Positions 1-64,000 of a stretch of DNA of 64,000 bases are shown here, piece after piece (the stretch's first letter is position 1; each line of letters opens with the position of its first letter). Location of the stretch: NCBI RefSeq assembly GCF_009765985.1, contig NZ_LMUM01000029.1:1-64000 (forward strand), written 5' to 3'. Origin of the DNA: Acidobacterium sp. S8 (GTDB lineage Bacteria; Acidobacteriota; Terriglobia; Terriglobales; Acidobacteriaceae). The position numbers and the translations under genes were made by a program. The notes under the pieces were generated by a model that did no database searches, was not told the DNA's origin, and saw only the letters and a program-made list of their open reading frames with translations.

Positions 1-780
1 CCGCTTTCAACCACGGGCGAAGAACTCACTCCCTATCAATACATCACCAACTACAACAACTTCTACGAATTTGGCCCCAACAAGGACGACCCGGCAAAGA
101 ATGCCGGGAGGCTGCAGACGCGTCCCTGGACAGTGACAGTTGAAGGACTCGTGAAGAAACCGAAGACCTTCGATATTGATACGCTGCTGAAGCTGCGCCC
201 GCAGGAAGAACGCGTTTACCGCTTCCGCTGCGTGGAAGCATGGAGCATGGTGATTCCCTGGGTCGGCTACTCACTTTCGGAATTCATCAAAGAATGTGAG
301 CCTCTCGGCAATGCGAAGTACGTCCAGTTCCTCACATTAGCTGACCGCAAGCAGATGCCGGGTATCGGCGAGGTGAATATTAATTGGCCCTATTCCGAAG
401 GGTTGCGCATGGATGAAGCGATGCATCCACTTACCTTGTTGACGTTCGGTCTTTACGGAGAGATCTTGCCAAATCAAGATGGCGCGCCGATTCGCGTCAT
501 TGTGCCGTGGAAGTACGGTTTCAAGTCGGCAAAGTCAATTGTGAAAGTACGCTTTGTCGATAAGCAGCCGCACACAGCATGGAACGACCAAGCTTCGAAT
601 GAGTATGGTTTCTATTCAAACGTGAATCCCAATGTTGATCATCCGCGATGGAGCCAGAAATATGAGCGCCGCATTGGCGCTCCCGTACTTAAGCAGCGGC
701 GGCAAACACTGATGTTTAATGGCTACGGCGATCAGGTGGCGAGTCTCTATAACGGCATGGACCTGCGCAGATATTATTAA
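1..780 (+). CDS. msrP: Protein-methionine-sulfoxide reductase catalytic subunit MsrP (5' end missing)
   Basis: Molybdopterin enzyme of the sulfite-oxidase fold that reduces methionine sulfoxide in periplasmic proteins, taking electrons from MsrQ. The frame is open from base 1, so the Tat signal and N-terminus lie outside the window. The motif RCVEAWSMV around bases 226-252 carries the Cys (codon 229-231) that ligates molybdenum in this family, and the following PWVGYSL and the C-terminal [10 protein letters not shown] fit MsrP. The stop overlaps the msrQ start by one base (TAATG), so the two are translationally coupled. The first in-frame ATG at 133 is internal to the domain and is not the real start. 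Confidence 0.95.
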
Positions 781-1433
781 TGTCAAATCGCTCGATTGTT
801 TTCGTCAAAGTGCTGGTGCACGTTGCCTGTCTTGCGCCTGTTGCGTGGCTGGTCTTTCAGTTCTGGCGTGCCACCACGACGGTGCCCGACGCACTCGGCC
901 CCGATCCAATCTCCTTCGTTACGTTTTTCACCGGCAAGGGTACGCTGCGCCTGCTGGTGATCTCGCTGGCCATCACGCCCGTGCGGCGCATCCTTCCGAA
1001 ACTCTCGTGGCTGATCCGCTTCCGCCGTATGCTCGGGCTCTACGCTTTCTTCTATGCGTGTATTCATCTGAGCATTTATGTCTGGCTCTACTCCAACTTC
1101 AGCTGGAGCGCCATGGTCGATGACATCAGCCAGCGGCGGTTCATTACCGCAGGCCTCACGGCGTGGCTGCTACTGCTGCCACTGGCGCTCACGTCAACGA
1201 CATGGTCGATTCGCAAGCTCGGCGGAAAGCGCTGGCGCGCGCTGCACCGTCTTGTGTATCTGGCCGCCGTTGCCGGAGTGGTGCATTACTGGTGGGGAGT
1301 GAAATCAGGTGTCCGTACGCCGCTTGAGATCACGATCGTCCTTGGGATTCTATTGCTGGCACGGCCTGTGCTGAGTCTTGTTTCGCGGCGATCCGGACCC
1401 CGTACTTCGCCTTCGGCTCAGGGTGCACCCTAG
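780..1433 (+). CDS. msrQ: MsrQ haem b membrane subunit of the MsrPQ system
   Basis: 217-residue inner-membrane protein of the ferric-reductase-like family that passes electrons from the respiratory chain to periplasmic MsrP. It has about six hydrophobic segments. Histidines in YACIHLSIY and in the pair RALHRLVY and GVVHYWWG match the haem-ligand positions of the family. The start ATG shares its A with the msrP stop codon. The gene is followed by a convergent aminotransferase 38 bases away. An 8-bp inverted repeat (ATTATCGC at 1450-1457, GCGATAAT at 1478-1485) lies at the junction but has no clear T-run. Confidence 0.93.
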   Translation: MSNRSIVFVKVLVHVACLAPVAWLVFQFWRATTTVPDALGPDPISFVTFFTGKGTLRLLVISLAITPVRRILPKLSWLIRFRRMLGLYAFFYACIHLSIYVWLYSNFSWSAMVDDISQRRFITAGLTAWLLLLPLALTSTTWSIRKLGGKRWRALHRLVYLAAVAGVVHYWWGVKSGVRTPLEITIVLGILLLARPVLSLVSRRSGPRTSPSAQGAP

Positions 1434-1471
1434 ACCTCGTCTCGCGTAAATTATCGCAACAAATAATTACT

Positions 1472-2647
1472 TTAGGCGCGATAATCGCGCAACAAGTTGC
1501 AGGCCCGTTGCAAGTCTGCATCGCGCTTGGCAAAGCAAAAGCGGAGGATATTTTCGCCACGGCCTCCAGTAAAGAAGGCGGTTCCTGCCACGCCTGCGAC
1601 TCCAGTACTTGCCAGCAGATTGCGAGCTTTCTCCTTAGCCGTGGCGCCGGGAACGGAACTCACATCAGCCAGCACATAGTACGCCCCCGGCGGAATCGAT
1701 GGAGTGAACCCGGCATCCTGCAACGCACCACAAAGCAAATCGCGCTTCGCCTGATATTCGACGGCCATTTCATTGTAGAACGTGTCCGTCATCTCCACCA
1801 AACCAGCAGCAGAGCCGTATTGAAACGGCGAGGGAGCGCAGACATAGGTCAGATCGTGAAAGTATCCGATCGATGCCAGCCAGCGCTTGTTCGCCGTAAG
1901 GTATCCAATACGCCACCCGGTAATGCTGAAAGTCTTTGAAAGCCCGGAAATCGTAATCGTGCGCTCAGCCATTCCCGGCAGCGACGCCGGCGAGATATGC
2001 TTCGTGCCATCGAAGAGAAAGTATTCGTAAATCTCATCCGTCAGAATAAAGAGATCATGTTCTTCCGCCAGAACCGCTATCTGTTCCAGCTCAGAGCGGG
2101 TGAAAACCTTGCCGCACGGGTTCGATGGCGAGTTCACGATGATGGCACGTGTCCGTGGAGTGATGGCTGTACGCAATACATCGAAGTCAATCTCCCATGT
2201 GTGCATGGCCATGGGCACGGCTATGGGCTGAATACGCAGGCTTAAGAGCGTGTTCACGTGATAGCCATAAAACGGCTCGAAGAGCACCACCTCATCGCCG
2301 GGATCGAAGAGCGCAAGGCACGCCGCATAGAGTGCGCCCGTCGCGCCCGATGTCACCAGCACCTCAGAGTCGGGATCGGCCTGGATACCGTTATAGTGCG
2401 CAAGCTTACGCGCTATGGCCTCACGCAGTGGCGCAATTCCATCGAGGCGGGTATAGATATTATGACCATCATGGATTGCCTTGATCGCGTTTTCAACCAC
2501 GGCCGAAGGTACTTCTGTATCGCATACACCCTGCGCGAGGTTGATTCCACCAAGGCGGTCGCACTCCACCGTCATCGAGCGAATCTCAGACTGCATGATG
2601 CGGGGGGAAATCTGGCTCAGGCGCAGTTTTTCCGTTGCAGTTTCCAT
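1472..2647 (-). CDS. Fold-type I pyridoxal-phosphate aminotransferase (class I/II)
   Basis: 391 residues, the usual length for aspartate/kynurenine/methionine-type aminotransferases. Visible motifs are the N-terminal GINLAQGVCD, NSPSNPCGK (residues 172-180), LTDEIYEYF with the pyridine-binding Asp near 204, the Schiff-base lysine in SGLSKTF (about residue 238), the phosphate-binding GWRIGY, and a C-terminal ILRFCFA Arg for the substrate carboxylate. It is cytosolic, with no signal. It probably transaminates an amino acid with a 2-oxoacid. The sequence resembles the methionine/kynurenine aminotransferase group, but the substrate cannot be read from sequence. It is monocistronic, convergent with msrQ. 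Confidence 0.88.
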   Translation of the reverse strand: METATEKLRLSQISPRIMQSEIRSMTVECDRLGGINLAQGVCDTEVPSAVVENAIKAIHDGHNIYTRLDGIAPLREAIARKLAHYNGIQADPDSEVLVTSGATGALYAACLALFDPGDEVVLFEPFYGYHVNTLLSLRIQPIAVPMAMHTWEIDFDVLRTAITPRTRAIIVNSPSNPCGKVFTRSELEQIAVLAEEHDLFILTDEIYEYFLFDGTKHISPASLPGMAERTITISGLSKTFSITGWRIGYLTANKRWLASIGYFHDLTYVCAPSPFQYGSAAGLVEMTDTFYNEMAVEYQAKRDLLCGALQDAGFTPSIPPGAYYVLADVSSVPGATAKEKARNLLASTGVAGVAGTAFFTGGRGENILRFCFAKRDADLQRACNLLRDYRA

Positions 2648-2752
2648 GCCCTACATCTAATCACGAGTACGGTAAAAATAGACAGCGGTTGTAGTCCTCT
2701 GCATCTTTTCCAGTTAGTCATTAGTCTGTAGAACAAGTACGAGGAGACTTTC

Positions 2753-3841
2753 ATGAACCTGAATCGTCGGCAATTCAGCGTGCTGGCAGGCGCGGCACTC
2801 GCGGCACAATCTCTTCCAAACCTCAGGGCGCAGGCGGAAGACCGCCGCATCGGCTACTGCATCGTCGGCCTCGGGCGCATATCCATGGATCACTTTATGC
2901 CGGCGGTAAAGTTATCGACTCAATCAAAGATCACCGGGATCGTCAGCGGCCATCCCGACAAAGCCCGCAAGATGGCCGCGCAGTACGGCGTACCGGAAAA
3001 CTCCATTTACAGCTACGAGACCTGCGACCAGATACGTGACAACAAAGCGATCGATGCCGTCTACATTGCGCTACCCAACAACATGCATGCCGAATATACG
3101 ATTCGCGCTGCGAAGGCGGGCAAACATGTGCTGTGCGAAAAGCCAATGTCGACCAGCGTGGCCGACGCGAAGGCGATGATCGAGGCCTGCAAACAGGCGA
3201 ATGTAAAGCTCCTGATCGCCTATCGCTGCCAGTACGAGCCGACGAATCTGCGTGCTATTGAACTCATTCGCAGCGGCAAGCTGGGCACTGTGCAGGCCAT
3301 TGAAAGCGCAAACGGTTTTAATATTCGCGCTGGCGAATGGCGCCTGAATAAGAAGATGGCCGGAGGCGGTCCGCTGCTTGATGTGGGAGTCTACTCATTG
3401 AACGCCTGCCGTTATCTCACAGGCGAAGAGCCGGTAGAGGTGAAGGCATACTCTTCGACCATTGACCATGATGGCCGATTTAACGAAGTCGAGGAGAACA
3501 CCTCGTGGGCGATGAAGTTTCCCTCCGGCATTTTAGCCAGCTGTAACACAACCTATGGAGCCAACATGAATGGCTGCTATCGTGTGCATGGCTCGAAGGG
3601 CGTGATCGATGTGGAATCAGCCTTCGGCTATCAGGGGCAGTATCTCAAGGCGAGCTTCGATGACAAGACGAGCCTGGACGAGCCAAATCCCGCCAAGGAC
3701 CCCTCGCATTTCATCCGCATGGGCGACTACTTCAGCAATTGCATTTTGAAGAATGAAACACCCAAGACAGCAGGCGAAGAAGGCCTGCGCGACATGGAAT
3801 GGATGAGCAAGATTTACGAATCGTGCGGGCTTAGTTTGTAG
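2753..3841 (+). CDS. Tat-exported Gfo/Idh/MocA-family oxidoreductase
   Basis: 362 residues. The N-terminus MNLNRRQFSVLAGAALAA is a twin-arginine signal, so the enzyme is probably folded with its NAD(P) and exported to the periplasm, as for glucose-fructose oxidoreductase. The Rossmann motif is GLGRIS near residue 39, followed by NNMHAEY and the family EKP motif in HVLCEKPMS. The C-terminal half has the GGGPLLDVGVYSLN segment of the substrate domain. A strong Shine-Dalgarno (GAGGAG, 5 nt before ATG) fixes the start. Likely a sugar oxidoreductase; the substrate is unknown. Its 3' end overlaps the convergent haemoglobin gene by 11 bases. Confidence 0.88.
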   Translation: MNLNRRQFSVLAGAALAAQSLPNLRAQAEDRRIGYCIVGLGRISMDHFMPAVKLSTQSKITGIVSGHPDKARKMAAQYGVPENSIYSYETCDQIRDNKAIDAVYIALPNNMHAEYTIRAAKAGKHVLCEKPMSTSVADAKAMIEACKQANVKLLIAYRCQYEPTNLRAIELIRSGKLGTVQAIESANGFNIRAGEWRLNKKMAGGGPLLDVGVYSLNACRYLTGEEPVEVKAYSSTIDHDGRFNEVEENTSWAMKFPSGILASCNTTYGANMNGCYRVHGSKGVIDVESAFGYQGQYLKASFDDKTSLDEPNPAKDPSHFIRMGDYFSNCILKNETPKTAGEEGLRDMEWMSKIYESCGLSL

Positions 3842-4235
3842 CGGACAGTGAGGCGTGGTATTGGTCAACGGTCGCCAGAATCCGTTCGGCCATGCTCTCC
3901 GCCTTGCGAACAAACAGGTTGGCTGTCTCCGTAGGGAAAAGCCCTGAGGTAGTCTGCTTCCAGATGGCGAGCCAGCGATCAAAATGTTGCAGGCCAAGAC
4001 GCGGCAGCATCAGATGCACCATCATTGGATTGCCTTTGTACCGTCCGCTCGTAAGCATCAGTGACGACCAGAAATTGCGCATCGTTTGAAGGTGCGGGCC
4101 CCATTCATCACCAACAGCATCGGCAAAGATCGGACCAAGGAGCTCATCCTTGCGCACGCGGGTATAGAAACGATCGATTAATAATGAAATCGACTCTTCG
4201 TTCACCCCGTCCGGCTTTAAGAAAGATACAAGCAT
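3831..4235 (-). CDS. Group III truncated haemoglobin
   Basis: 134 residues. The pattern RFYTRVRKDELLGPIFADA, followed by HLQTMRNFWSSLML and LGLQHFDRWLAIW, is that of the TrHb3 (P-type) family; the His in LQHFDRW is the expected proximal haem ligand. Members bind O2 and NO in the cytosol and are linked to redox or nitrosative stress, but the role here is not shown. The gene is divergent from the GH16 gene, and a 26-bp near-perfect palindrome (4248-4273) starts 13 bases upstream of its ATG, so it could be regulated from that site. Its stop overlaps the Gfo/Idh gene. Confidence 0.9.
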   Translation of the reverse strand: MLVSFLKPDGVNEESISLLIDRFYTRVRKDELLGPIFADAVGDEWGPHLQTMRNFWSSLMLTSGRYKGNPMMVHLMLPRLGLQHFDRWLAIWKQTTSGLFPTETANLFVRKAESMAERILATVDQYHASLSATN

Positions 4236-4247
4236 GCCTATACGATG

Positions 4248-4273
4248 ATACTTCGTCCGCGCGGATGAAGTAT
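4248..4273. promoter_or_regulatory. 26-bp palindrome in the divergent haemoglobin/GH16 promoter
   Basis: Arms ATACTTCGTCCGC (4248-4260) and GCGGATGAAGTAT (4261-4273) are complementary over 13 bp with one mismatch and no spacer. On the + strand the right arm runs into TTTTT. It lies 13 bases from the haemoglobin ATG and 33 bases before the GH16 ATG. With genes pointing away on both sides, an operator is more likely than a terminator. The sequence does not match the NsrR or Fnr consensus. Confidence 0.5.
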
Positions 4274-4305
4274 TTTTGATATCGGCTTATTCACTGATTA
4301 CAACC

Positions 4306-5154
4306 ATGAAGCAAACCCGAACCTTTCTTATCTCGATTCTGATGCTGCCGCTTCTTGCCGGCACGCTACATGCGCAAGTCCAGCACGAGCAATTGGTCTG
4401 GAGCGATGAATTTAACAGCACATCATCACCAACCCCGCCGAATTCATCGAACTGGACATTTGAGACCGGCGGCAATGGCTGGGGAAACCATGAACTCGAG
4501 ACGTATTGCGCGTACGACTCTTCCCAGCCGCCCTGTGATGCTGCGAAGCCGAATGCTTTTGTCGGTGGCGACGGCTATCTTCACATCGTGGCACGCAGCG
4601 ATGCTCAGGGGCAGTACACTTCAGCGCGGCTGAAGTCTGAAGGACTGCAGAGCTTCCAGTACGGGCGGATCGAATCGCGTATCAAAGTCCCTAAAGGACA
4701 GGGGTTCTGGCCTGCTTTCTGGATGCTTGGCGACAGCGAGACGACCGCCCACTGGCCAGCGTGCGGTGAATTGGACATCATGGAGAACATCGGCAAAGAG
4801 CCGGCAACAATTCACGGCTCGATCCATGGAATCGGCTTCATCGGAACGCCAATCAGCCTGACTTATACGCTGCCAAAGCAGCAGGCATTCGGCGATGACT
4901 TCCACATCTTCGGGCTGATCTGGTCGCCGGGGAAGATTCAGTATTATGTGGACGATCCCGCGAATATTTATGCGAGCTTCACCCCGGCAGATCTACCCAA
5001 AAACGCAGTGTGGCCATTCGATAACGGAAAGTTTTTCTTTCTGCTGAATTTTGCCATTGGCGGCGACTGGCCAGGGAATCCGGATGCGGCGAGCAAGTTT
5101 CCGCAGGACATGCTGGTGGACTATGTGCGTGTCTATGCGATGAGCAAAAAATAA
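4306..5154 (+). CDS. Secreted GH16-family endo-beta-glucanase-like glycosidase
   Basis: 282 residues from the ATG at 4306, which begins a clean Sec signal (MKQTRTFLISILMLPLLAG, cleavage near LHAQ). An in-frame ATG at 4276 would add ten residues in front of the signal and is less likely. The start LVWSDEFN and the catalytic GELDIMEN (nucleophile E155, assisting D157, acid/base E160) define GH16 laminarinase-type beta-glucanases. The core carries the aromatic GFWPAFWMLG strand, and the C-terminus ends in LVDYVRVYAM as expected. It probably cleaves beta-1,3/1,4-glucans such as laminarin outside the cell. It is convergent with the GH51 gene. Confidence 0.92.
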   Translation: MKQTRTFLISILMLPLLAGTLHAQVQHEQLVWSDEFNSTSSPTPPNSSNWTFETGGNGWGNHELETYCAYDSSQPPCDAAKPNAFVGGDGYLHIVARSDAQGQYTSARLKSEGLQSFQYGRIESRIKVPKGQGFWPAFWMLGDSETTAHWPACGELDIMENIGKEPATIHGSIHGIGFIGTPISLTYTLPKQQAFGDDFHIFGLIWSPGKIQYYVDDPANIYASFTPADLPKNAVWPFDNGKFFFLLNFAIGGDWPGNPDAASKFPQDMLVDYVRVYAMSKK

Positions 5155-5196
5155 GCCCCACACCCTGCGTGCAAAGTGCGGAGCCGGGAGCCGTCT

Positions 5197-6852
5197 CTAA
5201 GAAAGCATAATTGCCAGCTTGCTCACAGACATAGGGGGCACCCTGAAACTCACTGTCGATCCGTTCGCCGTTGCCTGGGCTGATTTCGCCCGCACCGCGT
5301 CCGGCTGCTCGAAAGTATTGTGCGCGTGGATATCGCCCGCAGCCAGCACGGTCGCCGTCACCGACGCAGTGCTGCCTCCGCGAATGGCGATTTGGGTATC
5401 GCGCTCATCGGTTAAATGCGGATTCACGACGGTCAGCGTCAGCTGCTTGCCCTTCACCGATGCCGACCCCATCAGGCCGGTCAGATCCCGCTGTACGGAA
5501 TGCGGGCCTCCGCCGCGTTGTGGCCCCCAGCGATCCGGCTTCTGAATGTCGTTGAAGCTAATCGACGGCGCAGCGATCTCAGTGCGTACGGCCTGCGCTC
5601 CCTGATGCGCCGCATACATTTCAAAAACATCGAAGTTCGGCGTCGAGATGAACTTATCTTCGTGCGCCAGGAAGAGCGAATCGATGCAGTTGATAAGCTG
5701 CGCGCAATTTCCCATGCAGACTTTTTCCGCATGGCGGTTGAAGATATCGAGAGTAAACGCGGTAACAATGGCGTCGCGCATCGTGATCTGCTGACCGAAG
5801 ATGTGCGTGGGATCGACCTCGGTTCCCGCGCCGTACCATGGGCCATATTCATCGACGACCAAGCGCGTGTGATGCTCGCGATCAAAGACGCCCATCGCGA
5901 TCCACATGTTCTGGATGATCTGCTCGGTCGATGTTCCCTGATAGAAGAGTGAGTACGCATCCTGATCGTTGAAATTCAGGGCTTCGAGCTGGTTGGTATA
6001 GTTGTGCACTGACCAGCCAAAGGGCGGATGAATCGGCCGGCGATGCAGGATGTCTTCGAAGAACTGCGTAGTCCAGTCCACGTCGTCCTGGTTTGGTCCC
6101 GATGCTACGTACTTTAGACCGACGCCATATTCCGGCACCCAGGCGGTAAAGCGACGGTATTCGTTGGAATACTCTTCTGGCGTAAACGTTCCCCCGCAAC
6201 CCCAGCTCTCGTTGCCAATGCCCCAGTAGCGAACGTTATAAGGATCAGGCGAACCAGCCGCGGCGCGAATGTCGGCATAGGTGGTGCTGTGCGCGGGCGA
6301 GTTGCAGTATTCCACCCACTGATCGAATGAGAGCGGCGGCAGGCTGCGCAGATTTGCTGCGACATACGGCTCCGCATTGCTCAGCTTGCAGAAACGGACG
6401 AATTCATCGGTACCAAAGGTGTTCGGCTCAAATTTCTGAACCGAGTCGTTTGGCAGCTTGCGCGCCTGGCCATCGTCGACCCAGAAATTTGTGCGGCGCG
6501 GACGTTTGTCACGCGGGCCGATGCCGTCCTTCCAGTCGTAGCTGTCAGCAAAGCAACCGCCCGGCCAGCGAACGACCGGAGCCTTGATCGCTTTCAGCTT
6601 CTCGACGAGTTCTTTGCGGATTCCGCCGATATTGGCAACCTTCGATTTTTCCCCTACCCAGACACCGTCGTAGATCACCCCCCCAAGATGTTCTGTAAAG
6701 TGCCCATAGATTTCCGGCGCAATCGTGGCAATCGGCTCGTTGACCAGGACCTCGATATGCGCATCGGCCGTGGCGGCAAGGGCTCGATTGCGAAGCAAAA
6801 AGTAGGCAGAGCCAGCCAGAGCGCTGGTTTTCAGAAACTCACGTCGTTGCAT
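5197..6852 (-). CDS. Tat-exported GH51 alpha-L-arabinofuranosidase
   Basis: 551 residues. The N-terminus MQRREFLKTSALAGSAYFLL is a twin-arginine signal. The (beta/alpha)8 catalytic domain shows WPGGCFADSYDW, the acid/base glutamate in GIGNESWGCG (E215) and the nucleophile in VVDEYGPWYG (E335), followed by the C-terminal beta-sandwich with LTVVNPH. GH51 enzymes release terminal arabinofuranose from arabinan, arabinoxylan or pectin side chains. Being periplasmic it would act on imported oligosaccharides. It stands alone, convergent with the GH16 gene; a GH127 enzyme for beta-linked arabinofuranose lies at 19.3 kb. Confidence 0.94.
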   Translation of the reverse strand: MQRREFLKTSALAGSAYFLLRNRALAATADAHIEVLVNEPIATIAPEIYGHFTEHLGGVIYDGVWVGEKSKVANIGGIRKELVEKLKAIKAPVVRWPGGCFADSYDWKDGIGPRDKRPRRTNFWVDDGQARKLPNDSVQKFEPNTFGTDEFVRFCKLSNAEPYVAANLRSLPPLSFDQWVEYCNSPAHSTTYADIRAAAGSPDPYNVRYWGIGNESWGCGGTFTPEEYSNEYRRFTAWVPEYGVGLKYVASGPNQDDVDWTTQFFEDILHRRPIHPPFGWSVHNYTNQLEALNFNDQDAYSLFYQGTSTEQIIQNMWIAMGVFDREHHTRLVVDEYGPWYGAGTEVDPTHIFGQQITMRDAIVTAFTLDIFNRHAEKVCMGNCAQLINCIDSLFLAHEDKFISTPNFDVFEMYAAHQGAQAVRTEIAAPSISFNDIQKPDRWGPQRGGGPHSVQRDLTGLMGSASVKGKQLTLTVVNPHLTDERDTQIAIRGGSTASVTATVLAAGDIHAHNTFEQPDAVRAKSAQATANGSTVSFRVPPMSVSKLAIMLS

Positions 6853-6957
6853 GCATCCCTCAAGTGTGGCGGTGGGCTCGCGAAGAGCCTGCCCGAGAAT
6901 GAGAAAACATTTACTTGAATTTCGTCAATAGCTCTTTCTCGTCCATTTCTATCCATC

Positions 6958-7728
6958 CTACCGAACGCTGCCGGCAACAGTTGTTTTTTGCTGGAATTCT
7001 ACTCGGGAATCCATAACCGAACGGAGCCGTAAACGCGCCACCCGCTCCCAACACTCGCTCGCCGCATGCTTACGTGAAGAGTAGACACGCGGTCTTGCAT
7101 CGAAACGCAGTCTGGCATGCGCATTCTTTCGGCCCATCGCCCCAAGTAAATGCGGGAGAAATTTCAGATCTCCGTAGTAGCAGAAATCGGCCTCACTGGC
7201 ATCGTCCGCGCCGAAGCTGATGGCAGACGCGCTGACAGCGGATTCAGCCTCAACCGCTGGCTCGAAGAGGAAGGAGTGAAACGGCAGCAGCGTGGAACCG
7301 TCTGTGCTGGTGCCTTCCGGAAACAACACTACCGTCACTCCCTGCCGCAGCGCGTATTCAATTTCAATGGCCGTTTCGGTGGCGCTCGATCGATTCCCTC
7401 GCTGGATGAAGATTGTTCCTCCGTATTCTGCCAGCCGTCCTACAATCGGCCACGCGCGGACATCCGACTTAGAGACGAAAATACGTGGACCCGCTGCGGC
7501 ATGCACCAGGATGTCCAGGTAGCCGAGATGATTGGAGACCACCAGGCCAGGCGCTGCGGGAGGGTCTTCTATACTGACTGAAATCGCAAGGCGGCGAAGC
7601 ATCAGAGAGCACGATGCGCTCATCCAGTGGGCGCGGTCAGCAAGCGTAAGGGAGCCTTTCCGCAAGCGCAGCCAGCCAAAACGCAAAAATAACTCGCCAA
7701 ATGTCACTAATAAGGCAGCCAGGCGCAA
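6958..7728 (-). CDS. olsA: OlsA-type lyso-ornithine lipid O-acyltransferase (PlsC family)
   Basis: 256 residues of the PlsC acyltransferase fold: NHLGYLD supplies the catalytic HX4D, GGTIFIQRG is block II and FPEGTSTDG is block III. A hydrophobic N-terminal segment suggests membrane association. The gene starts 20 bases downstream of an OlsB-type N-acyltransferase on the same strand. That order is typical of the two-step ornithine-lipid pathway, in which OlsB acylates ornithine and OlsA esterifies the 3-hydroxyl of the chain. The symbol rests on this context; by sequence alone it could be a 1-acylglycerol-3-phosphate acyltransferase. Confidence 0.8.
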   Translation of the reverse strand: MRLAALLVTFGELFLRFGWLRLRKGSLTLADRAHWMSASCSLMLRRLAISVSIEDPPAAPGLVVSNHLGYLDILVHAAAGPRIFVSKSDVRAWPIVGRLAEYGGTIFIQRGNRSSATETAIEIEYALRQGVTVVLFPEGTSTDGSTLLPFHSFLFEPAVEAESAVSASAISFGADDASEADFCYYGDLKFLPHLLGAMGRKNAHARLRFDARPRVYSSRKHAASECWERVARLRLRSVMDSRVEFQQKTTVAGSVR

Positions 7729-7748
7729 ACCACTGCGACAAAAGCTTC

Positions 7749-8606
7749 TTATTGTTCTCCGTCCGGTAGAAATCGGTTCCTCGCAGCGGGCGTCAACTGT
7801 CGCAGATCCAGCAGGGTCAGAAAGTCGATGGTGCCGAATTCCCTGTCCCAGGCTGGCTCCCCGCAGATACGCGCTCCGACACCAATATACGTCTTCAGCA
7901 GTTTAGGAATCTTCGAATTTTGTGGCTGGCCGCTCCCGGTCGGTAGTCGGTATCCCGGCGTTGGCCAGGTGCAGAACTGCGAAGAAGCAAGAAAAGGCTG
8001 CAGCTGGCCGTAAACGGCCCACCCCTCCGCCGGATCCTGCGAATTCAGGGAGGAGCAGCCAATCAGATAACGGAGCCCGCGATATCTGCAATACTGCGCA
8101 ATCCCTCGCCAGAGCAGCGTCAGCACTTCGCTGGAGCGATGATCACAGTCTACCGACGCCCGTCCCAACTCCAGCACCTGTTCCCGCAATGGCTCATACG
8201 CGGCAAAGTCAAACTCACGCGCACTGTAATATCCGAAACTTCTCGCCGCTTCGCCGCCCGACTGCATGCGATAGGTGCCGACGACCTTCCCGGAGGACCG
8301 ATCTTCCACGATCAGATGGTCACATACATAGTCAAACTGGTCTTTATCTATTCCGGTCGAATAGGAAGAGATAAGCCCCTCTCCAAGTTCAATATTAAAG
8401 ACCTTGAATCGGAGGCGACACGCAGCTTCGCGTTCCGCTTCAGACGCCGCGAGCCGGATGCCATATCGTCCCAGTTCACCGGAAATATGAACCGGAGACG
8501 TGACGGCTATCGCCGTATCTGCGATCAATTCCCTCGGATACTCCGGAGAAATGGAAGTCGGAGCTGTGGCGTTGCCAGTCTGCGAAGGGCGCGGATAGGT
8601 GAGCAC
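7749..8606 (-). CDS. olsB: OlsB-type ornithine N-alpha-acyltransferase (GNAT, haemolysin-like)
   Basis: 285 residues starting at a GTG. After a 50-residue low-complexity leader comes the OlsB/haemolysin-type acyltransferase: RLAASEAEREAACRLRFKVF, the DHLIVED strand, GTYRMQSG and VLELGRASVDCDHRS, all typical of the family that transfers 3-hydroxyacyl chains from ACP to ornithine. RGLRYLIGCSSLNSQDP fits the C-terminal half. It is upstream of the PlsC-type gene in an apparent operon. Phosphorus-free ornithine lipids are known from many soil bacteria. An in-frame TAG just upstream excludes a longer protein. A ring- or chain-specific role beyond ornithine lipid cannot be excluded. Confidence 0.82.
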   Translation of the reverse strand: MLTYPRPSQTGNATAPTSISPEYPRELIADTAIAVTSPVHISGELGRYGIRLAASEAEREAACRLRFKVFNIELGEGLISSYSTGIDKDQFDYVCDHLIVEDRSSGKVVGTYRMQSGGEAARSFGYYSAREFDFAAYEPLREQVLELGRASVDCDHRSSEVLTLLWRGIAQYCRYRGLRYLIGCSSLNSQDPAEGWAVYGQLQPFLASSQFCTWPTPGYRLPTGSGQPQNSKIPKLLKTYIGVGARICGEPAWDREFGTIDFLTLLDLRQLTPAARNRFLPDGEQ

Positions 8607-8875
8607 GCCATCATCATGCTACGCAAACAAGAAATCAACTTTACAGATCAGAGAAAAGCCTGCGAATTCCTGATAAATGTCCCACCAAAGCCATGATTGA
8701 GCGACGTTGTTTCCGTTCAGAATGGGCCGTGTTGTGCAACTATCTAGGTCGCAGAAGCAACTCAAAGTTATACCTGAAGACCGGCGAACTTAGGGAAAAC
8801 CAATCACGTTGGGTAATATGGATGAAGGTTTCCCAGCCTGTACTTGAATGACTTCTATCGAGGATAAGAGAAAAA

Positions 8876-9103
8876 ATGACAAGAGAAGAAATTGTTGCTG
8901 CAATTGACGAAGAAATCCAGCGCCTGGAGAAGGTGCGCGCGCTTCTGCAAGGCTCCGCCAGCAGCAAGATATTGGCATCGGGCGCAATCTCGCCCGTCCG
9001 CAAAAAGCGCCAATTGAGTCCTGACGCGCGTAAGCGCATTGCCGACGCTCAAAAGCGCCGCTGGGCCAAGCAAAAGAAACAAGCCAACTCGGCTGCGAAG
9101 TAG
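8876..9103 (+). CDS. Small basic protein with AxxRIxxAQxxRWAKxK motif, function unknown
   Basis: 75 residues. Residues 1-26 form an acidic amphipathic helix (EEIVAAIDEEIQRLEKVRALL), followed by a Ser/Ala linker and a strongly basic tail with LSPDARKRIADAQKRRWAKQKK. The basic motif looks like a short DNA- or RNA-binding helix, and I associate such tails with many small acidobacterial proteins; that is recollection, not a search. Upstream AAGAG/GAAAAA gives a weak ribosome site. It precedes dut by 23 bases on the same strand and could be co-transcribed with it. No enzyme motif is visible, and function is unknown. Confidence 0.7.
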   Translation: MTREEIVAAIDEEIQRLEKVRALLQGSASSKILASGAISPVRKKRQLSPDARKRIADAQKRRWAKQKKQANSAAK

Positions 9104-9126
9104 CAAGGGAGTAAAAACCTGCACCG

Positions 9127-9621
9127 ATGATTAAGGTACAGCTATTGCACCCCGATGCACGCGTTCCCAGCGTGAACTATGCCGGCAGCGACCTGGGCTT
9201 CGATCTTTACTCGATTGAGGACATCACACTCGAGCCAGGCGTACCGGTGAAAGTTAGAACCGGTATTGCTGTCGAAGGTCCTGAAGGACTCGGCTTCGTT
9301 CTCGGCGACCGCTCTTCGATGGCGGCCAAAGGCGTTACCTATGCCGGAGGCCGCATCGATGCTGGATACCGGGGAGAAATCCTGGTCTGCCTCGTCAATG
9401 TAAACCAGCCGAAATATTCGCTCGATCTGGTCCGCGACGCACAGGGCGCTGTCACGGATGTGGAACTCAGGCGGACAGATGCCAGTGTTCCGATCCGCAA
9501 GGGCGATAAGATCGCGCAAATGTCCCCTTTCCAGTCCATGACGCATCTGGAGATTGACGCAGTCGAAACCCTCAGCGATAGTACGCGTGGCGCAAAGGGC
9601 TTCGGCTCAAGCGGCAGGTAA
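9127..9621 (+). CDS. dut: Deoxyuridine 5'-triphosphate nucleotidohydrolase (dUTPase)
   Basis: 164 residues with all five trimeric dUTPase motifs in order: AGSDLGFDLYS (1), GDRSSMAAKGV (2), GGRIDAGYRGEI with the catalytic Asp (3), KGDKIAQM (4) and the C-terminal RGAKGFGSSG (5). It hydrolyses dUTP to dUMP and pyrophosphate, keeping uracil out of DNA and feeding dTMP synthesis. Between motifs 3 and 4 there is an insert of about 20 residues (YSLDLVRDAQGA to RRTDAS) that makes it longer than the E. coli enzyme. It runs tail to tail against the cupin gene with one base between the stops. Confidence 0.93.
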   Translation: MIKVQLLHPDARVPSVNYAGSDLGFDLYSIEDITLEPGVPVKVRTGIAVEGPEGLGFVLGDRSSMAAKGVTYAGGRIDAGYRGEILVCLVNVNQPKYSLDLVRDAQGAVTDVELRRTDASVPIRKGDKIAQMSPFQSMTHLEIDAVETLSDSTRGAKGFGSSGR

Positions 9622-9622
9622 G

Positions 9623-9988
9623 TTACTTTCGCAGATAGGCATCGGTTCCCTGGATCCAATCCGCTCGTGGCGGGGCAAATACGTCGAGGTCGATCGTATC
9701 TTCAAGAGCCTCGGCGCTATGCTTCACGTGGGGAGGAATGACAAGCATTTCTCCCGCAGCCACAGTCACAACCTCGTTGCCGTTAAGAATAAAACGGAGC
9801 GCTCCTTCGAGAATGTAGCTGATCTGTTCATTGAGATGACTGTGCTCAGGAACGATGCATCCTTTGCGCAGCAGCAGCCTCGCCAGCATCGCCTGTTCCC
9901 CATGAACGAATTGCCGCTCAAGTAGCGGGTTCAGCTGTTCGACAGGCACGGTTGAAAGACTCGCATGCTTCCATCCACTTGATGACAT
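9623..9988 (-). CDS. Small single-domain cupin protein
   Basis: 121 residues. One conserved cupin barrel: motif 1 is GCIVPEHSHLNEQISYILEG, with His, His and Glu as metal ligands in the GX5HXHX3,4EX6G pattern, and motif 2 is around GEMLVIPPHVKHS with a fourth His. All four metal ligands appear present, so it may bind a metal and act as a dioxygenase, isomerase or small-ligand sensor. No signal peptide and no partner gene; convergent with dut. The specific reaction cannot be assigned. Confidence 0.8.
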   Translation of the reverse strand: MSSSGWKHASLSTVPVEQLNPLLERQFVHGEQAMLARLLLRKGCIVPEHSHLNEQISYILEGALRFILNGNEVVTVAAGEMLVIPPHVKHSAEALEDTIDLDVFAPPRADWIQGTDAYLRK

Positions 9989-10053
9989 TCAAATGCTCCT
10001 TGGTGGCTATTCCGCCCCCATCTTACTTGAAGCTCCGATAGTATAAGAGCCAC

Positions 10054-10842
10054 ATGGACACAGGACTGAAAGACCGCGTCGCCATCGTTGCCGCATCGAG
10101 CCAGGGCATCGGCAAAGCCACAGCTCTAGCCTTCGCCGCAGAGAGCGCTCATCTGGCCATCTGCGCACGGCAAAAAGAGCCACTCGAAGCAGTCGCGCGC
10201 GAAGCTTCAGAACGCTTTGGCGTAAAAACATTCACGGCTGCTTTTGATGTGAGCAACGACGCTGCCGTCCGCAGCTTTGCGCAGGATGCTCATCATCACT
10301 TCGGCAGGCTCGATGTCTGTGTCACAAATGCAGGCGGGCCTCCAGCCAAGCCATTCCTCTCCACCACCATGGATGAGTGGGAGCGCGCCTGGCAACTGAA
10401 CCTCCGCAGCATCGTTTCTTTCGCGCAGGCGGTATTGCCTTTCATGCAGCAGCAAAAGTGGGGACGCATCGTAACCCTCACCTCTTACACCGTGAAGCAG
10501 CCGGTACCGGAATTAGTTCTCTCCAACTCCATCCGCGCCGGCGTCATGGGCCTGGTGCGCTCGCTTGCCGGCCAGTTCGGTCCTGATGGAATCACTGTGA
10601 ATAACGTAGGACCCGGCTTCACTGCGACCGACCGTTCCCGCGAAATCATCGAAAAAAGAGCGGCAGCCAAAGGAATCACTTTTGAAGAAGCTGAACGCGC
10701 CATGGCGCAGGAGATTCCTATCGGCCGCATGGCAACACCGGAAGAAGTGGCCGCAGCCATTGTCTGGCTGGCATCGGTACCTGCAGCCTCAGTCACCGGC
10801 CAGACGTTGCTCGTCGATGGAGGCTCGTATCGCGGTCTCTAG
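10054..10842 (+). CDS. SDR-fold protein with replaced catalytic Tyr and Lys
   Basis: 262 residues, clearly a classical short-chain dehydrogenase/reductase: NAD(P) motif ASSQGIGKA (residues 14-22), TNAGG (91-95) and the C-terminal TGQTLLVDGGS. The catalytic Ser is kept in TLTS (S144), but where YxxxK should stand the sequence reads SNSIR, i.e. S157 and R161. The subfamily is therefore atypical, and automatic naming as 3-oxoacyl-ACP reductase would be unsafe. It may use other residues, bind nucleotide without turnover, or have another chemistry. It is a single gene, convergent with the flavoprotein gene. Confidence 0.85.
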   Translation: MDTGLKDRVAIVAASSQGIGKATALAFAAESAHLAICARQKEPLEAVAREASERFGVKTFTAAFDVSNDAAVRSFAQDAHHHFGRLDVCVTNAGGPPAKPFLSTTMDEWERAWQLNLRSIVSFAQAVLPFMQQQKWGRIVTLTSYTVKQPVPELVLSNSIRAGVMGLVRSLAGQFGPDGITVNNVGPGFTATDRSREIIEKRAAAKGITFEEAERAMAQEIPIGRMATPEEVAAAIVWLASVPAASVTGQTLLVDGGSYRGL

Positions 10843-10855
10843 TTCTCGTTGAGAA

Positions 10856-12121
10856 TCACTTAAGTATCTGCTTCGCCGCCCGCAGCCCTGAACCCAGAGC
10901 GCCGTGCACTGTTCCCCAATGCCCGGTGATGTCGGTGTGTTCACCGGCAAAATACAATGTTCCCTCCACTGGAGCAGTCATCGCCTCGGATGCACCCAAC
11001 GCGCCAGCAGGGGCATAGCTGTACGCACCCAGGCTGAAAGGATCGTGCTGCCAGTCATGCGTGTGCCAACCGACTAACTCCGCTCGCAAATTCGCCTCCG
11101 GCATATGGAAGATAGTCGCAAGCATCCGCAACCCGGTCGCAGCAAATTCCTCATCGCTCATCGCAGCCGTATTTAAAGCTGAAGTGCCGCCCGCCCATCC
11201 CGTCAGTATTGGCGCTCGATTCGGCGCAGGAGTCCACCACACGCGCGGCAAGCCCTCGTCTGCAAACAAGAAGCCCATTCCATCTGCGCGATCTTTCCAG
11301 AAAAGGTCGCGGAAAACATATGACACCCGTCGGGCACGCCCCATCGCAAGCTGGGAAGCTGAATCGAAAATCGGCTGCGGGACAGGATCAAACACCACGC
11401 TGCCCGCCTGCAGAACACCGAGGGGCAGAGTCACCACGCACTTTCGCGCAGAAAATTCTTCCTGTGCCACACGAACGCGAACCGAGCCCCCCTGCCAATG
11501 AACAGCTTCTACCGCGCAGGAAAGACGAAGCTCCCCGCCTGCTTCTTCAAATTTCTTCAACAGGTACGCAGGCAGTGCTGCGTAGCCATCAAGAATACGA
11601 AAGGCGCGGTCTCCCTCGATTGCATCTTCCGCCTTCTGCTGGCGCGCAAGCGCCGCCGTGCCGATCTTTCGCGCATCCGCCGCGTTGAATCCTTCAACGA
11701 AACCGATCGCTGCTTGTATGGCTTCCTCGGGTAAGTGTTTCTCAGCAATCCAATCTGTAAAACTCATGTCTGGGGCGTTCTCAGAAAGCTCTTCGAGAAC
11801 ATCAAATGTTCCCTCGCGCGAGCATTCTGACAACGCTCCTTCTTCAAAGCACATCTGCTTGCCACCCAGCTCGTAGGTGGCCAGACCGGCTTCATCAATC
11901 AGCGACCACAAATCATCACTGCGCCCATGCACAAACTCCGCGCCGAGCTCCACCGGCAGCTCGCTCTCGCTCAGGCGTTCGGTGAGGATGCGTCCACCAA
12001 CCCGCGAACGGCCTTCGAGCAGCAGCACACTCTTTTCCGCCTCGGCGAGTGCGCGTGCAGTGGCGAGTCCGGCCACGCCCGCACCGATCACAATCACGTC
12101 ATATCTTTTCAATTCGAACAT
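10856..12121 (-). CDS. Flavin-containing amine oxidase-like FAD oxidoreductase
   Basis: 421 residues of the monoamine oxidase/phytoene desaturase fold. The N-terminal dinucleotide motif is VIVIGAGVAGLATARAL, followed by LLLEGRSRVGGR. The substrate domain has LPLGVLQAG, and the C-terminal FAD loop is LYFAGEHTD with the HGALGSGLRAA helix. Such enzymes oxidise primary or polyamines to aldehyde, ammonia and H2O2. No signal peptide and no covalent-flavin Cys context is seen. The start lies 21 bases downstream of the stop of the GntR gene's strand neighbour region. Substrate unknown; alternatives include a tryptophan oxidase-like enzyme. Confidence 0.85.
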   Translation of the reverse strand: MFELKRYDVIVIGAGVAGLATARALAEAEKSVLLLEGRSRVGGRILTERLSESELPVELGAEFVHGRSDDLWSLIDEAGLATYELGGKQMCFEEGALSECSREGTFDVLEELSENAPDMSFTDWIAEKHLPEEAIQAAIGFVEGFNAADARKIGTAALARQQKAEDAIEGDRAFRILDGYAALPAYLLKKFEEAGGELRLSCAVEAVHWQGGSVRVRVAQEEFSARKCVVTLPLGVLQAGSVVFDPVPQPIFDSASQLAMGRARRVSYVFRDLFWKDRADGMGFLFADEGLPRVWWTPAPNRAPILTGWAGGTSALNTAAMSDEEFAATGLRMLATIFHMPEANLRAELVGWHTHDWQHDPFSLGAYSYAPAGALGASEAMTAPVEGTLYFAGEHTDITGHWGTVHGALGSGLRAAKQILK

Positions 12122-12142
12122 GCAGAATAGGATGCGGCCATC

Positions 12143-12916
12143 TCAGGCATCTACTGTCGGTTTGCGCCCGGCTGTCTTCTTCTTTGCCGCAATCCGTTTT
12201 GAACCGGCTTTCGATAAAGCACTCTCTTTTACCTGTGCCGATTCCGCCAGCTTCAGGTGCTTCTCCATCACTGCGCGTGCCTCATCTGCATTGCGTGAAC
12301 GGATAGCACGGTATATCTCGCGATGAATCTCCGCAGCCTGCTTCAAACTCTGCGACCGCTCCACTGTTCTTCTGCGTTCCTCATATAGCGCGGCCGTGAT
12401 CGTTTCCATCAGTACGGCGAGAATTGGATTGCCGGCAGCCTCTGCAATGGTGCGATGAAAGCGCATGTCATGGATCAGATATTCCTGCGGCTCATGAAAT
12501 GTGGCATACATCTCCGTCACCTCTTCCGCCAGCGCGGTAAAGTGCTCGTCCCGGCCGCGCTCAGCGGCCAGCGCCGCCAGATGGCTCTCAAGAATGAGAC
12601 GCGCTTCAAACATCTGCCATGGCTTGAACCCATGCAGCACACTCAGCAGCGCAAGCGGCTCTGTTCCCAGTGTTGGAGGACCGTCGGCAACGAATGTCCC
12701 CACACCGTGACGCACATTCAGCACACCCATCGCCGCCAGATGCCCGATACCCGCCCGCAGGCTTGCGCGGCTGATCTTGAGCTTCTTCGCAAAATCGCGC
12801 TCCGGCGGAATCTTGTCCCCCGGGTGCAGCGTTCCATCTTCGATAAGCGAGCGGACGTGGTTGACCACCTGCATCGTAAGGTGTGTTTCGCTGTTACGGT
12901 ATGCGTGGTTCGCCAT
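12143..12916 (-). CDS. GntR-family regulator, FadR/FCD subfamily (probable hexuronate regulator)
   Basis: 257 residues from the ATG at 12916; a longer form from 12946 has a Cys/Met-rich, unconvincing extension. The N-terminal winged helix shows PGDKIPPERDFAKKLKISRASLR, typical GntR, and the rest is the all-helical FCD domain with HDMRFHRTIAEAAGNP (metal-binding Asp/His) and a terminal helix ARAVMEKHL. A Lys/Arg-rich tail follows. It is divergent from uxaC, and the intergenic region holds GTGGT-N3-ACCAC, matching the known FadR-subfamily operator. It is therefore probably the local repressor of uronate use, with a uronate-derived effector. Confidence 0.88.
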   Translation of the reverse strand: MANHAYRNSETHLTMQVVNHVRSLIEDGTLHPGDKIPPERDFAKKLKISRASLRAGIGHLAAMGVLNVRHGVGTFVADGPPTLGTEPLALLSVLHGFKPWQMFEARLILESHLAALAAERGRDEHFTALAEEVTEMYATFHEPQEYLIHDMRFHRTIAEAAGNPILAVLMETITAALYEERRRTVERSQSLKQAAEIHREIYRAIRSRNADEARAVMEKHLKLAESAQVKESALSKAGSKRIAAKKKTAGRKPTVDA

Positions 12917-13014
12917 ATCGCCCATCTGCATGCAGCAGCTTAGCACTTCTCCGTCTCATTTACGCGCCTCTTTGCTTGACCAACAACCCTCTCGCGGCGA
13001 TAGACTCAAGCGTG

Positions 13015-13027
13015 GTGGTCGGACCAC
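13015..13027. promoter_or_regulatory. FadR-subfamily (GntR) operator before uxaC
   Basis: Perfect palindrome GTGGT-CGG-ACCAC in the gntR/uxaC divergent region, fitting the TNGTNNNACNA consensus described for FadR-type GntR proteins. It lies just downstream of a possible promoter (TTGACC at 12976-12981, GATAGA at 12999-13004, 17-bp spacer), i.e. across the expected transcription start, a classical repressor position. Similar sites occur at 15863 and 60028. Confidence 0.65.
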
Positions 13028-13056
13028 GCCCACCATGACCCATTTCAGGAGATTCC

Positions 13057-14451
13057 GTGGCCATTCTTCACCCAGACCGGCTCTTTCCCGCCGACCCGGA
13101 TATGCGTTCCATCGCGCGCCGTCTTTACGATTCCATCTGCGACCTGCCCATCGTCAGCCCGCACGGCCACACCGAAGCAGGCTGGTTCGCGAAGAATGAG
13201 CCTTTCCCCGATCCGACCCAGCTGCTGATACTGCCCGATCACTATCTCTACCGCATGCTCTACAGCCAGGGCATTTCTATGCAGGACCTCGGCATTCGCC
13301 AGACCGGATCCATCGATTCCCGTAAAATCTGGCGCATCTTCGCCGAACATTATTACCTCTTTCGCGGCACGCCCACGCGCATCTGGCTCGATTACGAATT
13401 TGAAATGCTCTTCGGTTTGGACCAGCGGCTCTCCGCGGCGACTGCCGATCATTATTTCGACGTTATTGCAGAGAAATTGCACCAGCCCGAGTTTCTTCCA
13501 CGTGCGCTTTACGAACGCTTCCGTATCGAGGTTCTCGCCACAACCGATTCGCCGCTCGACTCGCTCGAAGATCATCGCGCTCTTCGCGAATCTGGATGGA
13601 AAGGCCGCATCATCCCAACTTTTCGCCCTGACTCTGTTGTCGATCCCGCCTTCCACGGCTTCCGCCAGAACATCGCAAAACTCGGCGAGCAGACAGGTGA
13701 GGATACGACAGCATGGCCCGGCTATTTGAATGCGCTGAGCAAATCACGAGCCCGCTTCAAGGCCCTTGGCGCTACCGCCACCGATCACGGCCATCCAACC
13801 GCGAACACTGCCAATCTCAGCACCGCCGAAGCCGAAAAACTTTTCGCCACGGTCCTTTCCGGCAATGCAACTGCCGCGCAACAGGAACTCTTCCGCGCGC
13901 AGATGCTCACAGAAATGGCGCGTATGAGCGTCGATGATGGACTCGTCATGCAACTGCACCCGGGAAGCTTTCGCAATCACAATCAGAAAGTCTTCGAACT
14001 CTTCGGACGCGACTCGGGAGCCGATATTCCCACTGCAACCGATTACGTCCACGTCCTCAAGCCTCTGCTCGATCTCTTCGGCAATGAGCCGTCTTTCACC
14101 TTCATCCTCTTCACACTCGACGAATCCGCCTATAGCCGCGAACTCGCGCCGCTCGCCGGACACTACCCATGCCTGCGTCTCGGGCCTCCGTGGTGGTTCC
14201 ACGACAGCCCCGAAGGCATGCTGCGTTTCCGTGAAATGGCAACTGAAACCGCGGGCTTCTACAACACCGTCGGATTCAACGATGACACCCGCGCCTTTCT
14301 TTCCATACCTGCGCGCCACGATGTCGCCCGCCGCAGCGATTGCGCTTTCCTCGCGCGTCTCGTTGCCGAGCACCGCCTGAATGAAGATGAGGCCTTCGAG
14401 CTGGCGCAGGATTTGACCGTAAATCTCGTCCGCAAAGCATACCGCCTGTAG
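13057..14451 (+). CDS. uxaC: Uronate isomerase UxaC
   Basis: 464 residues from a GTG preceded by CAGGAG with 5-nt spacing. It isomerises D-glucuronate to D-fructuronate and D-galacturonate to D-tagaturonate in the cytosol. The amidohydrolase-fold HxH is in SPHGHTEAGW (H36, H38). Other family segments are LFRGTPTRIWLDYEF, TTDSPLDSL, GWKGRIIPTFRPD, QLHPGSFRNHN and the C-terminal VGFNDDTRAFLSIPARHDV with RRSDCAFLA. Length is normal. It heads the hexuronate gene group, followed by its transporter, and is divergent from the GntR regulator with an operator in between. Confidence 0.97.
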   Translation: MAILHPDRLFPADPDMRSIARRLYDSICDLPIVSPHGHTEAGWFAKNEPFPDPTQLLILPDHYLYRMLYSQGISMQDLGIRQTGSIDSRKIWRIFAEHYYLFRGTPTRIWLDYEFEMLFGLDQRLSAATADHYFDVIAEKLHQPEFLPRALYERFRIEVLATTDSPLDSLEDHRALRESGWKGRIIPTFRPDSVVDPAFHGFRQNIAKLGEQTGEDTTAWPGYLNALSKSRARFKALGATATDHGHPTANTANLSTAEAEKLFATVLSGNATAAQQELFRAQMLTEMARMSVDDGLVMQLHPGSFRNHNQKVFELFGRDSGADIPTATDYVHVLKPLLDLFGNEPSFTFILFTLDESAYSRELAPLAGHYPCLRLGPPWWFHDSPEGMLRFREMATETAGFYNTVGFNDDTRAFLSIPARHDVARRSDCAFLARLVAEHRLNEDEAFELAQDLTVNLVRKAYRL

Positions 14452-14543
14452 AGACGTACACCGCATTCGTCTTGTCTACGTGTATGCGGCGCAGATATAA
14501 CCAAGCGGAAGCTATTTTTTGTACAAGAAGCTGATAGACGTCT

Positions 14544-15857
14544 ATGACTGCCTCCGGCAATTCGATCAATCAACAATACGTCGCCGATGATCCTTTGACT
14601 TCGCGGCCACAAAAGAGCCACGTGCGCTGGACTGTCTGCGCCATGCTCTTCGCCGCCACCTCGATTAACTACATGGATCGCCAGGTGCTCGGCATTCTCG
14701 CTCCCGTGCTACAGCACAGCATCGGATGGACCGAGGCTCAATACGGTTACATCGTCAGCGCATTTCAGTTCGCCTATGCCATCGGCCTCATCCTTGCCGG
14801 GCAGATGGTCGACCGCTTCGGCACACGCATCGGCTACGCCATCGTCATGGGCATCTGGAGCATCTCGGCGATGTGTCACTCTCTCGTGAACACCGCGCTT
14901 GGCTTCGGCGTGGCGCGCTTTTTTCTGGGCCTGGGTGAATCAGGAAATTTTCCCGCAGCGATCAAGTCCACGGCGGAGTGGTTCCCGCAAAGCGAACGCT
15001 CTCTTGCCACAGGCATTTTCAATTCGGGCACAAATGTCGGCGCTATCCTTGCCCCTGCCATCGTCCCCTGGGTCACGATTCGCTATGGATGGCGCGTTTC
15101 CTTTCTCATCACAGGGGCTTTCAGCGCAGCCTGGATCATCTGGTGGCTCACGCACTATCGCAAGCCGTCTGAGCATCCCAAGGTCAGCCGCGCCGAGCTT
15201 GAGCTGATCCATCGCGATCCGCCTCAATCAGCTGCAAAGCTTCCGTGGAAGAAGATCATCGGCTACCGACAGACCTGGGCGTTTTCGCTCGCAAAATTTC
15301 TCACCGATCCCATCTGGTGGTTCTATCTCTATTGGCTGCCGAAATTCTTCGATGCCCGCTTTCATCTCGGCCTATCGCATCTCGGCCTGCCCCTGATCAT
15401 CGTCTACAACGCATCGGCAGTCGGCAGCATCGGCGGCGGATGGCTGCCCTCTTTCATCCATCGCAGCGGCATGTCAATGGTGAAAGCGCGCCTGCTCACC
15501 ATGCTGCTCTTCGCCTGCGTCGTCACCCCGATCTTTTTCGCCAGCCGCACCAATTCCGAATGGGTCGCCGTTGGCCTGCTCAGCCTCGCCGCCGCCGCCC
15601 ACCAGGGCTGGTCGGCGAATCTGTTCACCACTGCATCCGATATGTTTCCCAAGAGCGCCGTCGGCGCTGTCGTCGGCATCGGAGGCATGGCAGGCTCTGT
15701 GGGCGGCGTGCTCTTCTCGCTCAGCACTGGCTGGGTGCTCCAGGTGACGCACAGCTACTCGTCCCTGTTCGGAATCGCAGCCAGCGCGTACCTTATCGCA
15801 TTGCTGGTGCTTCGCATGCTCGCGCCGGGATTGCAAAAGGTGGAAGTTCCTGCGTGA
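14544..15857 (+). CDS. MFS hexuronate transporter (ExuT-like, ACS family)
   Basis: 437 residues with about twelve membrane segments. The first loop has INYMDRQVLG, then GQMVDRFGTRIGY (the MFS loop 2-3 signature) and GLGESGNFPAAIKSTAEWFP, characteristic of the anion:cation symporter group that includes ExuT and GudP. It probably imports glucuronate or galacturonate with protons. It sits 92 bases after uxaC and before the LarA homologue, in the same direction. AAGAAG about 14 nt before ATG is a weak ribosome site. The symbol exuT is plausible but the substrate is inferred from neighbours. Confidence 0.88.
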   Translation: MTASGNSINQQYVADDPLTSRPQKSHVRWTVCAMLFAATSINYMDRQVLGILAPVLQHSIGWTEAQYGYIVSAFQFAYAIGLILAGQMVDRFGTRIGYAIVMGIWSISAMCHSLVNTALGFGVARFFLGLGESGNFPAAIKSTAEWFPQSERSLATGIFNSGTNVGAILAPAIVPWVTIRYGWRVSFLITGAFSAAWIIWWLTHYRKPSEHPKVSRAELELIHRDPPQSAAKLPWKKIIGYRQTWAFSLAKFLTDPIWWFYLYWLPKFFDARFHLGLSHLGLPLIIVYNASAVGSIGGGWLPSFIHRSGMSMVKARLLTMLLFACVVTPIFFASRTNSEWVAVGLLSLAAAAHQGWSANLFTTASDMFPKSAVGAVVGIGGMAGSVGGVLFSLSTGWVLQVTHSYSSLFGIAASAYLIALLVLRMLAPGLQKVEVPA

Positions 15858-15862
15858 GCGGG

Positions 15863-15875
15863 ATGGTCTGACCAC
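15863..15875. promoter_or_regulatory. FadR-subfamily (GntR) operator before the LarA homologue
   Basis: ATGGT-CTG-ACCAC, with the core TGGT-N3-ACCA perfectly palindromic (15864-15874). It lies in the 54-base gap between the MFS gene and the LarA homologue, 37 bases before the latter's ATG. This suggests a second GntR-controlled transcription start for the last three enzymes of the island. Same motif as at 13015 and 60028. Confidence 0.6.
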
Positions 15876-15911
15876 GGCGTGCGAGCGTAAACTGGAAAAA
15901 AGCTATCGTTC

Positions 15912-17186
15912 ATGAGCCTCTATCTCAACACCGGCAGCAGCACGACCGAACTCACGCCGCAACAACTGCATGACCTGCTTTTTCAGGCACTCGCTGCGCT
16001 CGGGGAACGCAAGCGCGTCCTCATCGTGCCTCCAGATCAGACGCGCGCCCACTCCCGCGCAGGTGAGCTCGCCCGCTATGCCTATGAGTATTACGGAGAC
16101 AATCTCCAGGCCATCCTGCCCGCGCTCGGCACCCATTCCGCCATGTCACCATCAAACCTCACGCGTATGTTTGGGAATGTGCCGCACTCGCTCTTCCGCG
16201 TGCACAACTGGCGCACCGATGTGGAAACACTGGGCGAAGTTCCGGCTGAATTCATTCACGAGAAATCGGAAGGCAAGCTCAACTATCCGTGGGCGGCACA
16301 AGTCAACAAGCTGATTGCCCGCGGCGGATTCGATCTTGTGCTTTCCATCGGGCAAGTGGTGCCGCATGAAGTCATCGGCATGGCCAACTACAACAAAAAC
16401 ATTCTTGTCGGCACCGGTGGACGCGAAGGCATCAACCGCAGCCATTATCTTGGCGCAGTTTATGGCATGGAACGCATCATGGGACGCGCCGACAACCCCG
16501 TCCGTCAGGTGCTCAATTATGCATCCGATCACTTCCTGAAAGACATCCCCATCGTCTACGTGCACACCGTTGTTGGCCGCAACGCACAGGGCAAGCTCGC
16601 CGTGCGCGGACTTTTCATCGGTGATGATGCCGAGTGCTTCCATCGCGCCGCTAACCTTAGCCTCGAAGTCAACTTCGAAATGCTTGACCGGCCTATTCAG
16701 AAGGCAGTTGTTTACCTCGAACCCGGCGAATTCAAAAGCACCTGGCTTGGCAACAAGGCCGTCTATCGCACTCGCATGGCGCTTGCCGACGGAGGCGAGC
16801 TGATCGTGCTCGCGCCCGGCGTCAAGGAATTTGGCGAAGACAAAACCATCGATGCCCTCATCCGCAAGTATGGCTATCTCGGCACCCCCGCAACCCTCGC
16901 GGCAGTCGAAAAACATCCCGATCTTGCATCCGATTTGAGCGCAGCAGCACATCTCATTCACGGTTCCTCGGAAGGCCGCTTCACCATCACCTACTGCCCC
17001 GGCTCGCTCACGCAACGGGAAATTGAAAGCGTTGGCTTCCGCTACGCCGACCTCAAAACAATGTCTGAGCGCTACGATCCCGCAAAGCTGAAGAACGGTT
17101 ACAACACGGTGGATGGCGAAGAAATCTTCTTCATCTCCAATCCGGGCCTTGGCCTCTGGGCCTATCGCGGCAGGTTCACAACATGA
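15912..17186 (+). CDS. LarA-superfamily nickel-pincer epimerase homologue (candidate mannonate/gluconate epimerase)
   Basis: 424 residues of the LarA (DUF2088) superfamily, whose enzymes racemise or epimerise 2-hydroxyacids using a nickel-pincer nucleotide. PPDQTR gives R45, GTHSAM gives H75, VPHEVIG gives H152, NYNKN gives K162 and NRSHYL gives H178. The last three have exactly the spacing (10 and 16 residues) of His174, Lys184 and His200 of Lactobacillus plantarum LarA, including the lysine that holds the cofactor. Known superfamily members include a D-gluconate 2-epimerase, and the position between a uronate carrier and uxaE makes D-mannonate/D-gluconate epimerisation the best guess. Cofactor genes larB, larC and larE are not in the window. 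It overlaps uxaE by 4 bases (ATGA). Confidence 0.82.
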   Translation: MSLYLNTGSSTTELTPQQLHDLLFQALAALGERKRVLIVPPDQTRAHSRAGELARYAYEYYGDNLQAILPALGTHSAMSPSNLTRMFGNVPHSLFRVHNWRTDVETLGEVPAEFIHEKSEGKLNYPWAAQVNKLIARGGFDLVLSIGQVVPHEVIGMANYNKNILVGTGGREGINRSHYLGAVYGMERIMGRADNPVRQVLNYASDHFLKDIPIVYVHTVVGRNAQGKLAVRGLFIGDDAECFHRAANLSLEVNFEMLDRPIQKAVVYLEPGEFKSTWLGNKAVYRTRMALADGGELIVLAPGVKEFGEDKTIDALIRKYGYLGTPATLAAVEKHPDLASDLSAAAHLIHGSSEGRFTITYCPGSLTQREIESVGFRYADLKTMSERYDPAKLKNGYNTVDGEEIFFISNPGLGLWAYRGRFTT

Positions 17187-18484
17187 GTCTCACTCTACCC
17201 AGATATTCCATCGGCGTCGGCGACCGCTTTGCCCATCAAGCCAAGGCGCAGCTTCGCGCTTGCATGCTGGCGGCAGAAGCCGGTATCGAAGTCATCCCCG
17301 TCTGGAACAAGTCGAATCGCGAGCATACCATCATCGGCTCCGAGCCATCTTCGACGCGCACGGCAGCCGACGTAGCAGTGAAAGCTCTCGGCTGGGAGAA
17401 ACCTTATTTCTGCGATGCCGACCATATCGGCATGGCAACAGTCGATCGCTTTTTGCCTGCGTGCGACTTCTACACCATCGACGTAGCCGACTTCATCGGC
17501 AAGGTCGCCGAAGCAGTCGCAATCGACGCTTTCATCGAGCGCCATCCCGAGTTACAGAAGCCAATCGAGATCGAAGGCATCGCATCGCCTCTCCATCTCA
17601 CACAGGAATTTGCTCGCAGCACTGCGAATAAATTCCTTTATGCCGTTCAGCAGGCGGCCATCATCTATCGCAAAATCGAATCGGCAAAAGGGCGCGGCAA
17701 CTTCATCACTGAAGTATCCATGGACGAGACCGACTCGCCGCAAACTCCCGCCGAGTTGCTCATCATCCTCGCAGCAGCCGCCGATGTAGGTATCCCGCTC
17801 GACACCATAGCGCCAAAGTTCACTGGACGCTTCAACAAGGGAGTCGATTACGTCGGCGACCTGGCACAGTTTGAAAAAGAATTTTCTGCTGATGTGTCCA
17901 CGATTGCCTACGCCATCAAATTCTATGGCCTGCCGCAGAATCTCAAGCTCAGTGTCCACTCCGGCAGCGACAAGTTCTCCATCTATGCCCCCATACACAA
18001 AGTGGTTCAGACATCGAACGCGGGCGTACACCTCAAAACCGCTGGAACCACATGGCTCGAAGAACTGATTGGGCTCGCCGAAGCAGGCGGCGATGGCCTC
18101 GCTTTAGCAAAAGAGATCTACGCGCAGGCCTATGATCACCGCGAAGAACTCTGCGGCCCATACGCAACTGTTATCGACATCGATCCGACCAGTCTGCCCG
18201 CTCCAACAGAAGTCGAGCAATGGTCCTCGGACCAATTTACCTCGGCTCTGCGCCACGATCCGCGTTCGTCCGCATATAACAGCAGCCTGCGTCAGCTTCT
18301 GCACGTCGGTTTCAAAGTCGCGGCAAAAATGGGCCCGCGTTATCTCGACTTGCTCGAAGCAAATGAAGCCGTCATCGCCCGCAACGTCACAGAGAATCTA
18401 TTCGACAGACATATCGCGCCTGTATTCCTCGGGCGCTCTCAACAAGAGAAAGGTCAGTTGCATGAGTCATCCACTCAGCCTTGA
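17183..18484 (+). CDS. uxaE: Tagaturonate/fructuronate epimerase UxaE
   Basis: 433 residues. It matches the UxaE family described from Thermotoga maritima, which epimerises D-tagaturonate and D-fructuronate and so merges galacturonate and glucuronate catabolism. Recognisable are SIGVGDRFAHQ at the N-terminus, PVWNKSNREHTIIGSEP, CDADHIGMATVDRF (acidic/His cluster that would bind the metal), FYTIDVADFIG and the C-terminal SVHSGSDKFSIY with HLKTAGTTWLEE. It overlaps the upstream epimerase homologue by 4 bases and the downstream SDR by 23, so all three are translationally coupled. Confidence 0.87.
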   Translation: MSLTLPRYSIGVGDRFAHQAKAQLRACMLAAEAGIEVIPVWNKSNREHTIIGSEPSSTRTAADVAVKALGWEKPYFCDADHIGMATVDRFLPACDFYTIDVADFIGKVAEAVAIDAFIERHPELQKPIEIEGIASPLHLTQEFARSTANKFLYAVQQAAIIYRKIESAKGRGNFITEVSMDETDSPQTPAELLIILAAAADVGIPLDTIAPKFTGRFNKGVDYVGDLAQFEKEFSADVSTIAYAIKFYGLPQNLKLSVHSGSDKFSIYAPIHKVVQTSNAGVHLKTAGTTWLEELIGLAEAGGDGLALAKEIYAQAYDHREELCGPYATVIDIDPTSLPAPTEVEQWSSDQFTSALRHDPRSSAYNSSLRQLLHVGFKVAAKMGPRYLDLLEANEAVIARNVTENLFDRHIAPVFLGRSQQEKGQLHESSTQP

Positions 18485-19235
18485 AGGAAAAACAGCCGTC
18501 ATCGTCGGTGGAACCTCCGGCATTGGGCGTGCCCTGAGCCTCGGCCTCGCCGACGCAGGTGCGGATGTCGTCGCCTCGGCTCGGCGTAAAGAGCAGGTCG
18601 AAGAGACCGCCGCCGCGATCGAAGCCAAAGGCCGCCGCACACTACGCGTCCCCTCAGATGTAAGCGACCGCGCCTCGCTGGAAAATCTCCTGGCGCAAAC
18701 AGTCGAACAATTCGGCAAAGTCGATATCCTCATCAACTGCGCAGGCAAGATCAAGCGCGCTCCCACACTCACTTTCCCGGAAGATGAGTGGCAGAGCATC
18801 ATTGACACCAACCTCACCGGAACTCTGCGCGCCTGCCAGATTTTCGGCAGGCACATGCTAGACCGCGGCTATGGGCGCATCATCAACATTGCTTCACTCA
18901 ATACTTTTGTCGCGTTTTCTGAAGTTGCGGCCTACGCCGCCAGCAAAGCCGCCGTCGCATCGCTCACGCGCTCGCTTGCCGTCGAGTGGTCGCGTCACGG
19001 CGTCGTCGTCAATGCCATCGCACCCGGCGTCTTCCGCACCGCGCTCAATGCAGAACTTCTCGACAGCACCCCACGCGGCAAAGAGCTGCTGATGCGCACG
19101 CCCATGGGCCGCTTCGGTAAAACGGAAGAAGTCGTTGGCGCAGCCATTTATCTTGCATCCGACGCAGCTTCCTATGTCACCGGACAGGTTCTCGTTGTCG
19201 ACGGCGGTTTCCTGGCCAGCGGCGTCAATCAATAA
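18462..19235 (+). CDS. SDR reductase of the hexuronate operon (candidate fructuronate reductase)
   Basis: 257 residues from the ATG at 18462, which has AAGAGAAAGG about 8 nt upstream; the same frame is open further left but only as shadow of uxaE. Classical SDR: GGTSGIGRA, NCAGK (Asn-Cys-Ala-Gly in place of NNAG), catalytic Ser in NIASLN and the YAASK tetrad, then the terminal TGQVLVVDGGF. It resembles gluconate 5-dehydrogenase and KduD-type enzymes. In this operon, reduction of fructuronate to mannonate is the missing step, and no UxuB-type reductase is present, so that role is inferred. Alternatives are 5-keto-gluconate or 2-keto-3-deoxygluconate oxidoreduction. Confidence 0.85.
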   Translation: MSHPLSLEGKTAVIVGGTSGIGRALSLGLADAGADVVASARRKEQVEETAAAIEAKGRRTLRVPSDVSDRASLENLLAQTVEQFGKVDILINCAGKIKRAPTLTFPEDEWQSIIDTNLTGTLRACQIFGRHMLDRGYGRIINIASLNTFVAFSEVAAYAASKAAVASLTRSLAVEWSRHGVVVNAIAPGVFRTALNAELLDSTPRGKELLMRTPMGRFGKTEEVVGAAIYLASDAASYVTGQVLVVDGGFLASGVNQ

Positions 19236-19285
19236 CGGTCGTTCTCGTAACATCTATAGTCCATTCGATCCATAGCATCTGTGCA

Positions 19286-19300
19286 TGTAATCGCTTACCA
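19286..19300. promoter_or_regulatory. LacI-type operator candidate before GH127 gene
   Basis: TGTAATCGCTTACCA resembles LacI/CcpA-type operators with a central CG; GTAA and TTAC arms are symmetric around TCGC. It lies in the 96-base gap between the SDR stop and the GTG start of the GH127 gene. If the longer reading frame from 19281 were used, the site would be inside coding sequence. No lacI-type gene is in the window. Confidence 0.35.
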
Positions 19301-19331
19301 TTACTGCATATCTGCGTTTTGGAGTGGGTCC

Positions 19332-21341
19332 GTGAAATCAGCAGGGTGGTCTTTCAGCCGTCGTACATTTTGCAAGCAGTTCAGCGCTGCCGCATTCCTG
19401 GCCACCAACGCACGCGCGTTCTCATTTTCTCCCGTAGCGGCTGACACCACCCCACAGAGCGTCATCGGCAATCGCAGCCTGCTCGCCGCCAATGCCTTTG
19501 ACATGTTGCCGCTCGGAGCAATCCGACCTGCTGGCTGGCTGCGCGCGCAACTCGAAATTCAGGCCAACGGCCTCGGCGGCCATCTCGACGAAACATGGCC
19601 CGACGTCGGCCCCAACTCCGGCTGGCTCGGAGGCACAGGTGAATCCTGGGAGCGCGGACCTTATTTTCTCGACGGCCTCATTCCACTCGCGTATTTGCTC
19701 GACGACGTACGCCTCAAATCCAAGGCGCAGAAATACATTGATTGGACACTCAACAACTCCCAGCCTAACGGCATGTTCGGCCCGCGCTCGAACGATGACT
19801 GGTGGCCGCGCATGGTCATGCTCAAGGCGCTCACGCAGTATCAGGAAGCGACCGGCGATCCCCGCGTCATTCCGATCATGCAACGATACTTCGCATATCA
19901 GCTCGCGCAGTTGCCCACACGTCCGCTTCGCGACTGGGGCAAATTTCGCTGGCATGACGAAGTCGTGAGCGTCCTCTGGCTTTACAACCGCACCGGCGAT
20001 CCCAGGCTGATCGAACTCGCAAAGCTTCTTCACCAGCAAGGCTACGACTGGCAAGCCGAATTCTCTGACTTCAAATACACGCAACGCATCACACCGGAAT
20101 TCATCAAGCTCAACGAGCACAATGGTCTGAGCGACACCGCGCTCGCGACCCACGGTGTCAACAACGCCATGGCCCTCAAAGCGTCTCCCGTCTGGTCGCT
20201 CCTCAGCGAAAATTCTTCAGACCGTCAGGCGCTTCTCCACCAACTCTCCGAACTTGATCGCTACCACGGCCTGCCCACAGGCATCTTTTCCGCAGATGAG
20301 CACCTTGCCGGGCTCAATCCATCGCAAGGCACGGAACTATGCACTGTAGTTGAAGCCATGTACTCGCTCGAAGTGGCCCTCTCCATCATGGGCAATCCGG
20401 AGTTAGGCGATCGATTCGAACGCATCGCCTACAACTGCCTCCCTGGAACATTTACCGATGACATGTGGGCGCACCAATACAATCAGCAGCCCAATCAGGT
20501 TCAATGCAGCCTGAACCACAAGCCCTGGACGACAGACGGCCCTGAATCAAACCTATACGGCCTCGAACCAAACTTCGGCTGCTGCACCGCTAACTTCCAC
20601 CAGGGCTGGCCTAAGCTCACAACGAGTCTCTGGATGGCGTCCGCCGATCATGGCCTCGCAGCTGTTGCATATGCTCCTTGCGAAGTCCACACGATTGTGC
20701 GCGACACTCCAGTGCGCATCACAGAAGAAACCGACTACCCATTTCGCGATACGATCCGCATCACCGTGCACCCTGAAAGACCATTGAGCTTCCCCTTGCA
20801 ACTCCGCATCCCCGCATGGACAAAAAACAGCAGCATCCGCGTCAACGGCCAGCGTCAATCTGAGCCACAGCCCGGCAGCTTCGCCCGCATCGAACGCACG
20901 TGGAAACCCGGCGACACAATCGAAATCACGCTTCCCATGGAACCTCGCGCCAGCAAAGGCTTCAACGATTCCATCGCCATCGAACGCGGGCCGCTCGTCT
21001 TCTCCTACCCGATTGGAGAAGACTGGCTGAAGCTACGCGATCGCGGCATGACAGCAGACTGGCAGGTCTATCCCACCACGCAATGGAACTACGGATTGAA
21101 TTCCGCTTCCATCAAAGCCATCGAGAGCTCAGTTGCGCAAGGCCCCTTCACACTCAAGGGAGCGCCCGTAAAGATCGAAGTGAAAGGCCGAAAAGTACCT
21201 GTCTGGATGGCAGAAGACGGCGTTGCGAATCCAGTGCCGCAAAGTCCCATAGTCAGCGATCAGCCGGAGGAAACAGTTGAACTCGTTCCTTATGGCGCCG
21301 CAAAGCTGCGCATCACATCTTTTCCGGAATTAAAGAGCTGA
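19332..21341 (+). CDS. Exported GH127-family beta-L-arabinofuranosidase-like glycosidase
   Basis: 669 residues from a GTG at 19332, chosen because GGAG sits 7 nt upstream and the protein then begins with a twin-arginine-like signal (SFSRRTFCKQFSAAAFLA); an upstream ATG at 19281 lacks this. The (alpha/alpha)6 domain carries GTELCTVVE (E335, C337) and FGCCTANFHQGWPKL (C417, C418). These match the Glu and three Cys that bind zinc in Bifidobacterium HypBA1, where the second Cys group holds the nucleophile. The C-terminal beta domain has RGPLVFSYPIG. It probably removes beta-L-arabinofuranose or a related sugar from plant material. It closes the uronate island. Confidence 0.88.
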   Translation: MKSAGWSFSRRTFCKQFSAAAFLATNARAFSFSPVAADTTPQSVIGNRSLLAANAFDMLPLGAIRPAGWLRAQLEIQANGLGGHLDETWPDVGPNSGWLGGTGESWERGPYFLDGLIPLAYLLDDVRLKSKAQKYIDWTLNNSQPNGMFGPRSNDDWWPRMVMLKALTQYQEATGDPRVIPIMQRYFAYQLAQLPTRPLRDWGKFRWHDEVVSVLWLYNRTGDPRLIELAKLLHQQGYDWQAEFSDFKYTQRITPEFIKLNEHNGLSDTALATHGVNNAMALKASPVWSLLSENSSDRQALLHQLSELDRYHGLPTGIFSADEHLAGLNPSQGTELCTVVEAMYSLEVALSIMGNPELGDRFERIAYNCLPGTFTDDMWAHQYNQQPNQVQCSLNHKPWTTDGPESNLYGLEPNFGCCTANFHQGWPKLTTSLWMASADHGLAAVAYAPCEVHTIVRDTPVRITEETDYPFRDTIRITVHPERPLSFPLQLRIPAWTKNSSIRVNGQRQSEPQPGSFARIERTWKPGDTIEITLPMEPRASKGFNDSIAIERGPLVFSYPIGEDWLKLRDRGMTADWQVYPTTQWNYGLNSASIKAIESSVAQGPFTLKGAPVKIEVKGRKVPVWMAEDGVANPVPQSPIVSDQPEETVELVPYGAAKLRITSFPELKS

Positions 21342-21354
21342 AGTAGCGAACCTG

Positions 21355-23919
21355 TTAGTCCTCAAGCATCGTCCGCAAAGTATTTTCGAGCAGCGCCGTA
21401 ATCTCTTCGGCGGATGCGTTCCTGTCGATCTGCATAGGCTCGCCAACGCGGATCGACAACCTGCCCGAACGAAACCAACTCGCTTTGCGCTGTTTCAGCT
21501 CGCCAAGCCCGCGAAGAGCAACGGGTAGCACTCCTGCTCCTGACTCCTGTATCAGCAAGCCAATGCCGGAGCGAAAATGCTCCAACGTGCCCGCAGAGCG
21601 GTGCCCCTCCGGAAAAATCAACACGTTATATACGCTATCGAGCGCCTTACCCATATGCGCGAAGCTGTTGCGGAACCCCGCACCACGTGGCAGCGGAAAC
21701 ACATTAAACAACGCCGTGATGAGCCAGTAAGCTGCGGGAGCCAGAGCATTCAAAGCCCAATTCCCCTGGCCACGCGCATGGCGATAATCGTCGAGCATAT
21801 TTGCGGCCATCGCAATCGCAACACGTCGGCGCATCCTTCCCGGAAGCGCATACAACACCAGCGCGCCATCATACGCAGTCACATGGTTAGCAATTATCAG
21901 CATCTGTGCATGCGACATCGTCTCTGGATCAACGCGCTCAACGGTGGGTGCAGCCAGCAGCCAAACCAGCGGCCGCATCGCGCATTCCACAAATACAACG
22001 CGCATTGCCTGTACAACCGCAGACCACGGCCAGCGAGGATAAACAGCATCTTGCACCTGAGCCGGACTGGAAACCGCTTTCGCAATCCCCGGACTGCTAG
22101 TGCTTGACGCAGCTGAAACAGAGGCGTCGAATCCTATCACTCCGCGCAGATCGCCGAGTGTCTCCAGACTCGCAAATGTAACATCATCGATTACAATTCC
22201 CATGCGCTGCTCAATTTCACTCTGCAATTGCACGCGTCCTAAGCTGTCGAGATAGAAATCTTCATCGAGACGCGCATCGTCGCTTACGCTCGCAGGCGTG
22301 GTGCGTGCGATCTTTGCAATAAGCTGCACAAGCGCGTCGCTGCTCGTCTCCCGCTCACTGTTTGCGGCCACGTGTGCAGCCGCCCACTGCGCAACTTTCC
22401 CACGCTGAATCTTTCCCGTCGACGTTCGTGGAAAATCCAGTTCCGGCCACACTCTCCAATAGCGAATCTTCTGATACTCCGCCAGCGCAGCATTCGTCTG
22501 CCGTATCGCCGCTGCAGCATCTGCTTCGGACCCCTGAAAGAGAAGCACGGCCATCGCTTCGGTTCCACCCGGCATATGCAACGGCACGACAACCGAGGCG
22601 CGCACTCCAGTCTGCCGATTCAGTTCAACTTCGATATCTTCCGGATGAACATTCAGTCCGGAAGCAGTCACAATAACCTGGCTCTTGCGCCCAAGAAACT
22701 GCAGTTGCCCCTGATCGTCACTGCGCGCCAGATCGCCCGTCGCCAGCCACGTATCTTTTGACTGTTGCAGGCGCCCCTGCTGCCACGTCGCAGTCGATAC
22801 CATATCGCCGCGCACCAGAATTTCGCCATCATCGCCGATGCGTACCTCCCGCCCCGGCAGCGCCTTGCCGATCGTGCCCTTGCCAATCTTGAACGGATGA
22901 TTCAACGTGATGAGCGCCGTCGTCTCCGTCATTCCATAGCCTTGAATCAGGGCAAAGCCAAGCGTATTCCAGAAGCTCTCAAGGTCCGGTGGCAGCGAGG
23001 CGCCCCCACAGACAAACGCCCAGAATTTATAACCCAGCAGCCGGTGAATTTTCCGGAAACGCCACCATCTGCGCCACACCGATTCGCCCTGCGCTTTCTG
23101 TATTTCGTCATCTAGCTTCGGATAGAGACCGAGCAGATGCGATCGCATCAGATCAAGTACACGAGGCACCGAGGCCAGAACAGAAATCCGCTCACGTCGT
23201 ATCAGCGCCTGTAGGCGCGGAGCCTGCAGGCGCGATTCGAAATGCACTTCCGCTCCAAGCAGCACCGGCAGCCACAATCCCATGAACTGTCCGAAAACAT
23301 GACTCAGTGGAAGCGTATGCAAAAAGCGCAGTGGATGAACGAACCGCTCATAGCGCAGATATTTCTGCATCTCACGCTCGATCGGAGCTACGCTTGCCAG
23401 TACATTGCGATGCGTGTGCACCACACCCTTCGGCTCAGCCGTCGTGCCCGAAGTGAAAAGAATCTGTAATGGGGTATCGAGACTTGGAGGTGAAACAGGT
23501 CTGCCAATCCCCACGGACTCAGGTAGCCGCGCAATCTCATCAAGTGTCATCGCAGGAATGGAACCGGCAAAATGGGCAATCAGCGATGGATCGCCAACAA
23601 TAAGCTTTGGATTCGTTTCCGCAGCAACCCGCCTGGCAAATTCCACACCACCACCTGCGTCAAGCGGCACCACGAGAACACCTCGCAGAACACAGCCAAA
23701 AAATGCGCCGATCCACTCTGCGCTATTCTGCCCCCACAAAAGAAGACGTTCACCTGCTACGATTTCGCGCCGTTCCAACTCCGCAGAAAAGTTCTGAGCG
23801 AATACGGCGATTTCGCCGTAACTTGAAACAACGCGCCGGTTGCCGCGATAGGTAACCACGGCCGTGGCATTCCCGAGGCGGCGAAAATCATCGACGAGCG
23901 TACCAAGATCGGGGCGCAT
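21355..23919 (-). CDS. Fused acyl-AMP ligase - acyl carrier domain - PlsC acyltransferase
   Basis: 854 residues, three domains. Residues 1-520 are an adenylate-forming ligase: P-loop LFTSGTTAEPKGV (154-166), GYGMTET (327-333), TGDLARSD (394-401) and the A10 lysine in TSTGKIQRGK (K503). Residues 530-600 are an acyl carrier domain with the phosphopantetheine serine in YLDSLGR (S559). Residues 630-854 are a PlsC-type acyltransferase with NHVTAYDG (H679, D684) and FPEGHRSAG. The plan suggests activation of a free acid, loading on the built-in carrier and transfer to a lipid acceptor, or a role like Aas in acyl recycling. The product is unknown. Convergent with GH127; 11 bases downstream of the RNB gene. 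Confidence 0.88.
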   Translation of the reverse strand: MRPDLGTLVDDFRRLGNATAVVTYRGNRRVVSSYGEIAVFAQNFSAELERREIVAGERLLLWGQNSAEWIGAFFGCVLRGVLVVPLDAGGGVEFARRVAAETNPKLIVGDPSLIAHFAGSIPAMTLDEIARLPESVGIGRPVSPPSLDTPLQILFTSGTTAEPKGVVHTHRNVLASVAPIEREMQKYLRYERFVHPLRFLHTLPLSHVFGQFMGLWLPVLLGAEVHFESRLQAPRLQALIRRERISVLASVPRVLDLMRSHLLGLYPKLDDEIQKAQGESVWRRWWRFRKIHRLLGYKFWAFVCGGASLPPDLESFWNTLGFALIQGYGMTETTALITLNHPFKIGKGTIGKALPGREVRIGDDGEILVRGDMVSTATWQQGRLQQSKDTWLATGDLARSDDQGQLQFLGRKSQVIVTASGLNVHPEDIEVELNRQTGVRASVVVPLHMPGGTEAMAVLLFQGSEADAAAAIRQTNAALAEYQKIRYWRVWPELDFPRTSTGKIQRGKVAQWAAAHVAANSERETSSDALVQLIAKIARTTPASVSDDARLDEDFYLDSLGRVQLQSEIEQRMGIVIDDVTFASLETLGDLRGVIGFDASVSAASSTSSPGIAKAVSSPAQVQDAVYPRWPWSAVVQAMRVVFVECAMRPLVWLLAAPTVERVDPETMSHAQMLIIANHVTAYDGALVLYALPGRMRRRVAIAMAANMLDDYRHARGQGNWALNALAPAAYWLITALFNVFPLPRGAGFRNSFAHMGKALDSVYNVLIFPEGHRSAGTLEHFRSGIGLLIQESGAGVLPVALRGLGELKQRKASWFRSGRLSIRVGEPMQIDRNASAEEITALLENTLRTMLED

Positions 23920-23930
23920 AGTGGTGGACG

Positions 23931-25382
23931 CTAGCTCCGTGCGAAGTCGATGTATCCGCGTTCGGGATCAGTGCGCACCAGCGTGACGTTGATTTTATCG
24001 CCTACATCTACGCCCTTCTGTCCATGCACCAGCATGCCTTCCACCGCAGGCTGAATCGTCCTCACAAAAGAACCGTGCTCATTCACGCCCGTAACGATAG
24101 CGGCAAATGTCTGCCCAATCCGGCTTTGCATCACTACAGCCGCAATGCGCTTTCGCATATCCCGCTCTACCTTGCGCGCCGCGTCTTCCTGCTTCGTGCA
24201 TTGCTTCGCAATCGCAACCAGATCATCATCGGAATAGGACTGCTTCTGCTTTGCCAGCATTGCCTTGATCAATCGCTGTGTCACCAGATCCGCATAACGG
24301 CGGTTTGGCGCGGTCGAATGCGTGTAATCCTGCACCGCCAATCCAAAGTGGCCCTCGCTGGTTTCTCCTGCACGCTCCAATACGTATTCACCCGCGCCCA
24401 GCAGCTTCACAATGGAAAGCGAAAGATCAGGAAAATGATCTGGATCGACCGCACGTCGATTGCAGAGAAACTCCTGCAATGCTTTGGAATCCGGCGTCAT
24501 CGGCAACTTCGTTCCAAGCTGCGCCGCAATCTCCACAATGCGGTCCCAGCGTTTCGGAGTTCTCACTACCCTGCGTATCGAAGAAAAGCCAGCGCTCTCC
24601 AGACTCTTCGCCACTACTTCATTCGCGGCAATCATAAAATCTTCGATCAGATCGCTGGCTGGGCTCCGCTGCTGCCTTTCAATATCGACCGGCTGCCCGT
24701 TCACCACGAGCGGGTGCGTTTCCACCGTTTCAAGATTGAGCGCACCGCGGCGATACCGCTCTTTGCGCAAGCTCTGCGCAACCTGGTTCTGTAGGAGCAA
24801 TTGATCTTGTAGCTCGTGTGAATCGGTAATCTTCGCAGGCGCATTTTTTTCTGAAGCGAGCCACGCGCCAACAGATGGATACGCCAATTGTGCCCTGTTT
24901 ACTACGCTCGCCTGATAGATATCGTTTGCGTTCACGCACCCATTTGCATCCACTGCAAACTCGCACACAACCGCAGCCCGTTCTTGCCCTTCAAGCAGCG
25001 ACGTCGCCCCTGTCGACAACTCCTCCGGCAGCATGGAAAAGTTATGCACGCCCGTATACACAGTCACCGCCTGCTCCGCGGCATATCGATCTATCGCAGA
25101 ACCGGCCGGCACATAAGCATCTACATCCGCGATTGCAATCTGAACCCTGACGGTTCCCTCCGTCAACTTCTGGGCATATTCAATCTGATCAAGATCGCGC
25201 GATGTATCGTTGTCGATCGATGACCAAAGAAGAGATCTCAGATCGCGCGATGACACAGGCGGATGCGATTGCAGCGACCCTATCTCCCGCTGTACATCTT
25301 TCGGGAAATCCGGATGAAAGCCGTGTTCCAGCATTGACTGACGTGCGGCAGCTTGCAGATTTACGGAGTGAATGTCGTTCAT
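23931..25382 (-). CDS. RNB-domain 3'-5' exoribonuclease (RNase II/R family, short form)
   Basis: 483 residues. The catalytic RNB block SSIDNDTSRDLDQIEY gives D57, D63 and D65; the fourth Asp of RNase II (D210) is replaced by Gln, a DLDQ variant I recall from other bacterial RNB proteins. HNFSMLPEELST and YTHSTAPNRRYADLVTQR are further family signatures. A C-terminal S1-like OB domain (about 415-483, GVNEHGSFVR) is present, but the N-terminal cold-shock domains of RNase II and R are missing. It probably degrades RNA in the cytosol. The gene overlaps nothing but its start lies 70 bases from the divergent FNT gene. Confidence 0.88.
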   Translation of the reverse strand: MNDIHSVNLQAAARQSMLEHGFHPDFPKDVQREIGSLQSHPPVSSRDLRSLLWSSIDNDTSRDLDQIEYAQKLTEGTVRVQIAIADVDAYVPAGSAIDRYAAEQAVTVYTGVHNFSMLPEELSTGATSLLEGQERAAVVCEFAVDANGCVNANDIYQASVVNRAQLAYPSVGAWLASEKNAPAKITDSHELQDQLLLQNQVAQSLRKERYRRGALNLETVETHPLVVNGQPVDIERQQRSPASDLIEDFMIAANEVVAKSLESAGFSSIRRVVRTPKRWDRIVEIAAQLGTKLPMTPDSKALQEFLCNRRAVDPDHFPDLSLSIVKLLGAGEYVLERAGETSEGHFGLAVQDYTHSTAPNRRYADLVTQRLIKAMLAKQKQSYSDDDLVAIAKQCTKQEDAARKVERDMRKRIAAVVMQSRIGQTFAAIVTGVNEHGSFVRTIQPAVEGMLVHGQKGVDVGDKINVTLVRTDPERGYIDFARS

Positions 25383-25452
25383 AAGCTCCAGTTCAAGGTA
25401 CAGACATATTCAAGGTACAGACATAGGATGCCATCGCGCAAAGGCATTGATT

Positions 25453-26325
25453 ATGAATAGAATCCGGGCATCGTCTTGCCTCGCTCACGCTTCCAATGAA
25501 TGCATGCCACTGCCCAAAATCAAGTTGCCCGTTGCGTCCGACGACCCTTCCGCATCGGTACAACGCGATCTCGACCGCCCCACCGCCTCCGAGATTTATC
25601 AGCAGGTTTCGAAGAATGCGCGGCGCGAACTTTCCCGCACCAACCTGGCATTGGCCGTCTCCGGCATCGTTGGCGGACTCACCATGGGACTCACCGGCCT
25701 AAGCGTTTCTCTGGTGCGAACGCAGCTCGGGGGCGGAAGCATCGCTGAATTTATCTCTTTGTGTTTTTATCCCATGGGCTTTATGGCGGTCATTCTCGGC
25801 CGTAGTCAGCTCTTCACAGAAAACACGCTATATCCGGTCGCATTGATGCTGACCGAACGCCGCCACTTTTTGAGCACCGTGCGGCTTTGGGCCGTCGTAT
25901 TCGCCGCCAATGTCATCGGCGCATTTCTCTTCGCCATGCTCGCCGTCAGGACGGGCGCGCTGCAACCCGAATACGTCAGTACGCTTTCAGCTCTGGGAAT
26001 GCAGGCCGTAGGTTTTCCCGCAAGTCATATCTTTTGGAGCGGCGTGGTCGGCGGTTGGATCATCGCCATGGTGGCATGGTTGGTAAGCGGCAGCCATTCG
26101 ATCACCGGATCCGTCATGCTCATCTGGTCGCTCACCTTCGTCGTCGGCCTCGGGCACTTCGCGCACTGTATTGCTACCAGCGGCGAGATTCTGGCCGCTG
26201 TGCTTCATGGCCAGCTCGCGGCCTCACGTTACTTTTTGTGGCTCGGCCCAGCCGTGCTCGGCAACATCACCGGAGGCGTGCTCCTGGTAACGCTGCTCGA
26301 ATACGGCCAGGTCAACCTGGAATAA
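25453..26325 (+). CDS. Formate/nitrite transporter (FNT) family channel
   Basis: 290 residues from the ATG at 25453, which has AAAGG 9 nt upstream; a longer frame from 25372 would overlap the divergent RNB gene and is unlikely, and ATG 25504 has no ribosome site. After a 60-residue polar N-terminus come six membrane helices with GGLTMGLTGLSVSLV, GRSQLFTENTLYPV (the FNT motif with Glu/Asn) and HSITGSVMLIWSL. FNT proteins form pentameric channels for formate, nitrite or hydrosulfide. No formate or nitrite enzyme is adjacent, so the ion cannot be named. Tail to tail with the pspA-like gene, two bases apart. Confidence 0.9.
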   Translation: MNRIRASSCLAHASNECMPLPKIKLPVASDDPSASVQRDLDRPTASEIYQQVSKNARRELSRTNLALAVSGIVGGLTMGLTGLSVSLVRTQLGGGSIAEFISLCFYPMGFMAVILGRSQLFTENTLYPVALMLTERRHFLSTVRLWAVVFAANVIGAFLFAMLAVRTGALQPEYVSTLSALGMQAVGFPASHIFWSGVVGGWIIAMVAWLVSGSHSITGSVMLIWSLTFVVGLGHFAHCIATSGEILAAVLHGQLAASRYFLWLGPAVLGNITGGVLLVTLLEYGQVNLE

Positions 26326-26327
26326 CT

Positions 26328-26996
26328 CTAAGCAGATTTCCCCTGCCGCTCTTTGAGATCTCGCAGCAGGCCTTCGATCCGTTCCTCGCGCTCGAGCAGC
26401 GCGAACTTGTCTTCCAGCGAATCGCCGCCCAGCAGCTCATGATGCGCAGCATTTTCCGCTTCCGCCCCAGCCACGCGTAGCTTTAGCCGGTCGATGCTCG
26501 CGCCCTTTTGCGAAGCATCGATCTTCTGCCGCGCCTGGTTCGCTTTACCCACAATACGGGCGCGTCTATGCTGCGCAATCAGCATCTCGCAGCGGCTGCG
26601 TGTCTCCGTCAGTTTTTGCTCCAGCTTTCGCAGCGCAGACCGCAGCGAATCAGCCTCATGCGTCTGGTCTTCAATCTGCTGCGCAAAGCCGGTTGTCATC
26701 TGTTCGTGACTTAGAGCGCGCTCCAGCGCAGCGCGCGCCAGGTCATCTTTACCTTTGCCTACCGCCAACTCTGCTTTCTTATGCCACTCCTCGGCAGAGC
26801 TTTCATGTTCTTTTCTCTTCTTCTCCAGAAGATGCTGATCGGCAATCGCAATTGCCACTTGTGTCTTTACCTGTAGCAGCTGGTTCTCCATATCGAGTAC
26901 CAGTTGCTTCAGCATCTTTTCCGGATCTTCCGCTTTATCGATCAGGTCATTCACATTCGCACGCAGCAGAGCTGAAACGCGTTCCAGGAGTGCCAT
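26328..26996 (-). CDS. PspA/IM30-family membrane-stress protein
   Basis: 222 residues, nearly all coiled coil. The start MALLERVSALLRANVNDLIDKAEDPEKML is the hallmark amphipathic helix of PspA/IM30/Vipp1, and LVLDMENQL with long Glu/Lys/Ala heptads follow to about residue 215. Such proteins form ESCRT-III-like rods on the inner face of the membrane and protect the proton-motive force. A strong AAGGAGG lies 6 nt before ATG. It is the last gene of the XRE/NfeD/flotillin group, but a hairpin followed by a T-run precedes it (27014-27050), so its expression may be partly separate. Confidence 0.92.
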   Translation of the reverse strand: MALLERVSALLRANVNDLIDKAEDPEKMLKQLVLDMENQLLQVKTQVAIAIADQHLLEKKRKEHESSAEEWHKKAELAVGKGKDDLARAALERALSHEQMTTGFAQQIEDQTHEADSLRSALRKLEQKLTETRSRCEMLIAQHRRARIVGKANQARQKIDASQKGASIDRLKLRVAGAEAENAAHHELLGGDSLEDKFALLEREERIEGLLRDLKERQGKSA

Positions 26997-27013
26997 ATCT
27001 TCCTCCTTATTTT

Positions 27014-27050
27014 GAAAAAAGTTAGTGGGCGGAGCCGCAAAGCCCCGCCC
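27014..27050 (-). terminator. Hairpin with T-run between the flotillin-like and pspA-like genes
   Basis: Arms 27042-27050 (GCCCCGCCC on +) and 27027-27035 (GGGCGGAGC on +) pair over 9 bp with one mismatch, with a 6-base loop. Read on the minus strand, the stem is followed after six bases by six T (27014-27020 region). The gap makes it a weak intrinsic terminator, so partial read-through into the pspA-like gene, acting as an attenuator, is plausible. Confidence 0.5.
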
Positions 27051-27065
27051 TGAGTAAAAGTTTCG

Positions 27066-28490
27066 TTACTTGCCATCGACAGTCGCAGCGCCATTCGGAC
27101 GCGCGCGCATCCCCTTCACATTGCTCATCAGCTCGTTCATATCCATACCAGAAAGCGCTTCAAACAAGGCAGGAACCTGCGCAGCGATCTTAGTGATGTC
27201 GCCAGTCAGCTTGTTTACCCCAGCCGCAGAATCGTTTCCGGTAGACACAATCGTGATCTTGTCCACCTTCGACAGCGGCTCACACATCGCCCGCACCACA
27301 TCCGCCATGTTGCTGATCAGCCTATCGACCACCGCAGCCTGATTCCAGTCCTGGTAAGCCTCAGCCTTCACATTCATCGCCTTGGCTTCAGCTTCACCCT
27401 TCTGGAAGATAACTGCAGCCTCAGCCTCGCCTTGCACGCGAATCGCAGAAGCGCGACCTTCAGCCTCGATCGTCAACCGCGACTTCTCCGCCGACGCAAG
27501 ATTCTCGATCCGCTGACGCTCAATCTCAGCCTGTTTCAACACGGTGGAGATCAGCTCTTTCTCATGGCGCAGAATTTCTGCCTCTTGCACCTTGATCTGC
27601 TGTTCTTTCTCCACCTGCTGCACCTTTACCTGTTCGGCCACTACCTGCTGCTGCATCACGTTTGTCTGCAGCTCGTAGGCTTTGTCGGCCTGAGCTTCCT
27701 GCTTGCGGCTCTGCTCGGTAAACTGCGCTTTCTGGATATCGAGATCGCGCTGCGCCTCTGCCTGCTTCGCCAGCGAAGCCGTCTCCGCTATCACGCGGTC
27801 CTGATCTGCCGCTGCCTTTGCAATCGCAGACTCGCGCAGCGCATTCGCTCTGCGAATCGCCGTGTCGCGCTCTGCTTCCGCAGCAGCTACATCAGCATCG
27901 CGTCGAATGCGCACAATATCGGGCCGCCCCATGTTGGTGATGTATTCGTTCTTATCGCGCACCTCCTTGATGGTGAACGAAACCACCTCAAGACCCATCT
28001 TGCTCATATCATCGGCACATGTGCCGCGCATGCGGTCGGCAACCATCTCCGGCTCTTTTACGATTTGCTCCACCGTAAGCTGTCCGATGATGCCGCGCAG
28101 ATGGCCTTCCATCACCAGCCGAATCAAGCCCTCGCGCTGCGGAGGCGTCTTCGTCAAAAACTGCTCCGCTGCCGTAAGAATCGATTCCTGATCTGAGCGC
28201 ACCTTGATCTGCGCCACAGCTTCGACTGTCACAGCGACACCTTGCTTCGTGTAGAGGTCCTGCTGCGGAGCCACATCAAACGACATCAGCTCCAGGGAAA
28301 GCTGGCGGCAGCTTTCCACCATGGGAAAGATCACCGTGCCGTGTCCCTTGATCACGCGCGGCCCGCGAAAACCGTAAACAATCAGCGCCTCGTTCGGGCC
28401 GGCCTTGCGAAACATCTTCGCCAGCAGTCCGGCAAGAACAATAACGGCCAATAAACTCAATCCAACAATGATGATGATCGTGTTCGTCAT
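27066..28490 (-). CDS. Flotillin-like SPFH/band-7 membrane protein (YqiK type)
   Basis: 474 residues from the ATG at 28490, where MTNTIIIIVGLSLLAVIVLAG is an N-terminal membrane anchor; a longer frame from 28544 would add 18 hydrophilic residues in front. The SPFH domain (about 35-220) begins with GPNEALIVYGFRGP and includes DVAPQQDLYTKQGVAVTV. It is followed by a long Ala/Glu/Lys coiled coil (about 220-380) and a flotillin C-terminal region with AAVVDRLISNMADVVRAM. Flotillins scaffold functional membrane microdomains. The NfeD-like gene is immediately upstream and the pspA-like gene downstream, a combination known from Bacillus (FloT/YuaF) and others. Confidence 0.92.
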   Translation of the reverse strand: MTNTIIIIVGLSLLAVIVLAGLLAKMFRKAGPNEALIVYGFRGPRVIKGHGTVIFPMVESCRQLSLELMSFDVAPQQDLYTKQGVAVTVEAVAQIKVRSDQESILTAAEQFLTKTPPQREGLIRLVMEGHLRGIIGQLTVEQIVKEPEMVADRMRGTCADDMSKMGLEVVSFTIKEVRDKNEYITNMGRPDIVRIRRDADVAAAEAERDTAIRRANALRESAIAKAAADQDRVIAETASLAKQAEAQRDLDIQKAQFTEQSRKQEAQADKAYELQTNVMQQQVVAEQVKVQQVEKEQQIKVQEAEILRHEKELISTVLKQAEIERQRIENLASAEKSRLTIEAEGRASAIRVQGEAEAAVIFQKGEAEAKAMNVKAEAYQDWNQAAVVDRLISNMADVVRAMCEPLSKVDKITIVSTGNDSAAGVNKLTGDITKIAAQVPALFEALSGMDMNELMSNVKGMRARPNGAATVDGK

Positions 28491-28554
28491 AGTGATCCCA
28501 GTCCTTTCACCGGGAAAACTCTTGTAAGTGAGAACTTCAAGCAACGCCGTGGAC

Positions 28555-29130
28555 TTACTTCAAATCGCCAACGACTTCATCCCAGCGTCGCACCCAGGCA
28601 ATGCCCTGCTCATAGCGCATCACCACAACTTCTACATCACGCCCGATCGGCAGGCCGTTTTCGCTGCGTGCGGCAGCAAAGCGGCGGCTGCCATTCTGCG
28701 AAAACAAAATCTCGCCCGTGCCGTGACCGCGAATCACACCGCTCACCCGCCCAATCATGCCAATCGTCGCCGTCTCTTCCGCGGTCAGCGCATGCTCATG
28801 CGGAGCCAGCACGCGTGCCATGAACCAGAACAGCGCCGATGCCCCGGCAATCCCCGCAATCGTCGACAGCAGCAACACTACCGGCACTAAAAATCCGCCA
28901 TACCGCTCCAGCAGATATCCGGCACCGCCAAACCAGCAGAGAAAGATCACCAGCGTGAATCCGTTGATCGGACTCATCGTGTTCGTATTGCCGCCGTGTG
29001 CATGTCCTGTGTGCCCCGCATGCAGATGAATGTGGCCGATATGAAAATGCGAAAAGCCACCGACAAATGCAATTGCGCTGAGACAAAGCCCAAGGGCGAA
29101 GCAAAACAGATAGAAACCTTCCCAAGTCAT
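28555..29130 (-). CDS. NfeD-like membrane protein with His-rich loop
   Basis: 191 residues: one N-terminal transmembrane segment, a short His-rich loop (HFHIGHIHLHAGHTGHAHGG, residues 28-47), two more membrane helices, and a C-terminal OB-like domain (about 120-191) with GMIGRVSGVIRGHGTGEILF and the final WDEVVGDLK. The layout fits the short NfeD-type partners of flotillins. Eleven His in 20 residues could bind Zn, Ni or Cu, which is unusual for the family as I know it. Its ATG directly abuts the stop of the XRE regulator (29131), so the two are co-transcribed. Confidence 0.78.
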   Translation of the reverse strand: MTWEGFYLFCFALGLCLSAIAFVGGFSHFHIGHIHLHAGHTGHAHGGNTNTMSPINGFTLVIFLCWFGGAGYLLERYGGFLVPVVLLLSTIAGIAGASALFWFMARVLAPHEHALTAEETATIGMIGRVSGVIRGHGTGEILFSQNGSRRFAAARSENGLPIGRDVEVVVMRYEQGIAWVRRWDEVVGDLK

Positions 29131-29661
29131 TTACGCCTCTCCTTTCCGGATTTGCTTCTTCGGCGTTGGCTCCATCGCCTTCAACGATTCCGCCGGCGCG
29201 GGCCTCAATACTTCCAGCAGCCGATCCACAAGTCCCGGCGTCTCCATCACGGCCTCCAGCATCAGCAGGCACTGTCGCGTATCCTTGTGCCGCGCCAGTG
29301 CCAGCAGAGCCCGGCGAAGCGCAGGGTCACGCCGGAAGCGTTCCGCGCCGCTCACCAGCCAAAGGTCCAGCTTGTCTTCGAGCGTGCGTGCATCACTCAA
29401 CAGCTCCGAGTGGTAGCCTTCCGGATCATCCACCAGGTATCCCGGATGCACCTTGAAAAATTTCGCCAGCAACTGCCTGGTCGTGTTCGTCAGGTGCGGA
29501 CGCGCGCCGCTCTCAATCTGCGACAGGTAAGACTGGCTCATCGGAGCTCCAAGTTCGGATCGAATCGCCTTCAGCAATTCCTGCTGCGTCATGGCCCGGT
29601 TCAGGCCCCGCAAATTGCCTTCGACTTCACGCAGATAATGGATTTTCTCGCCAAGTTTCAT
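29131..29661 (-). CDS. XRE-family helix-turn-helix regulator of the NfeD/flotillin/PspA group
   Basis: 176 residues from the ATG at 29661; a frame from 29709 adds 16 residues but crosses the operator pair. The N-terminal HTH_3 domain (1-75) shows MTQQELLKAI and MSQSYLSQIESGARPHL, the classical XRE recognition helix, followed by the tetratricopeptide-like helical part and a Lys/Pro-rich C-terminus. It is the first gene of the group with nfeD-like, flotillin-like and pspA-like genes. Two near-identical palindromes (29660-29678 and 29681-29699) cover its start and the bases just upstream, pointing to autoregulation. Confidence 0.85.
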   Translation of the reverse strand: MKLGEKIHYLREVEGNLRGLNRAMTQQELLKAIRSELGAPMSQSYLSQIESGARPHLTNTTRQLLAKFFKVHPGYLVDDPEGYHSELLSDARTLEDKLDLWLVSGAERFRRDPALRRALLALARHKDTRQCLLMLEAVMETPGLVDRLLEVLRPAPAESLKAMEPTPKKQIRKGEA

Positions 29662-29678
29662 ATTGCAATCCGCAATAT
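29660..29678. promoter_or_regulatory. Proximal operator of the XRE gene
   Basis: ATATTGC-N5-GCAATAT, perfect 7-bp arms. It overlaps the second and third bases of the start codon on the minus strand. Its centre (29669) lies 21 bp from the centre of the second copy at 29681-29699, which puts both on the same face of the helix. Confidence 0.6.
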
Positions 29679-29680
29679 TT

Positions 29681-29699
29681 ATATCGCTGATTGCGATAT
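29681..29699. promoter_or_regulatory. Distal operator of the XRE gene
   Basis: ATATCGC-N5-GCGATAT, perfect 7-bp arms, extended to 8 bp by T29680/A29700. It differs from the proximal copy by one symmetric base pair per arm (ATATYGC-N5-GCRATAT). The repeat in tandem with equal spacer is hard to explain except as a protein site. Confidence 0.62.
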
Positions 29700-29756
29700 A
29701 TGGCAACAAAAATCGGCGAGACCCTGTGCAAATCCGTTTATATGGCTGATTTTGGA

Positions 29757-30638
29757 CTACTTAAAAAGCTGGTTGACGCGCTGAATCAACCCCTGCGCGT
29801 CGAATGGAGCGCGCACTTTGGCGTCATTGTCAAAGTAAACATACACATCGCGCTTCTCGCGCTTCTTCGCGGGGAGATCGCTGGCGCGCTCCTCACTGGC
29901 AGGCTCGTCGCCCTGTGCCCATGCCGCTACGCGGGAAGCCCATGCATCCAGCGCTTCATCGTCGTAGCCACTCGAATACAGCACCTCGGAGCCGTGCAGC
30001 CGGCAATAGACAAAATCTGAGGTCACGTCCATCAGCCGCGGCCACTCCACCGTATCGGCGCACACCATTGCCACGTCATAACGCCGCAGCAGCGCAATAA
30101 ATTCCGGAGTTACAAAACTTTTATGCCGGATCTCCATCGCATGGCGCACCTTTACCTTCACCTCCGGCTCAGTGAAGGCTCGCTCTTTCATCCACGGTTC
30201 ATGGCTCTTCGCCAGCATCCCAGCTTGCATAGAGTCTCGCGGCAGAAGCGCAAAAAATGATTCCACCAGTTCATGGTCGAATTTGAAGGTCGCCGGAAAT
30301 TGCCAAAGGATCGGCCCAAGTTTTCTGCCCAGCTTCAGAAGTCCTGATGCAAAGAAGTTCGCCAGCGAAACCTCAACGTTACGCAACCTCTGGATATGCG
30401 TGATGTAGCGCGATCCTTTGATCGAGAAGACAAAATCCTTAGGCGTCTCCTCTGCCCACCTCGTGAAAGACGCAGGCCGCTGTAGAGAATAGAACGTTCC
30501 GTTCACTTCAATGGAAGGGAATGTCTTCGCCGCATACTCCAGCTCGCGTTTCTGCGGCAATTTCTCCGGATAGAACACGCCTCGCCACGGCTTGTAGTTC
30601 CATCCCGATATCCCGATGCGCACTGTACCGTGCATCAC
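29757..30638 (-). CDS. DUF72 (YecE-like) family protein
   Basis: 293 residues of the DUF72 TIM-barrel family. Typical elements are IGISGWNYKPWRGVFYPEKLP at the N-terminus, VNGTFYSLQRPASFTRWAEETP, FSIKGSRYITHIQRL, LGPILWQFPATF, AMEIRHKSF and YCRLHG with the terminal VYVYFDNDAKVRAPFDA. The biochemical function of the family is not established. The gene is upstream of the XRE regulator on the same strand with a 95-base gap holding the operators, so it probably forms a separate transcript. It is divergent from the BON lipoprotein gene. Confidence 0.9.
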   Translation of the reverse strand: MMHGTVRIGISGWNYKPWRGVFYPEKLPQKRELEYAAKTFPSIEVNGTFYSLQRPASFTRWAEETPKDFVFSIKGSRYITHIQRLRNVEVSLANFFASGLLKLGRKLGPILWQFPATFKFDHELVESFFALLPRDSMQAGMLAKSHEPWMKERAFTEPEVKVKVRHAMEIRHKSFVTPEFIALLRRYDVAMVCADTVEWPRLMDVTSDFVYCRLHGSEVLYSSGYDDEALDAWASRVAAWAQGDEPASEERASDLPAKKREKRDVYVYFDNDAKVRAPFDAQGLIQRVNQLFK

Positions 30639-30785
30639 TTCTCCCGTAGGCTACTGCAGACTGCGATAAAGGTTGCCTTCTACCTGATTTACTTATTTTC
30701 AAGTGCAGCAGTCATAAGATGCCACTTATCCGCATCCTAGAGTACGTGTTAGTAAGCACGTCTCTTCCCAGGAGTAAAGAAAACC

Positions 30786-31352
30786 ATGAAACACTACAAG
30801 CAACATAAATTGCTGGCGGCATCCGTCACCGTGCTCGGCAGCGCACTGCTCATCGCCGGATGCAACAGCAAGCCCGCCCACCCGGACGAAAAGGCAGCTG
30901 TTACCAACGCACTCAATAGCAGCAATCTAAGCAACGTCAGTGTCTCGCAGGATCAGGACAAGGGCGTCATGACTCTGACAGGAAACGTTGCCTCGGCTGA
31001 CCTGAAGAGCCAGGCAGAAGCTGCGGCAAAGCAGGCAGCACCGGACTATACGATTGCTGATGAGATTGGTGTGCAGCCACCGGGTGCCGAAAGCCAGGCC
31101 AAGGCAGTCAGCTCCAACCTTGACAGCGGCATCGAAGACAACTTCAAGGCATCGCTGAAGGCGAACAAGCAGCTCGACGATCAGAGCATCGACTACTCCG
31201 CCAAAAACGGCACACTGGTTCTTAAGGGAACCGTGAAGACTCCGACGCAAAAAGCAGAGGCAGGAAAGCTGGCGAAAGAAGTACCGAATGTTCAGCAGGT
31301 CGTAAACGAAATCGAAGTAAAACCCGGCAAGCACTCCACTGCAAAATCCTAA
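30786..31352 (+). CDS. BON-domain lipoprotein
   Basis: 188 residues. The signal ends in the lipobox LLIAGC (Cys near residue 26), so the protein is lipid-anchored in the periplasm or outer membrane. Two BON repeats follow: about 37-93 (ALNSSNLSNVSVSQ, MTLTGNVASADLK) and 112-180 (DDQSIDYSAKNGTLVLKGTV, VQQVVNEIEV). BON domains bind lipid and are linked to envelope stability, as in OsmY and DolP. CCAGGAG 10 nt before ATG supports the start. A strong hairpin terminator follows at 31370-31395, so the gene is monocistronic. Confidence 0.88.
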   Translation: MKHYKQHKLLAASVTVLGSALLIAGCNSKPAHPDEKAAVTNALNSSNLSNVSVSQDQDKGVMTLTGNVASADLKSQAEAAAKQAAPDYTIADEIGVQPPGAESQAKAVSSNLDSGIEDNFKASLKANKQLDDQSIDYSAKNGTLVLKGTVKTPTQKAEAGKLAKEVPNVQQVVNEIEVKPGKHSTAKS

Positions 31353-31369
31353 TCCGTTTCAGTCAATAC

Positions 31370-31395
31370 ATGAGGGCCCGTCACCGGGCCCTCAT
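31370..31395 (+). terminator. Hairpin terminator after the BON lipoprotein gene
   Basis: Perfect 11-bp arms ATGAGGGCCCG (31370-31380) and CGGGCCCTCAT (31385-31395) with a TCAC loop, 18 bases after the stop codon. The T-run behind it is poor (GCTCTTTC), so termination may be only partly intrinsic. Confidence 0.7.
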
Positions 31396-31492
31396 GCTCT
31401 TTCATCATCATCCCTTTCCGCCCAATACGCATCTCACACACAGATATGCAAGGTCGTTCCCAAACAATTTGTTGGTGGAAGGTGCGGATTAG

Positions 31493-32263
31493 ATGAGCCA
31501 TCTAAAAGGCAAAGTCGCCATTGTTACCGGATCGAGTTCCGGAATCGGTCAAGGTATAGCAAAACGTCTCGCATCGGAAGGCGCAAACGTCGTTATCAAT
31601 TATTCAAAACATGGCGACGGCGCAGACGAAACTCTCAAAATGGTTGACTCTGCAGGTTCCCAGGGGCTGATTGTGCAAGCCGACGTTTCGAACGTCAGCG
31701 AGGCTCAATCCCTTATAGAACAAGCATGGCAGAAATTCGGCTCCGCCGATATTCTCGTCAACAATGCGGGAGTCGAAACAGAAAGCTCTTTTCTCGACAC
31801 CAAAGAAGAAGATTTTGACCGCATCATGAACGTCAACCTCAAGGGCCCCTTTTTCGCCACGCAGGCAATGGTTCGTAAACTGACTGCAGCGAAAAAACCC
31901 GGACGCATCGTCAACATCAGCTCCGTGCATGAAGATATGGCCTTTCCCGGCTTCGCTACCTATTGCGCCAGCAAGGGGGGCCTGCGCATGCTCATGCGCG
32001 ATCTCGCCGTTGAATTGGGCCCGCAGGGAATAACCGTCAATAACATTGCGCCCGGCGCCATCTCAACTCCGATGAATAAATCGCTGCTCGAGGACAAACC
32101 AAAGCTGGATGCGCTGCTGGAGAAGATTCCCCTTCGCCGCCTCGGAACAGTAGAGGACGTGGCAGCTCTTGTTGCTTATCTGGCCTCAGATGAGGCCGCC
32201 TATGTGACCGGTGCAACTTACTATATAGATGGCGGGCTCTCTCGCGATTACCACGAACAATAA
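31493..32263 (+). CDS. SDR oxidoreductase, glucose 1-dehydrogenase-like
   Basis: 256 residues with the full classical SDR set: GSSSGIGQG (nucleotide binding), NNAGVE, catalytic Ser in NISSVHED, the YCASK tetrad and a terminal TGATYYIDGGLSRDY. The last segment is typical of bacterial glucose 1-dehydrogenases (NAD(P)-dependent oxidation of glucose to gluconolactone). It lies 14 bases upstream of treZ on the same strand, so the two form an operon; a link between trehalose or maltodextrin metabolism and sugar oxidation is possible. Exact substrate is not proven by sequence. Confidence 0.85.
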   Translation: MSHLKGKVAIVTGSSSGIGQGIAKRLASEGANVVINYSKHGDGADETLKMVDSAGSQGLIVQADVSNVSEAQSLIEQAWQKFGSADILVNNAGVETESSFLDTKEEDFDRIMNVNLKGPFFATQAMVRKLTAAKKPGRIVNISSVHEDMAFPGFATYCASKGGLRMLMRDLAVELGPQGITVNNIAPGAISTPMNKSLLEDKPKLDALLEKIPLRRLGTVEDVAALVAYLASDEAAYVTGATYYIDGGLSRDYHEQ

Positions 32264-32277
32264 AAAGGAAGAGAACG

Positions 32278-34014
32278 ATGGGGCATCGCTTCAAAGTCTG
32301 GGCGCCGAAGGCGGAGACTCTCGGCGTTACGATCGATAACACCATACATCCAATGCAACAGACTGTCGGAGGTTGGTGGCAGGCTGACGTCGAAGGCGCA
32401 CGCGCCGACACGGATTATGCTTTTGTCATCGACCGCAGTGAGCCTGCCGTGCCCGATCCTCGCAGCGCATCGCAGCCACAGGGCGTGCATGGCCCTTCGC
32501 GCGTCCTAGATCACGCATCCTTCCAGTGGACAGAAGCACAGTGGCAGGCTGCTCCGCTTCCGAGCGCCATCATCTATGAGCTGCACATCGGCACATTTAC
32601 GCCGGAAGGTACATTCGACGCTGCGCAACAGCATCTTGCATATCTCAAAGATCTCGGCGTCACCCACGTGGAGCTGATGCCGGTGAACGCATTCCCCGGC
32701 AATCATGGCTGGGGATACGATGGCGTCGATCTCTTCGCCCCGCATGAGCCCTACGGTGGCCCTGAAGCGTTAAAGCGTCTCGTCAACGCCTGTCATGAGC
32801 ACGGGTTGGCGGTACTGCTTGACGTCGTCTACAACCACCTCGGCCCATCCGGAAATTACCTCGGTAAATTCGCACCCTACTTCACACATCTGCACAACAC
32901 CCCGTGGGGAGACGCCGTTAACCTTGAGGACGCGGGCAGCCATGAGGTGCGCCGCTTCTTCTGCGACAACGCCCTCATGTGGCTGCGCGATTACCACTTC
33001 GACGGCCTGCGCCTGGACGCCGTGCACGCCTACATGGACCGCTCTGCCATCCATTTCATGGAGCAGCTGTCGAAAGAAGTACGCGCGCTCGAAGCCGAAA
33101 CCAGCCATCGCTATGTCGTCATCGCCGAAAGCGACCTCAACGACCCGCGCCTCGTCACTGCGCCGGAAGCCGGCGGCTACGGAATGGACGCGCAGTGGAG
33201 TGATGATTTTCACCACGCGCTCGTCACCGTGCTCACCGGAGACCGCAGCGGCTACTACTCCGATTTCGGCACCATCGCCGATCTTGCCAAATCGCTGAAA
33301 TCAGTCTTCGTCTACGACGGAATTTATGCGTCCCACCGTGACCGCATCCACGGTCGCCCCGTCGAAGGCTTACCGGCATGGCGCTTCCTCGGCTATGCGC
33401 AGGATCACGATCAGATCGGCAACCGCGCAAAAGGCGAGCGTCTCAATCACCTCACCAGTGAGAGCCGCACAAAAATCGCCGCCGCTCTTGTCTTCACCGC
33501 GCCCTTTGTTCCTATGCTCTTCCAGGGTGAAGAGTGGGCCGCAAGCACGCCTTTCCAGTACTTCACCGATCACGAGGATAAAGAGCTGGGCCGCCTCGTC
33601 TCAGAAGGCCGAAAGAAAGAATTCGCTGCCTTCGGCTGGACCCCGGATGAAATCCCCGACCCGCAGGATGAACAGACGTTTTTGCGCTCCAAGCTAAACT
33701 GGCAGGAGATCTCCGAGCCCGCGCACGCACAGATGCTCGACTGGTACAAGCAGCTCATCGCTCTACGCAAATCTCATCCCGAGCTGACAAGCGGCTCTCT
33801 TGAAGAAATAAACGTCGAATACAGCGAAACTGAAAAGTGGCTGCTACTGCATCGCAAAGATCTCCAGATCATCGTCAATCTCGGCGGCAAAGAACTGAAG
33901 CGTGAGATAAAAGGCGCACAGATGCTGCTCGCCTCCGATCCCGCAATCTCATTCGCACAGACAACCCTTTCCCTGCCACCAGATTCCATCGCAATTCTCA
34001 AAACCGCAAAATAA
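32278..34014 (+). CDS. treZ: Malto-oligosyltrehalose trehalohydrolase TreZ
   Basis: 578 residues, GH13. An N-terminal CBM48-like beta domain (about 1-90, HRFKVWAPKAETLGV) precedes the TIM barrel with IYELHIGTFTPEGTF, DVVYNHLGPSGNY, the nucleophile Asp in GLRLDAVHAY, the acid/base Glu in VIAESDLNDP and the TreZ-specific DHDQIGNRAKGER. It cleaves trehalose from the reducing end of maltooligosyl-trehalose made by TreY, giving the compatible solute. treY and treX are not in the window. GGAAGAG 7 nt before ATG is a good ribosome site, 14 bases after the SDR gene. Confidence 0.95.
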   Translation: MGHRFKVWAPKAETLGVTIDNTIHPMQQTVGGWWQADVEGARADTDYAFVIDRSEPAVPDPRSASQPQGVHGPSRVLDHASFQWTEAQWQAAPLPSAIIYELHIGTFTPEGTFDAAQQHLAYLKDLGVTHVELMPVNAFPGNHGWGYDGVDLFAPHEPYGGPEALKRLVNACHEHGLAVLLDVVYNHLGPSGNYLGKFAPYFTHLHNTPWGDAVNLEDAGSHEVRRFFCDNALMWLRDYHFDGLRLDAVHAYMDRSAIHFMEQLSKEVRALEAETSHRYVVIAESDLNDPRLVTAPEAGGYGMDAQWSDDFHHALVTVLTGDRSGYYSDFGTIADLAKSLKSVFVYDGIYASHRDRIHGRPVEGLPAWRFLGYAQDHDQIGNRAKGERLNHLTSESRTKIAAALVFTAPFVPMLFQGEEWAASTPFQYFTDHEDKELGRLVSEGRKKEFAAFGWTPDEIPDPQDEQTFLRSKLNWQEISEPAHAQMLDWYKQLIALRKSHPELTSGSLEEINVEYSETEKWLLLHRKDLQIIVNLGGKELKREIKGAQMLLASDPAISFAQTTLSLPPDSIAILKTAK

Positions 34015-34036
34015 AAACAGGCAGAAGCATCCCATG

Positions 34037-34254
34037 GGTCCCCCATCCTGAGCCGCAGGCGAAGGGTGGGATAAAGCCGGAGCGAATCATGCCGGGTGCC
34101 CCATCCTTTCGCGCACTTTGCGAAAGAGTGGGAGACCACAACTCTTTACCACAAAAAGTCGAGACACCTTCCAGAAAGAAAAGCAGGGTAGAAGCACCGG
34201 GCTTTAGCCCGGTGAAAATGCCACGTCCAAATAGAAGGGGCTTCAGCCCCGGCC
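34037..34254. repeat. Cluster of dispersed palindromic repeats (families B, A, C, D) upstream of tauE
   Basis: Four elements: B (CCCATCC...GAAGGGTGGG) at 34037-34071, A (CCCATCCTTTCGC / GCGAAAG(G)GTGGG) at 34094-34132, C (AGCACCGGGCT / AGCCCGGTG) at 34186-34216 and D (GGGGCT / AGCCCC) at 34234-34254. Same families recur at 37.2, 38.7, 39.8-40.2 and 41.9 kb. They fill the gap between treZ and the TauE gene and produce a false in-frame extension of the latter. Confidence 0.85.
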
Positions 34255-34277
34255 CTCCCACGAAGTTCAGGGAAGAA

Positions 34278-35135
34278 ATGTTGTACGCTGGTTCTGCCAC
34301 GATGCATACGCTTGAATTTTCAGGTTGGATATTCCTAAGCTCGATACTCGCCGGACTCCTCGGAGCACTCACTGGCCTCGGTGGCGGCGTTGTCATCGTT
34401 CCCGTGCTCACGCTGCTCTTTCATATCGACATCCGCTACGCCATCGGCGCATCGCTCGTCTCCGTCATCGCAACCTCATCCGGAGCAGCGGCAGCTTATG
34501 TACGCGAAGGCTTTTCCAACGTCCGCATCGGCATGTTTCTTGAGATTGCAACCACCTTTGGCGCGCTCCTCGGTGCATACCTCACAATGATCGTCTCCAC
34601 GCATGCCATCGGCTTCATCTTCGGCGCCGTGCTGCTCTACTCTGCATATGCGTCGTTGCGAAAACATCCCGACGAAACTCACAAAGAGCCGAACCAGCTA
34701 GCGCTGAAGCTCCGGTTACATGGCAGCTACCCCACCCGGAACGGCCCCGAAAGCTATGTCGCGCAGAATGTCCCCGCAGGCTTCAGCCTCATGTTCGTAG
34801 CCGGTGCGCTCTCCGGCCTGCTCGGAATCGGCTCCGGAGCTGTCAAAGTGTTAGCCATGGATCAGGCCATGCGCCTGCCCTTCAAAGTCTCGACGACGAC
34901 CAGTAATTTCATGATCGGCGTCACTGCCGCCGCCAGCGCCGGAATTTATCTCAGTCGCGGTTACATTTCACCTGCCCTCGCCATGCCGGTCATACTGGGT
35001 GTGCTTCTCGGATCACTTACCGGTTCCCGCATGCTGGTAAAAGTAAACGTAAAGACCCTGCGTATGATCTTCGCCGTAGTCATCGTTCTGCTCGGAATCG
35101 AAATGATCTACAACAGCTTCACAGGAAGGCTCTAA
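34278..35135 (+). CDS. TauE/SafE-family sulfite/sulfonate exporter-like permease
   Basis: 285 residues from the ATG at 34278, preceded by AGGG with 5-nt spacing. A longer frame from 34089 runs through the repeat cluster and is not real. The protein has about eight membrane segments with GLLGALTGLGGGVVIVP, repeated as GALSGLLGIGSGAVKVLAM, the duplicated signature of the TauE/SafE (DUF81) family. Members move sulfite, sulfoacetate or other small organic anions. The next gene, two bases downstream, encodes a DUF1634 membrane protein, a frequent partner. Substrate unknown. Confidence 0.9.
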   Translation: MLYAGSATMHTLEFSGWIFLSSILAGLLGALTGLGGGVVIVPVLTLLFHIDIRYAIGASLVSVIATSSGAAAAYVREGFSNVRIGMFLEIATTFGALLGAYLTMIVSTHAIGFIFGAVLLYSAYASLRKHPDETHKEPNQLALKLRLHGSYPTRNGPESYVAQNVPAGFSLMFVAGALSGLLGIGSGAVKVLAMDQAMRLPFKVSTTTSNFMIGVTAAASAGIYLSRGYISPALAMPVILGVLLGSLTGSRMLVKVNVKTLRMIFAVVIVLLGIEMIYNSFTGRL

Positions 35136-35137
35136 GA

Positions 35138-35503
35138 ATGAACGACCAGAAAATGGAAGTCATGATGGGCTACCTGCTGCGCACCGGAGTACTCATCGCC
35201 GCAGCCGTCGTCTTCATCGGCGGCATACTCTATCTGAATCAGAATCGCGGCCCACGACCCGACTACTCCACCTTCCACGGCGTAGCCGCCGAGCTGCGCA
35301 GCCCCGGTCAAATCATCAGGCAGATTCCCACCGGCAACACGAACGCCATCATCCAACTCGGACTTCTGCTATTGATCGCCACGCCGATCGCTCGCGTTAT
35401 CTTCGCCGCCTTTGGCTTCTTCGCGGAAAAAGACAGGCTTTACGTCGCGGTCAGCCTCATCGTACTGGCAGTGCTGATGTACGGCCTGCTCTACCATCAC
35501 TGA
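35138..35503 (+). CDS. DUF1634 membrane protein, TauE/SafE partner
   Basis: 121 residues with three hydrophobic segments: LLRTGVLIAAAVVFIGGIL, a central segment NAIIQLGLLLLIATPIARV and a C-terminal LYVAVSLIVLAVLMYGLLY. The layout and RTGV...YLNQNRGP fit DUF1634. The gene starts two bases after the TauE/SafE stop, so it is translationally coupled and probably forms a complex with it. GGAAGG about 9 nt before ATG is the ribosome site, inside the upstream gene. Function unknown. A 79-bp repeat hairpin lies downstream. Confidence 0.85.
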   Translation: MNDQKMEVMMGYLLRTGVLIAAAVVFIGGILYLNQNRGPRPDYSTFHGVAAELRSPGQIIRQIPTGNTNAIIQLGLLLLIATPIARVIFAAFGFFAEKDRLYVAVSLIVLAVLMYGLLYHH

Positions 35504-35607
35504 GCCGGAACAACTCGGTTATCATCCTCAGCGCAGAACGGAATGAAGCCGAAGGACTTGATTTTTCCTTCATCCGAAGTCACGGCAAATATCCAAAGAA
35601 TGAAAAA

Positions 35608-35686
35608 CGTCATTCTGAGCCGCAGGCGAAGAATCCCCAACCACCTTCGCGTGAGATTCTTCATCCCTTCGCTACTCAAAATGACG
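35608..35686. repeat. 79-bp imperfect inverted repeat (family E, REP-like)
   Basis: The ends CGTCATTCTGAG (35608-35619) and CTCAAAATGACG (35675-35686) are complementary with one mismatch, and inner parts GCGAAGAATC and GATTCTTC also pair, so the whole element can form a long hairpin. Related half elements are at 39659-39709, 41820-41851 and 48838-48872. It is located between the DUF1634 gene and the end of the serine hydrolase gene. Non-coding. Confidence 0.75.
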
Positions 35687-35733
35687 CCGTTCTTAGCTGA
35701 AACGAAAATCAGCCGATCCCGAAACCACCAAAC

Positions 35734-37149
35734 CTACTGAGCTGGAATCACCAGGTACTGCTCCAGCCTCCCATCCGGCATCGTATAAGTCGTCACGCGC
35801 ACCCGCTGCGAACTATTCTTAAAAGTGACCGCAAATACGCGAAATGTCATCCCGCCGCGCAATTCCTCCGCCAACTGGTGAAAGCTGGCCGTCTCACCCA
35901 GCGGCTTCAAGCTCGAAGAAAAGTCGCCAAGCCCCTGCGCATCGAAATAAGCATTGCAGTTATCCGTAAACAGCGAGCGGTCAATCTGCCCCTGCTGCAG
36001 CCCCTTGAAGATCACAAGCCCCTGCCCCTCAGCCTGCGATGCCGACTCCGCATCCATACCCAGCACCATCGGAGTCAGCTCGCGCCCAATCGCTGCCGCC
36101 GCCGGAGAAGCATCCTGATTCGTCAGCACCACAATCGCCGCCTTGTCATCCGGAAACACAATGTTCTCCGACACAAAGCCCGACACCTCGCCCGAATGCT
36201 CGAGCGCCGCATGCCCTGACCTCGGCGTCGTAAACATGCCCAGCCCGTAGCCGCTGTCCGCGCCATCTTTCAGCTTTACTGAAGTAAACATCTGCTTATA
36301 CGAATCAGCCGAAAGCAGCGAGCGGTTCATCACGCTGATGTCCCACAGCGCCAGATCATGCGCCGGCATCGCCAACTCGCCCGCCGCAAACATCCAGCCC
36401 GCGCCTTCTTTCGGAGCAGGCCGCAGTGGCCCCAGCGCATAGCGAATATATCCGCTGGCATCCGTGTCGCCCAGCTTCGCTACATCCGTGTTGTAAACCG
36501 ACTTCATATCGAGCGGAGCAAACACCTTCTCCTGCAGCTGCCGCATCAGCGGCTCACCGCCCAGCTTCTCAACAATCAATCCGGCAATCACAAAGTTCGT
36601 ATTCGAGTACTGCCACTTCGTTCCCGGATCAAAATCGAGCGGCTTCTTCGCCCAGGTATCCACAATGTACTGCGCCGTCGTCGCCTTCCGCATCGGAGGC
36701 ATCAGATAATCCTCCGGCCAGTAATCCTGGTAGCCCGATGTATGCGACAACAGCATGCGGATCGTCACCTCGTCGCCGCGCGTCAGCCCCGGAATATACT
36801 TCGAAACCGGGTCGTCAATCGAAAGCTTGCCCTGCTGCTGCAGCAACAGAATCGCAGCCGCCGTAAACTGCTTCGAGATCGACCCAATCGAATACCGCAT
36901 CTCGGGCGCAGCCAGCGTCAGCGGCTCCAGCCGCGCCTTTCCGTAAGCATGCGTGTAAACAATCTGCCCCTTCTGCACAATCGCAACCGAAGCCGAAGGC
37001 ACTCCCGTGTCCTCAAGAACCCTGTTGGCAGCCGCATCAATCTTGCCACGCAAATCGGCGGATATCGTATTGACTGTCTGCGCACTCACAAACATCGCAG
37101 ACGCAGAAACAAAACACACAAGAAGCAAAGCAGAAATAGAGCGGCGCAT
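35734..37149 (-). CDS. Exported serine hydrolase of the beta-lactamase/class C (PBP-like) family
   Basis: 471 residues from the ATG at 37149, which starts a Sec signal (MRRSISALLLVCFVSASAMF). Upstream sequence in the same frame is repeat DNA and not coding. The acyl-enzyme motif SxxK is GSISKQF (S90, K93), the second motif QYSNTNF supplies Tyr-x-Asn, and HSGEVSG takes the place of KTG. This is the beta-lactamase/transpeptidase-like fold used by esterases, D-peptidases and class C beta-lactamases. An extra C-terminal domain (about 375-471, NCNAYFDAQ to YLVIPAQ) is typical of exported Acidobacteria and Bacteroidetes members. Substrate unknown; antibiotic resistance should not be assumed. Confidence 0.88.
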   Translation of the reverse strand: MRRSISALLLVCFVSASAMFVSAQTVNTISADLRGKIDAAANRVLEDTGVPSASVAIVQKGQIVYTHAYGKARLEPLTLAAPEMRYSIGSISKQFTAAAILLLQQQGKLSIDDPVSKYIPGLTRGDEVTIRMLLSHTSGYQDYWPEDYLMPPMRKATTAQYIVDTWAKKPLDFDPGTKWQYSNTNFVIAGLIVEKLGGEPLMRQLQEKVFAPLDMKSVYNTDVAKLGDTDASGYIRYALGPLRPAPKEGAGWMFAAGELAMPAHDLALWDISVMNRSLLSADSYKQMFTSVKLKDGADSGYGLGMFTTPRSGHAALEHSGEVSGFVSENIVFPDDKAAIVVLTNQDASPAAAAIGRELTPMVLGMDAESASQAEGQGLVIFKGLQQGQIDRSLFTDNCNAYFDAQGLGDFSSSLKPLGETASFHQLAEELRGGMTFRVFAVTFKNSSQRVRVTTYTMPDGRLEQYLVIPAQ

Positions 37150-37206
37150 CGTGCTCAAAGAGTAGCAAAGGAAATCGCAGTTGCGACAAAATTTGAAGTG
37201 GCCTTT

Positions 37207-37359
37207 CAGGTAGAAGCCCCGGCCGTTTCTCCAAAGCCGCCAGAGCCGGGTGCCCCATCCTTTCGCACCTTGCGAAAGGGTGGGAGAGCGAAAATCTCCA
37301 CTCCCACATAAGCAAATACCCGGGTGCCCCATCCTGAGCCGCAGGCGAAGGGTGGGATA
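37207..37359. repeat. Repeat cluster (degenerate C, A, B) in the divergent gap
   Basis: Degenerate C at 37207-37235, A at 37248-37285 and B at 37322-37357, between the divergent serine hydrolase and glycosylasparaginase genes. The 260-base gap is mostly these elements, so any promoters must lie close to the two start codons. Confidence 0.8.
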
Positions 37360-37409
37360 AAGCCAGAGCAAAACCCATGCCGCCAGGACCGGATGATATG
37401 CTGCCACCA

Positions 37410-38642
37410 ATGACGACCCGCCGCGACTTCCTTTCACGCAGCGCAATGACCGCAGCCAGTCTCAGCGCAATCACGCAAGCCCCAGCCCAGCAAAGCCAGA
37501 CCGCCGAAGGCATCAAGCAGCTTCCGCCGCCGAAGAAGCCCGTCATCGTCACTCGACACACCGGCGACAACTCCGTGGACGAGGCCTACAAGATGCTCCT
37601 CGACGGCACCGACACGCTCGACGCCTGCAACCACATCTGCCTCGCGCGCGAAGATGATCCCAACGATCACAGCGTCGGCTACGGCGGCCTGCCCAATGAA
37701 GACGGCTTCGTCGAGCTCGACGCCTGCTGCATGCACGGCCCCACGCGCGCCGCAGGCTCCGTCGGCGCCATTCAGAACATCCGCCACGCCTGCCTCGTCT
37801 CGCGTCTCGTCATGGAGCGCACCGGCCACGTCATGCTCACCGGCAAGGGCGCCGAGCACCTCGCCGTCATGCACGGCCTCAAGCGCGAAGACATGCTCAC
37901 CGACGACGCACGCAAAATGTGGCTTCTCTGGAAAGAAAGCCGCACCAGCCAGAACTTCTGGGGCCCGCCCATGCTCGCACCCGGCGGTAAATCGGCGAAC
38001 CCGGCGCCTGAGCTGCACCCGCAGAAACACAGCATGATCCCGCGCCATCCCGGCCTCGAATGGGCCGACGAAATCCGCACGCGCTCGCAGCAGCTCACCG
38101 CCATGGCCATCGACCTCGGCATCCCCGAACGCAAGCGCGCCTTCGCCGTCGAGCAGATGCTCTGGCCCACCACCGGAACCATCCACGTCTCCTGCGTCAA
38201 CACCAAAGGCGAAATGTCCGGAGCCACCACCACCTCCGGTCAGGCCTTCAAAATCGCCGGCAGACTCGGCGACTCGCCCATCATCGGAGCAGGCTGCTAC
38301 ACCGATCAGGACATCGGCTCCGCAGGCGCAACCGGCTCCGGCGAAGAGAACATCAAGGTCGCCGGCGCGCACACTATCGTCGATTGCATGCGCCAGGGCA
38401 TGAGCCCCAAAGAGGCAGGCCTCGAAGCCCTGCGCCGCATCGTCCGCAACTACAACGGCGACATGGCAAAGATCCGCTACCTCGACATGATCTACTACAT
38501 CGTCCGCAAAGACGGCGCCTACGCCGGCGTCTCTCTCTGGAGCACCACCGCCAACGGCACCCCCAAAGTCTTCTCCGTCCACGACGGCCAATATCGCGTA
38601 GAAAACTGCGCCTGGCTGTTAGAAGGCACCACGACAAACTAA
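37410..38642 (+). CDS. Tat-exported glycosylasparaginase-like Ntn hydrolase
   Basis: 410 residues from the ATG at 37410, beginning MTTRRDFLSRSAMTAASL, a twin-arginine signal. The alpha chain has GGLPNEDGFVELDACCMHG, and the beta chain starts at TGTIHV, with the nucleophile Thr at residue 257, followed by MSGATTTSG, GRLGDSPIIGAG (substrate loop) and GATGSGE. The family cleaves the GlcNAc-Asn bond of glycopeptides or Asn/isoAsp peptides. The residue before the Thr, normally Asp in the HDT motif needed for self-cleavage, is Gly here. The enzyme would be periplasmic. Alternative naming: isoaspartyl peptidase/asparaginase. Confidence 0.88.
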   Translation: MTTRRDFLSRSAMTAASLSAITQAPAQQSQTAEGIKQLPPPKKPVIVTRHTGDNSVDEAYKMLLDGTDTLDACNHICLAREDDPNDHSVGYGGLPNEDGFVELDACCMHGPTRAAGSVGAIQNIRHACLVSRLVMERTGHVMLTGKGAEHLAVMHGLKREDMLTDDARKMWLLWKESRTSQNFWGPPMLAPGGKSANPAPELHPQKHSMIPRHPGLEWADEIRTRSQQLTAMAIDLGIPERKRAFAVEQMLWPTTGTIHVSCVNTKGEMSGATTTSGQAFKIAGRLGDSPIIGAGCYTDQDIGSAGATGSGEENIKVAGAHTIVDCMRQGMSPKEAGLEALRRIVRNYNGDMAKIRYLDMIYYIVRKDGAYAGVSLWSTTANGTPKVFSVHDGQYRVENCAWLLEGTTTN

Positions 38643-38998
38643 AAATGCTGTGGTGCCCGGTGCCGGGTGCCCCATCCTTTCGCGCACTTTGCGAAAGGGT
38701 GGGAAAGAGCACACATCTCCAACCACGAATATCAGCACAGATAGATGCCGCGAAAACGCTCGAAAATCAAAACCATGGTAGAAGCACCGGGCTTTAGCCC
38801 GGTGAATAGCCAGAAAAAAGAAGGGGCTTCAGCCCCGGGCCTTTCTCCAACCTTCCCAATCTGCCGGGTGCCGGGTGCCTTTCGCGTACCTTGCGAAAGG
38901 GTGGGGAGAGCACCCTTCAACCGTGAATCCCAGCATCCTCTCAAATCCGAAAACAGGGCTTCAGTCTCCGCCTTCACTCTGCTAAAACAGAAGCAGCC
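38643..38998. repeat. Repeat-filled intergenic region (A, C, D and a shortened A)
   Basis: 356 bases without a gene. A at 38664-38704, C at 38778-38806, D at 38820-38840 and a shortened A lacking CCATCC at 38872-38907. C and D are adjacent in the same order as at 34.2 and 40.1 kb, so C-D moves as a unit. The remaining bases hold no visible gene; carbonic anhydrase must have its promoter in about the last 90 bases. Confidence 0.8.
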
Positions 38999-39625
38999 AT
39001 GAAAAACCTCCTCAAGGGATACCAGCGCTTCCGCAACGAAGTCTTCCCTCAAATGAAGGACCACTTCCGCCAGCTCGCCGAGGTCCAATCCCCGGAAGTC
39101 CTCTTCATCACCTGTGCTGACTCGCGTATCGTCCCCAGCCTCATTCTGCAAGCCGAGCCCGGCGACTTATTCGTCTCCCGCAGCGTAGGCAACATCGTTC
39201 CGCCCTTTGGCGAAACCCCCGGCGGCGTCACCTCCACCCTCGAATACGCAGTCAAGGTTCTCAAGGTACGCCACGTCATCATCTGCGGACACTCCGACTG
39301 TGGCGCGATCAAAGCCGTCGTCGGGAAAAAGGATCTTTCCGGCCTGCCCAACACCGGCGCATGGTTGAAATACGTCGACGCCGCCTGGCAATACTGCGAT
39401 CCCGGCTCCACGCCGAAGGACCCGAAAGAGCTGCATACCACCCTCATCTATGCCAACGTCATCGCCCAGCTCCACCACCTGAAAACGCACCCCGAAGTCG
39501 CCGACGGCCTGGCAAACGGAACCCTGCAGATCCACGGCTGGTACTACGACATCCCCACCGGATCGATCGAAACCTACAACGAGCAAACAAAGCGATTCCA
39601 CCCCCTCGAAGACCTCATCTCTTAG
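38999..39625 (+). CDS. Beta-class carbonic anhydrase
   Basis: 208 residues. Zinc ligands and partner are visible: C39 with D41 and R43 in TCADSR, and H98 and C101 in GHSDCGA. RSVGNIVPP and STLEYAVKVLKV complete the beta-class signature. It interconverts CO2 and bicarbonate in the cytosol, supporting carboxylation reactions. Length fits the bacterial beta class (plant-like, CynT/Can). No cyanate genes nearby, so the symbol is left open. The start is preceded by AAACAGAAGCAGCC with only a weak ribosome site. Confidence 0.93.
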   Translation: MKNLLKGYQRFRNEVFPQMKDHFRQLAEVQSPEVLFITCADSRIVPSLILQAEPGDLFVSRSVGNIVPPFGETPGGVTSTLEYAVKVLKVRHVIICGHSDCGAIKAVVGKKDLSGLPNTGAWLKYVDAAWQYCDPGSTPKDPKELHTTLIYANVIAQLHHLKTHPEVADGLANGTLQIHGWYYDIPTGSIETYNEQTKRFHPLEDLIS

Positions 39626-40437
39626 GCACAAGAGGATTCACAGATCTTCCGCCAACCGCCGTCATCCTGAGCGAACCTTGAGCGTAGCGAAAGGGAAGTC
39701 GAAGGATCCGCGAACAAAGTTCGTGCGAAGCCCTTGCGCAAGCAAGGCCCGCTATTTCACATCGATAAGCAACAACACTGGGTGCCCCATCCTTTCGCGT
39801 TCTTGCGAAAGGGTGGGAGCCAACGCTGCTCCATAGCGAGACGGGTTTCCAGAGCAGAAGAACTGAACGGGGTTTCAGGTAAAAGCACCGGCCTCTAACC
39901 CGGTGATAAGCAACACTGGGTGCCCCATTCTGAGCGCAGCGAAGGGTGGGGAGATCACTTAGACGTCCATTATGAACAGGTTTTCAGATAGAAGCACTAA
40001 GCCTCTAACCCATTGATAAGCAGCAACACCTGGGTGCCCCATTTCTGACCCTGAAAGGGAAGGTGGGGAAACCATGAGACATCCACAATGAACAAGGTTT
40101 TTAGGGTAGAAGCACCGGGCTTCCAGCCCGGTGAATCACCAACAAGTCTCCAAGGGGCTTTAGCCCCGGGCAATCCCCAAAAATCTTGTCAAGCCCCCGC
40201 CGCAATCTAAAATCCCTTAAATCAAACATTCCAAAGGAAAAATTAACCAAAGAAAGTTGGCAGAGTATTATGCCCAAAATTGCTATCCTGAAATAGAGGG
40301 GAAAAAAGAGGTAACCATTCGAAACCGATTACCCCGTAAGTCATTGAAAACAATAGAATCGACTTAACCCATTAAGAATGAGCGAGATAGCAGGGGATGA
40401 CCCCCCGCTAAGCTATTGAAAACAATAGAAAACGGAA
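39626..40437. repeat. 812-base repeat island between carbonic anhydrase and cca
   Basis: The longest gap without a gene. It holds E at 39659-39709, A at 39780-39818, degenerate C at 39876-39910, B at 39918-39952, degenerate C at 39977-40020, a B-like element at 40032-40068, intact C at 40104-40135 and D at 40152-40170. Copies in the middle are worn, those at the edges intact. From 40181 the sequence becomes AT-rich and contains two copies of TATTGAAAACAATAGAA-like sequence (40342-40358 and 40414-40430). No reading frame or RNA gene was recognised. Confidence 0.82.
40342..40430. repeat. Direct repeat ATTGAAAACAATAGAA, two copies 72 bp apart
   Basis: The 16-base core occurs at 40343-40358 and 40415-40430. 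Each copy is preceded by a C-run and a TAAG- or TAAGC-like block (CCCCGTAAGTC and CCCCCCGCTAAGC). The core contains the inverted repeat ATTG-AAAA-CAAT. The second copy ends next to the stop codon of cca. Nature unknown. Confidence 0.6.
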
Positions 40438-41808
40438 CTAGGACCCAGGGGGGAGGGGGTAGGCCGCCCGCACCAGCGCCAGCCCTTCATCGGTACTGTG
40501 AATGTGGCCCTCAAGCTGTGCATCCTCGGCAGCGGCCAGCATCTCCTTAAACCGGGGCCCGGGCTTATAGCCGGCAGCGATCAGGTCCGCCCCCGTCACC
40601 AGTAGTTGCGGCTTCACCTGCTCTTCCGGCATCGTCTCAAAGCGTTCTTTGGCGAATTCATAAAGCGAAAGATCGCCGTGGCTGGAGAGGCAATCGATCC
40701 GGTGCAGCGCCAGGTGCTCAGCAAAACGCGACAGCCGGAAAAAGCGCTTCAACGTCGATTCCTTCATCCGCATCACGTCACCGAAGCGCATGTGATTCTC
40801 GACCAGCAACGCAATCTGCTCCGTCTCCTCGGTTGAAAACCGCAGCCGTCGGCAGATGCTCTCGGCAATCCGCACGCCCACTTCCACGTGGCCGTTAAAC
40901 CGAATCCGGTCCGGAGCGCGCTCGAAGGTCGCAGGCTTGCCCACATCGTGCAGCAGCGCGCCCCAGGCCAGCGTTGGCGATACGCCTTCCGGCAGCTTTT
41001 CCAGCAGCAGCAGCGTATGCACCCACACGTCGCCTTCGGGATGATACTCCGGCGGCTGTTCCACCCCATGCAACCGGTCAATCTCCGGCAAAACCTGCTT
41101 TAAGAGATTCGTCTCGTCCAGCAGCTCAAACGCGCGCCGCGCATGACCTTCCGTCAGCATGCGAGTCAGTTCCTCACGAATCCGCTCGCAGCTCACCATG
41201 CCAACTTCCGCAGCATGACTACGAATCGCAGCCAGCGTTTTGGCTTCGATCGCAAACCCGAAGCGCGCCGCGAAGCGAACCGCCCGCAGCATGCGCAGTT
41301 TGTCTTCGGCAAAACGCTTCTCCGCATCGCCAATCGCTCGAACCACACCAGCCGCAAGATCGTCACGCCCATCCACGAAGTCAAGCACAGACTGCGCCAC
41401 ATCGCCCGTCTCATTGAGCACCAGTAGATCGAGCAGCATGCCGTTGATGGTGAAGTCACGCCGCAGCACATCTTCCTGCGGACTGTCGGAGAAGCGCACC
41501 TCATCCGGTCTCCGGCCATCCGAGTAAGCCCCATCGGACCGGAACGTAGCCACCTCGGTGACAATCTCTGCACCGTCCATCTCATCGGCAACCAGCACCA
41601 CGCCGAAGTGCGCGCCAACCGCAAACGTCCGTGGAAACAGGTCCAGCACCACCTGCGGACGCGCATTCGTCGCCACATCAAAGTCCTTCGGTTTACGGCC
41701 CAGCAGCATGTCGCGCACGCAGCCGCCCGCGAAGTACGCGTCATAACCTTCCGCCCGCAACCGCTGGACAATCCTCTCCGCCGCGACTTGTGCCTTGCTC
41801 TTCGTCAT
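40438..41808 (-). CDS. cca: CCA tRNA nucleotidyltransferase with HD domain
   Basis: 456 residues from the ATG at 41808; frame beyond that runs into repeat DNA. Class II nucleotidyltransferase: YFAGGCVRDMLLG, the catalytic DFDVAT Asp pair, ATFRSDGAYSDGR, the DFTINGML motif and RAVRFAARFGF with EERIREEL-like helices. An HD domain follows (HTLLLLE, LLHDVGKP) as in E. coli-type CCA enzymes. It adds or repairs the 3' CCA of tRNA, essential in organisms whose tRNA genes lack CCA. It is divergent from tsaD, with family A and E repeats in the shared gap. Confidence 0.93.
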   Translation of the reverse strand: MTKSKAQVAAERIVQRLRAEGYDAYFAGGCVRDMLLGRKPKDFDVATNARPQVVLDLFPRTFAVGAHFGVVLVADEMDGAEIVTEVATFRSDGAYSDGRRPDEVRFSDSPQEDVLRRDFTINGMLLDLLVLNETGDVAQSVLDFVDGRDDLAAGVVRAIGDAEKRFAEDKLRMLRAVRFAARFGFAIEAKTLAAIRSHAAEVGMVSCERIREELTRMLTEGHARRAFELLDETNLLKQVLPEIDRLHGVEQPPEYHPEGDVWVHTLLLLEKLPEGVSPTLAWGALLHDVGKPATFERAPDRIRFNGHVEVGVRIAESICRRLRFSTEETEQIALLVENHMRFGDVMRMKESTLKRFFRLSRFAEHLALHRIDCLSSHGDLSLYEFAKERFETMPEEQVKPQLLVTGADLIAAGYKPGPRFKEMLAAAEDAQLEGHIHSTDEGLALVRAAYPLPPGS

Positions 41809-41819
41809 ACGATCAACAT

Positions 41820-41942
41820 TGTCATCCCGACCGAAGCGCGGAGCGGAGGGACCGGCAGTTATTCGGTCCTGAAACCATCTCGTCCAAATCCCCACACGTC
41901 TTGGGTGCCCCATCCTTTCGCGCACTTTGCGAAAGGATGGGA
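41820..41942. repeat. Repeats E (half) and A in the cca/tsaD divergent gap
   Basis: A variant of E begins at 41820 (TCATCCCGACCGAAGC) and an intact A element lies at 41903-41942. They occupy most of the 159-base gap between the divergent cca and tsaD starts. The A element, translated in the tsaD frame, gives GAPSFRALCER-like nonsense and extends the open frame falsely. Promoters for both genes must fit around it. Confidence 0.75.
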
Positions 41943-41967
41943 TCTCACACTCCACTATCATAGAGAC

Positions 41968-43116
41968 ATGGCATCCGGCCTCATCCTCGGCATCGAAAGC
42001 TCCTGCGACGAAACCGCAGCCGCAGTCGTGCGCCGCGGAGCCGAGACCCTGTCGAACGTCGTCGCCTCACAGATCGCCACGCACGCCCCTTACGGCGGAG
42101 TCGTCCCCGAGCTGGCCTCGCGCGAGCACCTGCGCAACATCGTCCCCGTCGTCCGCACTGCCCTTGCCGAAGCAGGCATCCCCCTCAACGACCTCGACGC
42201 CGTCGCCGTCACCGAAGGTCCCGGATTGGCCGGAGCGCTGATGGTCGGCATCACCTACGCCAAGTCGCTCGCCTACGCCCTGGACAAGCCGCTCATCGCC
42301 GTCAACCACCTCGAAGGCCACATCCACGCCGTCTTGCTGGAACAGGCCGAGCTCGCCGAAGAACCTATGCCCTTACCAGCGTTGGCATTAGTCGTCTCTG
42401 GCGGACACACGCACCTCTACCTCGCCAGGCGCAACGGCGAATCATGGCGCTACCGCAACGTTGGCCGCACCCTCGACGACGCCGCCGGCGAAGCCTTCGA
42501 CAAGGTAGCCAAACTCCTCGGGCTCGGCTATCCCGGAGGTCCATGGATCGACGCCCTCGCCCCGCACGGCAACCCGAAAGCTGTCCCGTTCTCCTTCGCC
42601 CAGATCAAGCCCAAACCTTACCGCAAAGACCCGCATCGCGACGATCCAGCAAGCCAGTTCCTCTTCTCCTTCAGCGGGATCAAGACAGCCGTCCTGCGCT
42701 ACGTGCAGACACACGATCTCGCAGCCTCCATAGAAGCCCGCCGCAAAGCGTTGGCCGAGATACCTAACCCGAAGCCATCCGACGCGCTCCCGCTCTGCGA
42801 CGAAGAGACCCTCAATCTCATCGCATCCTTCCAGCGTGCCGTCGTGGACGATCTGCGTCGCAAGACCTTCCAGGCCGCCGAAGCCTTCGACTCAGCCAGC
42901 GTGCTCGTCTCCGGCGGAGTCGCCGCCAACCGCGAACTGCGCGTGCGCTTCACCGCCGAAGCCGCCGAGCGCGGCTTGCCCATCGCCTTTCCCTCGTTGG
43001 CGCTCTCGACCGACAACGCCGCCATGGTTGCGGCAGCCGCATGGCCAAAGCTCCTTGAAGGCGAGACCGCTCCCGCCGAGCTTTCCGCCGAACCGTCGCT
43101 TACGCTTGGCCGCTGA
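41968..43116 (+). CDS. tsaD: tRNA N6-adenosine threonylcarbamoyltransferase TsaD
   Basis: 382 residues from the ATG at 41968. Kae1/TsaD family of the ASKHA fold: ILGIESSCDETAAAVV at the start, THAPYGGVVPELASREH, metal ligands in NHLEGHIHAV (two His), LVVSGGHTHLYL, GEAFDKVAKLLGLGYPGGP and VSGGVAANRELR near the C-terminus. With TsaB, TsaC and TsaE it makes t6A37 in ANN-decoding tRNAs. Slightly longer than E. coli TsaD. cysS follows 51 bases later on the same strand, giving an apparent tRNA-function operon (tsaD-cysS). Confidence 0.95.
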   Translation: MASGLILGIESSCDETAAAVVRRGAETLSNVVASQIATHAPYGGVVPELASREHLRNIVPVVRTALAEAGIPLNDLDAVAVTEGPGLAGALMVGITYAKSLAYALDKPLIAVNHLEGHIHAVLLEQAELAEEPMPLPALALVVSGGHTHLYLARRNGESWRYRNVGRTLDDAAGEAFDKVAKLLGLGYPGGPWIDALAPHGNPKAVPFSFAQIKPKPYRKDPHRDDPASQFLFSFSGIKTAVLRYVQTHDLAASIEARRKALAEIPNPKPSDALPLCDEETLNLIASFQRAVVDDLRRKTFQAAEAFDSASVLVSGGVAANRELRVRFTAEAAERGLPIAFPSLALSTDNAAMVAAAAWPKLLEGETAPAELSAEPSLTLGR

Positions 43117-43167
43117 GTGCAACTGGTAGAATCACAGGTGAACCTGAAGCTGCCGCATACCGCACGA

Positions 43168-44649
43168 ATGACCATTCGCCTCTACAACACCCTCTCAAAC
43201 GCCATCGAAGAGCTTCAGCCATCCGACGGCGAAGCGCTGCGCATCTACGCCTGCGGCCCCACGGTCTACGACTACGGCCACATCGGGAACTTTCGCACTT
43301 TTCTGCACGTCGACCTGCTGCGTCGCACGCTTGAGCTCTTTGGCACGAAGGTGAAGCACGTCATGAACATCACCGACGTGGACGACAAGATCATCCGCAA
43401 CGCTGCCGCCGCCAACATCCCCATCGGCGAGTACACGCCACGCTTCGAGAAGGCCTTCTTCGAGGACCTCGACGCGCTCTCCGTCGAGCACCCGGAAGTC
43501 ATCGCCCGTGCCACAGAGCACATCGACGAGATGGTCAAGCTCATCCAGTGCCTTGCCGAGCAGGACCTCGCCTACAAGACCGAGGACGGTTCCTGGTATT
43601 TCCGCATTGCCGGCTTCCCAGCCTACGGCAAGCTATCCAAGAAGGACTTCAGCGGCATCACCGACGGTGCCCGTGTCGACGTCGACGAGTACGACAAGGA
43701 CTCCGCCCGCGACTTTGCCCTCTGGAAGGCCCCAAAGCCCGGCGAGTACCACTGGCAAACACCGCTCGGCCCGGGTCGACCCGGCTGGCATATCGAATGC
43801 TCCGCCATGGCCATGGAATACCTCGGCGACAACTTCGACCTGCACGCCGGTGGCGAAGACCTGATGTTCCCGCACCACGAAAACGAGATCGCACAGTCAG
43901 AATCGGCAACGCACAAGCCCTTTGCCCGGCACTGGTTCCACGTCCGCTTCCTTCTCGTCGAAGGCCGCAAGATGTCGAAATCCGAGGGCAACTTCTATAC
44001 CCTTCGCGACCTGCTACTTAAGGGTTACAAAGCCTCGGCTATCCGCTTCCTGCTTACCTCGGTTCCCTACCGCCAGCAGCTCAACTTCACTTTTGAGGGA
44101 CTGGGCGCGGAAACCGGTGCCGTAGAACGGTTGCGCACCTTTTATCAGCGGCTGAAGAACACCCAGTGGCCTGAGAACTGCAATGCCACCGCTATTCAGG
44201 AGGCCGCTTCAACCGCCAAAGGAAAATTTCTGGCAGCGCTGGCAAATGACCTGAACACAGCCGAGGCCCGCGCCGCGATCTTCGATCTGGTTCGCACGGT
44301 CAATGCCGCTGCCGATGCAGGCTCTCTTTGCCGATCGAGTGTCGCAGCCGTTCTCGATACACTTGCCGACTTCGACAGGATTTTTACTGTCCTCGAAGAC
44401 AACGACTCGCATTGGACGCGCTTTGCCCTCGAATGGGCGGAGAAAGAAGGCCGTCTTGACGAAGCATCTCCGGAAGTACGTGCCCAGATCTCTCTCAGCG
44501 ATTCGCAGATTGACGCTCTGATCGAGGAGCGAAATCAGGCGCGTCGCACCCGCAACTTCGCCCGCGCGGATGCTATCCGCAAAGAGCTATTGGAAAAAGG
44601 CATCCTGCTGGAAGATTCAAAAGAGGGCGTTCGCTGGAAGAGAAAATAG
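43168..44649 (+). CDS. cysS: Cysteinyl-tRNA synthetase
   Basis: 493 residues from the ATG at 43168. An alternative GTG at 43117, directly after the tsaD stop, would add 17 residues not seen in the family. Class I signatures: YDYGHIGNFR (HIGH), the zinc-binding CGPTVYDY and CSAMAMEYLG/HHENE, and GRKMSKSEGNF (KMSKS). The C-terminal helical domain recognises tRNA(Cys). It charges tRNA with cysteine in the cytosol. It ends 11 bases before a strong bidirectional terminator that it shares with ftsH. Confidence 0.95.
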   Translation: MTIRLYNTLSNAIEELQPSDGEALRIYACGPTVYDYGHIGNFRTFLHVDLLRRTLELFGTKVKHVMNITDVDDKIIRNAAAANIPIGEYTPRFEKAFFEDLDALSVEHPEVIARATEHIDEMVKLIQCLAEQDLAYKTEDGSWYFRIAGFPAYGKLSKKDFSGITDGARVDVDEYDKDSARDFALWKAPKPGEYHWQTPLGPGRPGWHIECSAMAMEYLGDNFDLHAGGEDLMFPHHENEIAQSESATHKPFARHWFHVRFLLVEGRKMSKSEGNFYTLRDLLLKGYKASAIRFLLTSVPYRQQLNFTFEGLGAETGAVERLRTFYQRLKNTQWPENCNATAIQEAASTAKGKFLAALANDLNTAEARAAIFDLVRTVNAAADAGSLCRSSVAAVLDTLADFDRIFTVLEDNDSHWTRFALEWAEKEGRLDEASPEVRAQISLSDSQIDALIEERNQARRTRNFARADAIRKELLEKGILLEDSKEGVRWKRK

Positions 44650-44660
44650 CAGAAGACAAT

Positions 44661-44690
44661 AAAAAGGCAGCCGCTCGGCTGCCTTTTTTA
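44661..44690. terminator. Bidirectional intrinsic terminator between cysS and ftsH
   Basis: A-run plus GGCAGCCG (44661-44673), CT loop, CGGCTGCC plus T-run (44676-44690). The stem is GC-rich and perfect, flanked by A5 on one side and T6-T7 on the other, so it works for cysS on the plus strand and for ftsH on the minus strand, whose stop lies at 44709. Confidence 0.92.
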
Positions 44691-44708
44691 TTTTGAGCTG
44701 AGATAAAT

Positions 44709-46628
44709 TTATGCAGGTGACGGGCTGCCTTCTGGCAGTCCACCTCCACGATTCGGCTCTGGCTTCAGAACCTGCTGCACATCGCCCGTCGCAGGAGTAC
44801 CGCCGCCGCCATTCGTCTTCAGCGGAGGAAGCTCCTTGTCTTCGATAATCGCGCGAATGTCGCTCGCATCGATCGTCTCGCGTTCCAGCAGAGCATTGGC
44901 CATGCGATGCATGATGTCTTGGTTGCTATTCAGCGTTTCGTAGGCAGCCTTATAAGCCTCATCCACAAAGTTGCGGACTTCGCTGTCGATCTGCCGCGCC
45001 GTCTCTTCCGAGAAATCCCGATGCTGTGCAATCTCACGGCCGAGGAAGATCTGCTCTTCTTTTTTGCCAAAAGTCAGCGGACCAAGGCGGCTCATGCCAT
45101 ACTCGCAAACCATCTTGCGGGCAAGGTCTGAGGCGCGCTCGATGTCGTTGCCTGCGCCGGTTGTCATCTGCTTGAGGAAAATCTCCTCCGCAATACGACC
45201 GCCCATCAGAATGGCAAGCTGCGTCTCGAGGTAATCCTTGGTGACGGTGTGCTTGTCATCTTCCGGCAACTGCATCGTCACGCCAAGCGCCATGCCACGG
45301 GGAATGATCGTGACCTTGTGCAGCGGGTCGGCATGAGCGCGCAGGGCTGCAATCACAGCATGTCCCGCTTCGTGATATGCCGTCACGCGCTTCTCTTCAT
45401 CGGTCAACAGCATCGACTTACGCTCAGCGCCCATCAGGACCTTGTCCTTGGCCTGCTCGAAATCAAACATGACGACAGCCTTGCGATTCGCGCGTGCCGC
45501 GTTCAGCGCAGCTTCGTTGACCATGTTGGCCAGATCGGCGCCGCTGAATCCCGGTGTGCCGCGAGCCATCACTCGCAGATCGACATCCTCGGAAAGAGGA
45601 ACCTTCTTGGCATGTACACGAAGCACTTCCTCGCGTCCGCGCACATCCGGACGGCCCACCACCACGCGGCGATCGAAGCGTCCCGGACGAAGCAGCGCGG
45701 GATCGAGCACATCGGGCCGGTTCGTTGCAGCGACCAGAATCACGCCGTCATTCGACTCGAAGCCATCCATCTCAACCAGCAACTGGTTCAGCGTTTGCTC
45801 GCGCTCGTCGTGTCCACCGCCGAGGCCAGCGCCACGGTGACGGCCAACTGCATCGATTTCGTCGATAAAGATGATGCAGGGCGCATTCTTCTTGCCCTGT
45901 TCAAAGAGATCGCGAACACGGCTAGCGCCAACACCGACAAACATTTCTACGAAGTCGGAACCGGAGATGGAGAAGAACGGAACATTCGCCTCGCCGGCAA
46001 CGGCACGCGCCAGCAAAGTCTTGCCGGTTCCTGGAGGTCCAACCAGCAGCACGCCCTTGGGAATGCGTCCGCCGAGCTTTTGGAACTTCTGCGCCTCGCG
46101 CAGAAACTCGATAATCTCCTTCAGCTCTTCCTTGGCCTCGTCAACACCAGCCACGTCCTTGAAGGTGATCTTCTTCTGCTGCATTGAGAGCAACCGAGCG
46201 CGGCTCTTGCCGAACGACAAAGCCTTGTTTCCGCCGCTCTGCATCTGCCGCAGCATAAAGAACCACAGCGCGCCAATAATAATGACCGGCGAGAACTGGA
46301 TGAGAATGCTCAGCCAAGCGCTTCCCTGCTGGTCCTTCACTGTTACCGATACCTTATTGTCAGACAGCACATCATAGAGGTGGGGATAGTTGGCAGGAAC
46401 GGTAACGTGGAATTGCCCCTTGTCATTCTTGAAGTGGCCATGCACTTCGCCGCTGCTGAGCACGGTCACGTCGTTGATCTGCCCTTGCTGCGTGTCCTGC
46501 AGAAATTGCGAGAAGGCGATCTCCTGGTCCTTGCCGCTGCTTGTGCTCTTCTCGAACACCTGCCAGAGCAGCACCAGGCATGCGAATACAAATACCCAGA
46601 AAATGATCGTCTTGACCGTCGAATTCAC
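44709..46628 (-). CDS. ftsH: ATP-dependent zinc metalloprotease FtsH
   Basis: 639 residues, usual length. Two N-terminal membrane helices (6-24 and about 107-125) flank a periplasmic part. The AAA module has Walker A GPPGTGKT, Walker [10 protein letters not shown], the pore loop [14 protein letters not shown] and the second region of homology RPGRFDR; the peptidase has HEAGHA and a distal zinc Asp. It degrades misfolded membrane proteins and regulators in the inner membrane. The C-terminal tail is Gly/Pro-rich. tilS lies upstream on the same strand, a conserved neighbour, separated by 168 bases. Confidence 0.96.
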
Positions 46629-46796
46629 GAATTAACCCTCGATTCTCTCAAGCGCCCCATATAAAAAATAAGATTGGCGCTCACAATCCAGCGCGAAAAA
46701 CGCTGCTTACGCTTACTTCCTGCTGCATTAGACGCCGCTTTCATCCGGAAAGTGCCAGCTAAATCGTTTCCAGTTTTGCGTCTAGTTACGCATTCT

Positions 46797-48215
46797 TTAT
46801 TCTACTCCCGGAACCTCATCGGAAGAAATTTCTTGTCCGCCAGCAGGCGGCATCTTTTCCGCCAAAATTTTCAGCCCTGCAGCGGAGGCGGCGGGACTTT
46901 CGATTTCAGCTCCCTGCATCCACACAATTTCACCCTGCCACTCCAAAACCGGCCAGCTCTTCCGCTCTCTTGGAGCGATTTGCATCCGCTCCAGAACTTC
47001 TTTGATCCTTTTTGGCGCAGCCGTGTAACATAACCGGACACGATCCCCTGCCTTAGGAAACCTCAAGATGGCTGATGGCAAAGCCGCCGCCGCGATGTTC
47101 GCCTCGGTAGTCATTCTTAACCCAAAACCATCCGCTTCCACTCTGCCCGGAACAGGCACCCTCAACTCAGTCGCTTGCGCGAACTCCGCATTCCTTTCGC
47201 GAAGAATACGCAACTCGCGTGGCGTCCGTTCCACCTTGACTTCCGCAGTCAGCGTCTCCCGTCTTCCCGCCTTGCCCTCGCACATTGCCATCAGAAGCTC
47301 GGTTTGTTCAAAATTCAGAACGCAGCCAGTTTGCTCCGCCGCAGCTCGCAATATCCGCCGCCGCAGCGCCGGATGCAGAGTCCGCAGCCTTTCGACTTCT
47401 ATGCCGACCGAAGCCTCCTCAGGATGGGTCGAGGAAGCGCGTCCACCGCCACGTACCGACCGCCCCGGTAGCAAAAGCGAGGGCAGAATCCGGGCAAGCT
47501 CCATCTGCCAGTACGCGTCTTCGTCCCGTGCGATATCAGCGAGATGGCCGAGCTGAGACGTTATCCGAGGGTTATATTTAGCCAGAATGGGCAGCAATTC
47601 ATGCCGAATCCGATTCCGGTTGTAGGCCGTGTCTCGATTCGTCGCATCTTCGCGCCATGGCTGCTTCAACGCCTGCAAATATTCTTCAATCTGCCCCCGC
47701 CGGGTCTCCAGCAAAGGGCGCAGAATCTCGCCGCCGGGCCGCTCTACTATAGGGAAAATGCCCGCCAACCCTTCGGTCCAGGTGCCACGCAGCATCTTTT
47801 GCAGTACCGTCTCCGCCTGATCGTCTAACGTATGGGCGGTCGCAACGGCATCCAGCTCACGCGCCGCCAGCAGGCTTTCAAACCACGCATAGCGCAGCTT
47901 TCGCGCTGCCTCTTCCATGGTCTCCGCTTCTTGTTCGGCGCGAGCGGGAGTATCCACATCGCGACGCAAGAAGCGCAGGCCAAGCTCACCGGCAAGTGCG
48001 GCAACAAAGGCTGCATCACCATCAGCCTCTTCCCCGCGGATCCCATGGTGCACATGCAGAACCGTCAGCACCAGCCCCAGTTCCTGCCTTCGCACGTACA
48101 GACTTTTCAGTAATGCCACGGAGTCAGCTCCCCCGGAAACCGCCACGCCCAGGCGCATTCCGGGCCGAAAAAGCCTGGTCATCAGCGGCAGCGAATTCTG
48201 TTTCGACGAAGGCAT
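46797..48215 (-). CDS. tilS: tRNA(Ile)-lysidine synthase TilS
   Basis: 472 residues. The N-terminal PP-loop ATP-pyrophosphatase motif is VAVSGGADSVALL, followed by HVHHGIRGEEADGDAAFV, ATAHTLDDQAETVLQKMLRGT and RPLLETRR, and a C-terminal tRNA-binding part with GDRVRLCYTAAPKRIKEVLERMQI. It ligates lysine to C34 of the CAU-anticodon tRNA(Ile), converting it to lysidine so that it reads AUA. It precedes ftsH; the hpt gene often found between them elsewhere is absent. Divergent from the GNAT gene 41 bases away. Confidence 0.93.
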   Translation of the reverse strand: MPSSKQNSLPLMTRLFRPGMRLGVAVSGGADSVALLKSLYVRRQELGLVLTVLHVHHGIRGEEADGDAAFVAALAGELGLRFLRRDVDTPARAEQEAETMEEAARKLRYAWFESLLAARELDAVATAHTLDDQAETVLQKMLRGTWTEGLAGIFPIVERPGGEILRPLLETRRGQIEEYLQALKQPWREDATNRDTAYNRNRIRHELLPILAKYNPRITSQLGHLADIARDEDAYWQMELARILPSLLLPGRSVRGGGRASSTHPEEASVGIEVERLRTLHPALRRRILRAAAEQTGCVLNFEQTELLMAMCEGKAGRRETLTAEVKVERTPRELRILRERNAEFAQATELRVPVPGRVEADGFGLRMTTEANIAAAALPSAILRFPKAGDRVRLCYTAAPKRIKEVLERMQIAPRERKSWPVLEWQGEIVWMQGAEIESPAASAAGLKILAEKMPPAGGQEISSDEVPGVE

Positions 48216-48256
48216 ATGTCCCGAGACTCATCCTATCGTCTTATACTGGCTCACGT

Positions 48257-48727
48257 ATGCTTGAGACGCGCACCGCCACCGCCACCGACGCCGCCATCAT
48301 CACCCACCATCGTCATCGCATGTTTGTGGATGCCGGACGCCGCGACAATCAGGTGCTCCAGGTCATGTCTCAGCATTTCGAACCCTGGCTCGTGCGCATG
48401 ATCAATGAAGGGAAATATCTGGGCTGGCTGACGGAGGACGAAGGCAAAGTGGTTGCGGGCGCCGGATTGATGCTTCTCGACTGGCCTCCCCATCCGCTCG
48501 ATCCGCTCTCCACTCAGCGCGGCTATCTGCTGAATGTCTATGTCGAGCCGGAGTACCGCCGCCGGAAACTGGCCAGTCATCTTATCGAATACGCTCTATC
48601 CGAGGCACGCCGTCGCAAAATTCGCGTTGTCGCCCTGCACTCGACTGATGAAGGAAGACCGCTGTATGAGAGCACCGGCTTCCGTCAGACGAATGAGATG
48701 TTCTACGTCGAGCCGATCGAAGCTTGA
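48257..48727 (+). CDS. GNAT-family N-acetyltransferase
   Basis: 156 residues from the ATG at 48257; a much longer frame in the same register overlaps tilS on the opposite strand and is not real. The acetyl-CoA binding part is LNVYVEPEYRRRKLASHLIEYAL, with the R/QxxGxxA-like loop in modified form (RRRKLA), and the C-terminal LYESTGFRQTNEMFY is typical. It probably acetylates a small amine or a protein N-terminus; the acceptor cannot be read. It is divergent from tilS and followed by a 207-base gap with an E-type repeat. Confidence 0.85.
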   Translation: MLETRTATATDAAIITHHRHRMFVDAGRRDNQVLQVMSQHFEPWLVRMINEGKYLGWLTEDEGKVVAGAGLMLLDWPPHPLDPLSTQRGYLLNVYVEPEYRRRKLASHLIEYALSEARRRKIRVVALHSTDEGRPLYESTGFRQTNEMFYVEPIEA

Positions 48728-48837
48728 GTCGAATCTTGCGACACCCTCACAGCCATTAAGAAACCGTCATTCGGCCCTTGGGCAGACCGACGCGCGCACG
48801 ATATGCCAGTCAGAGGCTCGCGCAGCCATCAACAAGC

Positions 48838-48872
48838 CGTCATTCTGAGCCGCAGGCGAAGAATCCAGAGAA
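48838..48872. repeat. Half element of repeat family E
   Basis: CGTCATTCTGAGCC...GAAGAATCC at 48838-48872 equals the left half of the 79-bp element at 35608-35686. It lies in the gap between the GNAT gene and the end of the convergent SDR gene. No other copies were seen further right. Confidence 0.65.
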
Positions 48873-48934
48873 TCTTTCGCTCCCCAAATGCAGCCGGCGA
48901 ATTTCTCAACTTAACTTCACTCACCTCTACAGTT

Positions 48935-49741
48935 TTACTTCTTCGGACGGAACATTCTTGCCGCAGCACCTGAGACCATCCGGCGCGGCATGAATCGCTG
49001 CATAAAAACCATGACCTTTCCGGCTCCATATGGAATCACCCACGGCTTCCCTGCAAGCAATCCTTCAAGGCCCAAGCGGGCTACATCTTCCGCCGATTGG
49101 CGCCCACGTCCGAACTGGCTGCGAGTCCCGGCTACCTCGTGAAATTCAGATTCCGTGGGACCAGGACACAAGGCGCTCACCTTGACGCCATAATCTGCAA
49201 CTTCATGCGCCAGGGCCTCGGCCAGAAAGCGGTCGAAGACTTTGGTGGCCGCGTAGGTCGCCATGTAGGCTACGGGCTGATATGCGGCAGTAGATGCCAC
49301 GATCATCACGTATCCGCGCCGCCGTTCGATCATTTTGGGCAGAAAAAGCCGCGTCAAGTGCACAACCGCCGAGCAGTTCAAATCCACCATCTGACGCTGC
49401 CAGGCCGCATCACCCTCGGCAAATTCGCCGTAATACCCAAATCCGGCATTGTTGATGAGGATGTCGATCGCCAGCCCGGCTTCTTCTGTAGCAGCCAGGA
49501 GCTGCTGAGGAGCATCGGGAAGCGCGAGATCCACTGCAATGGTGCGCGCTTCGATTTTGTATGCGCTTTTCAGGCGTGTTGCCAACGCTTCCAGCCGGTC
49601 AGCGCGACGCGCCGTCAGGACAAGATTTGTACCTGCGGCAGCGAGCTGTTCGGCCAGCGCCGTACCGATTCCGGCGCTGGCTCCGGTTACTAGAGCCCAT
49701 TTGCCTTTAGCAGCGGCGCTAAGAACTTTGGAAACCTGCAT
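48935..49741 (-). CDS. SDR family oxidoreductase (DltE/YqjQ-like)
   Basis: 268 residues with GASAGIGTA (nucleotide-binding), NNAGFGYYGEF, catalytic Ser in IVASTAAYQ and the YAATK tetrad with FLAEALAHEV. The C-terminus is long and basic (MVFMQRFMPRRMVSG), hinting at weak membrane association, as in DltE-like short-chain reductases that act on lipid or ketone substrates. It is directly downstream of the M3 peptidase gene (8 bases), same strand, so they share an operon. Substrate unknown. Confidence 0.82.
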   Translation of the reverse strand: MQVSKVLSAAAKGKWALVTGASAGIGTALAEQLAAAGTNLVLTARRADRLEALATRLKSAYKIEARTIAVDLALPDAPQQLLAATEEAGLAIDILINNAGFGYYGEFAEGDAAWQRQMVDLNCSAVVHLTRLFLPKMIERRRGYVMIVASTAAYQPVAYMATYAATKVFDRFLAEALAHEVADYGVKVSALCPGPTESEFHEVAGTRSQFGRGRQSAEDVARLGLEGLLAGKPWVIPYGAGKVMVFMQRFMPRRMVSGAAARMFRPKK

Positions 49742-49749
49742 GCAGCCTC

Positions 49750-51774
49750 CTACGCCGTTACCGCGGTGGGCTGCTCAAACTCTTCGCCAATCCAGCGCAC
49801 GAAGGCTTCCAGGCTCTGTTCACGCCCGAGGAATTGCTGAACGATCGCTTTGCCGGGAACCGATCCGCCCGGTTCGAGCACCGTTTGACGGTAGCGCATG
49901 GCAATCGGGTCTTCGAGCAGGCTGCTGCGATTGAATTGGTTAAAGAAATCGAGCGCAATCACCTTGTCGTAGAGGTACGTGTAGTAATTCGATGAGTACC
50001 CGACGAGGTGCGTAAAGCTGGCATACATGCGGTTGCCGTCGATCCACGTATAAGGCAGGAACGTCGTGTAGTCGGCCTGCATTAAAACGGCAAGATTCAT
50101 CTTTTCCGGGTCTTCGTAGTGCGTATCCAGCGAATAACTGGTGTAGAAGAGCTGCGTTCGCACCCAGTCGGCACGGCCAAAGGCTCCGGCGCTGTTCATT
50201 TTTTCCACGAGCTCGGCGGGAATCGGTTTCCCTGTCTGATAGTGCCTGGCGAAGCTGGCCAGAAGATTCGCATCGCGGAAAAACTCCTCCAGCATCTGCG
50301 ATGGTACTTCGACGAAATCTCCCTCCGTGGCAATACCGCTCACGCCAGCCCACTTCTGCTGTCCGCCGAGGATCGCGTGCATGAGATGTCCAAACTCATG
50401 GAAAAAGGTAACGACATCGGAATACTGCATTAGGCCGGGGCTATCATCCTTTGGCTCAGGGAAATTGCAGATCAGCGCTGCCTCCGGCACCTGCTTTCCG
50501 GCGATACCAGGAATTAACGGGTGGGCGCTGAACCACTTATCCTTGCCCTCGCGCGGGTGCATATCAAGGTAGAAGCGTCCAATGCGCTCACCGGAACCCG
50601 TATTCAGCCCGTTGTAAACGTCCCAGGCGCCGACCGATGGATGCCACACATCGGGATTTTCTACCGGCTGAAATGTGACCTGAAAGAGCTTCTCAGCAGT
50701 CTCTAAAACACCTTTTTCGATCGGTTTATAGGGAAAATACGGCCGTACTGACTGCGAATCGAAGGCATATGCCGTTCGGCGATACTGTTCATACCAGTAC
50801 GCCCTGCTGTCGGCGTCGATGGAGACCATAGTCGGCTTTTCACGCCGCGCAAATTCAAGAACAGTCGCATATTCGCGCTGCGCTCCATCCTTCGTCGCCC
50901 TGTCCAACTCCGCCAGAAACGCCTTGAGATTGGTCGCCGAACCCATCATCTGGTCGGCCATTGCCAGATCAGCCCAGGTTGGAAAACCGAGAATGTTTGC
51001 GATTTCGCGGCGGATCTTCAGCAGATCAAGCAATACCCCTTCATTGGCTGGGAAGGCTCGCGTGTTGTAAGCGAGGAACATGCGCAGTCGCAACTGGGCA
51101 TTTTTGGCGAAAGTCATTACCGGCATGTAATCCGGATAGTCGGTGGTCAACGTAATCTGACCATGCTCATCGGGTGCATGAGCGCTGATGAAGTCCTGCG
51201 GAAGCCCTTCCAAGTCCTTCACATTCTCAATCGTTACGCGGTTCACATGTTCCTGAACGTTGCGGCCAAATGTGAGCGAAAGCAAGGTCGCTTTATCCTG
51301 TAACTCCCTGATTTTTTGGCGTATCGCGTCGTCTTTGTCGACGCCGGCAAGACGATATTGCAGGAGCGTCCTCTCCACATAATGCCGGGTAGCCTCATCG
51401 GCCTGAGTCAGATCCATGGCCGATAGCGCGCTATAAACGCCTTGATTGAGGGCAAGCAATGTGCCGGCCTCGGCGATTTTCTGGGTCAGGGCCTGCGCCT
51501 TGTCGCGAATCTTTTTTTCGGGATGAACACTATCGAGCAGTCCGGCCTGCGAGCCGGCAGCGCCCAGCTCAGCGATGGCCTCGTCATAGTAGTAAAGAGT
51601 GTTCTCAAGGGTTCGTTGGCCCGGGGCACTTAACAACTGTTCGATTGCCTTTTCGTGGCGTTCCAGCGCGGAATTTACCCATTTTTCCAGGCTGGATTCA
51701 TCCACAGAGCCTTGGCCTGCCGGGTTCCACGGATGACTGATTTGCGAGACGGGTACAGCGACAGAATTTGCCAC
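49750..51774 (-). CDS. M3-family oligopeptidase (thimet oligopeptidase/Dcp-like)
   Basis: 674 residues, the normal length. The zinc motif is HEFGH in TFFHEFGHLMHAI, with the third ligand Glu downstream in EVPSQMLEEF. The N-terminal helical part (for example LLDSVHPEKKIRDKA) and the C-terminal YLYDKVIALDFFNQF complete the M3 fold. It cleaves short peptides in the cytosol, a housekeeping role in peptide turnover. No signal peptide. It is the first gene of a two-gene unit with the downstream SDR and is divergent from aroDE. Confidence 0.93.
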   Translation of the reverse strand: MANSVAVPVSQISHPWNPAGQGSVDESSLEKWVNSALERHEKAIEQLLSAPGQRTLENTLYYYDEAIAELGAAGSQAGLLDSVHPEKKIRDKAQALTQKIAEAGTLLALNQGVYSALSAMDLTQADEATRHYVERTLLQYRLAGVDKDDAIRQKIRELQDKATLLSLTFGRNVQEHVNRVTIENVKDLEGLPQDFISAHAPDEHGQITLTTDYPDYMPVMTFAKNAQLRLRMFLAYNTRAFPANEGVLLDLLKIRREIANILGFPTWADLAMADQMMGSATNLKAFLAELDRATKDGAQREYATVLEFARREKPTMVSIDADSRAYWYEQYRRTAYAFDSQSVRPYFPYKPIEKGVLETAEKLFQVTFQPVENPDVWHPSVGAWDVYNGLNTGSGERIGRFYLDMHPREGKDKWFSAHPLIPGIAGKQVPEAALICNFPEPKDDSPGLMQYSDVVTFFHEFGHLMHAILGGQQKWAGVSGIATEGDFVEVPSQMLEEFFRDANLLASFARHYQTGKPIPAELVEKMNSAGAFGRADWVRTQLFYTSYSLDTHYEDPEKMNLAVLMQADYTTFLPYTWIDGNRMYASFTHLVGYSSNYYTYLYDKVIALDFFNQFNRSSLLEDPIAMRYRQTVLEPGGSVPGKAIVQQFLGREQSLEAFVRWIGEEFEQPTAVTA

Positions 51775-51922
51775 GAATTCACTCCCATAAAATTCTTTTA
51801 AGAATGCTAGATAAGAGTAGCCGATTTCAATCTAGGTGATAGTCTGATAGCCGTTGTCTCATATTTTCGGCTGTAAACTTGCATCCTCAAAAACTACTCG
51901 GTAAGATGCCGCAATTGCGCTC

Positions 51923-53497
51923 ATGAATCACGTCGCTCAAGTTCTGTCGCCCCAATATCTCCGCTCCCGTATCGGCAAAGTTTGTGTAGCCATCATCGGG
52001 TCGACTCCTGCGGAAATGATCGAACGGGCGGAACTAGCCATCCGCGAGAATCCGTTTGTCGAATTTCGCCTCGATTACCTGGAAAAGCCATTAGCGGCGC
52101 TGCCGAAGCTTAAGACTTTTCTCGCTGAACGCAGCGAGGTAACCGCCGTCGCCACCTGCCGTCGCGTGGCTGGGGGAGGCAAATTCAAGGGCAAAATCGC
52201 CGATGAGTTGGAGATTTTGCAGAAGGCGGCTTCGTCCGGCTTCCACATGGTCGACATTGAATTACAGACCGCCGAGGCTATCAAGGCTGCTGGCGTGGAA
52301 AAGCTGCGCGCGCGGGGCGCGGCTCTCATCATTTCTTACCACGATTTTGTAGCCACCAAGGATCTGGACGGCATCTTCGAGCGAATCCGGCCCTATGAGC
52401 CTGAGTTCATCAAGATTGTTTCCACCGCCAGGAATCTGGTCGACAACGTCACCATGATGCACTTTCTCGAGCGCACCCGGGACATGGCTAATCTGATCGG
52501 CATCTGCATGGGCGATCAGGGCATCATCAGCCGCGTCCTGGCCATTCGCGCTGGCAGTGTTTTTACCTTTGCCGCCGCCACGCCCGGCGAAGAGACCGGG
52601 CCAGGCCAGATTGCGGCGCGGACGCTGCACGAAACGTACCGTATCGATCAGCTCGATGTTTCGACAAAGGTCTACGGCGTAGCCGGAAATCCGGTCCGCT
52701 ATTCGCTCTCACCCCTGATGCTGAACACCGCCTTCCGGCGCGAAACCGTGAATGCCGTTTTTCTGGCCCTGCAAACGAATAAGATCAACGACCTGCTGAC
52801 TCTCGTGCGCGAAGTGCCTGTTCATGGGCTGGCAGTGACGATGCCGCTCAAGGAAGAGATCCTCAAGCATTTAGAGAAAACCGACCCAATCTCGGAAAAG
52901 ATCGGGGCCTGCAACACCGTTGTTCGCGCGCAGGATGGCAAGCTGTACGGCTTCAATACGGATGTCGCGGCGGTAGTACGCCCGCTGGAGCGGCGCCTGC
53001 ACTTGAAAGGCGCCAAAATTCTTGTACTTGGAGCGGGTGGAGCGGCGAGGGCTGCCGTTTTCGGCCTGAAAGAAAAGGGCGCCGAGGTCTTCATTCTCAA
53101 TCGCACGACGGAAGATGGCCAGAAGCTCGCGCGACAAGCCAAAGCCAAGACCTTCAAACGTGAGCAACTGGCGAAATCGCAATTCGATGTCATCCTGAAT
53201 GCGACGCCCGTAGGTATGCACGGCGTTAAGCCGAACCATATTCTCGAGCCGAAAGAGATCAACGCACGCCTGGTCTTCGAGATGGTCTATAACCCCATCG
53301 ATACGCCACTGGTGCGTATGGCCCGCGAAAAAAATATCCCGGTGATTACCGGCGTTGAGATGTTCGTCCATCAAGGCGCACGCCAATTCGAAATCTGGAC
53401 CGGCAAACCTGCGCCGGAAGAAGAAATGCTGCGCGTGGTGGTGCATGCGCTCCGTCACCAGGCGGAAGCTGCGGCAGTCGAAAACAAGAAAAAATGA
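51923..53497 (+). CDS. Bifunctional 3-dehydroquinate dehydratase / shikimate dehydrogenase (AroD-AroE fusion)
   Basis: 524 residues. Residues 15-235 are type I dehydroquinase (AroD): FVEFRLDYLEKP and the Schiff-base lysine in FIKIVSTARN. Residues 250-520 are AroE: the shikimate site YSLSPLMLN, the catalytic Lys/Asp region MPLKEEIL and CNTVVR, the NADP motif GAGGAARA and NATPVGMHG. The two consecutive shikimate-pathway steps are thus in one polypeptide, as in plants and some bacteria. A Lys-rich tail ends the protein. It is alone in its operon; divergent from the M3 gene with a 148-base promoter region. Confidence 0.94.
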   Translation: MNHVAQVLSPQYLRSRIGKVCVAIIGSTPAEMIERAELAIRENPFVEFRLDYLEKPLAALPKLKTFLAERSEVTAVATCRRVAGGGKFKGKIADELEILQKAASSGFHMVDIELQTAEAIKAAGVEKLRARGAALIISYHDFVATKDLDGIFERIRPYEPEFIKIVSTARNLVDNVTMMHFLERTRDMANLIGICMGDQGIISRVLAIRAGSVFTFAAATPGEETGPGQIAARTLHETYRIDQLDVSTKVYGVAGNPVRYSLSPLMLNTAFRRETVNAVFLALQTNKINDLLTLVREVPVHGLAVTMPLKEEILKHLEKTDPISEKIGACNTVVRAQDGKLYGFNTDVAAVVRPLERRLHLKGAKILVLGAGGAARAAVFGLKEKGAEVFILNRTTEDGQKLARQAKAKTFKREQLAKSQFDVILNATPVGMHGVKPNHILEPKEINARLVFEMVYNPIDTPLVRMAREKNIPVITGVEMFVHQGARQFEIWTGKPAPEEEMLRVVVHALRHQAEAAAVENKKK

Positions 53498-53517
53498 TAA
53501 CGGCTTTTTTTTTACTT

Positions 53518-55116
53518 CTAGTGCGGACTTTGCGTCGCATCCTGCGGGCGAATTTCAATCGTGCGCATCAACTCCACAGACAATTCCTGCTGCTTATCTT
53601 TGAGAGCATTAAAACGCTTCTGCTGCTCTTCGCGCCGCGGATCTCCTGTACGTGCATATAGTTGCAGCAAACCAAAGTTAGCCGCCGAATTGTCCGGGTT
53701 TAAGGTAAGAGCTTGCGACAAGTGCTTTTCTGCGTTGGGATAATCCTTGATTTGAAGGTAGAGCAGGCCCAGTTCCGCTAACGTTTCAGGGCGGTTCGGT
53801 TCGAGTGTAAGTGATTGTGTAAGTTGGGTTTTGGCCTCGTCGATCTCGCCGTTGTGGCGCGCGATCCGGCCCAGATAGTAATGAGCGGTGGCTGCTGTTT
53901 CGTTGCTATTTGTGGCATTTTTCAGCCATTTTGAAGCCGTTTCGAAGTCATTTGCGCGGAAGTACGCTTCCCCTAATGCGAGAACTCCGGCTGCATCCTC
54001 CGGCCGCAAAGCATGGTATTTGGTCAGATATGGCAGCGCGTCGGCTGGACCGCGATCGAAGCCGGTGACAATCCCCATCGCATAGTTATAGGAGGCGTTC
54101 TCGGGCTCCAGGTGAACGGCTTCGTTCAACGCCTTGCGCGACTCGTCGAGCAGCGACATCTTCAGGCAGATCACTCCGAAGCGGTAGGCATAAGTCGCAT
54201 CCTTTGGAGCCAGATCGCGAGCATGGGCCAGGTAGCCGAGAGCGCCCTTGAGATCGTTGCGGTCTCCGGCGATACGGGCCAGATCGGAAAGAGTTACAGC
54301 GGAGCTGTCGTCGGCGGCAAATGCACGTTCCAGTGCCGCCTGCGCCTCGGGCAGCTTGCCCTGCGCCGCCTGTGCCAGACCAAGCATATGCAGGCCGGTG
54401 ACTGAAAGAGGCTTGCGGGATGCCACCGCTTTCAGCAGGGATTCGAGCAGGTCAGCGTTGTGGCCGGATCGGAATGCAGGGACCAATTCCAGTACGTCCG
54501 CCTCCGTCATGTCAGGCTGAGCCACTAACGCGGTGGCATCGCGGCTGGCTTCGGCAGTATGCCCCAGGGCGGCTTCATCCCCACACGCAACCACCAGCAT
54601 ATTCAAGGCTTGCTTATCCTCCGCGCTGAGCTTTTTGACATGCTCCAAAGAACGGGTATAGTTGCCCGTGCGCATAAGCAGAATTGCGACGTAGTAATTC
54701 GCCTCTGGGTCGGCAGGCGACATCGAGAGGACCTTTTCGTAAATGCGCAGCGCCTTTGCTTCGGAGGCGGGATCATGCGGGCCTGTCTGCATATACAGCC
54801 GACTTAGGTTCAGGTAAGCGCTGGTGAGACCCGGGCTGTGCCGGATCGCCGCAGAGAAATCCTTCTCGGCTTCGTCCTTTTTTCCCTGCTGAATGGCGAT
54901 GACGCCCTTGAGGTTTTCAATCCCGCCATTTGCCGGATAGGCTTTCTCTGCTTCAGTGATGAGCGACTGTGCTTCTGAGAGATTCCCAGACTGAATCTGG
55001 TTTTGAATAGCCAGCAGTGTGCGCTCATAGTTGTTGGTCGTCGTTTGCGCCGTCGCAACAGTGGTCAGAAGCGCCATCACGCCGATCCATCTGCACATTC
55101 CTGTTCGCGCACACAT
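53518..55116 (-). CDS. Exported TPR-repeat protein (large)
   Basis: 532 residues from the ATG at 55116, which begins MCARTGMCRWIGVMALL, a signal-like segment ending near VATAQ. Other in-frame ATGs at 55098, 55143 and 55158 are possible; the one at 55143 would overlap the start codon of the divergent TPR gene. About 12-14 TPR motifs follow (for example AYLNLSRLYMQTGP, ATAHYYLGRIARHNGE, AANFGLLQLYARTGDP), covering nearly the whole length. TPR arrays bind other proteins or peptides. Periplasmic. No enzyme domain. It may act with the adjacent TPR and TonB receptor genes. Confidence 0.82.
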   Translation of the reverse strand: MCARTGMCRWIGVMALLTTVATAQTTTNNYERTLLAIQNQIQSGNLSEAQSLITEAEKAYPANGGIENLKGVIAIQQGKKDEAEKDFSAAIRHSPGLTSAYLNLSRLYMQTGPHDPASEAKALRIYEKVLSMSPADPEANYYVAILLMRTGNYTRSLEHVKKLSAEDKQALNMLVVACGDEAALGHTAEASRDATALVAQPDMTEADVLELVPAFRSGHNADLLESLLKAVASRKPLSVTGLHMLGLAQAAQGKLPEAQAALERAFAADDSSAVTLSDLARIAGDRNDLKGALGYLAHARDLAPKDATYAYRFGVICLKMSLLDESRKALNEAVHLEPENASYNYAMGIVTGFDRGPADALPYLTKYHALRPEDAAGVLALGEAYFRANDFETASKWLKNATNSNETAATAHYYLGRIARHNGEIDEAKTQLTQSLTLEPNRPETLAELGLLYLQIKDYPNAEKHLSQALTLNPDNSAANFGLLQLYARTGDPRREEQQKRFNALKDKQQELSVELMRTIEIRPQDATQSPH

Positions 55117-55141
55117 CTGGCGCTTTACACTAGGGATCAGC

Positions 55142-56152
55142 ATGTTTCGTTCAGGCAAGTTACCATCTTACTGGCTTCTTGCTGCACTCCTCTTTGCTCA
55201 GATTCTCGCATCTGCGTCGGGTCAGGTGCGCACCGATCCACCGTCCCCGGCTTCACCATCGATCGAATCGCTGTCGCTTTCATCGGAAGAAGCCCGCCAG
55301 TTGGATCAGGCGGTAAAATTGCGCGATTATCCTCGCGCGGAGAAGCTGCTTCTTTCAGAGATCGACAAGGATCCACATTCCCCGCGCTCGGCGCAACTGC
55401 TGGCCTATATCGGCAGCATCTATTTCCTCGACCAGGACTTCCTCAACGCTGCTGTTGCCTGGAAAAAGTCTCAAGTCATTGCGCCCCTAAATCCCTCACT
55501 CCGGTTTTCGCTTGCCATGGCATATATCCGCATCGGGCATCCGGATTGGGGGCGATCGGAACTCAAGTCGCTGGCAATGGAGCATCCTGCCGACGCCCTA
55601 TACCCATACTGGCTGGGGCGCCTGGATTACGACGCGCAAAACTATGATGGGGCGATTCACTATTTTCAGCAGGCTCTCGTACTTGATCCGGCGATGGCGC
55701 GGGCCTATGACAATCTTGGCCTCTGCTACGCGTACAAGAACGACAGCACGCACGCAATCGAGAATTATCAAAAGGCAATTGAGGCCGACAGGAAATCGCC
55801 GAATCCATCGCCGTGGCCTCATCTGAATCTCGCCCTCTCTCTTCAGCTTTTGAATCGGATGGATGAAGCTGAAACTCAATTCCGTGAAGCCATTCGGCTC
55901 GATCCGAAACTGGCACCAGCGCACTTCCGGCTGGGCAATCTGCTGGAGGACCGTGGCCGAAGCGATGCCGCCATCCCAGAATTGAAGGAAGCAGCCCACC
56001 TCGATTCGAGCTACGCCGAGCCGCATTTCTCACTGGCGAGGATTTACCGAAAAGCTGGTCAGACATCGGCTGCCGATGAGGAGGTGCAGATCTACCTGAG
56101 CCTTCATTCCGACTCTGGCTCGCCCGCACCTCAATCATCCAAACCTAAATAA
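55142..56152 (+). CDS. Exported TPR-repeat protein (medium)
   Basis: 336 residues from the ATG at 55142, which has AGGG with 6-nt spacing and starts a Sec signal (MFRSGKLPSYWLLAALLFAQ). About seven TPR units follow, for example AYIGSIYFLDQDFLNAAVAW, AYDNLGLCYAYKND and HFRLGNLLEDRGRSD. It is divergent from the large TPR gene, from which its ATG is 25 bases away, so they share a promoter region of little more than a ribosome site; the promoter may lie inside the other gene. It is convergent with the TonB receptor gene. Role unknown. Confidence 0.85.
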   Translation: MFRSGKLPSYWLLAALLFAQILASASGQVRTDPPSPASPSIESLSLSSEEARQLDQAVKLRDYPRAEKLLLSEIDKDPHSPRSAQLLAYIGSIYFLDQDFLNAAVAWKKSQVIAPLNPSLRFSLAMAYIRIGHPDWGRSELKSLAMEHPADALYPYWLGRLDYDAQNYDGAIHYFQQALVLDPAMARAYDNLGLCYAYKNDSTHAIENYQKAIEADRKSPNPSPWPHLNLALSLQLLNRMDEAETQFREAIRLDPKLAPAHFRLGNLLEDRGRSDAAIPELKEAAHLDSSYAEPHFSLARIYRKAGQTSAADEEVQIYLSLHSDSGSPAPQSSKPK

Positions 56153-56153
56153 T

Positions 56154-56223
56154 TCACCCGGCGCGCCGTATAGCACGCCCGGGTGACATGGTAAAAGCTT
56201 TAGCCGCGAAGACTGGCTTCGCG
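56154..56223. terminator. Two hairpins between convergent TPR and TonB-receptor genes
   Basis: First hairpin: TCACCCG (56154-56160) with CGGGTGA (56180-56186), extended by GCG/CGC with a bulge. Second: CGCGAAG (56205-56211) and CTTCGCG (56217-56223), a perfect 7-bp stem with a 5-base loop, directly abutting the receptor stop. No long T-run is seen, so they may be terminators of limited strength. Confidence 0.5.
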
Positions 56224-56224
56224 C

Positions 56225-59200
56225 CTAAAACTCCAGACGACCGTAGAACTGGATCGTACGCGGTGTGCTTACTGATCCGTTCCACTGACCGAAGCCGGAG
56301 GCTCCTACAGTTGTGTTGAAGGCATACGACGCACCAGTATTCCCTCCCTGGTTGACGAAGTAATGGTTGTTCCATGCGTTGAAGAAGTTGGTGCCAAACT
56401 TGAAGTTAAGCCGCTCACCGAACCGGGTGTCCTTGGTTAAGGAGACATCGGTGTTCTTAAAGCTTGGCCCATAGATATTGGTCACGGGTGCGCCGTAGCC
56501 TGTGTAGCCGAACTGACTGAAGTTCGTCTCAAAGGCATCTTCGTTGATATATTGGCCATCGCCCTTGGATGGATTGAAGCCATTGCGGCCGTGGGGTAAT
56601 ACCTGTTTTCCGGGAATGATGCCCGGCAGACAGCCCTGACGGGTTTGGCCTATGACATTGCAGCTTGCGGAGTGAAATGAGAGCGGGATGCCAAACTCGT
56701 ACCGGTAAATCGGACTCACCTTCCACCCTCCGGCAAAACCGGAAGCTATGCCGGAATTCAAATAGCGGTGATGGCTGCCCAGGGGCAGTTCATATACAAA
56801 AGCCAGCGAACCGACGATTGGCGTGTTGTCTTCTGAGAGGGCGCGCAGCCGCTTGATATCGAACGGAGAGAAGATGTTGTCTCCGCCGGAACCATCGTTG
56901 TTTGCCTGAGTCGTTTGTGACGCGTCGGTGATCAGCTTTGACCAGGTGAAAGAACCAAGGATGTACAAGCCGGCCTGGAAGCGGCGCTCCACGCGTGCCT
57001 GCAGCGAGTGGTAGATGGAATTTCCGTGCCCTTCATTGAGACCCTGCAGCGTACCGCAATATTGCGGAAAAGGCGTGAGCGCCTGCGCCAGCGTTGGATC
57101 GCAATTTTTGAGCCCGGTGCCGTAGCCGAGGAACGGCGGAGCGACATTGTTCTGCGCGAAGACAGTGGGACCGTCATAGCCGTCTGTCGCGATGGTGGCG
57201 TTGTAATTTGCCTTCAGCACCGTATCTAACAGCACCGTGCCGCCGGGACCGAGTACCGGGGTGGAAGCCAGCGTGTTGAAGGTTCCGGTAAATGGATTGA
57301 CGACGTTGATGGGGCTCTTTTGCGATGGGAGGTGCGTACCCTTGGTACCCACATACGACGCACTGACGAAGAGGTTGCTCGGCAATTCACGCTCGATGGT
57401 GAGGTTCCATTGCGACGAGTAAGGGCGGTGGTTGGCATCACGCGGCCGGTACAACGGCGAGATACCGTTATCTGCGCCTGCACTGATGTCTGACGTTACC
57501 GCAGGAGCAAACGGTGCAAAGCCATTGTAGTTGAGATACATTTGCGGCTGTTGGCGGTTTCCAACCTGAATCTGCGAAACCTGCGCGGTTGTATTGAATC
57601 CGTCGAGACTCATGCCGCCGCCCCAACCCGGATAGAATGCCTGTCCGTAATAAACACCATATCCCGCACGGACCACCGTTTTGGGGTCTAGTGAGTAGGC
57701 TGCGCCTACGCGCGGCGAAATGTTATCGAGGACGAGCTCTTCCGGATACCGGGCGCCGTAGCTGGCGCTTCCGTACTTGTTTCCCGCAAACGCGAGACGG
57801 CCGAGAAGCGGCTGGCCGCCGGTGCTGACCGCATCAGGATTCTGGCCATCCGGGTCGAAGAATGACAGGTGGTCATTCTTCTCGATCGAAGGCGCGATGT
57901 AATCCCACCGCAAACCATAAGTCAGTGTCAGTTGCGGGTTCAAACGCCACGCATCGCCGACATGCGCGGCTGAGCCGAACTGCCGCGGATAGTTGCTGAC
58001 CACGTTGTAATAGGTCACATTCGCATTCGAGGTCGCACCCAACTCGAAGGCCAACATGTCATTTCCGGAATTTGTGCCTGAAATGCCGGTCGTGCTCTGC
58101 GAGAAGGTGAAGGTGCCGGCCTGGTTGGTGGAGATGCGGCGGTTGCCACCGGCATTCCGCCATTCGTATCCCGCGGTCAGGGTGTGTTTTCCTATGACGC
58201 GGGTAAGGACATCGTTAAATGCCCAGGTTGGACGGGTGGTCAGGCTGTTACCGGAGGCATCGGTGTTGTTGCCGAGCTGATTGTACTGGCTGAAGTTGAA
58301 CTGGGGCAGTCCACCGTTCGCGACACCCGCTACCTTGGGCAGGCTGGCGCCGGCATTCAGCGCATAGTACCCTTCGTTGCGATTCAGATAGCCAAAGGTC
58401 GCGTGGTTGGTCATGACGGGCGAGAAGGTGTGCTCCCAGTTGAGGCGTGCAATTGGAGCATTTTCAGGAACTGCGGGACTTGCCGTTGACAGGGCCTTGG
58501 GCAGGTAGCTGCCAAGGTTCGGCGCTGAATACTGACGCCAGTAAGTGAAGTAGAAGTGGTCGCTGTCCCTGAAGCTGAAATCTTCACGGGTCATATACAC
58601 ATTTTCAGCATTGGTTAGAGAACCCTGGCCGGCGGTTGGCGATAAGTAATTGTTCAATTCGCCACTGTTCGTGGGCGTCGGCATAGCAGCAATCCATGCC
58701 TGTGCAATTGGATCTTCAATCTTGGCAAAGGTCGCCGGATCGATAATATTGTTGGGGATCTGTTGACCGGAGTATGAATAGAGCGGATTGCCGGGATCGG
58801 TCACGATCGGATAATAAAGCGGAATGAGGTTGCCGCTTGCATCCTTCAGGTTGCTGAAGTTGCCTTGCCGGGCATTGAGCGATGCGATCGACAGCGTAGG
58901 CGCGACGGCTGCGCCGTGATCCTGAAACCCTTCCCAGTTGAAGTAAAAATATGCCTTTCGTGATGACGAGGCACCGTGCAGCCAGGGAAGCAGAATCGGG
59001 CCCCCGATATTGGCTCCGTAGTTATTTTCCTTATCCGGTACCCTACTGGTGCCGCCCCATTGAATTGCGTTCAGCGCATCGTTGCGGAAGTACTCGAATG
59101 CAGCGCCGTGAAACTGTTCGCCGCCGCCCTTGCTCTGGACAATCAGCTGTCCCGAAGTTGAAGACCCATATTGTGATGGATAATTTGCCGTAAGCACGTG

Positions 59201-59890
59201 GACTTCGCTTACCATGTCGGGCGACATCTGGAAGTCTTCATACAGCGAAACCATGCCACTCTGGTTCATGAAACCTTCGGTCATGGTCGCGCCGTCGAGT
59301 AGCGCTTCATCACCAGTGGTCAGACCGCCGTTGATACGGGCATTGTACGCATTGCCTGTTGATGCAGTGGAAACGCCGGGCAACATAATGGCCAGCCCGA
59401 TTGCCGAACGGGGCATGCCCGAGATCGTCAGTGGCAGATCCTGCAGAGTCTGCGGAGCGATGCCGCCTTCCAGGGTGGGATTCTCGAAGTTAATCAGGGA
59501 CACGTCACCATTGACGGTGACGGTCTCGTCGGCCTTGCCGACGGTCAGGTGAACGTCAGTACGAGCTACCTGGTTCACCGCGAGTTCGATGCCTGTCTGC
59601 ACGACCGACTGGAAACCCTGAGCATTCACCGAAAGTGTGTATTTTCCGGGAGTTAGATTGCGGAACGTGTACTCGCCGGAGCCATTTGAAACGACATTCT
59701 GCTGGAATCCCGTAGCCAGATTGGTCAGGCTCAAATTTGCTGCCGGAACGATCGCGCCGCTTGAATCTGTGACGGTGCCGCTCAACGATGCATTTGTGTC
59801 CTGCGCGTAAATGAAACTGTTTACAGTAAACGGTATCATTATGAGAAAAAACAATACCAACCATCTTTTTTGAGCCAATACCTTGTTCAA
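56225..59890 (-). CDS. Oar-like TonB-dependent receptor with carboxypeptidase-regulatory-like domain
   Basis: 1221 residues from a TTG at 59890. AGGAGG lies 8 nt before it, and the protein then begins MNKVLAQKRWLVLFFLIMIP, a good signal; the ATG at 59914 overlaps that ribosome site and is less likely. Residues about 35-125 are a carboxypeptidase-regulatory-like beta-sandwich (SLSGTVTDSSGAIVPAAN, GEYTFRNLTPGKYTLSV), then a plug (about 130-260) and a 22-strand barrel ending in YGRLEF. This large class is very common in acidobacteria and is thought to import polysaccharide fragments. No SusD gene is present; a TPR gene lies upstream. Confidence 0.92.
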   Translation of the reverse strand: MNKVLAQKRWLVLFFLIMIPFTVNSFIYAQDTNASLSGTVTDSSGAIVPAANLSLTNLATGFQQNVVSNGSGEYTFRNLTPGKYTLSVNAQGFQSVVQTGIELAVNQVARTDVHLTVGKADETVTVNGDVSLINFENPTLEGGIAPQTLQDLPLTISGMPRSAIGLAIMLPGVSTASTGNAYNARINGGLTTGDEALLDGATMTEGFMNQSGMVSLYEDFQMSPDMVSEVHVLTANYPSQYGSSTSGQLIVQSKGGGEQFHGAAFEYFRNDALNAIQWGGTSRVPDKENNYGANIGGPILLPWLHGASSSRKAYFYFNWEGFQDHGAAVAPTLSIASLNARQGNFSNLKDASGNLIPLYYPIVTDPGNPLYSYSGQQIPNNIIDPATFAKIEDPIAQAWIAAMPTPTNSGELNNYLSPTAGQGSLTNAENVYMTREDFSFRDSDHFYFTYWRQYSAPNLGSYLPKALSTASPAVPENAPIARLNWEHTFSPVMTNHATFGYLNRNEGYYALNAGASLPKVAGVANGGLPQFNFSQYNQLGNNTDASGNSLTTRPTWAFNDVLTRVIGKHTLTAGYEWRNAGGNRRISTNQAGTFTFSQSTTGISGTNSGNDMLAFELGATSNANVTYYNVVSNYPRQFGSAAHVGDAWRLNPQLTLTYGLRWDYIAPSIEKNDHLSFFDPDGQNPDAVSTGGQPLLGRLAFAGNKYGSASYGARYPEELVLDNISPRVGAAYSLDPKTVVRAGYGVYYGQAFYPGWGGGMSLDGFNTTAQVSQIQVGNRQQPQMYLNYNGFAPFAPAVTSDISAGADNGISPLYRPRDANHRPYSSQWNLTIERELPSNLFVSASYVGTKGTHLPSQKSPINVVNPFTGTFNTLASTPVLGPGGTVLLDTVLKANYNATIATDGYDGPTVFAQNNVAPPFLGYGTGLKNCDPTLAQALTPFPQYCGTLQGLNEGHGNSIYHSLQARVERRFQAGLYILGSFTWSKLITDASQTTQANNDGSGGDNIFSPFDIKRLRALSEDNTPIVGSLAFVYELPLGSHHRYLNSGIASGFAGGWKVSPIYRYEFGIPLSFHSASCNVIGQTRQGCLPGIIPGKQVLPHGRNGFNPSKGDGQYINEDAFETNFSQFGYTGYGAPVTNIYGPSFKNTDVSLTKDTRFGERLNFKFGTNFFNAWNNHYFVNQGGNTGASYAFNTTVGASGFGQWNGSVSTPRTIQFYGRLEF

Positions 59891-59935
59891 CAGCGTCGCC
59901 TCCTGATAGGTCATCCACGGAAAAGTTGTAGCTAC

Positions 59936-59947
59936 AAATTTTTAAAA
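59936..59947. promoter_or_regulatory. 12-bp perfect palindrome in the receptor leader
   Basis: TTGTAGCTACAA is self-complementary over all 12 bases. It lies 45 bases upstream of the receptor start codon and downstream of the predicted -10 box, i.e. around the start of the transcript, where a repressor could act. Confidence 0.4.
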
Positions 59948-59959
59948 CTTTTAAGCGCG

Positions 59960-59989
59960 ATAATCTTTGTGACGCTTTGGCTCTGTCAA
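59960..59989 (-). promoter_or_regulatory. Sigma70-like promoter of the TonB receptor gene
   Basis: On the minus strand: TTGACA (59984-59989), 18-bp spacer, GATTAT (59960-59965). A perfect -35 box and a 4/6 -10 box in the otherwise AT-rich leader. Transcription would begin near 59952. Confidence 0.6.
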
Positions 59990-60027
59990 GAAAAAAATGT
60001 CTAATCAATAAACATGCGTATCCTAGC

Positions 60028-60040
60028 GTGGTCATACCAC
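60028..60040. promoter_or_regulatory. Distal FadR-subfamily (GntR) operator-like palindrome
   Basis: GTGGT-CAT-ACCAC, same arms as the uxaC site at 13015. It lies 39 bases upstream of the predicted -35 box of the receptor gene, so it is not in a simple repressor position; activation or looping would be needed. Confidence 0.5.
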
Positions 60041-60123
60041 ACGAATCGTGAGGAGAGGTCGGGCGGTTCGGCGACTTTTCGAATGGCTTCGAAGTTAACG
60101 GGTGGGATGAAACGATGGAGCCT

Positions 60124-61272
60124 TCAACGCTCGGTCGCGATGTGGGCGTCTTTCAAGGCGCGTCTTTCTGCGTCGATTGCAGTTGTATGGAGTTCCATGA
60201 CGCGATGCATTGCGGCATCCGCACCTTTTGTGTCGCCCTCAAAGCGCAATGCCCTGGCGAGCAAGTAAGGCGCTGCTGAATCGTCGGGATTCATCTCCGC
60301 GGCCCGGCGCAGCAACGGTATGGCCTGATCTACATGGTGGAGTTGGAATTCAGCTTTGCCCATGTAGAAGTAGGTCGCCCAGGAATCGGGGGCAATGCTT
60401 TGCGCCTTCTGTAAATAGGAGATCCCTTCCTGGTAGCGTTCTGACTGCACCAGGAGAGCGCCCAGATAATACAGGGCATCTTCGTCCTGAGGATCAGCCT
60501 GGATTGCCTGATTCAGCTGCTTCTCCGCTTCCGCGTTTTCCTGAAGACTGATGTACACCTTGCCCAATTCGCGGTGGGCACCGGGAAAAGCCGGATCTGT
60601 GTGTAACACGGACCGAAAGGCGTTCTGCGCTTCAGGGAAGTTTCTGGCGTCGGCATAGGCCTTTCCCATGAGGAAGCCAGCTTGTGCGGGTGTCGCGGTG
60701 GAAAAAAGCCGTGTGAAGACATCCTGGGCCTGTTGTGACTGACCGGCTCGAGAATAAGCAACCCCAAGGAGATAGAGAGCCGCGGAGTCCTGGTCACCGA
60801 CATCCGTCAATGGCTTCAATAAGCGAATACCTTCTTCACTGTGATCGCTATATGTAAGGCATGTCGCCAACAGCAAAGTGGCTTGATGGTTAGACGGATC
60901 CTGCTCACGCAACTGCTCGAAATATGGCGATGCGTGGGCATAGTCGTCCTGCTTCATATAAGCCAACCCGAGATTCAGTTGTGTCTCCTGCTGATGTGGG
61001 CTGATGCTCAAAACCTGTTTGTACATCTCAATCGCTTTGGTATAGCGGTGAGTTTTGGCATACAAGATGCCAAGATTAGCAAGCGCGCTGATGTTATGCG
61101 GATCCAGTTCGAGGACTTTGTGAAACCCTGCCTCCGCCTGCGCGTACTCGCCTGCATTCAGCGCTCGTACTGCTGACTCGAAGGTTTGTCTCGCTGTGTC
61201 CGAGGCCACACAGAACCCACCGGTCGATGAGAACAGCAGCGCGATTGCAAGAGCTAGTGTGCGAAAGTTCAT
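60124..61272 (-). CDS. Exported TPR-repeat protein between two TonB receptors
   Basis: 382 residues from the ATG at 61272, where MNFRTLALAIALLFSSTGGF is a signal segment; ATGs at 61299 and 61389 would put hydrophilic sequence in front. About nine TPR units follow: for example FHKVLELDPHNISALANLGIL, QLNLGLAYMKQDDY, ALYLLGVAYSRAGQ, ALYYLGALLVQSERY and ATYFYMGKAEFQ. It lies between two TonB-dependent receptor genes on the same strand, and so may serve as their periplasmic or surface accessory, in the way the TPR-fold SusD serves SusC. Function unproven. Confidence 0.85.
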   Translation of the reverse strand: MNFRTLALAIALLFSSTGGFCVASDTARQTFESAVRALNAGEYAQAEAGFHKVLELDPHNISALANLGILYAKTHRYTKAIEMYKQVLSISPHQQETQLNLGLAYMKQDDYAHASPYFEQLREQDPSNHQATLLLATCLTYSDHSEEGIRLLKPLTDVGDQDSAALYLLGVAYSRAGQSQQAQDVFTRLFSTATPAQAGFLMGKAYADARNFPEAQNAFRSVLHTDPAFPGAHRELGKVYISLQENAEAEKQLNQAIQADPQDEDALYYLGALLVQSERYQEGISYLQKAQSIAPDSWATYFYMGKAEFQLHHVDQAIPLLRRAAEMNPDDSAAPYLLARALRFEGDTKGADAAMHRVMELHTTAIDAERRALKDAHIATER

Positions 61273-61406
61273 GAAGAGCCGAGATACTGCGGACCACATG
61301 AGTGGAGGCGAATTTCCCTTCTGTATTTGAGAAGAGAGTATGACATATAAAAAGAGCTGGCCAGACTCATGTCGGATGAGCCTGGCCACCCAGAGTCAAG
61401 CGCGAG

Positions 61407-64000
61407 TTAGAAGTAGAACTTGCCTCCGATTTGTAATTGACGGGGATCACGCGCAGATGTGATCTGGCCGGAAGCTCCAGCGTTTGCGCCAGAGAAGGGC
61501 GTACCTGCCGTTGGCGCAGACAAGCTGTTATTGATGGTTCCCCACTGCGTGTGGTTGAAAACGTTGTAGCCTTCGAATCGCAACTGAATCCGCATGTTTT
61601 CAGTGAAATTGAAGTTCTTGAACAGAGACATGTTCCAGTTGTCGACCCCCGGTCCGTAAATCGTGTTGCGATGGAAGTTTCCGAAGCTGCCATTGGCCGG
61701 CGACGCAAACACTGCGGGGTTGAACCACTGGGGAAATTGTCCCGCGGGAACATCGTGATGGTGAGGAGTCAAAATCGTACCGCCCAGATAGTCAGGACGA
61801 ATATGACCGAAACCCCCGTTTCCTAAGTTCCCGCTCGAAGTAAGATCGCAGGAGTCGCTCGTAGGGCTGTTGTTCGCGAGGCACGGCGAACCGCCCCAGA
61901 ACGCTGTAACTCCTGACACCTCCCAGCCACCAACGGTAAGCTGCACGAGCTTATTAAAGCCTTTGAAATCGGAAAAGTTATAAACATATTGAAAGTTGAA
62001 GACACTGCGCCGATCGAAACCTGCAGGGGCATAAAACCTCTTCAGTTGCGTGTAGTCAGGAAAAACGTCGGCATCGTAGTCCACGTCATCCAAGTCGATC
62101 GCTTTTGACCACGTGTAGTCTGCGTTGAAGGTGAGCCTATTGCTGAATCTACGTGATACTTTGACCTGCAGGCCGTTGTAAGAGCTGCTGGCACCAAACT
62201 TGTTGTAGTGGATGGATGTGTAACCTTTGTAGGGCAAGATTGCCGCCGACACATTGTTCACCGTAGAAAGAATATTGGAACTTGTGGTGTAGCCCAGCGG
62301 TAACTGTTCTAATTCCTGGTTATACATCTGGTGACGGCTTGCGTTACCGACATAGCCCATGTCAAGAACGAGTTTGTAAGGCAACGCCTGTTGAATGCCA
62401 AGATTGTAACCATAGGTGGTCGGAATCTGACCCTCTCGATCCGCAGAAAGAATGCCGCCAGATGGCGTCAGAGGCGCTCCGTTGACCAGTGACGGAGAGA
62501 TGTCGCCGATGTTGCCGCCGTAGATCGTTGGCGTGTAAACCTGGGGTGGATTGCTGATGCCCCCGAAGTTGAACGCGTTCTGCTGATAGCGCTCATAGAA
62601 CAGGCCAAAACCGCCGCGAAGAGCGGTCGTGCCGTTTCCAAAAACGTCATATGCAAAACCAAGGCGTGGACCGAAGTTGTTCCAGCGATAGTTCAAGCCG
62701 CCCTTCGGCAACCCATTCGTTCCCTCCTGGACCATGCCGTTGTAAGGGTTTCCAGAACCGGTAATGATGGAGCCTTGCGTCGGCACCTGTCCCGGAATAT
62801 TCGGCGCGGTATTGATCTGAACGGCAGCTCCCGGATCATAGAAGTTTGGCTCGAAATAATACTGGTAATAAGGCGCGACCGTATAAGTGGGACCGACGAA
62901 TTCATAGCGCATACCATAGTCGATCGTGAGTTTCGGAGATACCTTCCAGGTGTCCTGAGCGTAGCCCTCATATTGGAAGAAATGGAAGTGGCCAAAGGCA
63001 TAAATATCCGACTGGCTGACGGTCGTGTAGTTTCCGAGAAGCGTGTTCCCAATTCCCGAGTTGCTGTTATTAGGGTTCTGGTTGCTGGCTCCGAAGTTGA
63101 TCGAAGGATTCTCCTGCCAGGTTCCCTCCTGACCGTTCTCATTCAGATCGGCAAAGAGACCAAATTTAATGACGTGGTTGCCCCAGACCTTAGTCACGTC
63201 GTCCGTCGCGACAACGGTATTGCCAGTAGAAGTCCATCCGGACGGAAAGGGCGAGATGTTAATGTAGCCATCGCCCGTATTGATATTCGGCGCGAGATCA
63301 TGAGTGTTAGTCGATGGATAGATATCACTGAAAGTAAAGCCCACGGTGGACTTATCGTATAAATCTTTTGGAGTGCCAGGGACGATGTCGACCACCTGCG
63401 TCAGGTGAAGCCAGCCAACACTTGCTTCATTGGTCAGCGTAGGAGAAATTACATTTACCAAACTCCACGCGTAGCTCTTACCGGGCTTTTTGCGGTATTG
63501 AGGGAGCACGGGGAAGCTATTTCCCGAGAAAATGCCAAAACCCTGGCTCTCCTGCTGACGGTCATCCACATAGCGGAAGAAAGCATTCGCCTTCGGGCCA
63601 AAGTTGTAGTCGACACGCACCACGTATTGGTTCTTGTAGAACGTGTATGTGTCCTGGAAGTTGATCTGCTGTTCGTCACCGAATCCGTTATTAAAAGTCG
63701 GATGATTGAAGCTTCCCCGATAGCCCGGAGTAAAGTACTTAATCATCGCGGCATACTGACTGTTGAATTGCGAGGCCGGAATGATATTGCCGGAGTAGAC
63801 CGTACCGGTCTTAATCTCCCCAATCGAGTCATACTGAACCGTACCCGGTACAAAGACCTGACCGTTCTGCACGAGGTTCCCACTCGTATCGTGAATTGGC
63901 GTGCAGGTTGAAGTCCCGTTGAAGTCGCACATGTTGCCCGGACGATAGGCGGGCGAGAGATCTGCTTCTCCGTTTGGAGTGCCAATGCCGAGCATGGAAG
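61407..64000 (-). CDS. Oar-like TonB-dependent receptor (5' end outside window)
   Basis: At least 864 residues; the frame is open through base 64000, so the signal, regulatory-like domain and plug lie to the right. The visible part is barrel: many strands with alternating Tyr/Phe/Asn, for example YVVRVDYNFGPKANAFFRYVD, ISPTLTNEASVGWLH, YKLVLDMGYVGNASRHQMY and NADYTWSKAIDLDD, ending in LQIGGKFYF with the terminal Phe of outer-membrane proteins. Similar in type to the receptor at 56.2-59.9 kb but clearly a different gene. Ligand unknown. Confidence 0.9.
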   Translation of the reverse strand, partial: SMLGIGTPNGEADLSPAYRPGNMCDFNGTSTCTPIHDTSGNLVQNGQVFVPGTVQYDSIGEIKTGTVYSGNIIPASQFNSQYAAMIKYFTPGYRGSFNHPTFNNGFGDEQQINFQDTYTFYKNQYVVRVDYNFGPKANAFFRYVDDRQQESQGFGIFSGNSFPVLPQYRKKPGKSYAWSLVNVISPTLTNEASVGWLHLTQVVDIVPGTPKDLYDKSTVGFTFSDIYPSTNTHDLAPNINTGDGYINISPFPSGWTSTGNTVVATDDVTKVWGNHVIKFGLFADLNENGQEGTWQENPSINFGASNQNPNNSNSGIGNTLLGNYTTVSQSDIYAFGHFHFFQYEGYAQDTWKVSPKLTIDYGMRYEFVGPTYTVAPYYQYYFEPNFYDPGAAVQINTAPNIPGQVPTQGSIITGSGNPYNGMVQEGTNGLPKGGLNYRWNNFGPRLGFAYDVFGNGTTALRGGFGLFYERYQQNAFNFGGISNPPQVYTPTIYGGNIGDISPSLVNGAPLTPSGGILSADREGQIPTTYGYNLGIQQALPYKLVLDMGYVGNASRHQMYNQELEQLPLGYTTSSNILSTVNNVSAAILPYKGYTSIHYNKFGASSSYNGLQVKVSRRFSNRLTFNADYTWSKAIDLDDVDYDADVFPDYTQLKRFYAPAGFDRRSVFNFQYVYNFSDFKGFNKLVQLTVGGWEVSGVTAFWGGSPCLANNSPTSDSCDLTSSGNLGNGGFGHIRPDYLGGTILTPHHHDVPAGQFPQWFNPAVFASPANGSFGNFHRNTIYGPGVDNWNMSLFKNFNFTENMRIQLRFEGYNVFNHTQWGTINNSLSAPTAGTPFSGANAGASGQITSARDPRQLQIGGKFYF

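What the first reader, a model, noticed from the sequence alone, without database searches (positions are those of the whole stretch)
26328..29700. Self-regulated envelope-stress module: XRE, NfeD-like, flotillin-like, PspA
Four genes in one direction with abutting ends at the first junction, a leaky hairpin before the pspA-like gene, and a regulator whose start is covered by two operators. Flotillin/NfeD pairs and PspA are each known to serve membrane integrity; combining them under a single XRE regulator, instead of the usual PspF or LiaRS-type control, looks uncommon to me.
Basis: partly seen in the sequence, partly recalled or inferred. Interest (0 to 1): 0.62.

Follow-up and report, generated by a model that had tools for sequence, protein, structure and literature searches.

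The report
Self-repressed flotillin–PspA membrane-stress operon
A soil bacterium of the phylum Acidobacteriota carries four genes in a row, a DNA-binding regulator and three membrane-care proteins, and the regulator very probably switches the whole set off through two matched docking sites laid over the promoter; the gene set was already predicted in print, but the docking sites and how strictly the genes stay together add detail.

Summary
On the minus strand lie XRE (29131-29661), an abutting NfeD/YuaF-like protein (28555-29130), a flotillin (27066-28490) and PspA (26328-26996). Two perfect palindromes, ATATYGC-N5-GCRATAT, 21 bp apart, overlie a promoter-like -35/-10 and the start codon; they are the only exact 19-bp copies in the 5.4 Mb genome. 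In 299 genomes of the class the regulator occurs in 91; 90 of these also have this flotillin, and 207 genomes have neither. Of the 91 loci, 87 have all four genes in order on one strand; the other four are cut by contig ends. The operator pair precedes the regulator in 88 of 89 testable loci, against 6 of 1780 shuffles. In the exception it sits 2 kb away, in front of an inserted beta-lactamase-family gene. Best reading: an EspR-fold autorepressor dedicated to a flotillin/NfeD/PspA membrane module; the inducing signal is unknown. The HTH/NfeD/flotillin/PspA combination in Acidobacteriota was predicted in 2022 (PMC9239133), and an XRE-type psp regulator (ClgR) is known, so "uncommon" is overstated.

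The parts
29131..29661 (-). XRE-type regulator, 176 aa: helix-turn-helix plus a C-terminal helical domain; closest solved relative EspR
   Evidence: HTH_3 E 4.8e-5; profile of 23 orthologues hits four EspR sequences, E 3.1e-7 to 4.7e-7, residues 25-90; AlphaFold model pLDDT 82.5; Foldseek ranks 1-15 are EspR chains
28555..29130 (-). NfeD/YuaF-like membrane protein, 191 aa: three predicted helices, His-rich stretch between helices 1 and 2, C-terminal OB-type barrel
   Evidence: 8 His in the loop here, median 8 (6-13) in 63 orthologues
27066..28490 (-). flotillin-type SPFH protein, 474 aa
   Evidence: Band_7 and Flot domains; NCBIfam FloT 317 bits, below its 700-bit cut-off
26328..26996 (-). PspA/IM30 protein, 222 aa
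   Evidence: PspA_IM30 E 2.2e-41; TIGR02977 132 bits, below its 243-bit cut-off
29681..29699 (.). operator 1, ATATCGCAATCAGCGATAT, in the -35/-10 spacer
   Evidence: exact palindrome; pair conserved
29660..29678 (.). operator 2, ATATTGCGGATTGCAATAT, from the end of the -10 to the start codon
   Evidence: exact palindrome; pair conserved
29701..29706 (-). -35-like hexamer TTGCCA
   Evidence: 5/6 to TTGACA at the position where relatives have it; the generic scan with stricter rules found no promoter here
29678..29683 (-). -10-like hexamer TATAAA, 17-nt spacer
   Evidence: 5/6 to TATAAT; partly made of operator letters; missed, which demands T at position 6
27027..27050 (-). G+C-rich hairpin between flotillin and pspA
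   Evidence: hairpins with z below -2 in 18 of 24 short flotillin-pspA gaps, window included

Best explanation
A four-gene operon whose first gene encodes a dedicated repressor of its own promoter. Dimers of the EspR-fold XRE protein bind two palindromes exactly two helical turns apart; operator 1 fills the spacer between -35 and -10, and operator 2 runs from the -10 across the expected transcription start to the start codon, so binding would exclude RNA polymerase (inferred from layout and conservation). Repression keeps the membrane module low: a YuaF/NfeD-like membrane partner, a flotillin scaffold and PspA, which coats and repairs damaged membrane (roles inferred from families). XRE has no membrane segment, so membrane stress must reach it indirectly, most likely by capture of its conserved C-terminal helical domain by one of its membrane-bound operon partners, or by proteolysis (speculative step). 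Full operon transcription then raises the module and, with it, the repressor, which resets the system. The hairpin before pspA probably sets the PspA:flotillin ratio or protects the end of the upstream message (weakly supported).
For: Order: 87 of 91 loci have all four genes in order on one strand, the other four cut by contig ends; independent listing of named genomes 67 of 80, the other 13 with 2.2 kb or less of contig left (the 80 are the best of 307 and overlap the first set). Linkage: 90 genomes with XRE and flotillin, 1 XRE only (G012, NfeD and flotillin broken), 1 flotillin only (G291, contig starts just before NfeD), 207 neither. Operators: 88 of 89 with pair score 16/20 or more, against 6 of 1780 dinucleotide shuffles and 7 of 1562 other stretches of the same loci; start-to-start spacing 21 in 85 and 22 in 3 of 88. 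Pair moves with the promoter: in L217 it stands 2.0 kb up, before an inserted PF00144 gene; in L215 at -419. TTGACA-like hexamer of 5/6 or better at the 17-nt position in 30 of 88, 0-12 at any other shift. In the own genome the only exact 19-bp sites are these two. Distances of the four proteins correlate over 57 loci, r 0.70-0.84, permutation maxima 0.10-0.19.
Against: No binding, expression or stress data exist here. The hexamers are both at least 4/6 at the fixed position in only 39 of 88 loci, and the generic promoter scan found none in the window. With up to 2 mismatches the own genome has 83 operator-like sites against 31 for the reversed pattern, so a wider regulon is not excluded; of 15 such other sites fetched none has a partner at 21-22 bp scoring 16 or more. 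One of 78 loci of the second set (L180) has no operator pair. In another class of the phylum the unit loosens: G553 has XRE-NfeD-flotillin without PspA in about 11 kb downstream, and G504 has a 51% XRE before a different pair of proteins. Repression rather than activation is inferred from site position only.
Confidence: 0.72

Rival explanations
1. Homeostatic autoregulation only: XRE holds the operon at a constant level and no stress signal acts on it; flotillin, NfeD and PspA are steady housekeeping scaffolds.
For: XRE has no recognisable sensor domain; negative autoregulation alone explains the operators; many class members live without the module (207 of 299 lack regulator and flotillin).
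Against: PspA and FloT-type operons studied elsewhere are stress-induced (passages of PMC8581546); a 62-residue helical domain beyond the HTH is conserved, which suggests a ligand or partner.
Confidence: 0.25
2. XRE is primarily the regulator of the NfeD-flotillin pair, and PspA is a later addition partly uncoupled by the hairpin or by genes inserted between flotillin and pspA.
For: G553 keeps XRE-NfeD-flotillin without PspA; the flotillin-PspA gap is the widest (median 161 nt, up to 910, with extra small ORFs); hairpins in 18 of 24 short gaps.
Against: PspA found in 89 of 91 XRE genomes, the two others cut by contig ends; PspA and flotillin distances correlate as well (r 0.83) as NfeD and flotillin (0.84). 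Not exclusive with the best explanation.
Confidence: 0.35
3. XRE is an EspR-like global nucleoid protein, not a dedicated regulator, and the operon is one of many targets.
For: EspR is the closest solved relative, described as nucleoid-associated in a PDB title; 83 near-matches to the operator in the genome against 31 control.
Against: Only two exact sites; of 15 other fetched sites none forms a 21-22 bp pair of 16 or more; XRE is absent exactly where the flotillin is absent, odd for a global protein.
Confidence: 0.1
4. An anti-phage or toxin-antitoxin-like mobile module.
For: Patchy presence within one family, and an XRE first gene.
Against: No PADLOC hit for any of the four proteins; members are membrane-maintenance families; the four proteins' distances agree across loci.
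Confidence: 0.03

Closest known systems
Predicted Acidobacteriota PspA network of Popp et al. 2022 (PMC9239133)
   Same: PspA with band-7/FloT protein, NfeD and HTH regulator in one neighbourhood in this phylum (passages and sections 8, 11 seen)
   Different: The parts read give no operator, promoter, regulator family or co-occurrence test; those are added here
B. subtilis yuaFGI (NfeD2-SPFH2, YuaF-YuaG/FloT)
   Same: NfeD-like plus flotillin pair; YuaF is the best PDB match; pairing of SPFH2 with YuaF/YqiJ described in PMC2636767 (passages)
   Different: Sigma-W control and no pspA in that operon (PMC2636767 passages); here XRE and PspA
B. subtilis pspA-ydjGHI
   Same: PspA with an SPFH protein in one operon; a Rho-independent terminator inside the operon (PMC8581546 passages)
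   Different: Sigma-W control; YdjI lacks a membrane anchor; other partners
M. tuberculosis clgR-pspA-pspM-pspN
   Same: Cro/XRE-type HTH regulator gene first, with pspA (PMC11237479 passages and section 22)
   Different: No flotillin or NfeD; ClgR described as unique to Actinobacteria; XRE here has no NCBIfam hit
Mycobacterial EspR
   Same: HTH region by profile and fold
   Different: Similarity limited to residues 25-90 by sequence; target genes unrelated
Band-7/flotillin plus YqiJ/YuaF plus PspA operons of Ravi et al. 2024 (PMC11237479)
   Same: PspA, band-7/flotillin and a 3TM YqiJ/YuaF protein together (passages)
   Different: Those described carry CesT/Tir and AAA+ proteins; no XRE regulator in the passages seen

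Membership tests
PspA/IM30 (Psp systems) | PspA_IM30 domain over its full length | tested here: met
   PF04012 residues 3-220, profile 2-220 of 220, E 2.2e-41
PspA/IM30 (Psp systems) | Equivalog of enterobacterial PspA (TIGR02977 cut-off) | tested here: not met
   132 bits, cut-off 243
PspA/IM30 (Psp systems) | Classical partners PspB, PspC, PspF in the operon | tested here: not met
   The operon genes are XRE, NfeD-like, flotillin and PspA; upstream DUF72 and downstream convergent formate/nitrite transporter. The rest of the genome was not searched for them.
PspA/IM30 (Psp systems) | Induction by envelope stress | not testable with these tools
   needs expression data
SPFH2-NfeD2 (FloT/YuaG-YuaF) | Band_7 plus Flotillin domain | tested here: met
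   both above Pfam cut-offs
SPFH2-NfeD2 (FloT/YuaG-YuaF) | FloT equivalog cut-off | tested here: not met
   NF058507 317 bits, cut-off 700
SPFH2-NfeD2 (FloT/YuaG-YuaF) | Adjacent NfeD2 partner: three membrane helices and OB-type C-terminal domain | tested here: met
   2k14 YuaF E 5.4e-5 by profile; model and Foldseek
XRE/Cro-CI HTH regulators | HTH_3 domain over its cut-off | tested here: met
   23.8 bits, cut-off 23
EspR | EspR-like HTH region and overall fold | tested here: met
   E 3.1e-7, residues 25-90; Foldseek ranks 1-15; membership in EspR itself is not claimed
EspR | ESX-1 regulation, long-range nucleoid binding | not testable with these tools
   would need binding data
ClgR-type psp regulator | ClgR orthology | tested here: inconclusive
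   No NCBIfam family matched XRE; a direct ClgR comparison was not run

The most novel reading that the evidence does not exclude
A Psp response of inverted logic: instead of PspA holding an activator (PspF), the membrane-bound NfeD-flotillin-PspA assembly captures a soluble EspR-like repressor through its helical C-terminal domain, with the conserved His-rich stretch of the NfeD-like protein as a pH or metal gauge; a repressor-titration circuit that reports membrane state in Acidobacteriota.
Probability: 0.2. Interest if true: 0.65.

Novelty: new variant of a known kind. Interest (0 to 1): 0.42.

Why it matters
How flotillin and PspA systems are switched outside Proteobacteria, Firmicutes and Actinobacteria is largely untested. 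Here a short, highly conserved promoter-operator stretch and a single regulator make the question directly testable in cultivated Acidobacteriota such as Edaphobacter, Granulicella, Terracidiphilus or Silvibacterium, whose genomes carry the unit, and the near-obligate linkage argues that flotillin, NfeD and PspA work as one machine in this phylum.

Tried and rejected
Rejected: anti-phage module (no PADLOC hits); known RNA element in 25000-31000 (no Rfam family at gathering score); XRE start further upstream at TTG 29709 (orthologues begin at the ATG of 29661). First operator statistic (7/10 per site, any spacing 15-30) was too loose: 770 of 4450 mononucleotide shuffles and 790 of 2414 other stretches passed, so it was replaced by the fixed-spacing pair score. 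Literature: ten searches; XRE-family + flotillin + PspA, EspR + XRE + flotillin and Acidobacteri + phage shock protein + upregulated gave no paper; this covers only the held open-access library. PMC10948618 was seen in passages only; PMC13086221, on SPFH proteins of P. aeruginosa, was seen only as a listing. Not done: PspB/PspC/PspF search in the rest of the genome, ClgR comparison, complex modelling, any scan of metagenome or viral collections.

Rows dropped before counts: two of 91 loci (L119, L120) were left out of the operator count because their XRE match does not reach the start; two of the 80 named-genome loci had under 120 nt upstream. The NfeD loop count used 63 of 66 extracted proteins; the correlation used the 57 loci with all four proteins extractable.
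Full report
What is there. All four genes lie on the minus strand in the order XRE, NfeD-like, flotillin, PspA. XRE and the NfeD-like gene abut (TAA directly followed by ATG); the next gaps are 64 and 69 nt. Upstream is a DUF72 gene in the same direction; downstream a formate/nitrite transporter gene points towards pspA and ends 2 nt from it. Pfam gives PspA_IM30, Band_7 plus Flotillin, and HTH_3. The NfeD-like protein is invisible to Pfam and NCBIfam on its own, but a profile of 27 orthologues finds B. subtilis YuaF (E 5.4e-5), and the predicted structure (three long helices, then a beta barrel) has YuaF, QmcA-YbbJ and a Pyrococcus stomatin-operon partner as its first three PDB matches.

Operators. 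Two exact palindromes of the form ATATYGC-N5-GCRATAT stand at 29681-29699 and 29660-29678, with starts 21 bp apart. The first fills the 17-nt space between TTGCCA and TATAAA; the second begins at the end of the -10-like hexamer and runs into the start codon. In 89 orthologous loci whose XRE start could be placed, 88 have such a pair (score 16 or more of 20) within 220 nt, against 6 of 1780 dinucleotide shuffles and 7 of 1562 other stretches of the same loci. The spacing is 21 in 85 and 22 in 3 of the 88, and in 25 of them the start codon follows the second 15-bp core directly. A TTGACA-like hexamer (5/6 or better) stands at the predicted place in 30 of 88 and in 0 to 12 at any other shift tested; TATAAT-like in 46 of 88, though this hexamer shares letters with the operator; both at 4/6 or better in 39 of 88. 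The generic promoter scan, which demands a final T in the -10, found nothing in 26200-29900.

The exception supports the rule. The one locus without the pair (L058, the same contig as the named L217) has a perfect pair 2.0 kb further up, followed within a few bases by a gene of the beta-lactamase family PF00144 (E 4e-61), which has been inserted between promoter and XRE. In L215 the pair lies at -419. In the named-genome set 75 of 78 loci have the pair near the start; L215 and L217 are the two just described and L180 has none.

Regulon. In the 5.4 Mb own genome the exact 19-bp form occurs only at these two places. The 17-bp core occurs exactly at two further places, both inside long reading frames, with 1 for the reversed control pattern. 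With up to two mismatches there are 83 sites against 31 for the control, an excess that I cannot explain and that may reflect base composition; of 15 other sites fetched none has a partner at 21-22 bp scoring 16 or more. A dedicated regulator is the simplest reading, not a proof.

Linkage. The class-wide search drew 299 genomes. XRE (E 1e-3 or better) is in 91 and this flotillin (E 1e-60 or better) in 91, with 90 shared. The odd ones are G012, whose NfeD-like gene and flotillin are fragments, and G291, whose contig begins just before the NfeD-like gene. All four genes are in order on one strand in 87 of 91 loci; the other four run into contig ends. PspA_IM30 is in 89 of the 91 and in 31 of the 208 without XRE. 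Seven of those 31 were looked at: four have PspA only 24-28% identical to the window's, two show no similarity at E 0.01, and one (G230) has a 55% copy lacking about 30 N-terminal residues; none has XRE, NfeD-like or flotillin beside it. Genomes are related, so nominal P values overstate the evidence. Over 57 loci the protein distances correlate, r 0.70 to 0.84.

Wider spread. In 396 genomes of the phylum XRE is in 27: 22 of the own family and 5 beyond the class. The 26 genomes whose flotillin is 70% or more identical all have XRE; the 55 with a flotillin of 35-47% have none. Of the 5, three have the full order, G553 has XRE-NfeD-flotillin without PspA within about 11 kb downstream, and G504 has a 51% XRE before a 286-aa and a 638-aa protein, the latter weakly similar to flotillin; their likeness to YqiJ/YqiK is recalled, not tested. 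This suggests that regulator plus NfeD-flotillin is the older core. The 80 named loci (the best of 307) bear Acidobacteriota-type names, among them Silvibacterium, Edaphobacter, Granulicella, Terracidiphilus, Bryocella and Acidicapsa.

The regulator. Its HTH region and fold match EspR best. Beyond the HTH lies a helical domain (residues 90-152 in the model) with several invariant residues among 23 orthologues. No sensor domain is recognised. How a membrane signal reaches it is unknown; capture by a membrane-bound operon partner is my preferred guess.

Hairpin. The window's hairpin recurs: 18 of 24 loci with a 30-110 nt flotillin-pspA gap fold with z below -2 against mononucleotide shuffles. 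The sequences differ and most lack a T run behind the stem, so a message-stability or processing element is at least as likely as a partial terminator. These 24 loci are mostly from related genera. In other loci the gap is wider and holds small extra ORFs.

Against print. PMC9239133 (passages; sections 8 and 11) already lists band-7/FloT, NfeD and HTH regulators around Acidobacteriota pspA, and PMC11237479 (passages; section 22) describes flotillin-YqiJ/YuaF-PspA operons and the XRE-type ClgR. The operon concept is therefore known in silico. I found no description of the operators or of the regulator's kinship in ten searches of the held library, which misses most subscription papers and the data sets of PMC9239133.

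Verdict. A real, conserved, self-regulated flotillin/NfeD/PspA operon; a regulatory variant of a known kind, with a testable promoter.

Noticed in passing
L217:2976-4669 (contig CAIVPR010000114.1): A beta-lactamase-family gene (PF00144 with DUF3471) sits between the operator pair and XRE, so it would be the first gene under the same repressor.
   Followed up: partly
window 28555-29130, residues 22-55 of the NfeD-like protein: His-rich stretch (8 His here, 6-13 in 63 orthologues) between predicted helices 1 and 2; possible metal or pH sensing, side of the membrane unresolved.
   Followed up: partly
L250:2599-5920: A 51% XRE relative precedes a 286-aa and a 638-aa flotillin-like protein, both without Pfam hits, in another class of the phylum.
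   Followed up: partly
L055, L078, L079, L087 between NfeD-like and flotillin: Inserted membrane-protein ORF; the one of L078 hits DUF1648, the ones of L055 and L079 look alike, that of L087 is shorter.
   Followed up: partly
L040, L053 between flotillin and PspA: A 141-150 aa ORF with a helix-rich stretch, weak SurA_N-like hits only (L040 tested).
   Followed up: no
L286 (G230), 4986-5558: A lone pspA of this clade lacking about 30 N-terminal residues, probably a remnant of a lost operon.
   Followed up: no
L071 (G012): XRE and PspA kept while NfeD-like and flotillin are reduced to fragments.
   Followed up: no
window 26325-26328: pspA and the convergent formate/nitrite transporter gene end 2 nt apart, leaving no room for a terminator between them.
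   Followed up: no
own genome: 83 sites within 2 mismatches of the operator against 31 for the reversed pattern; unexplained excess.
   Followed up: partly
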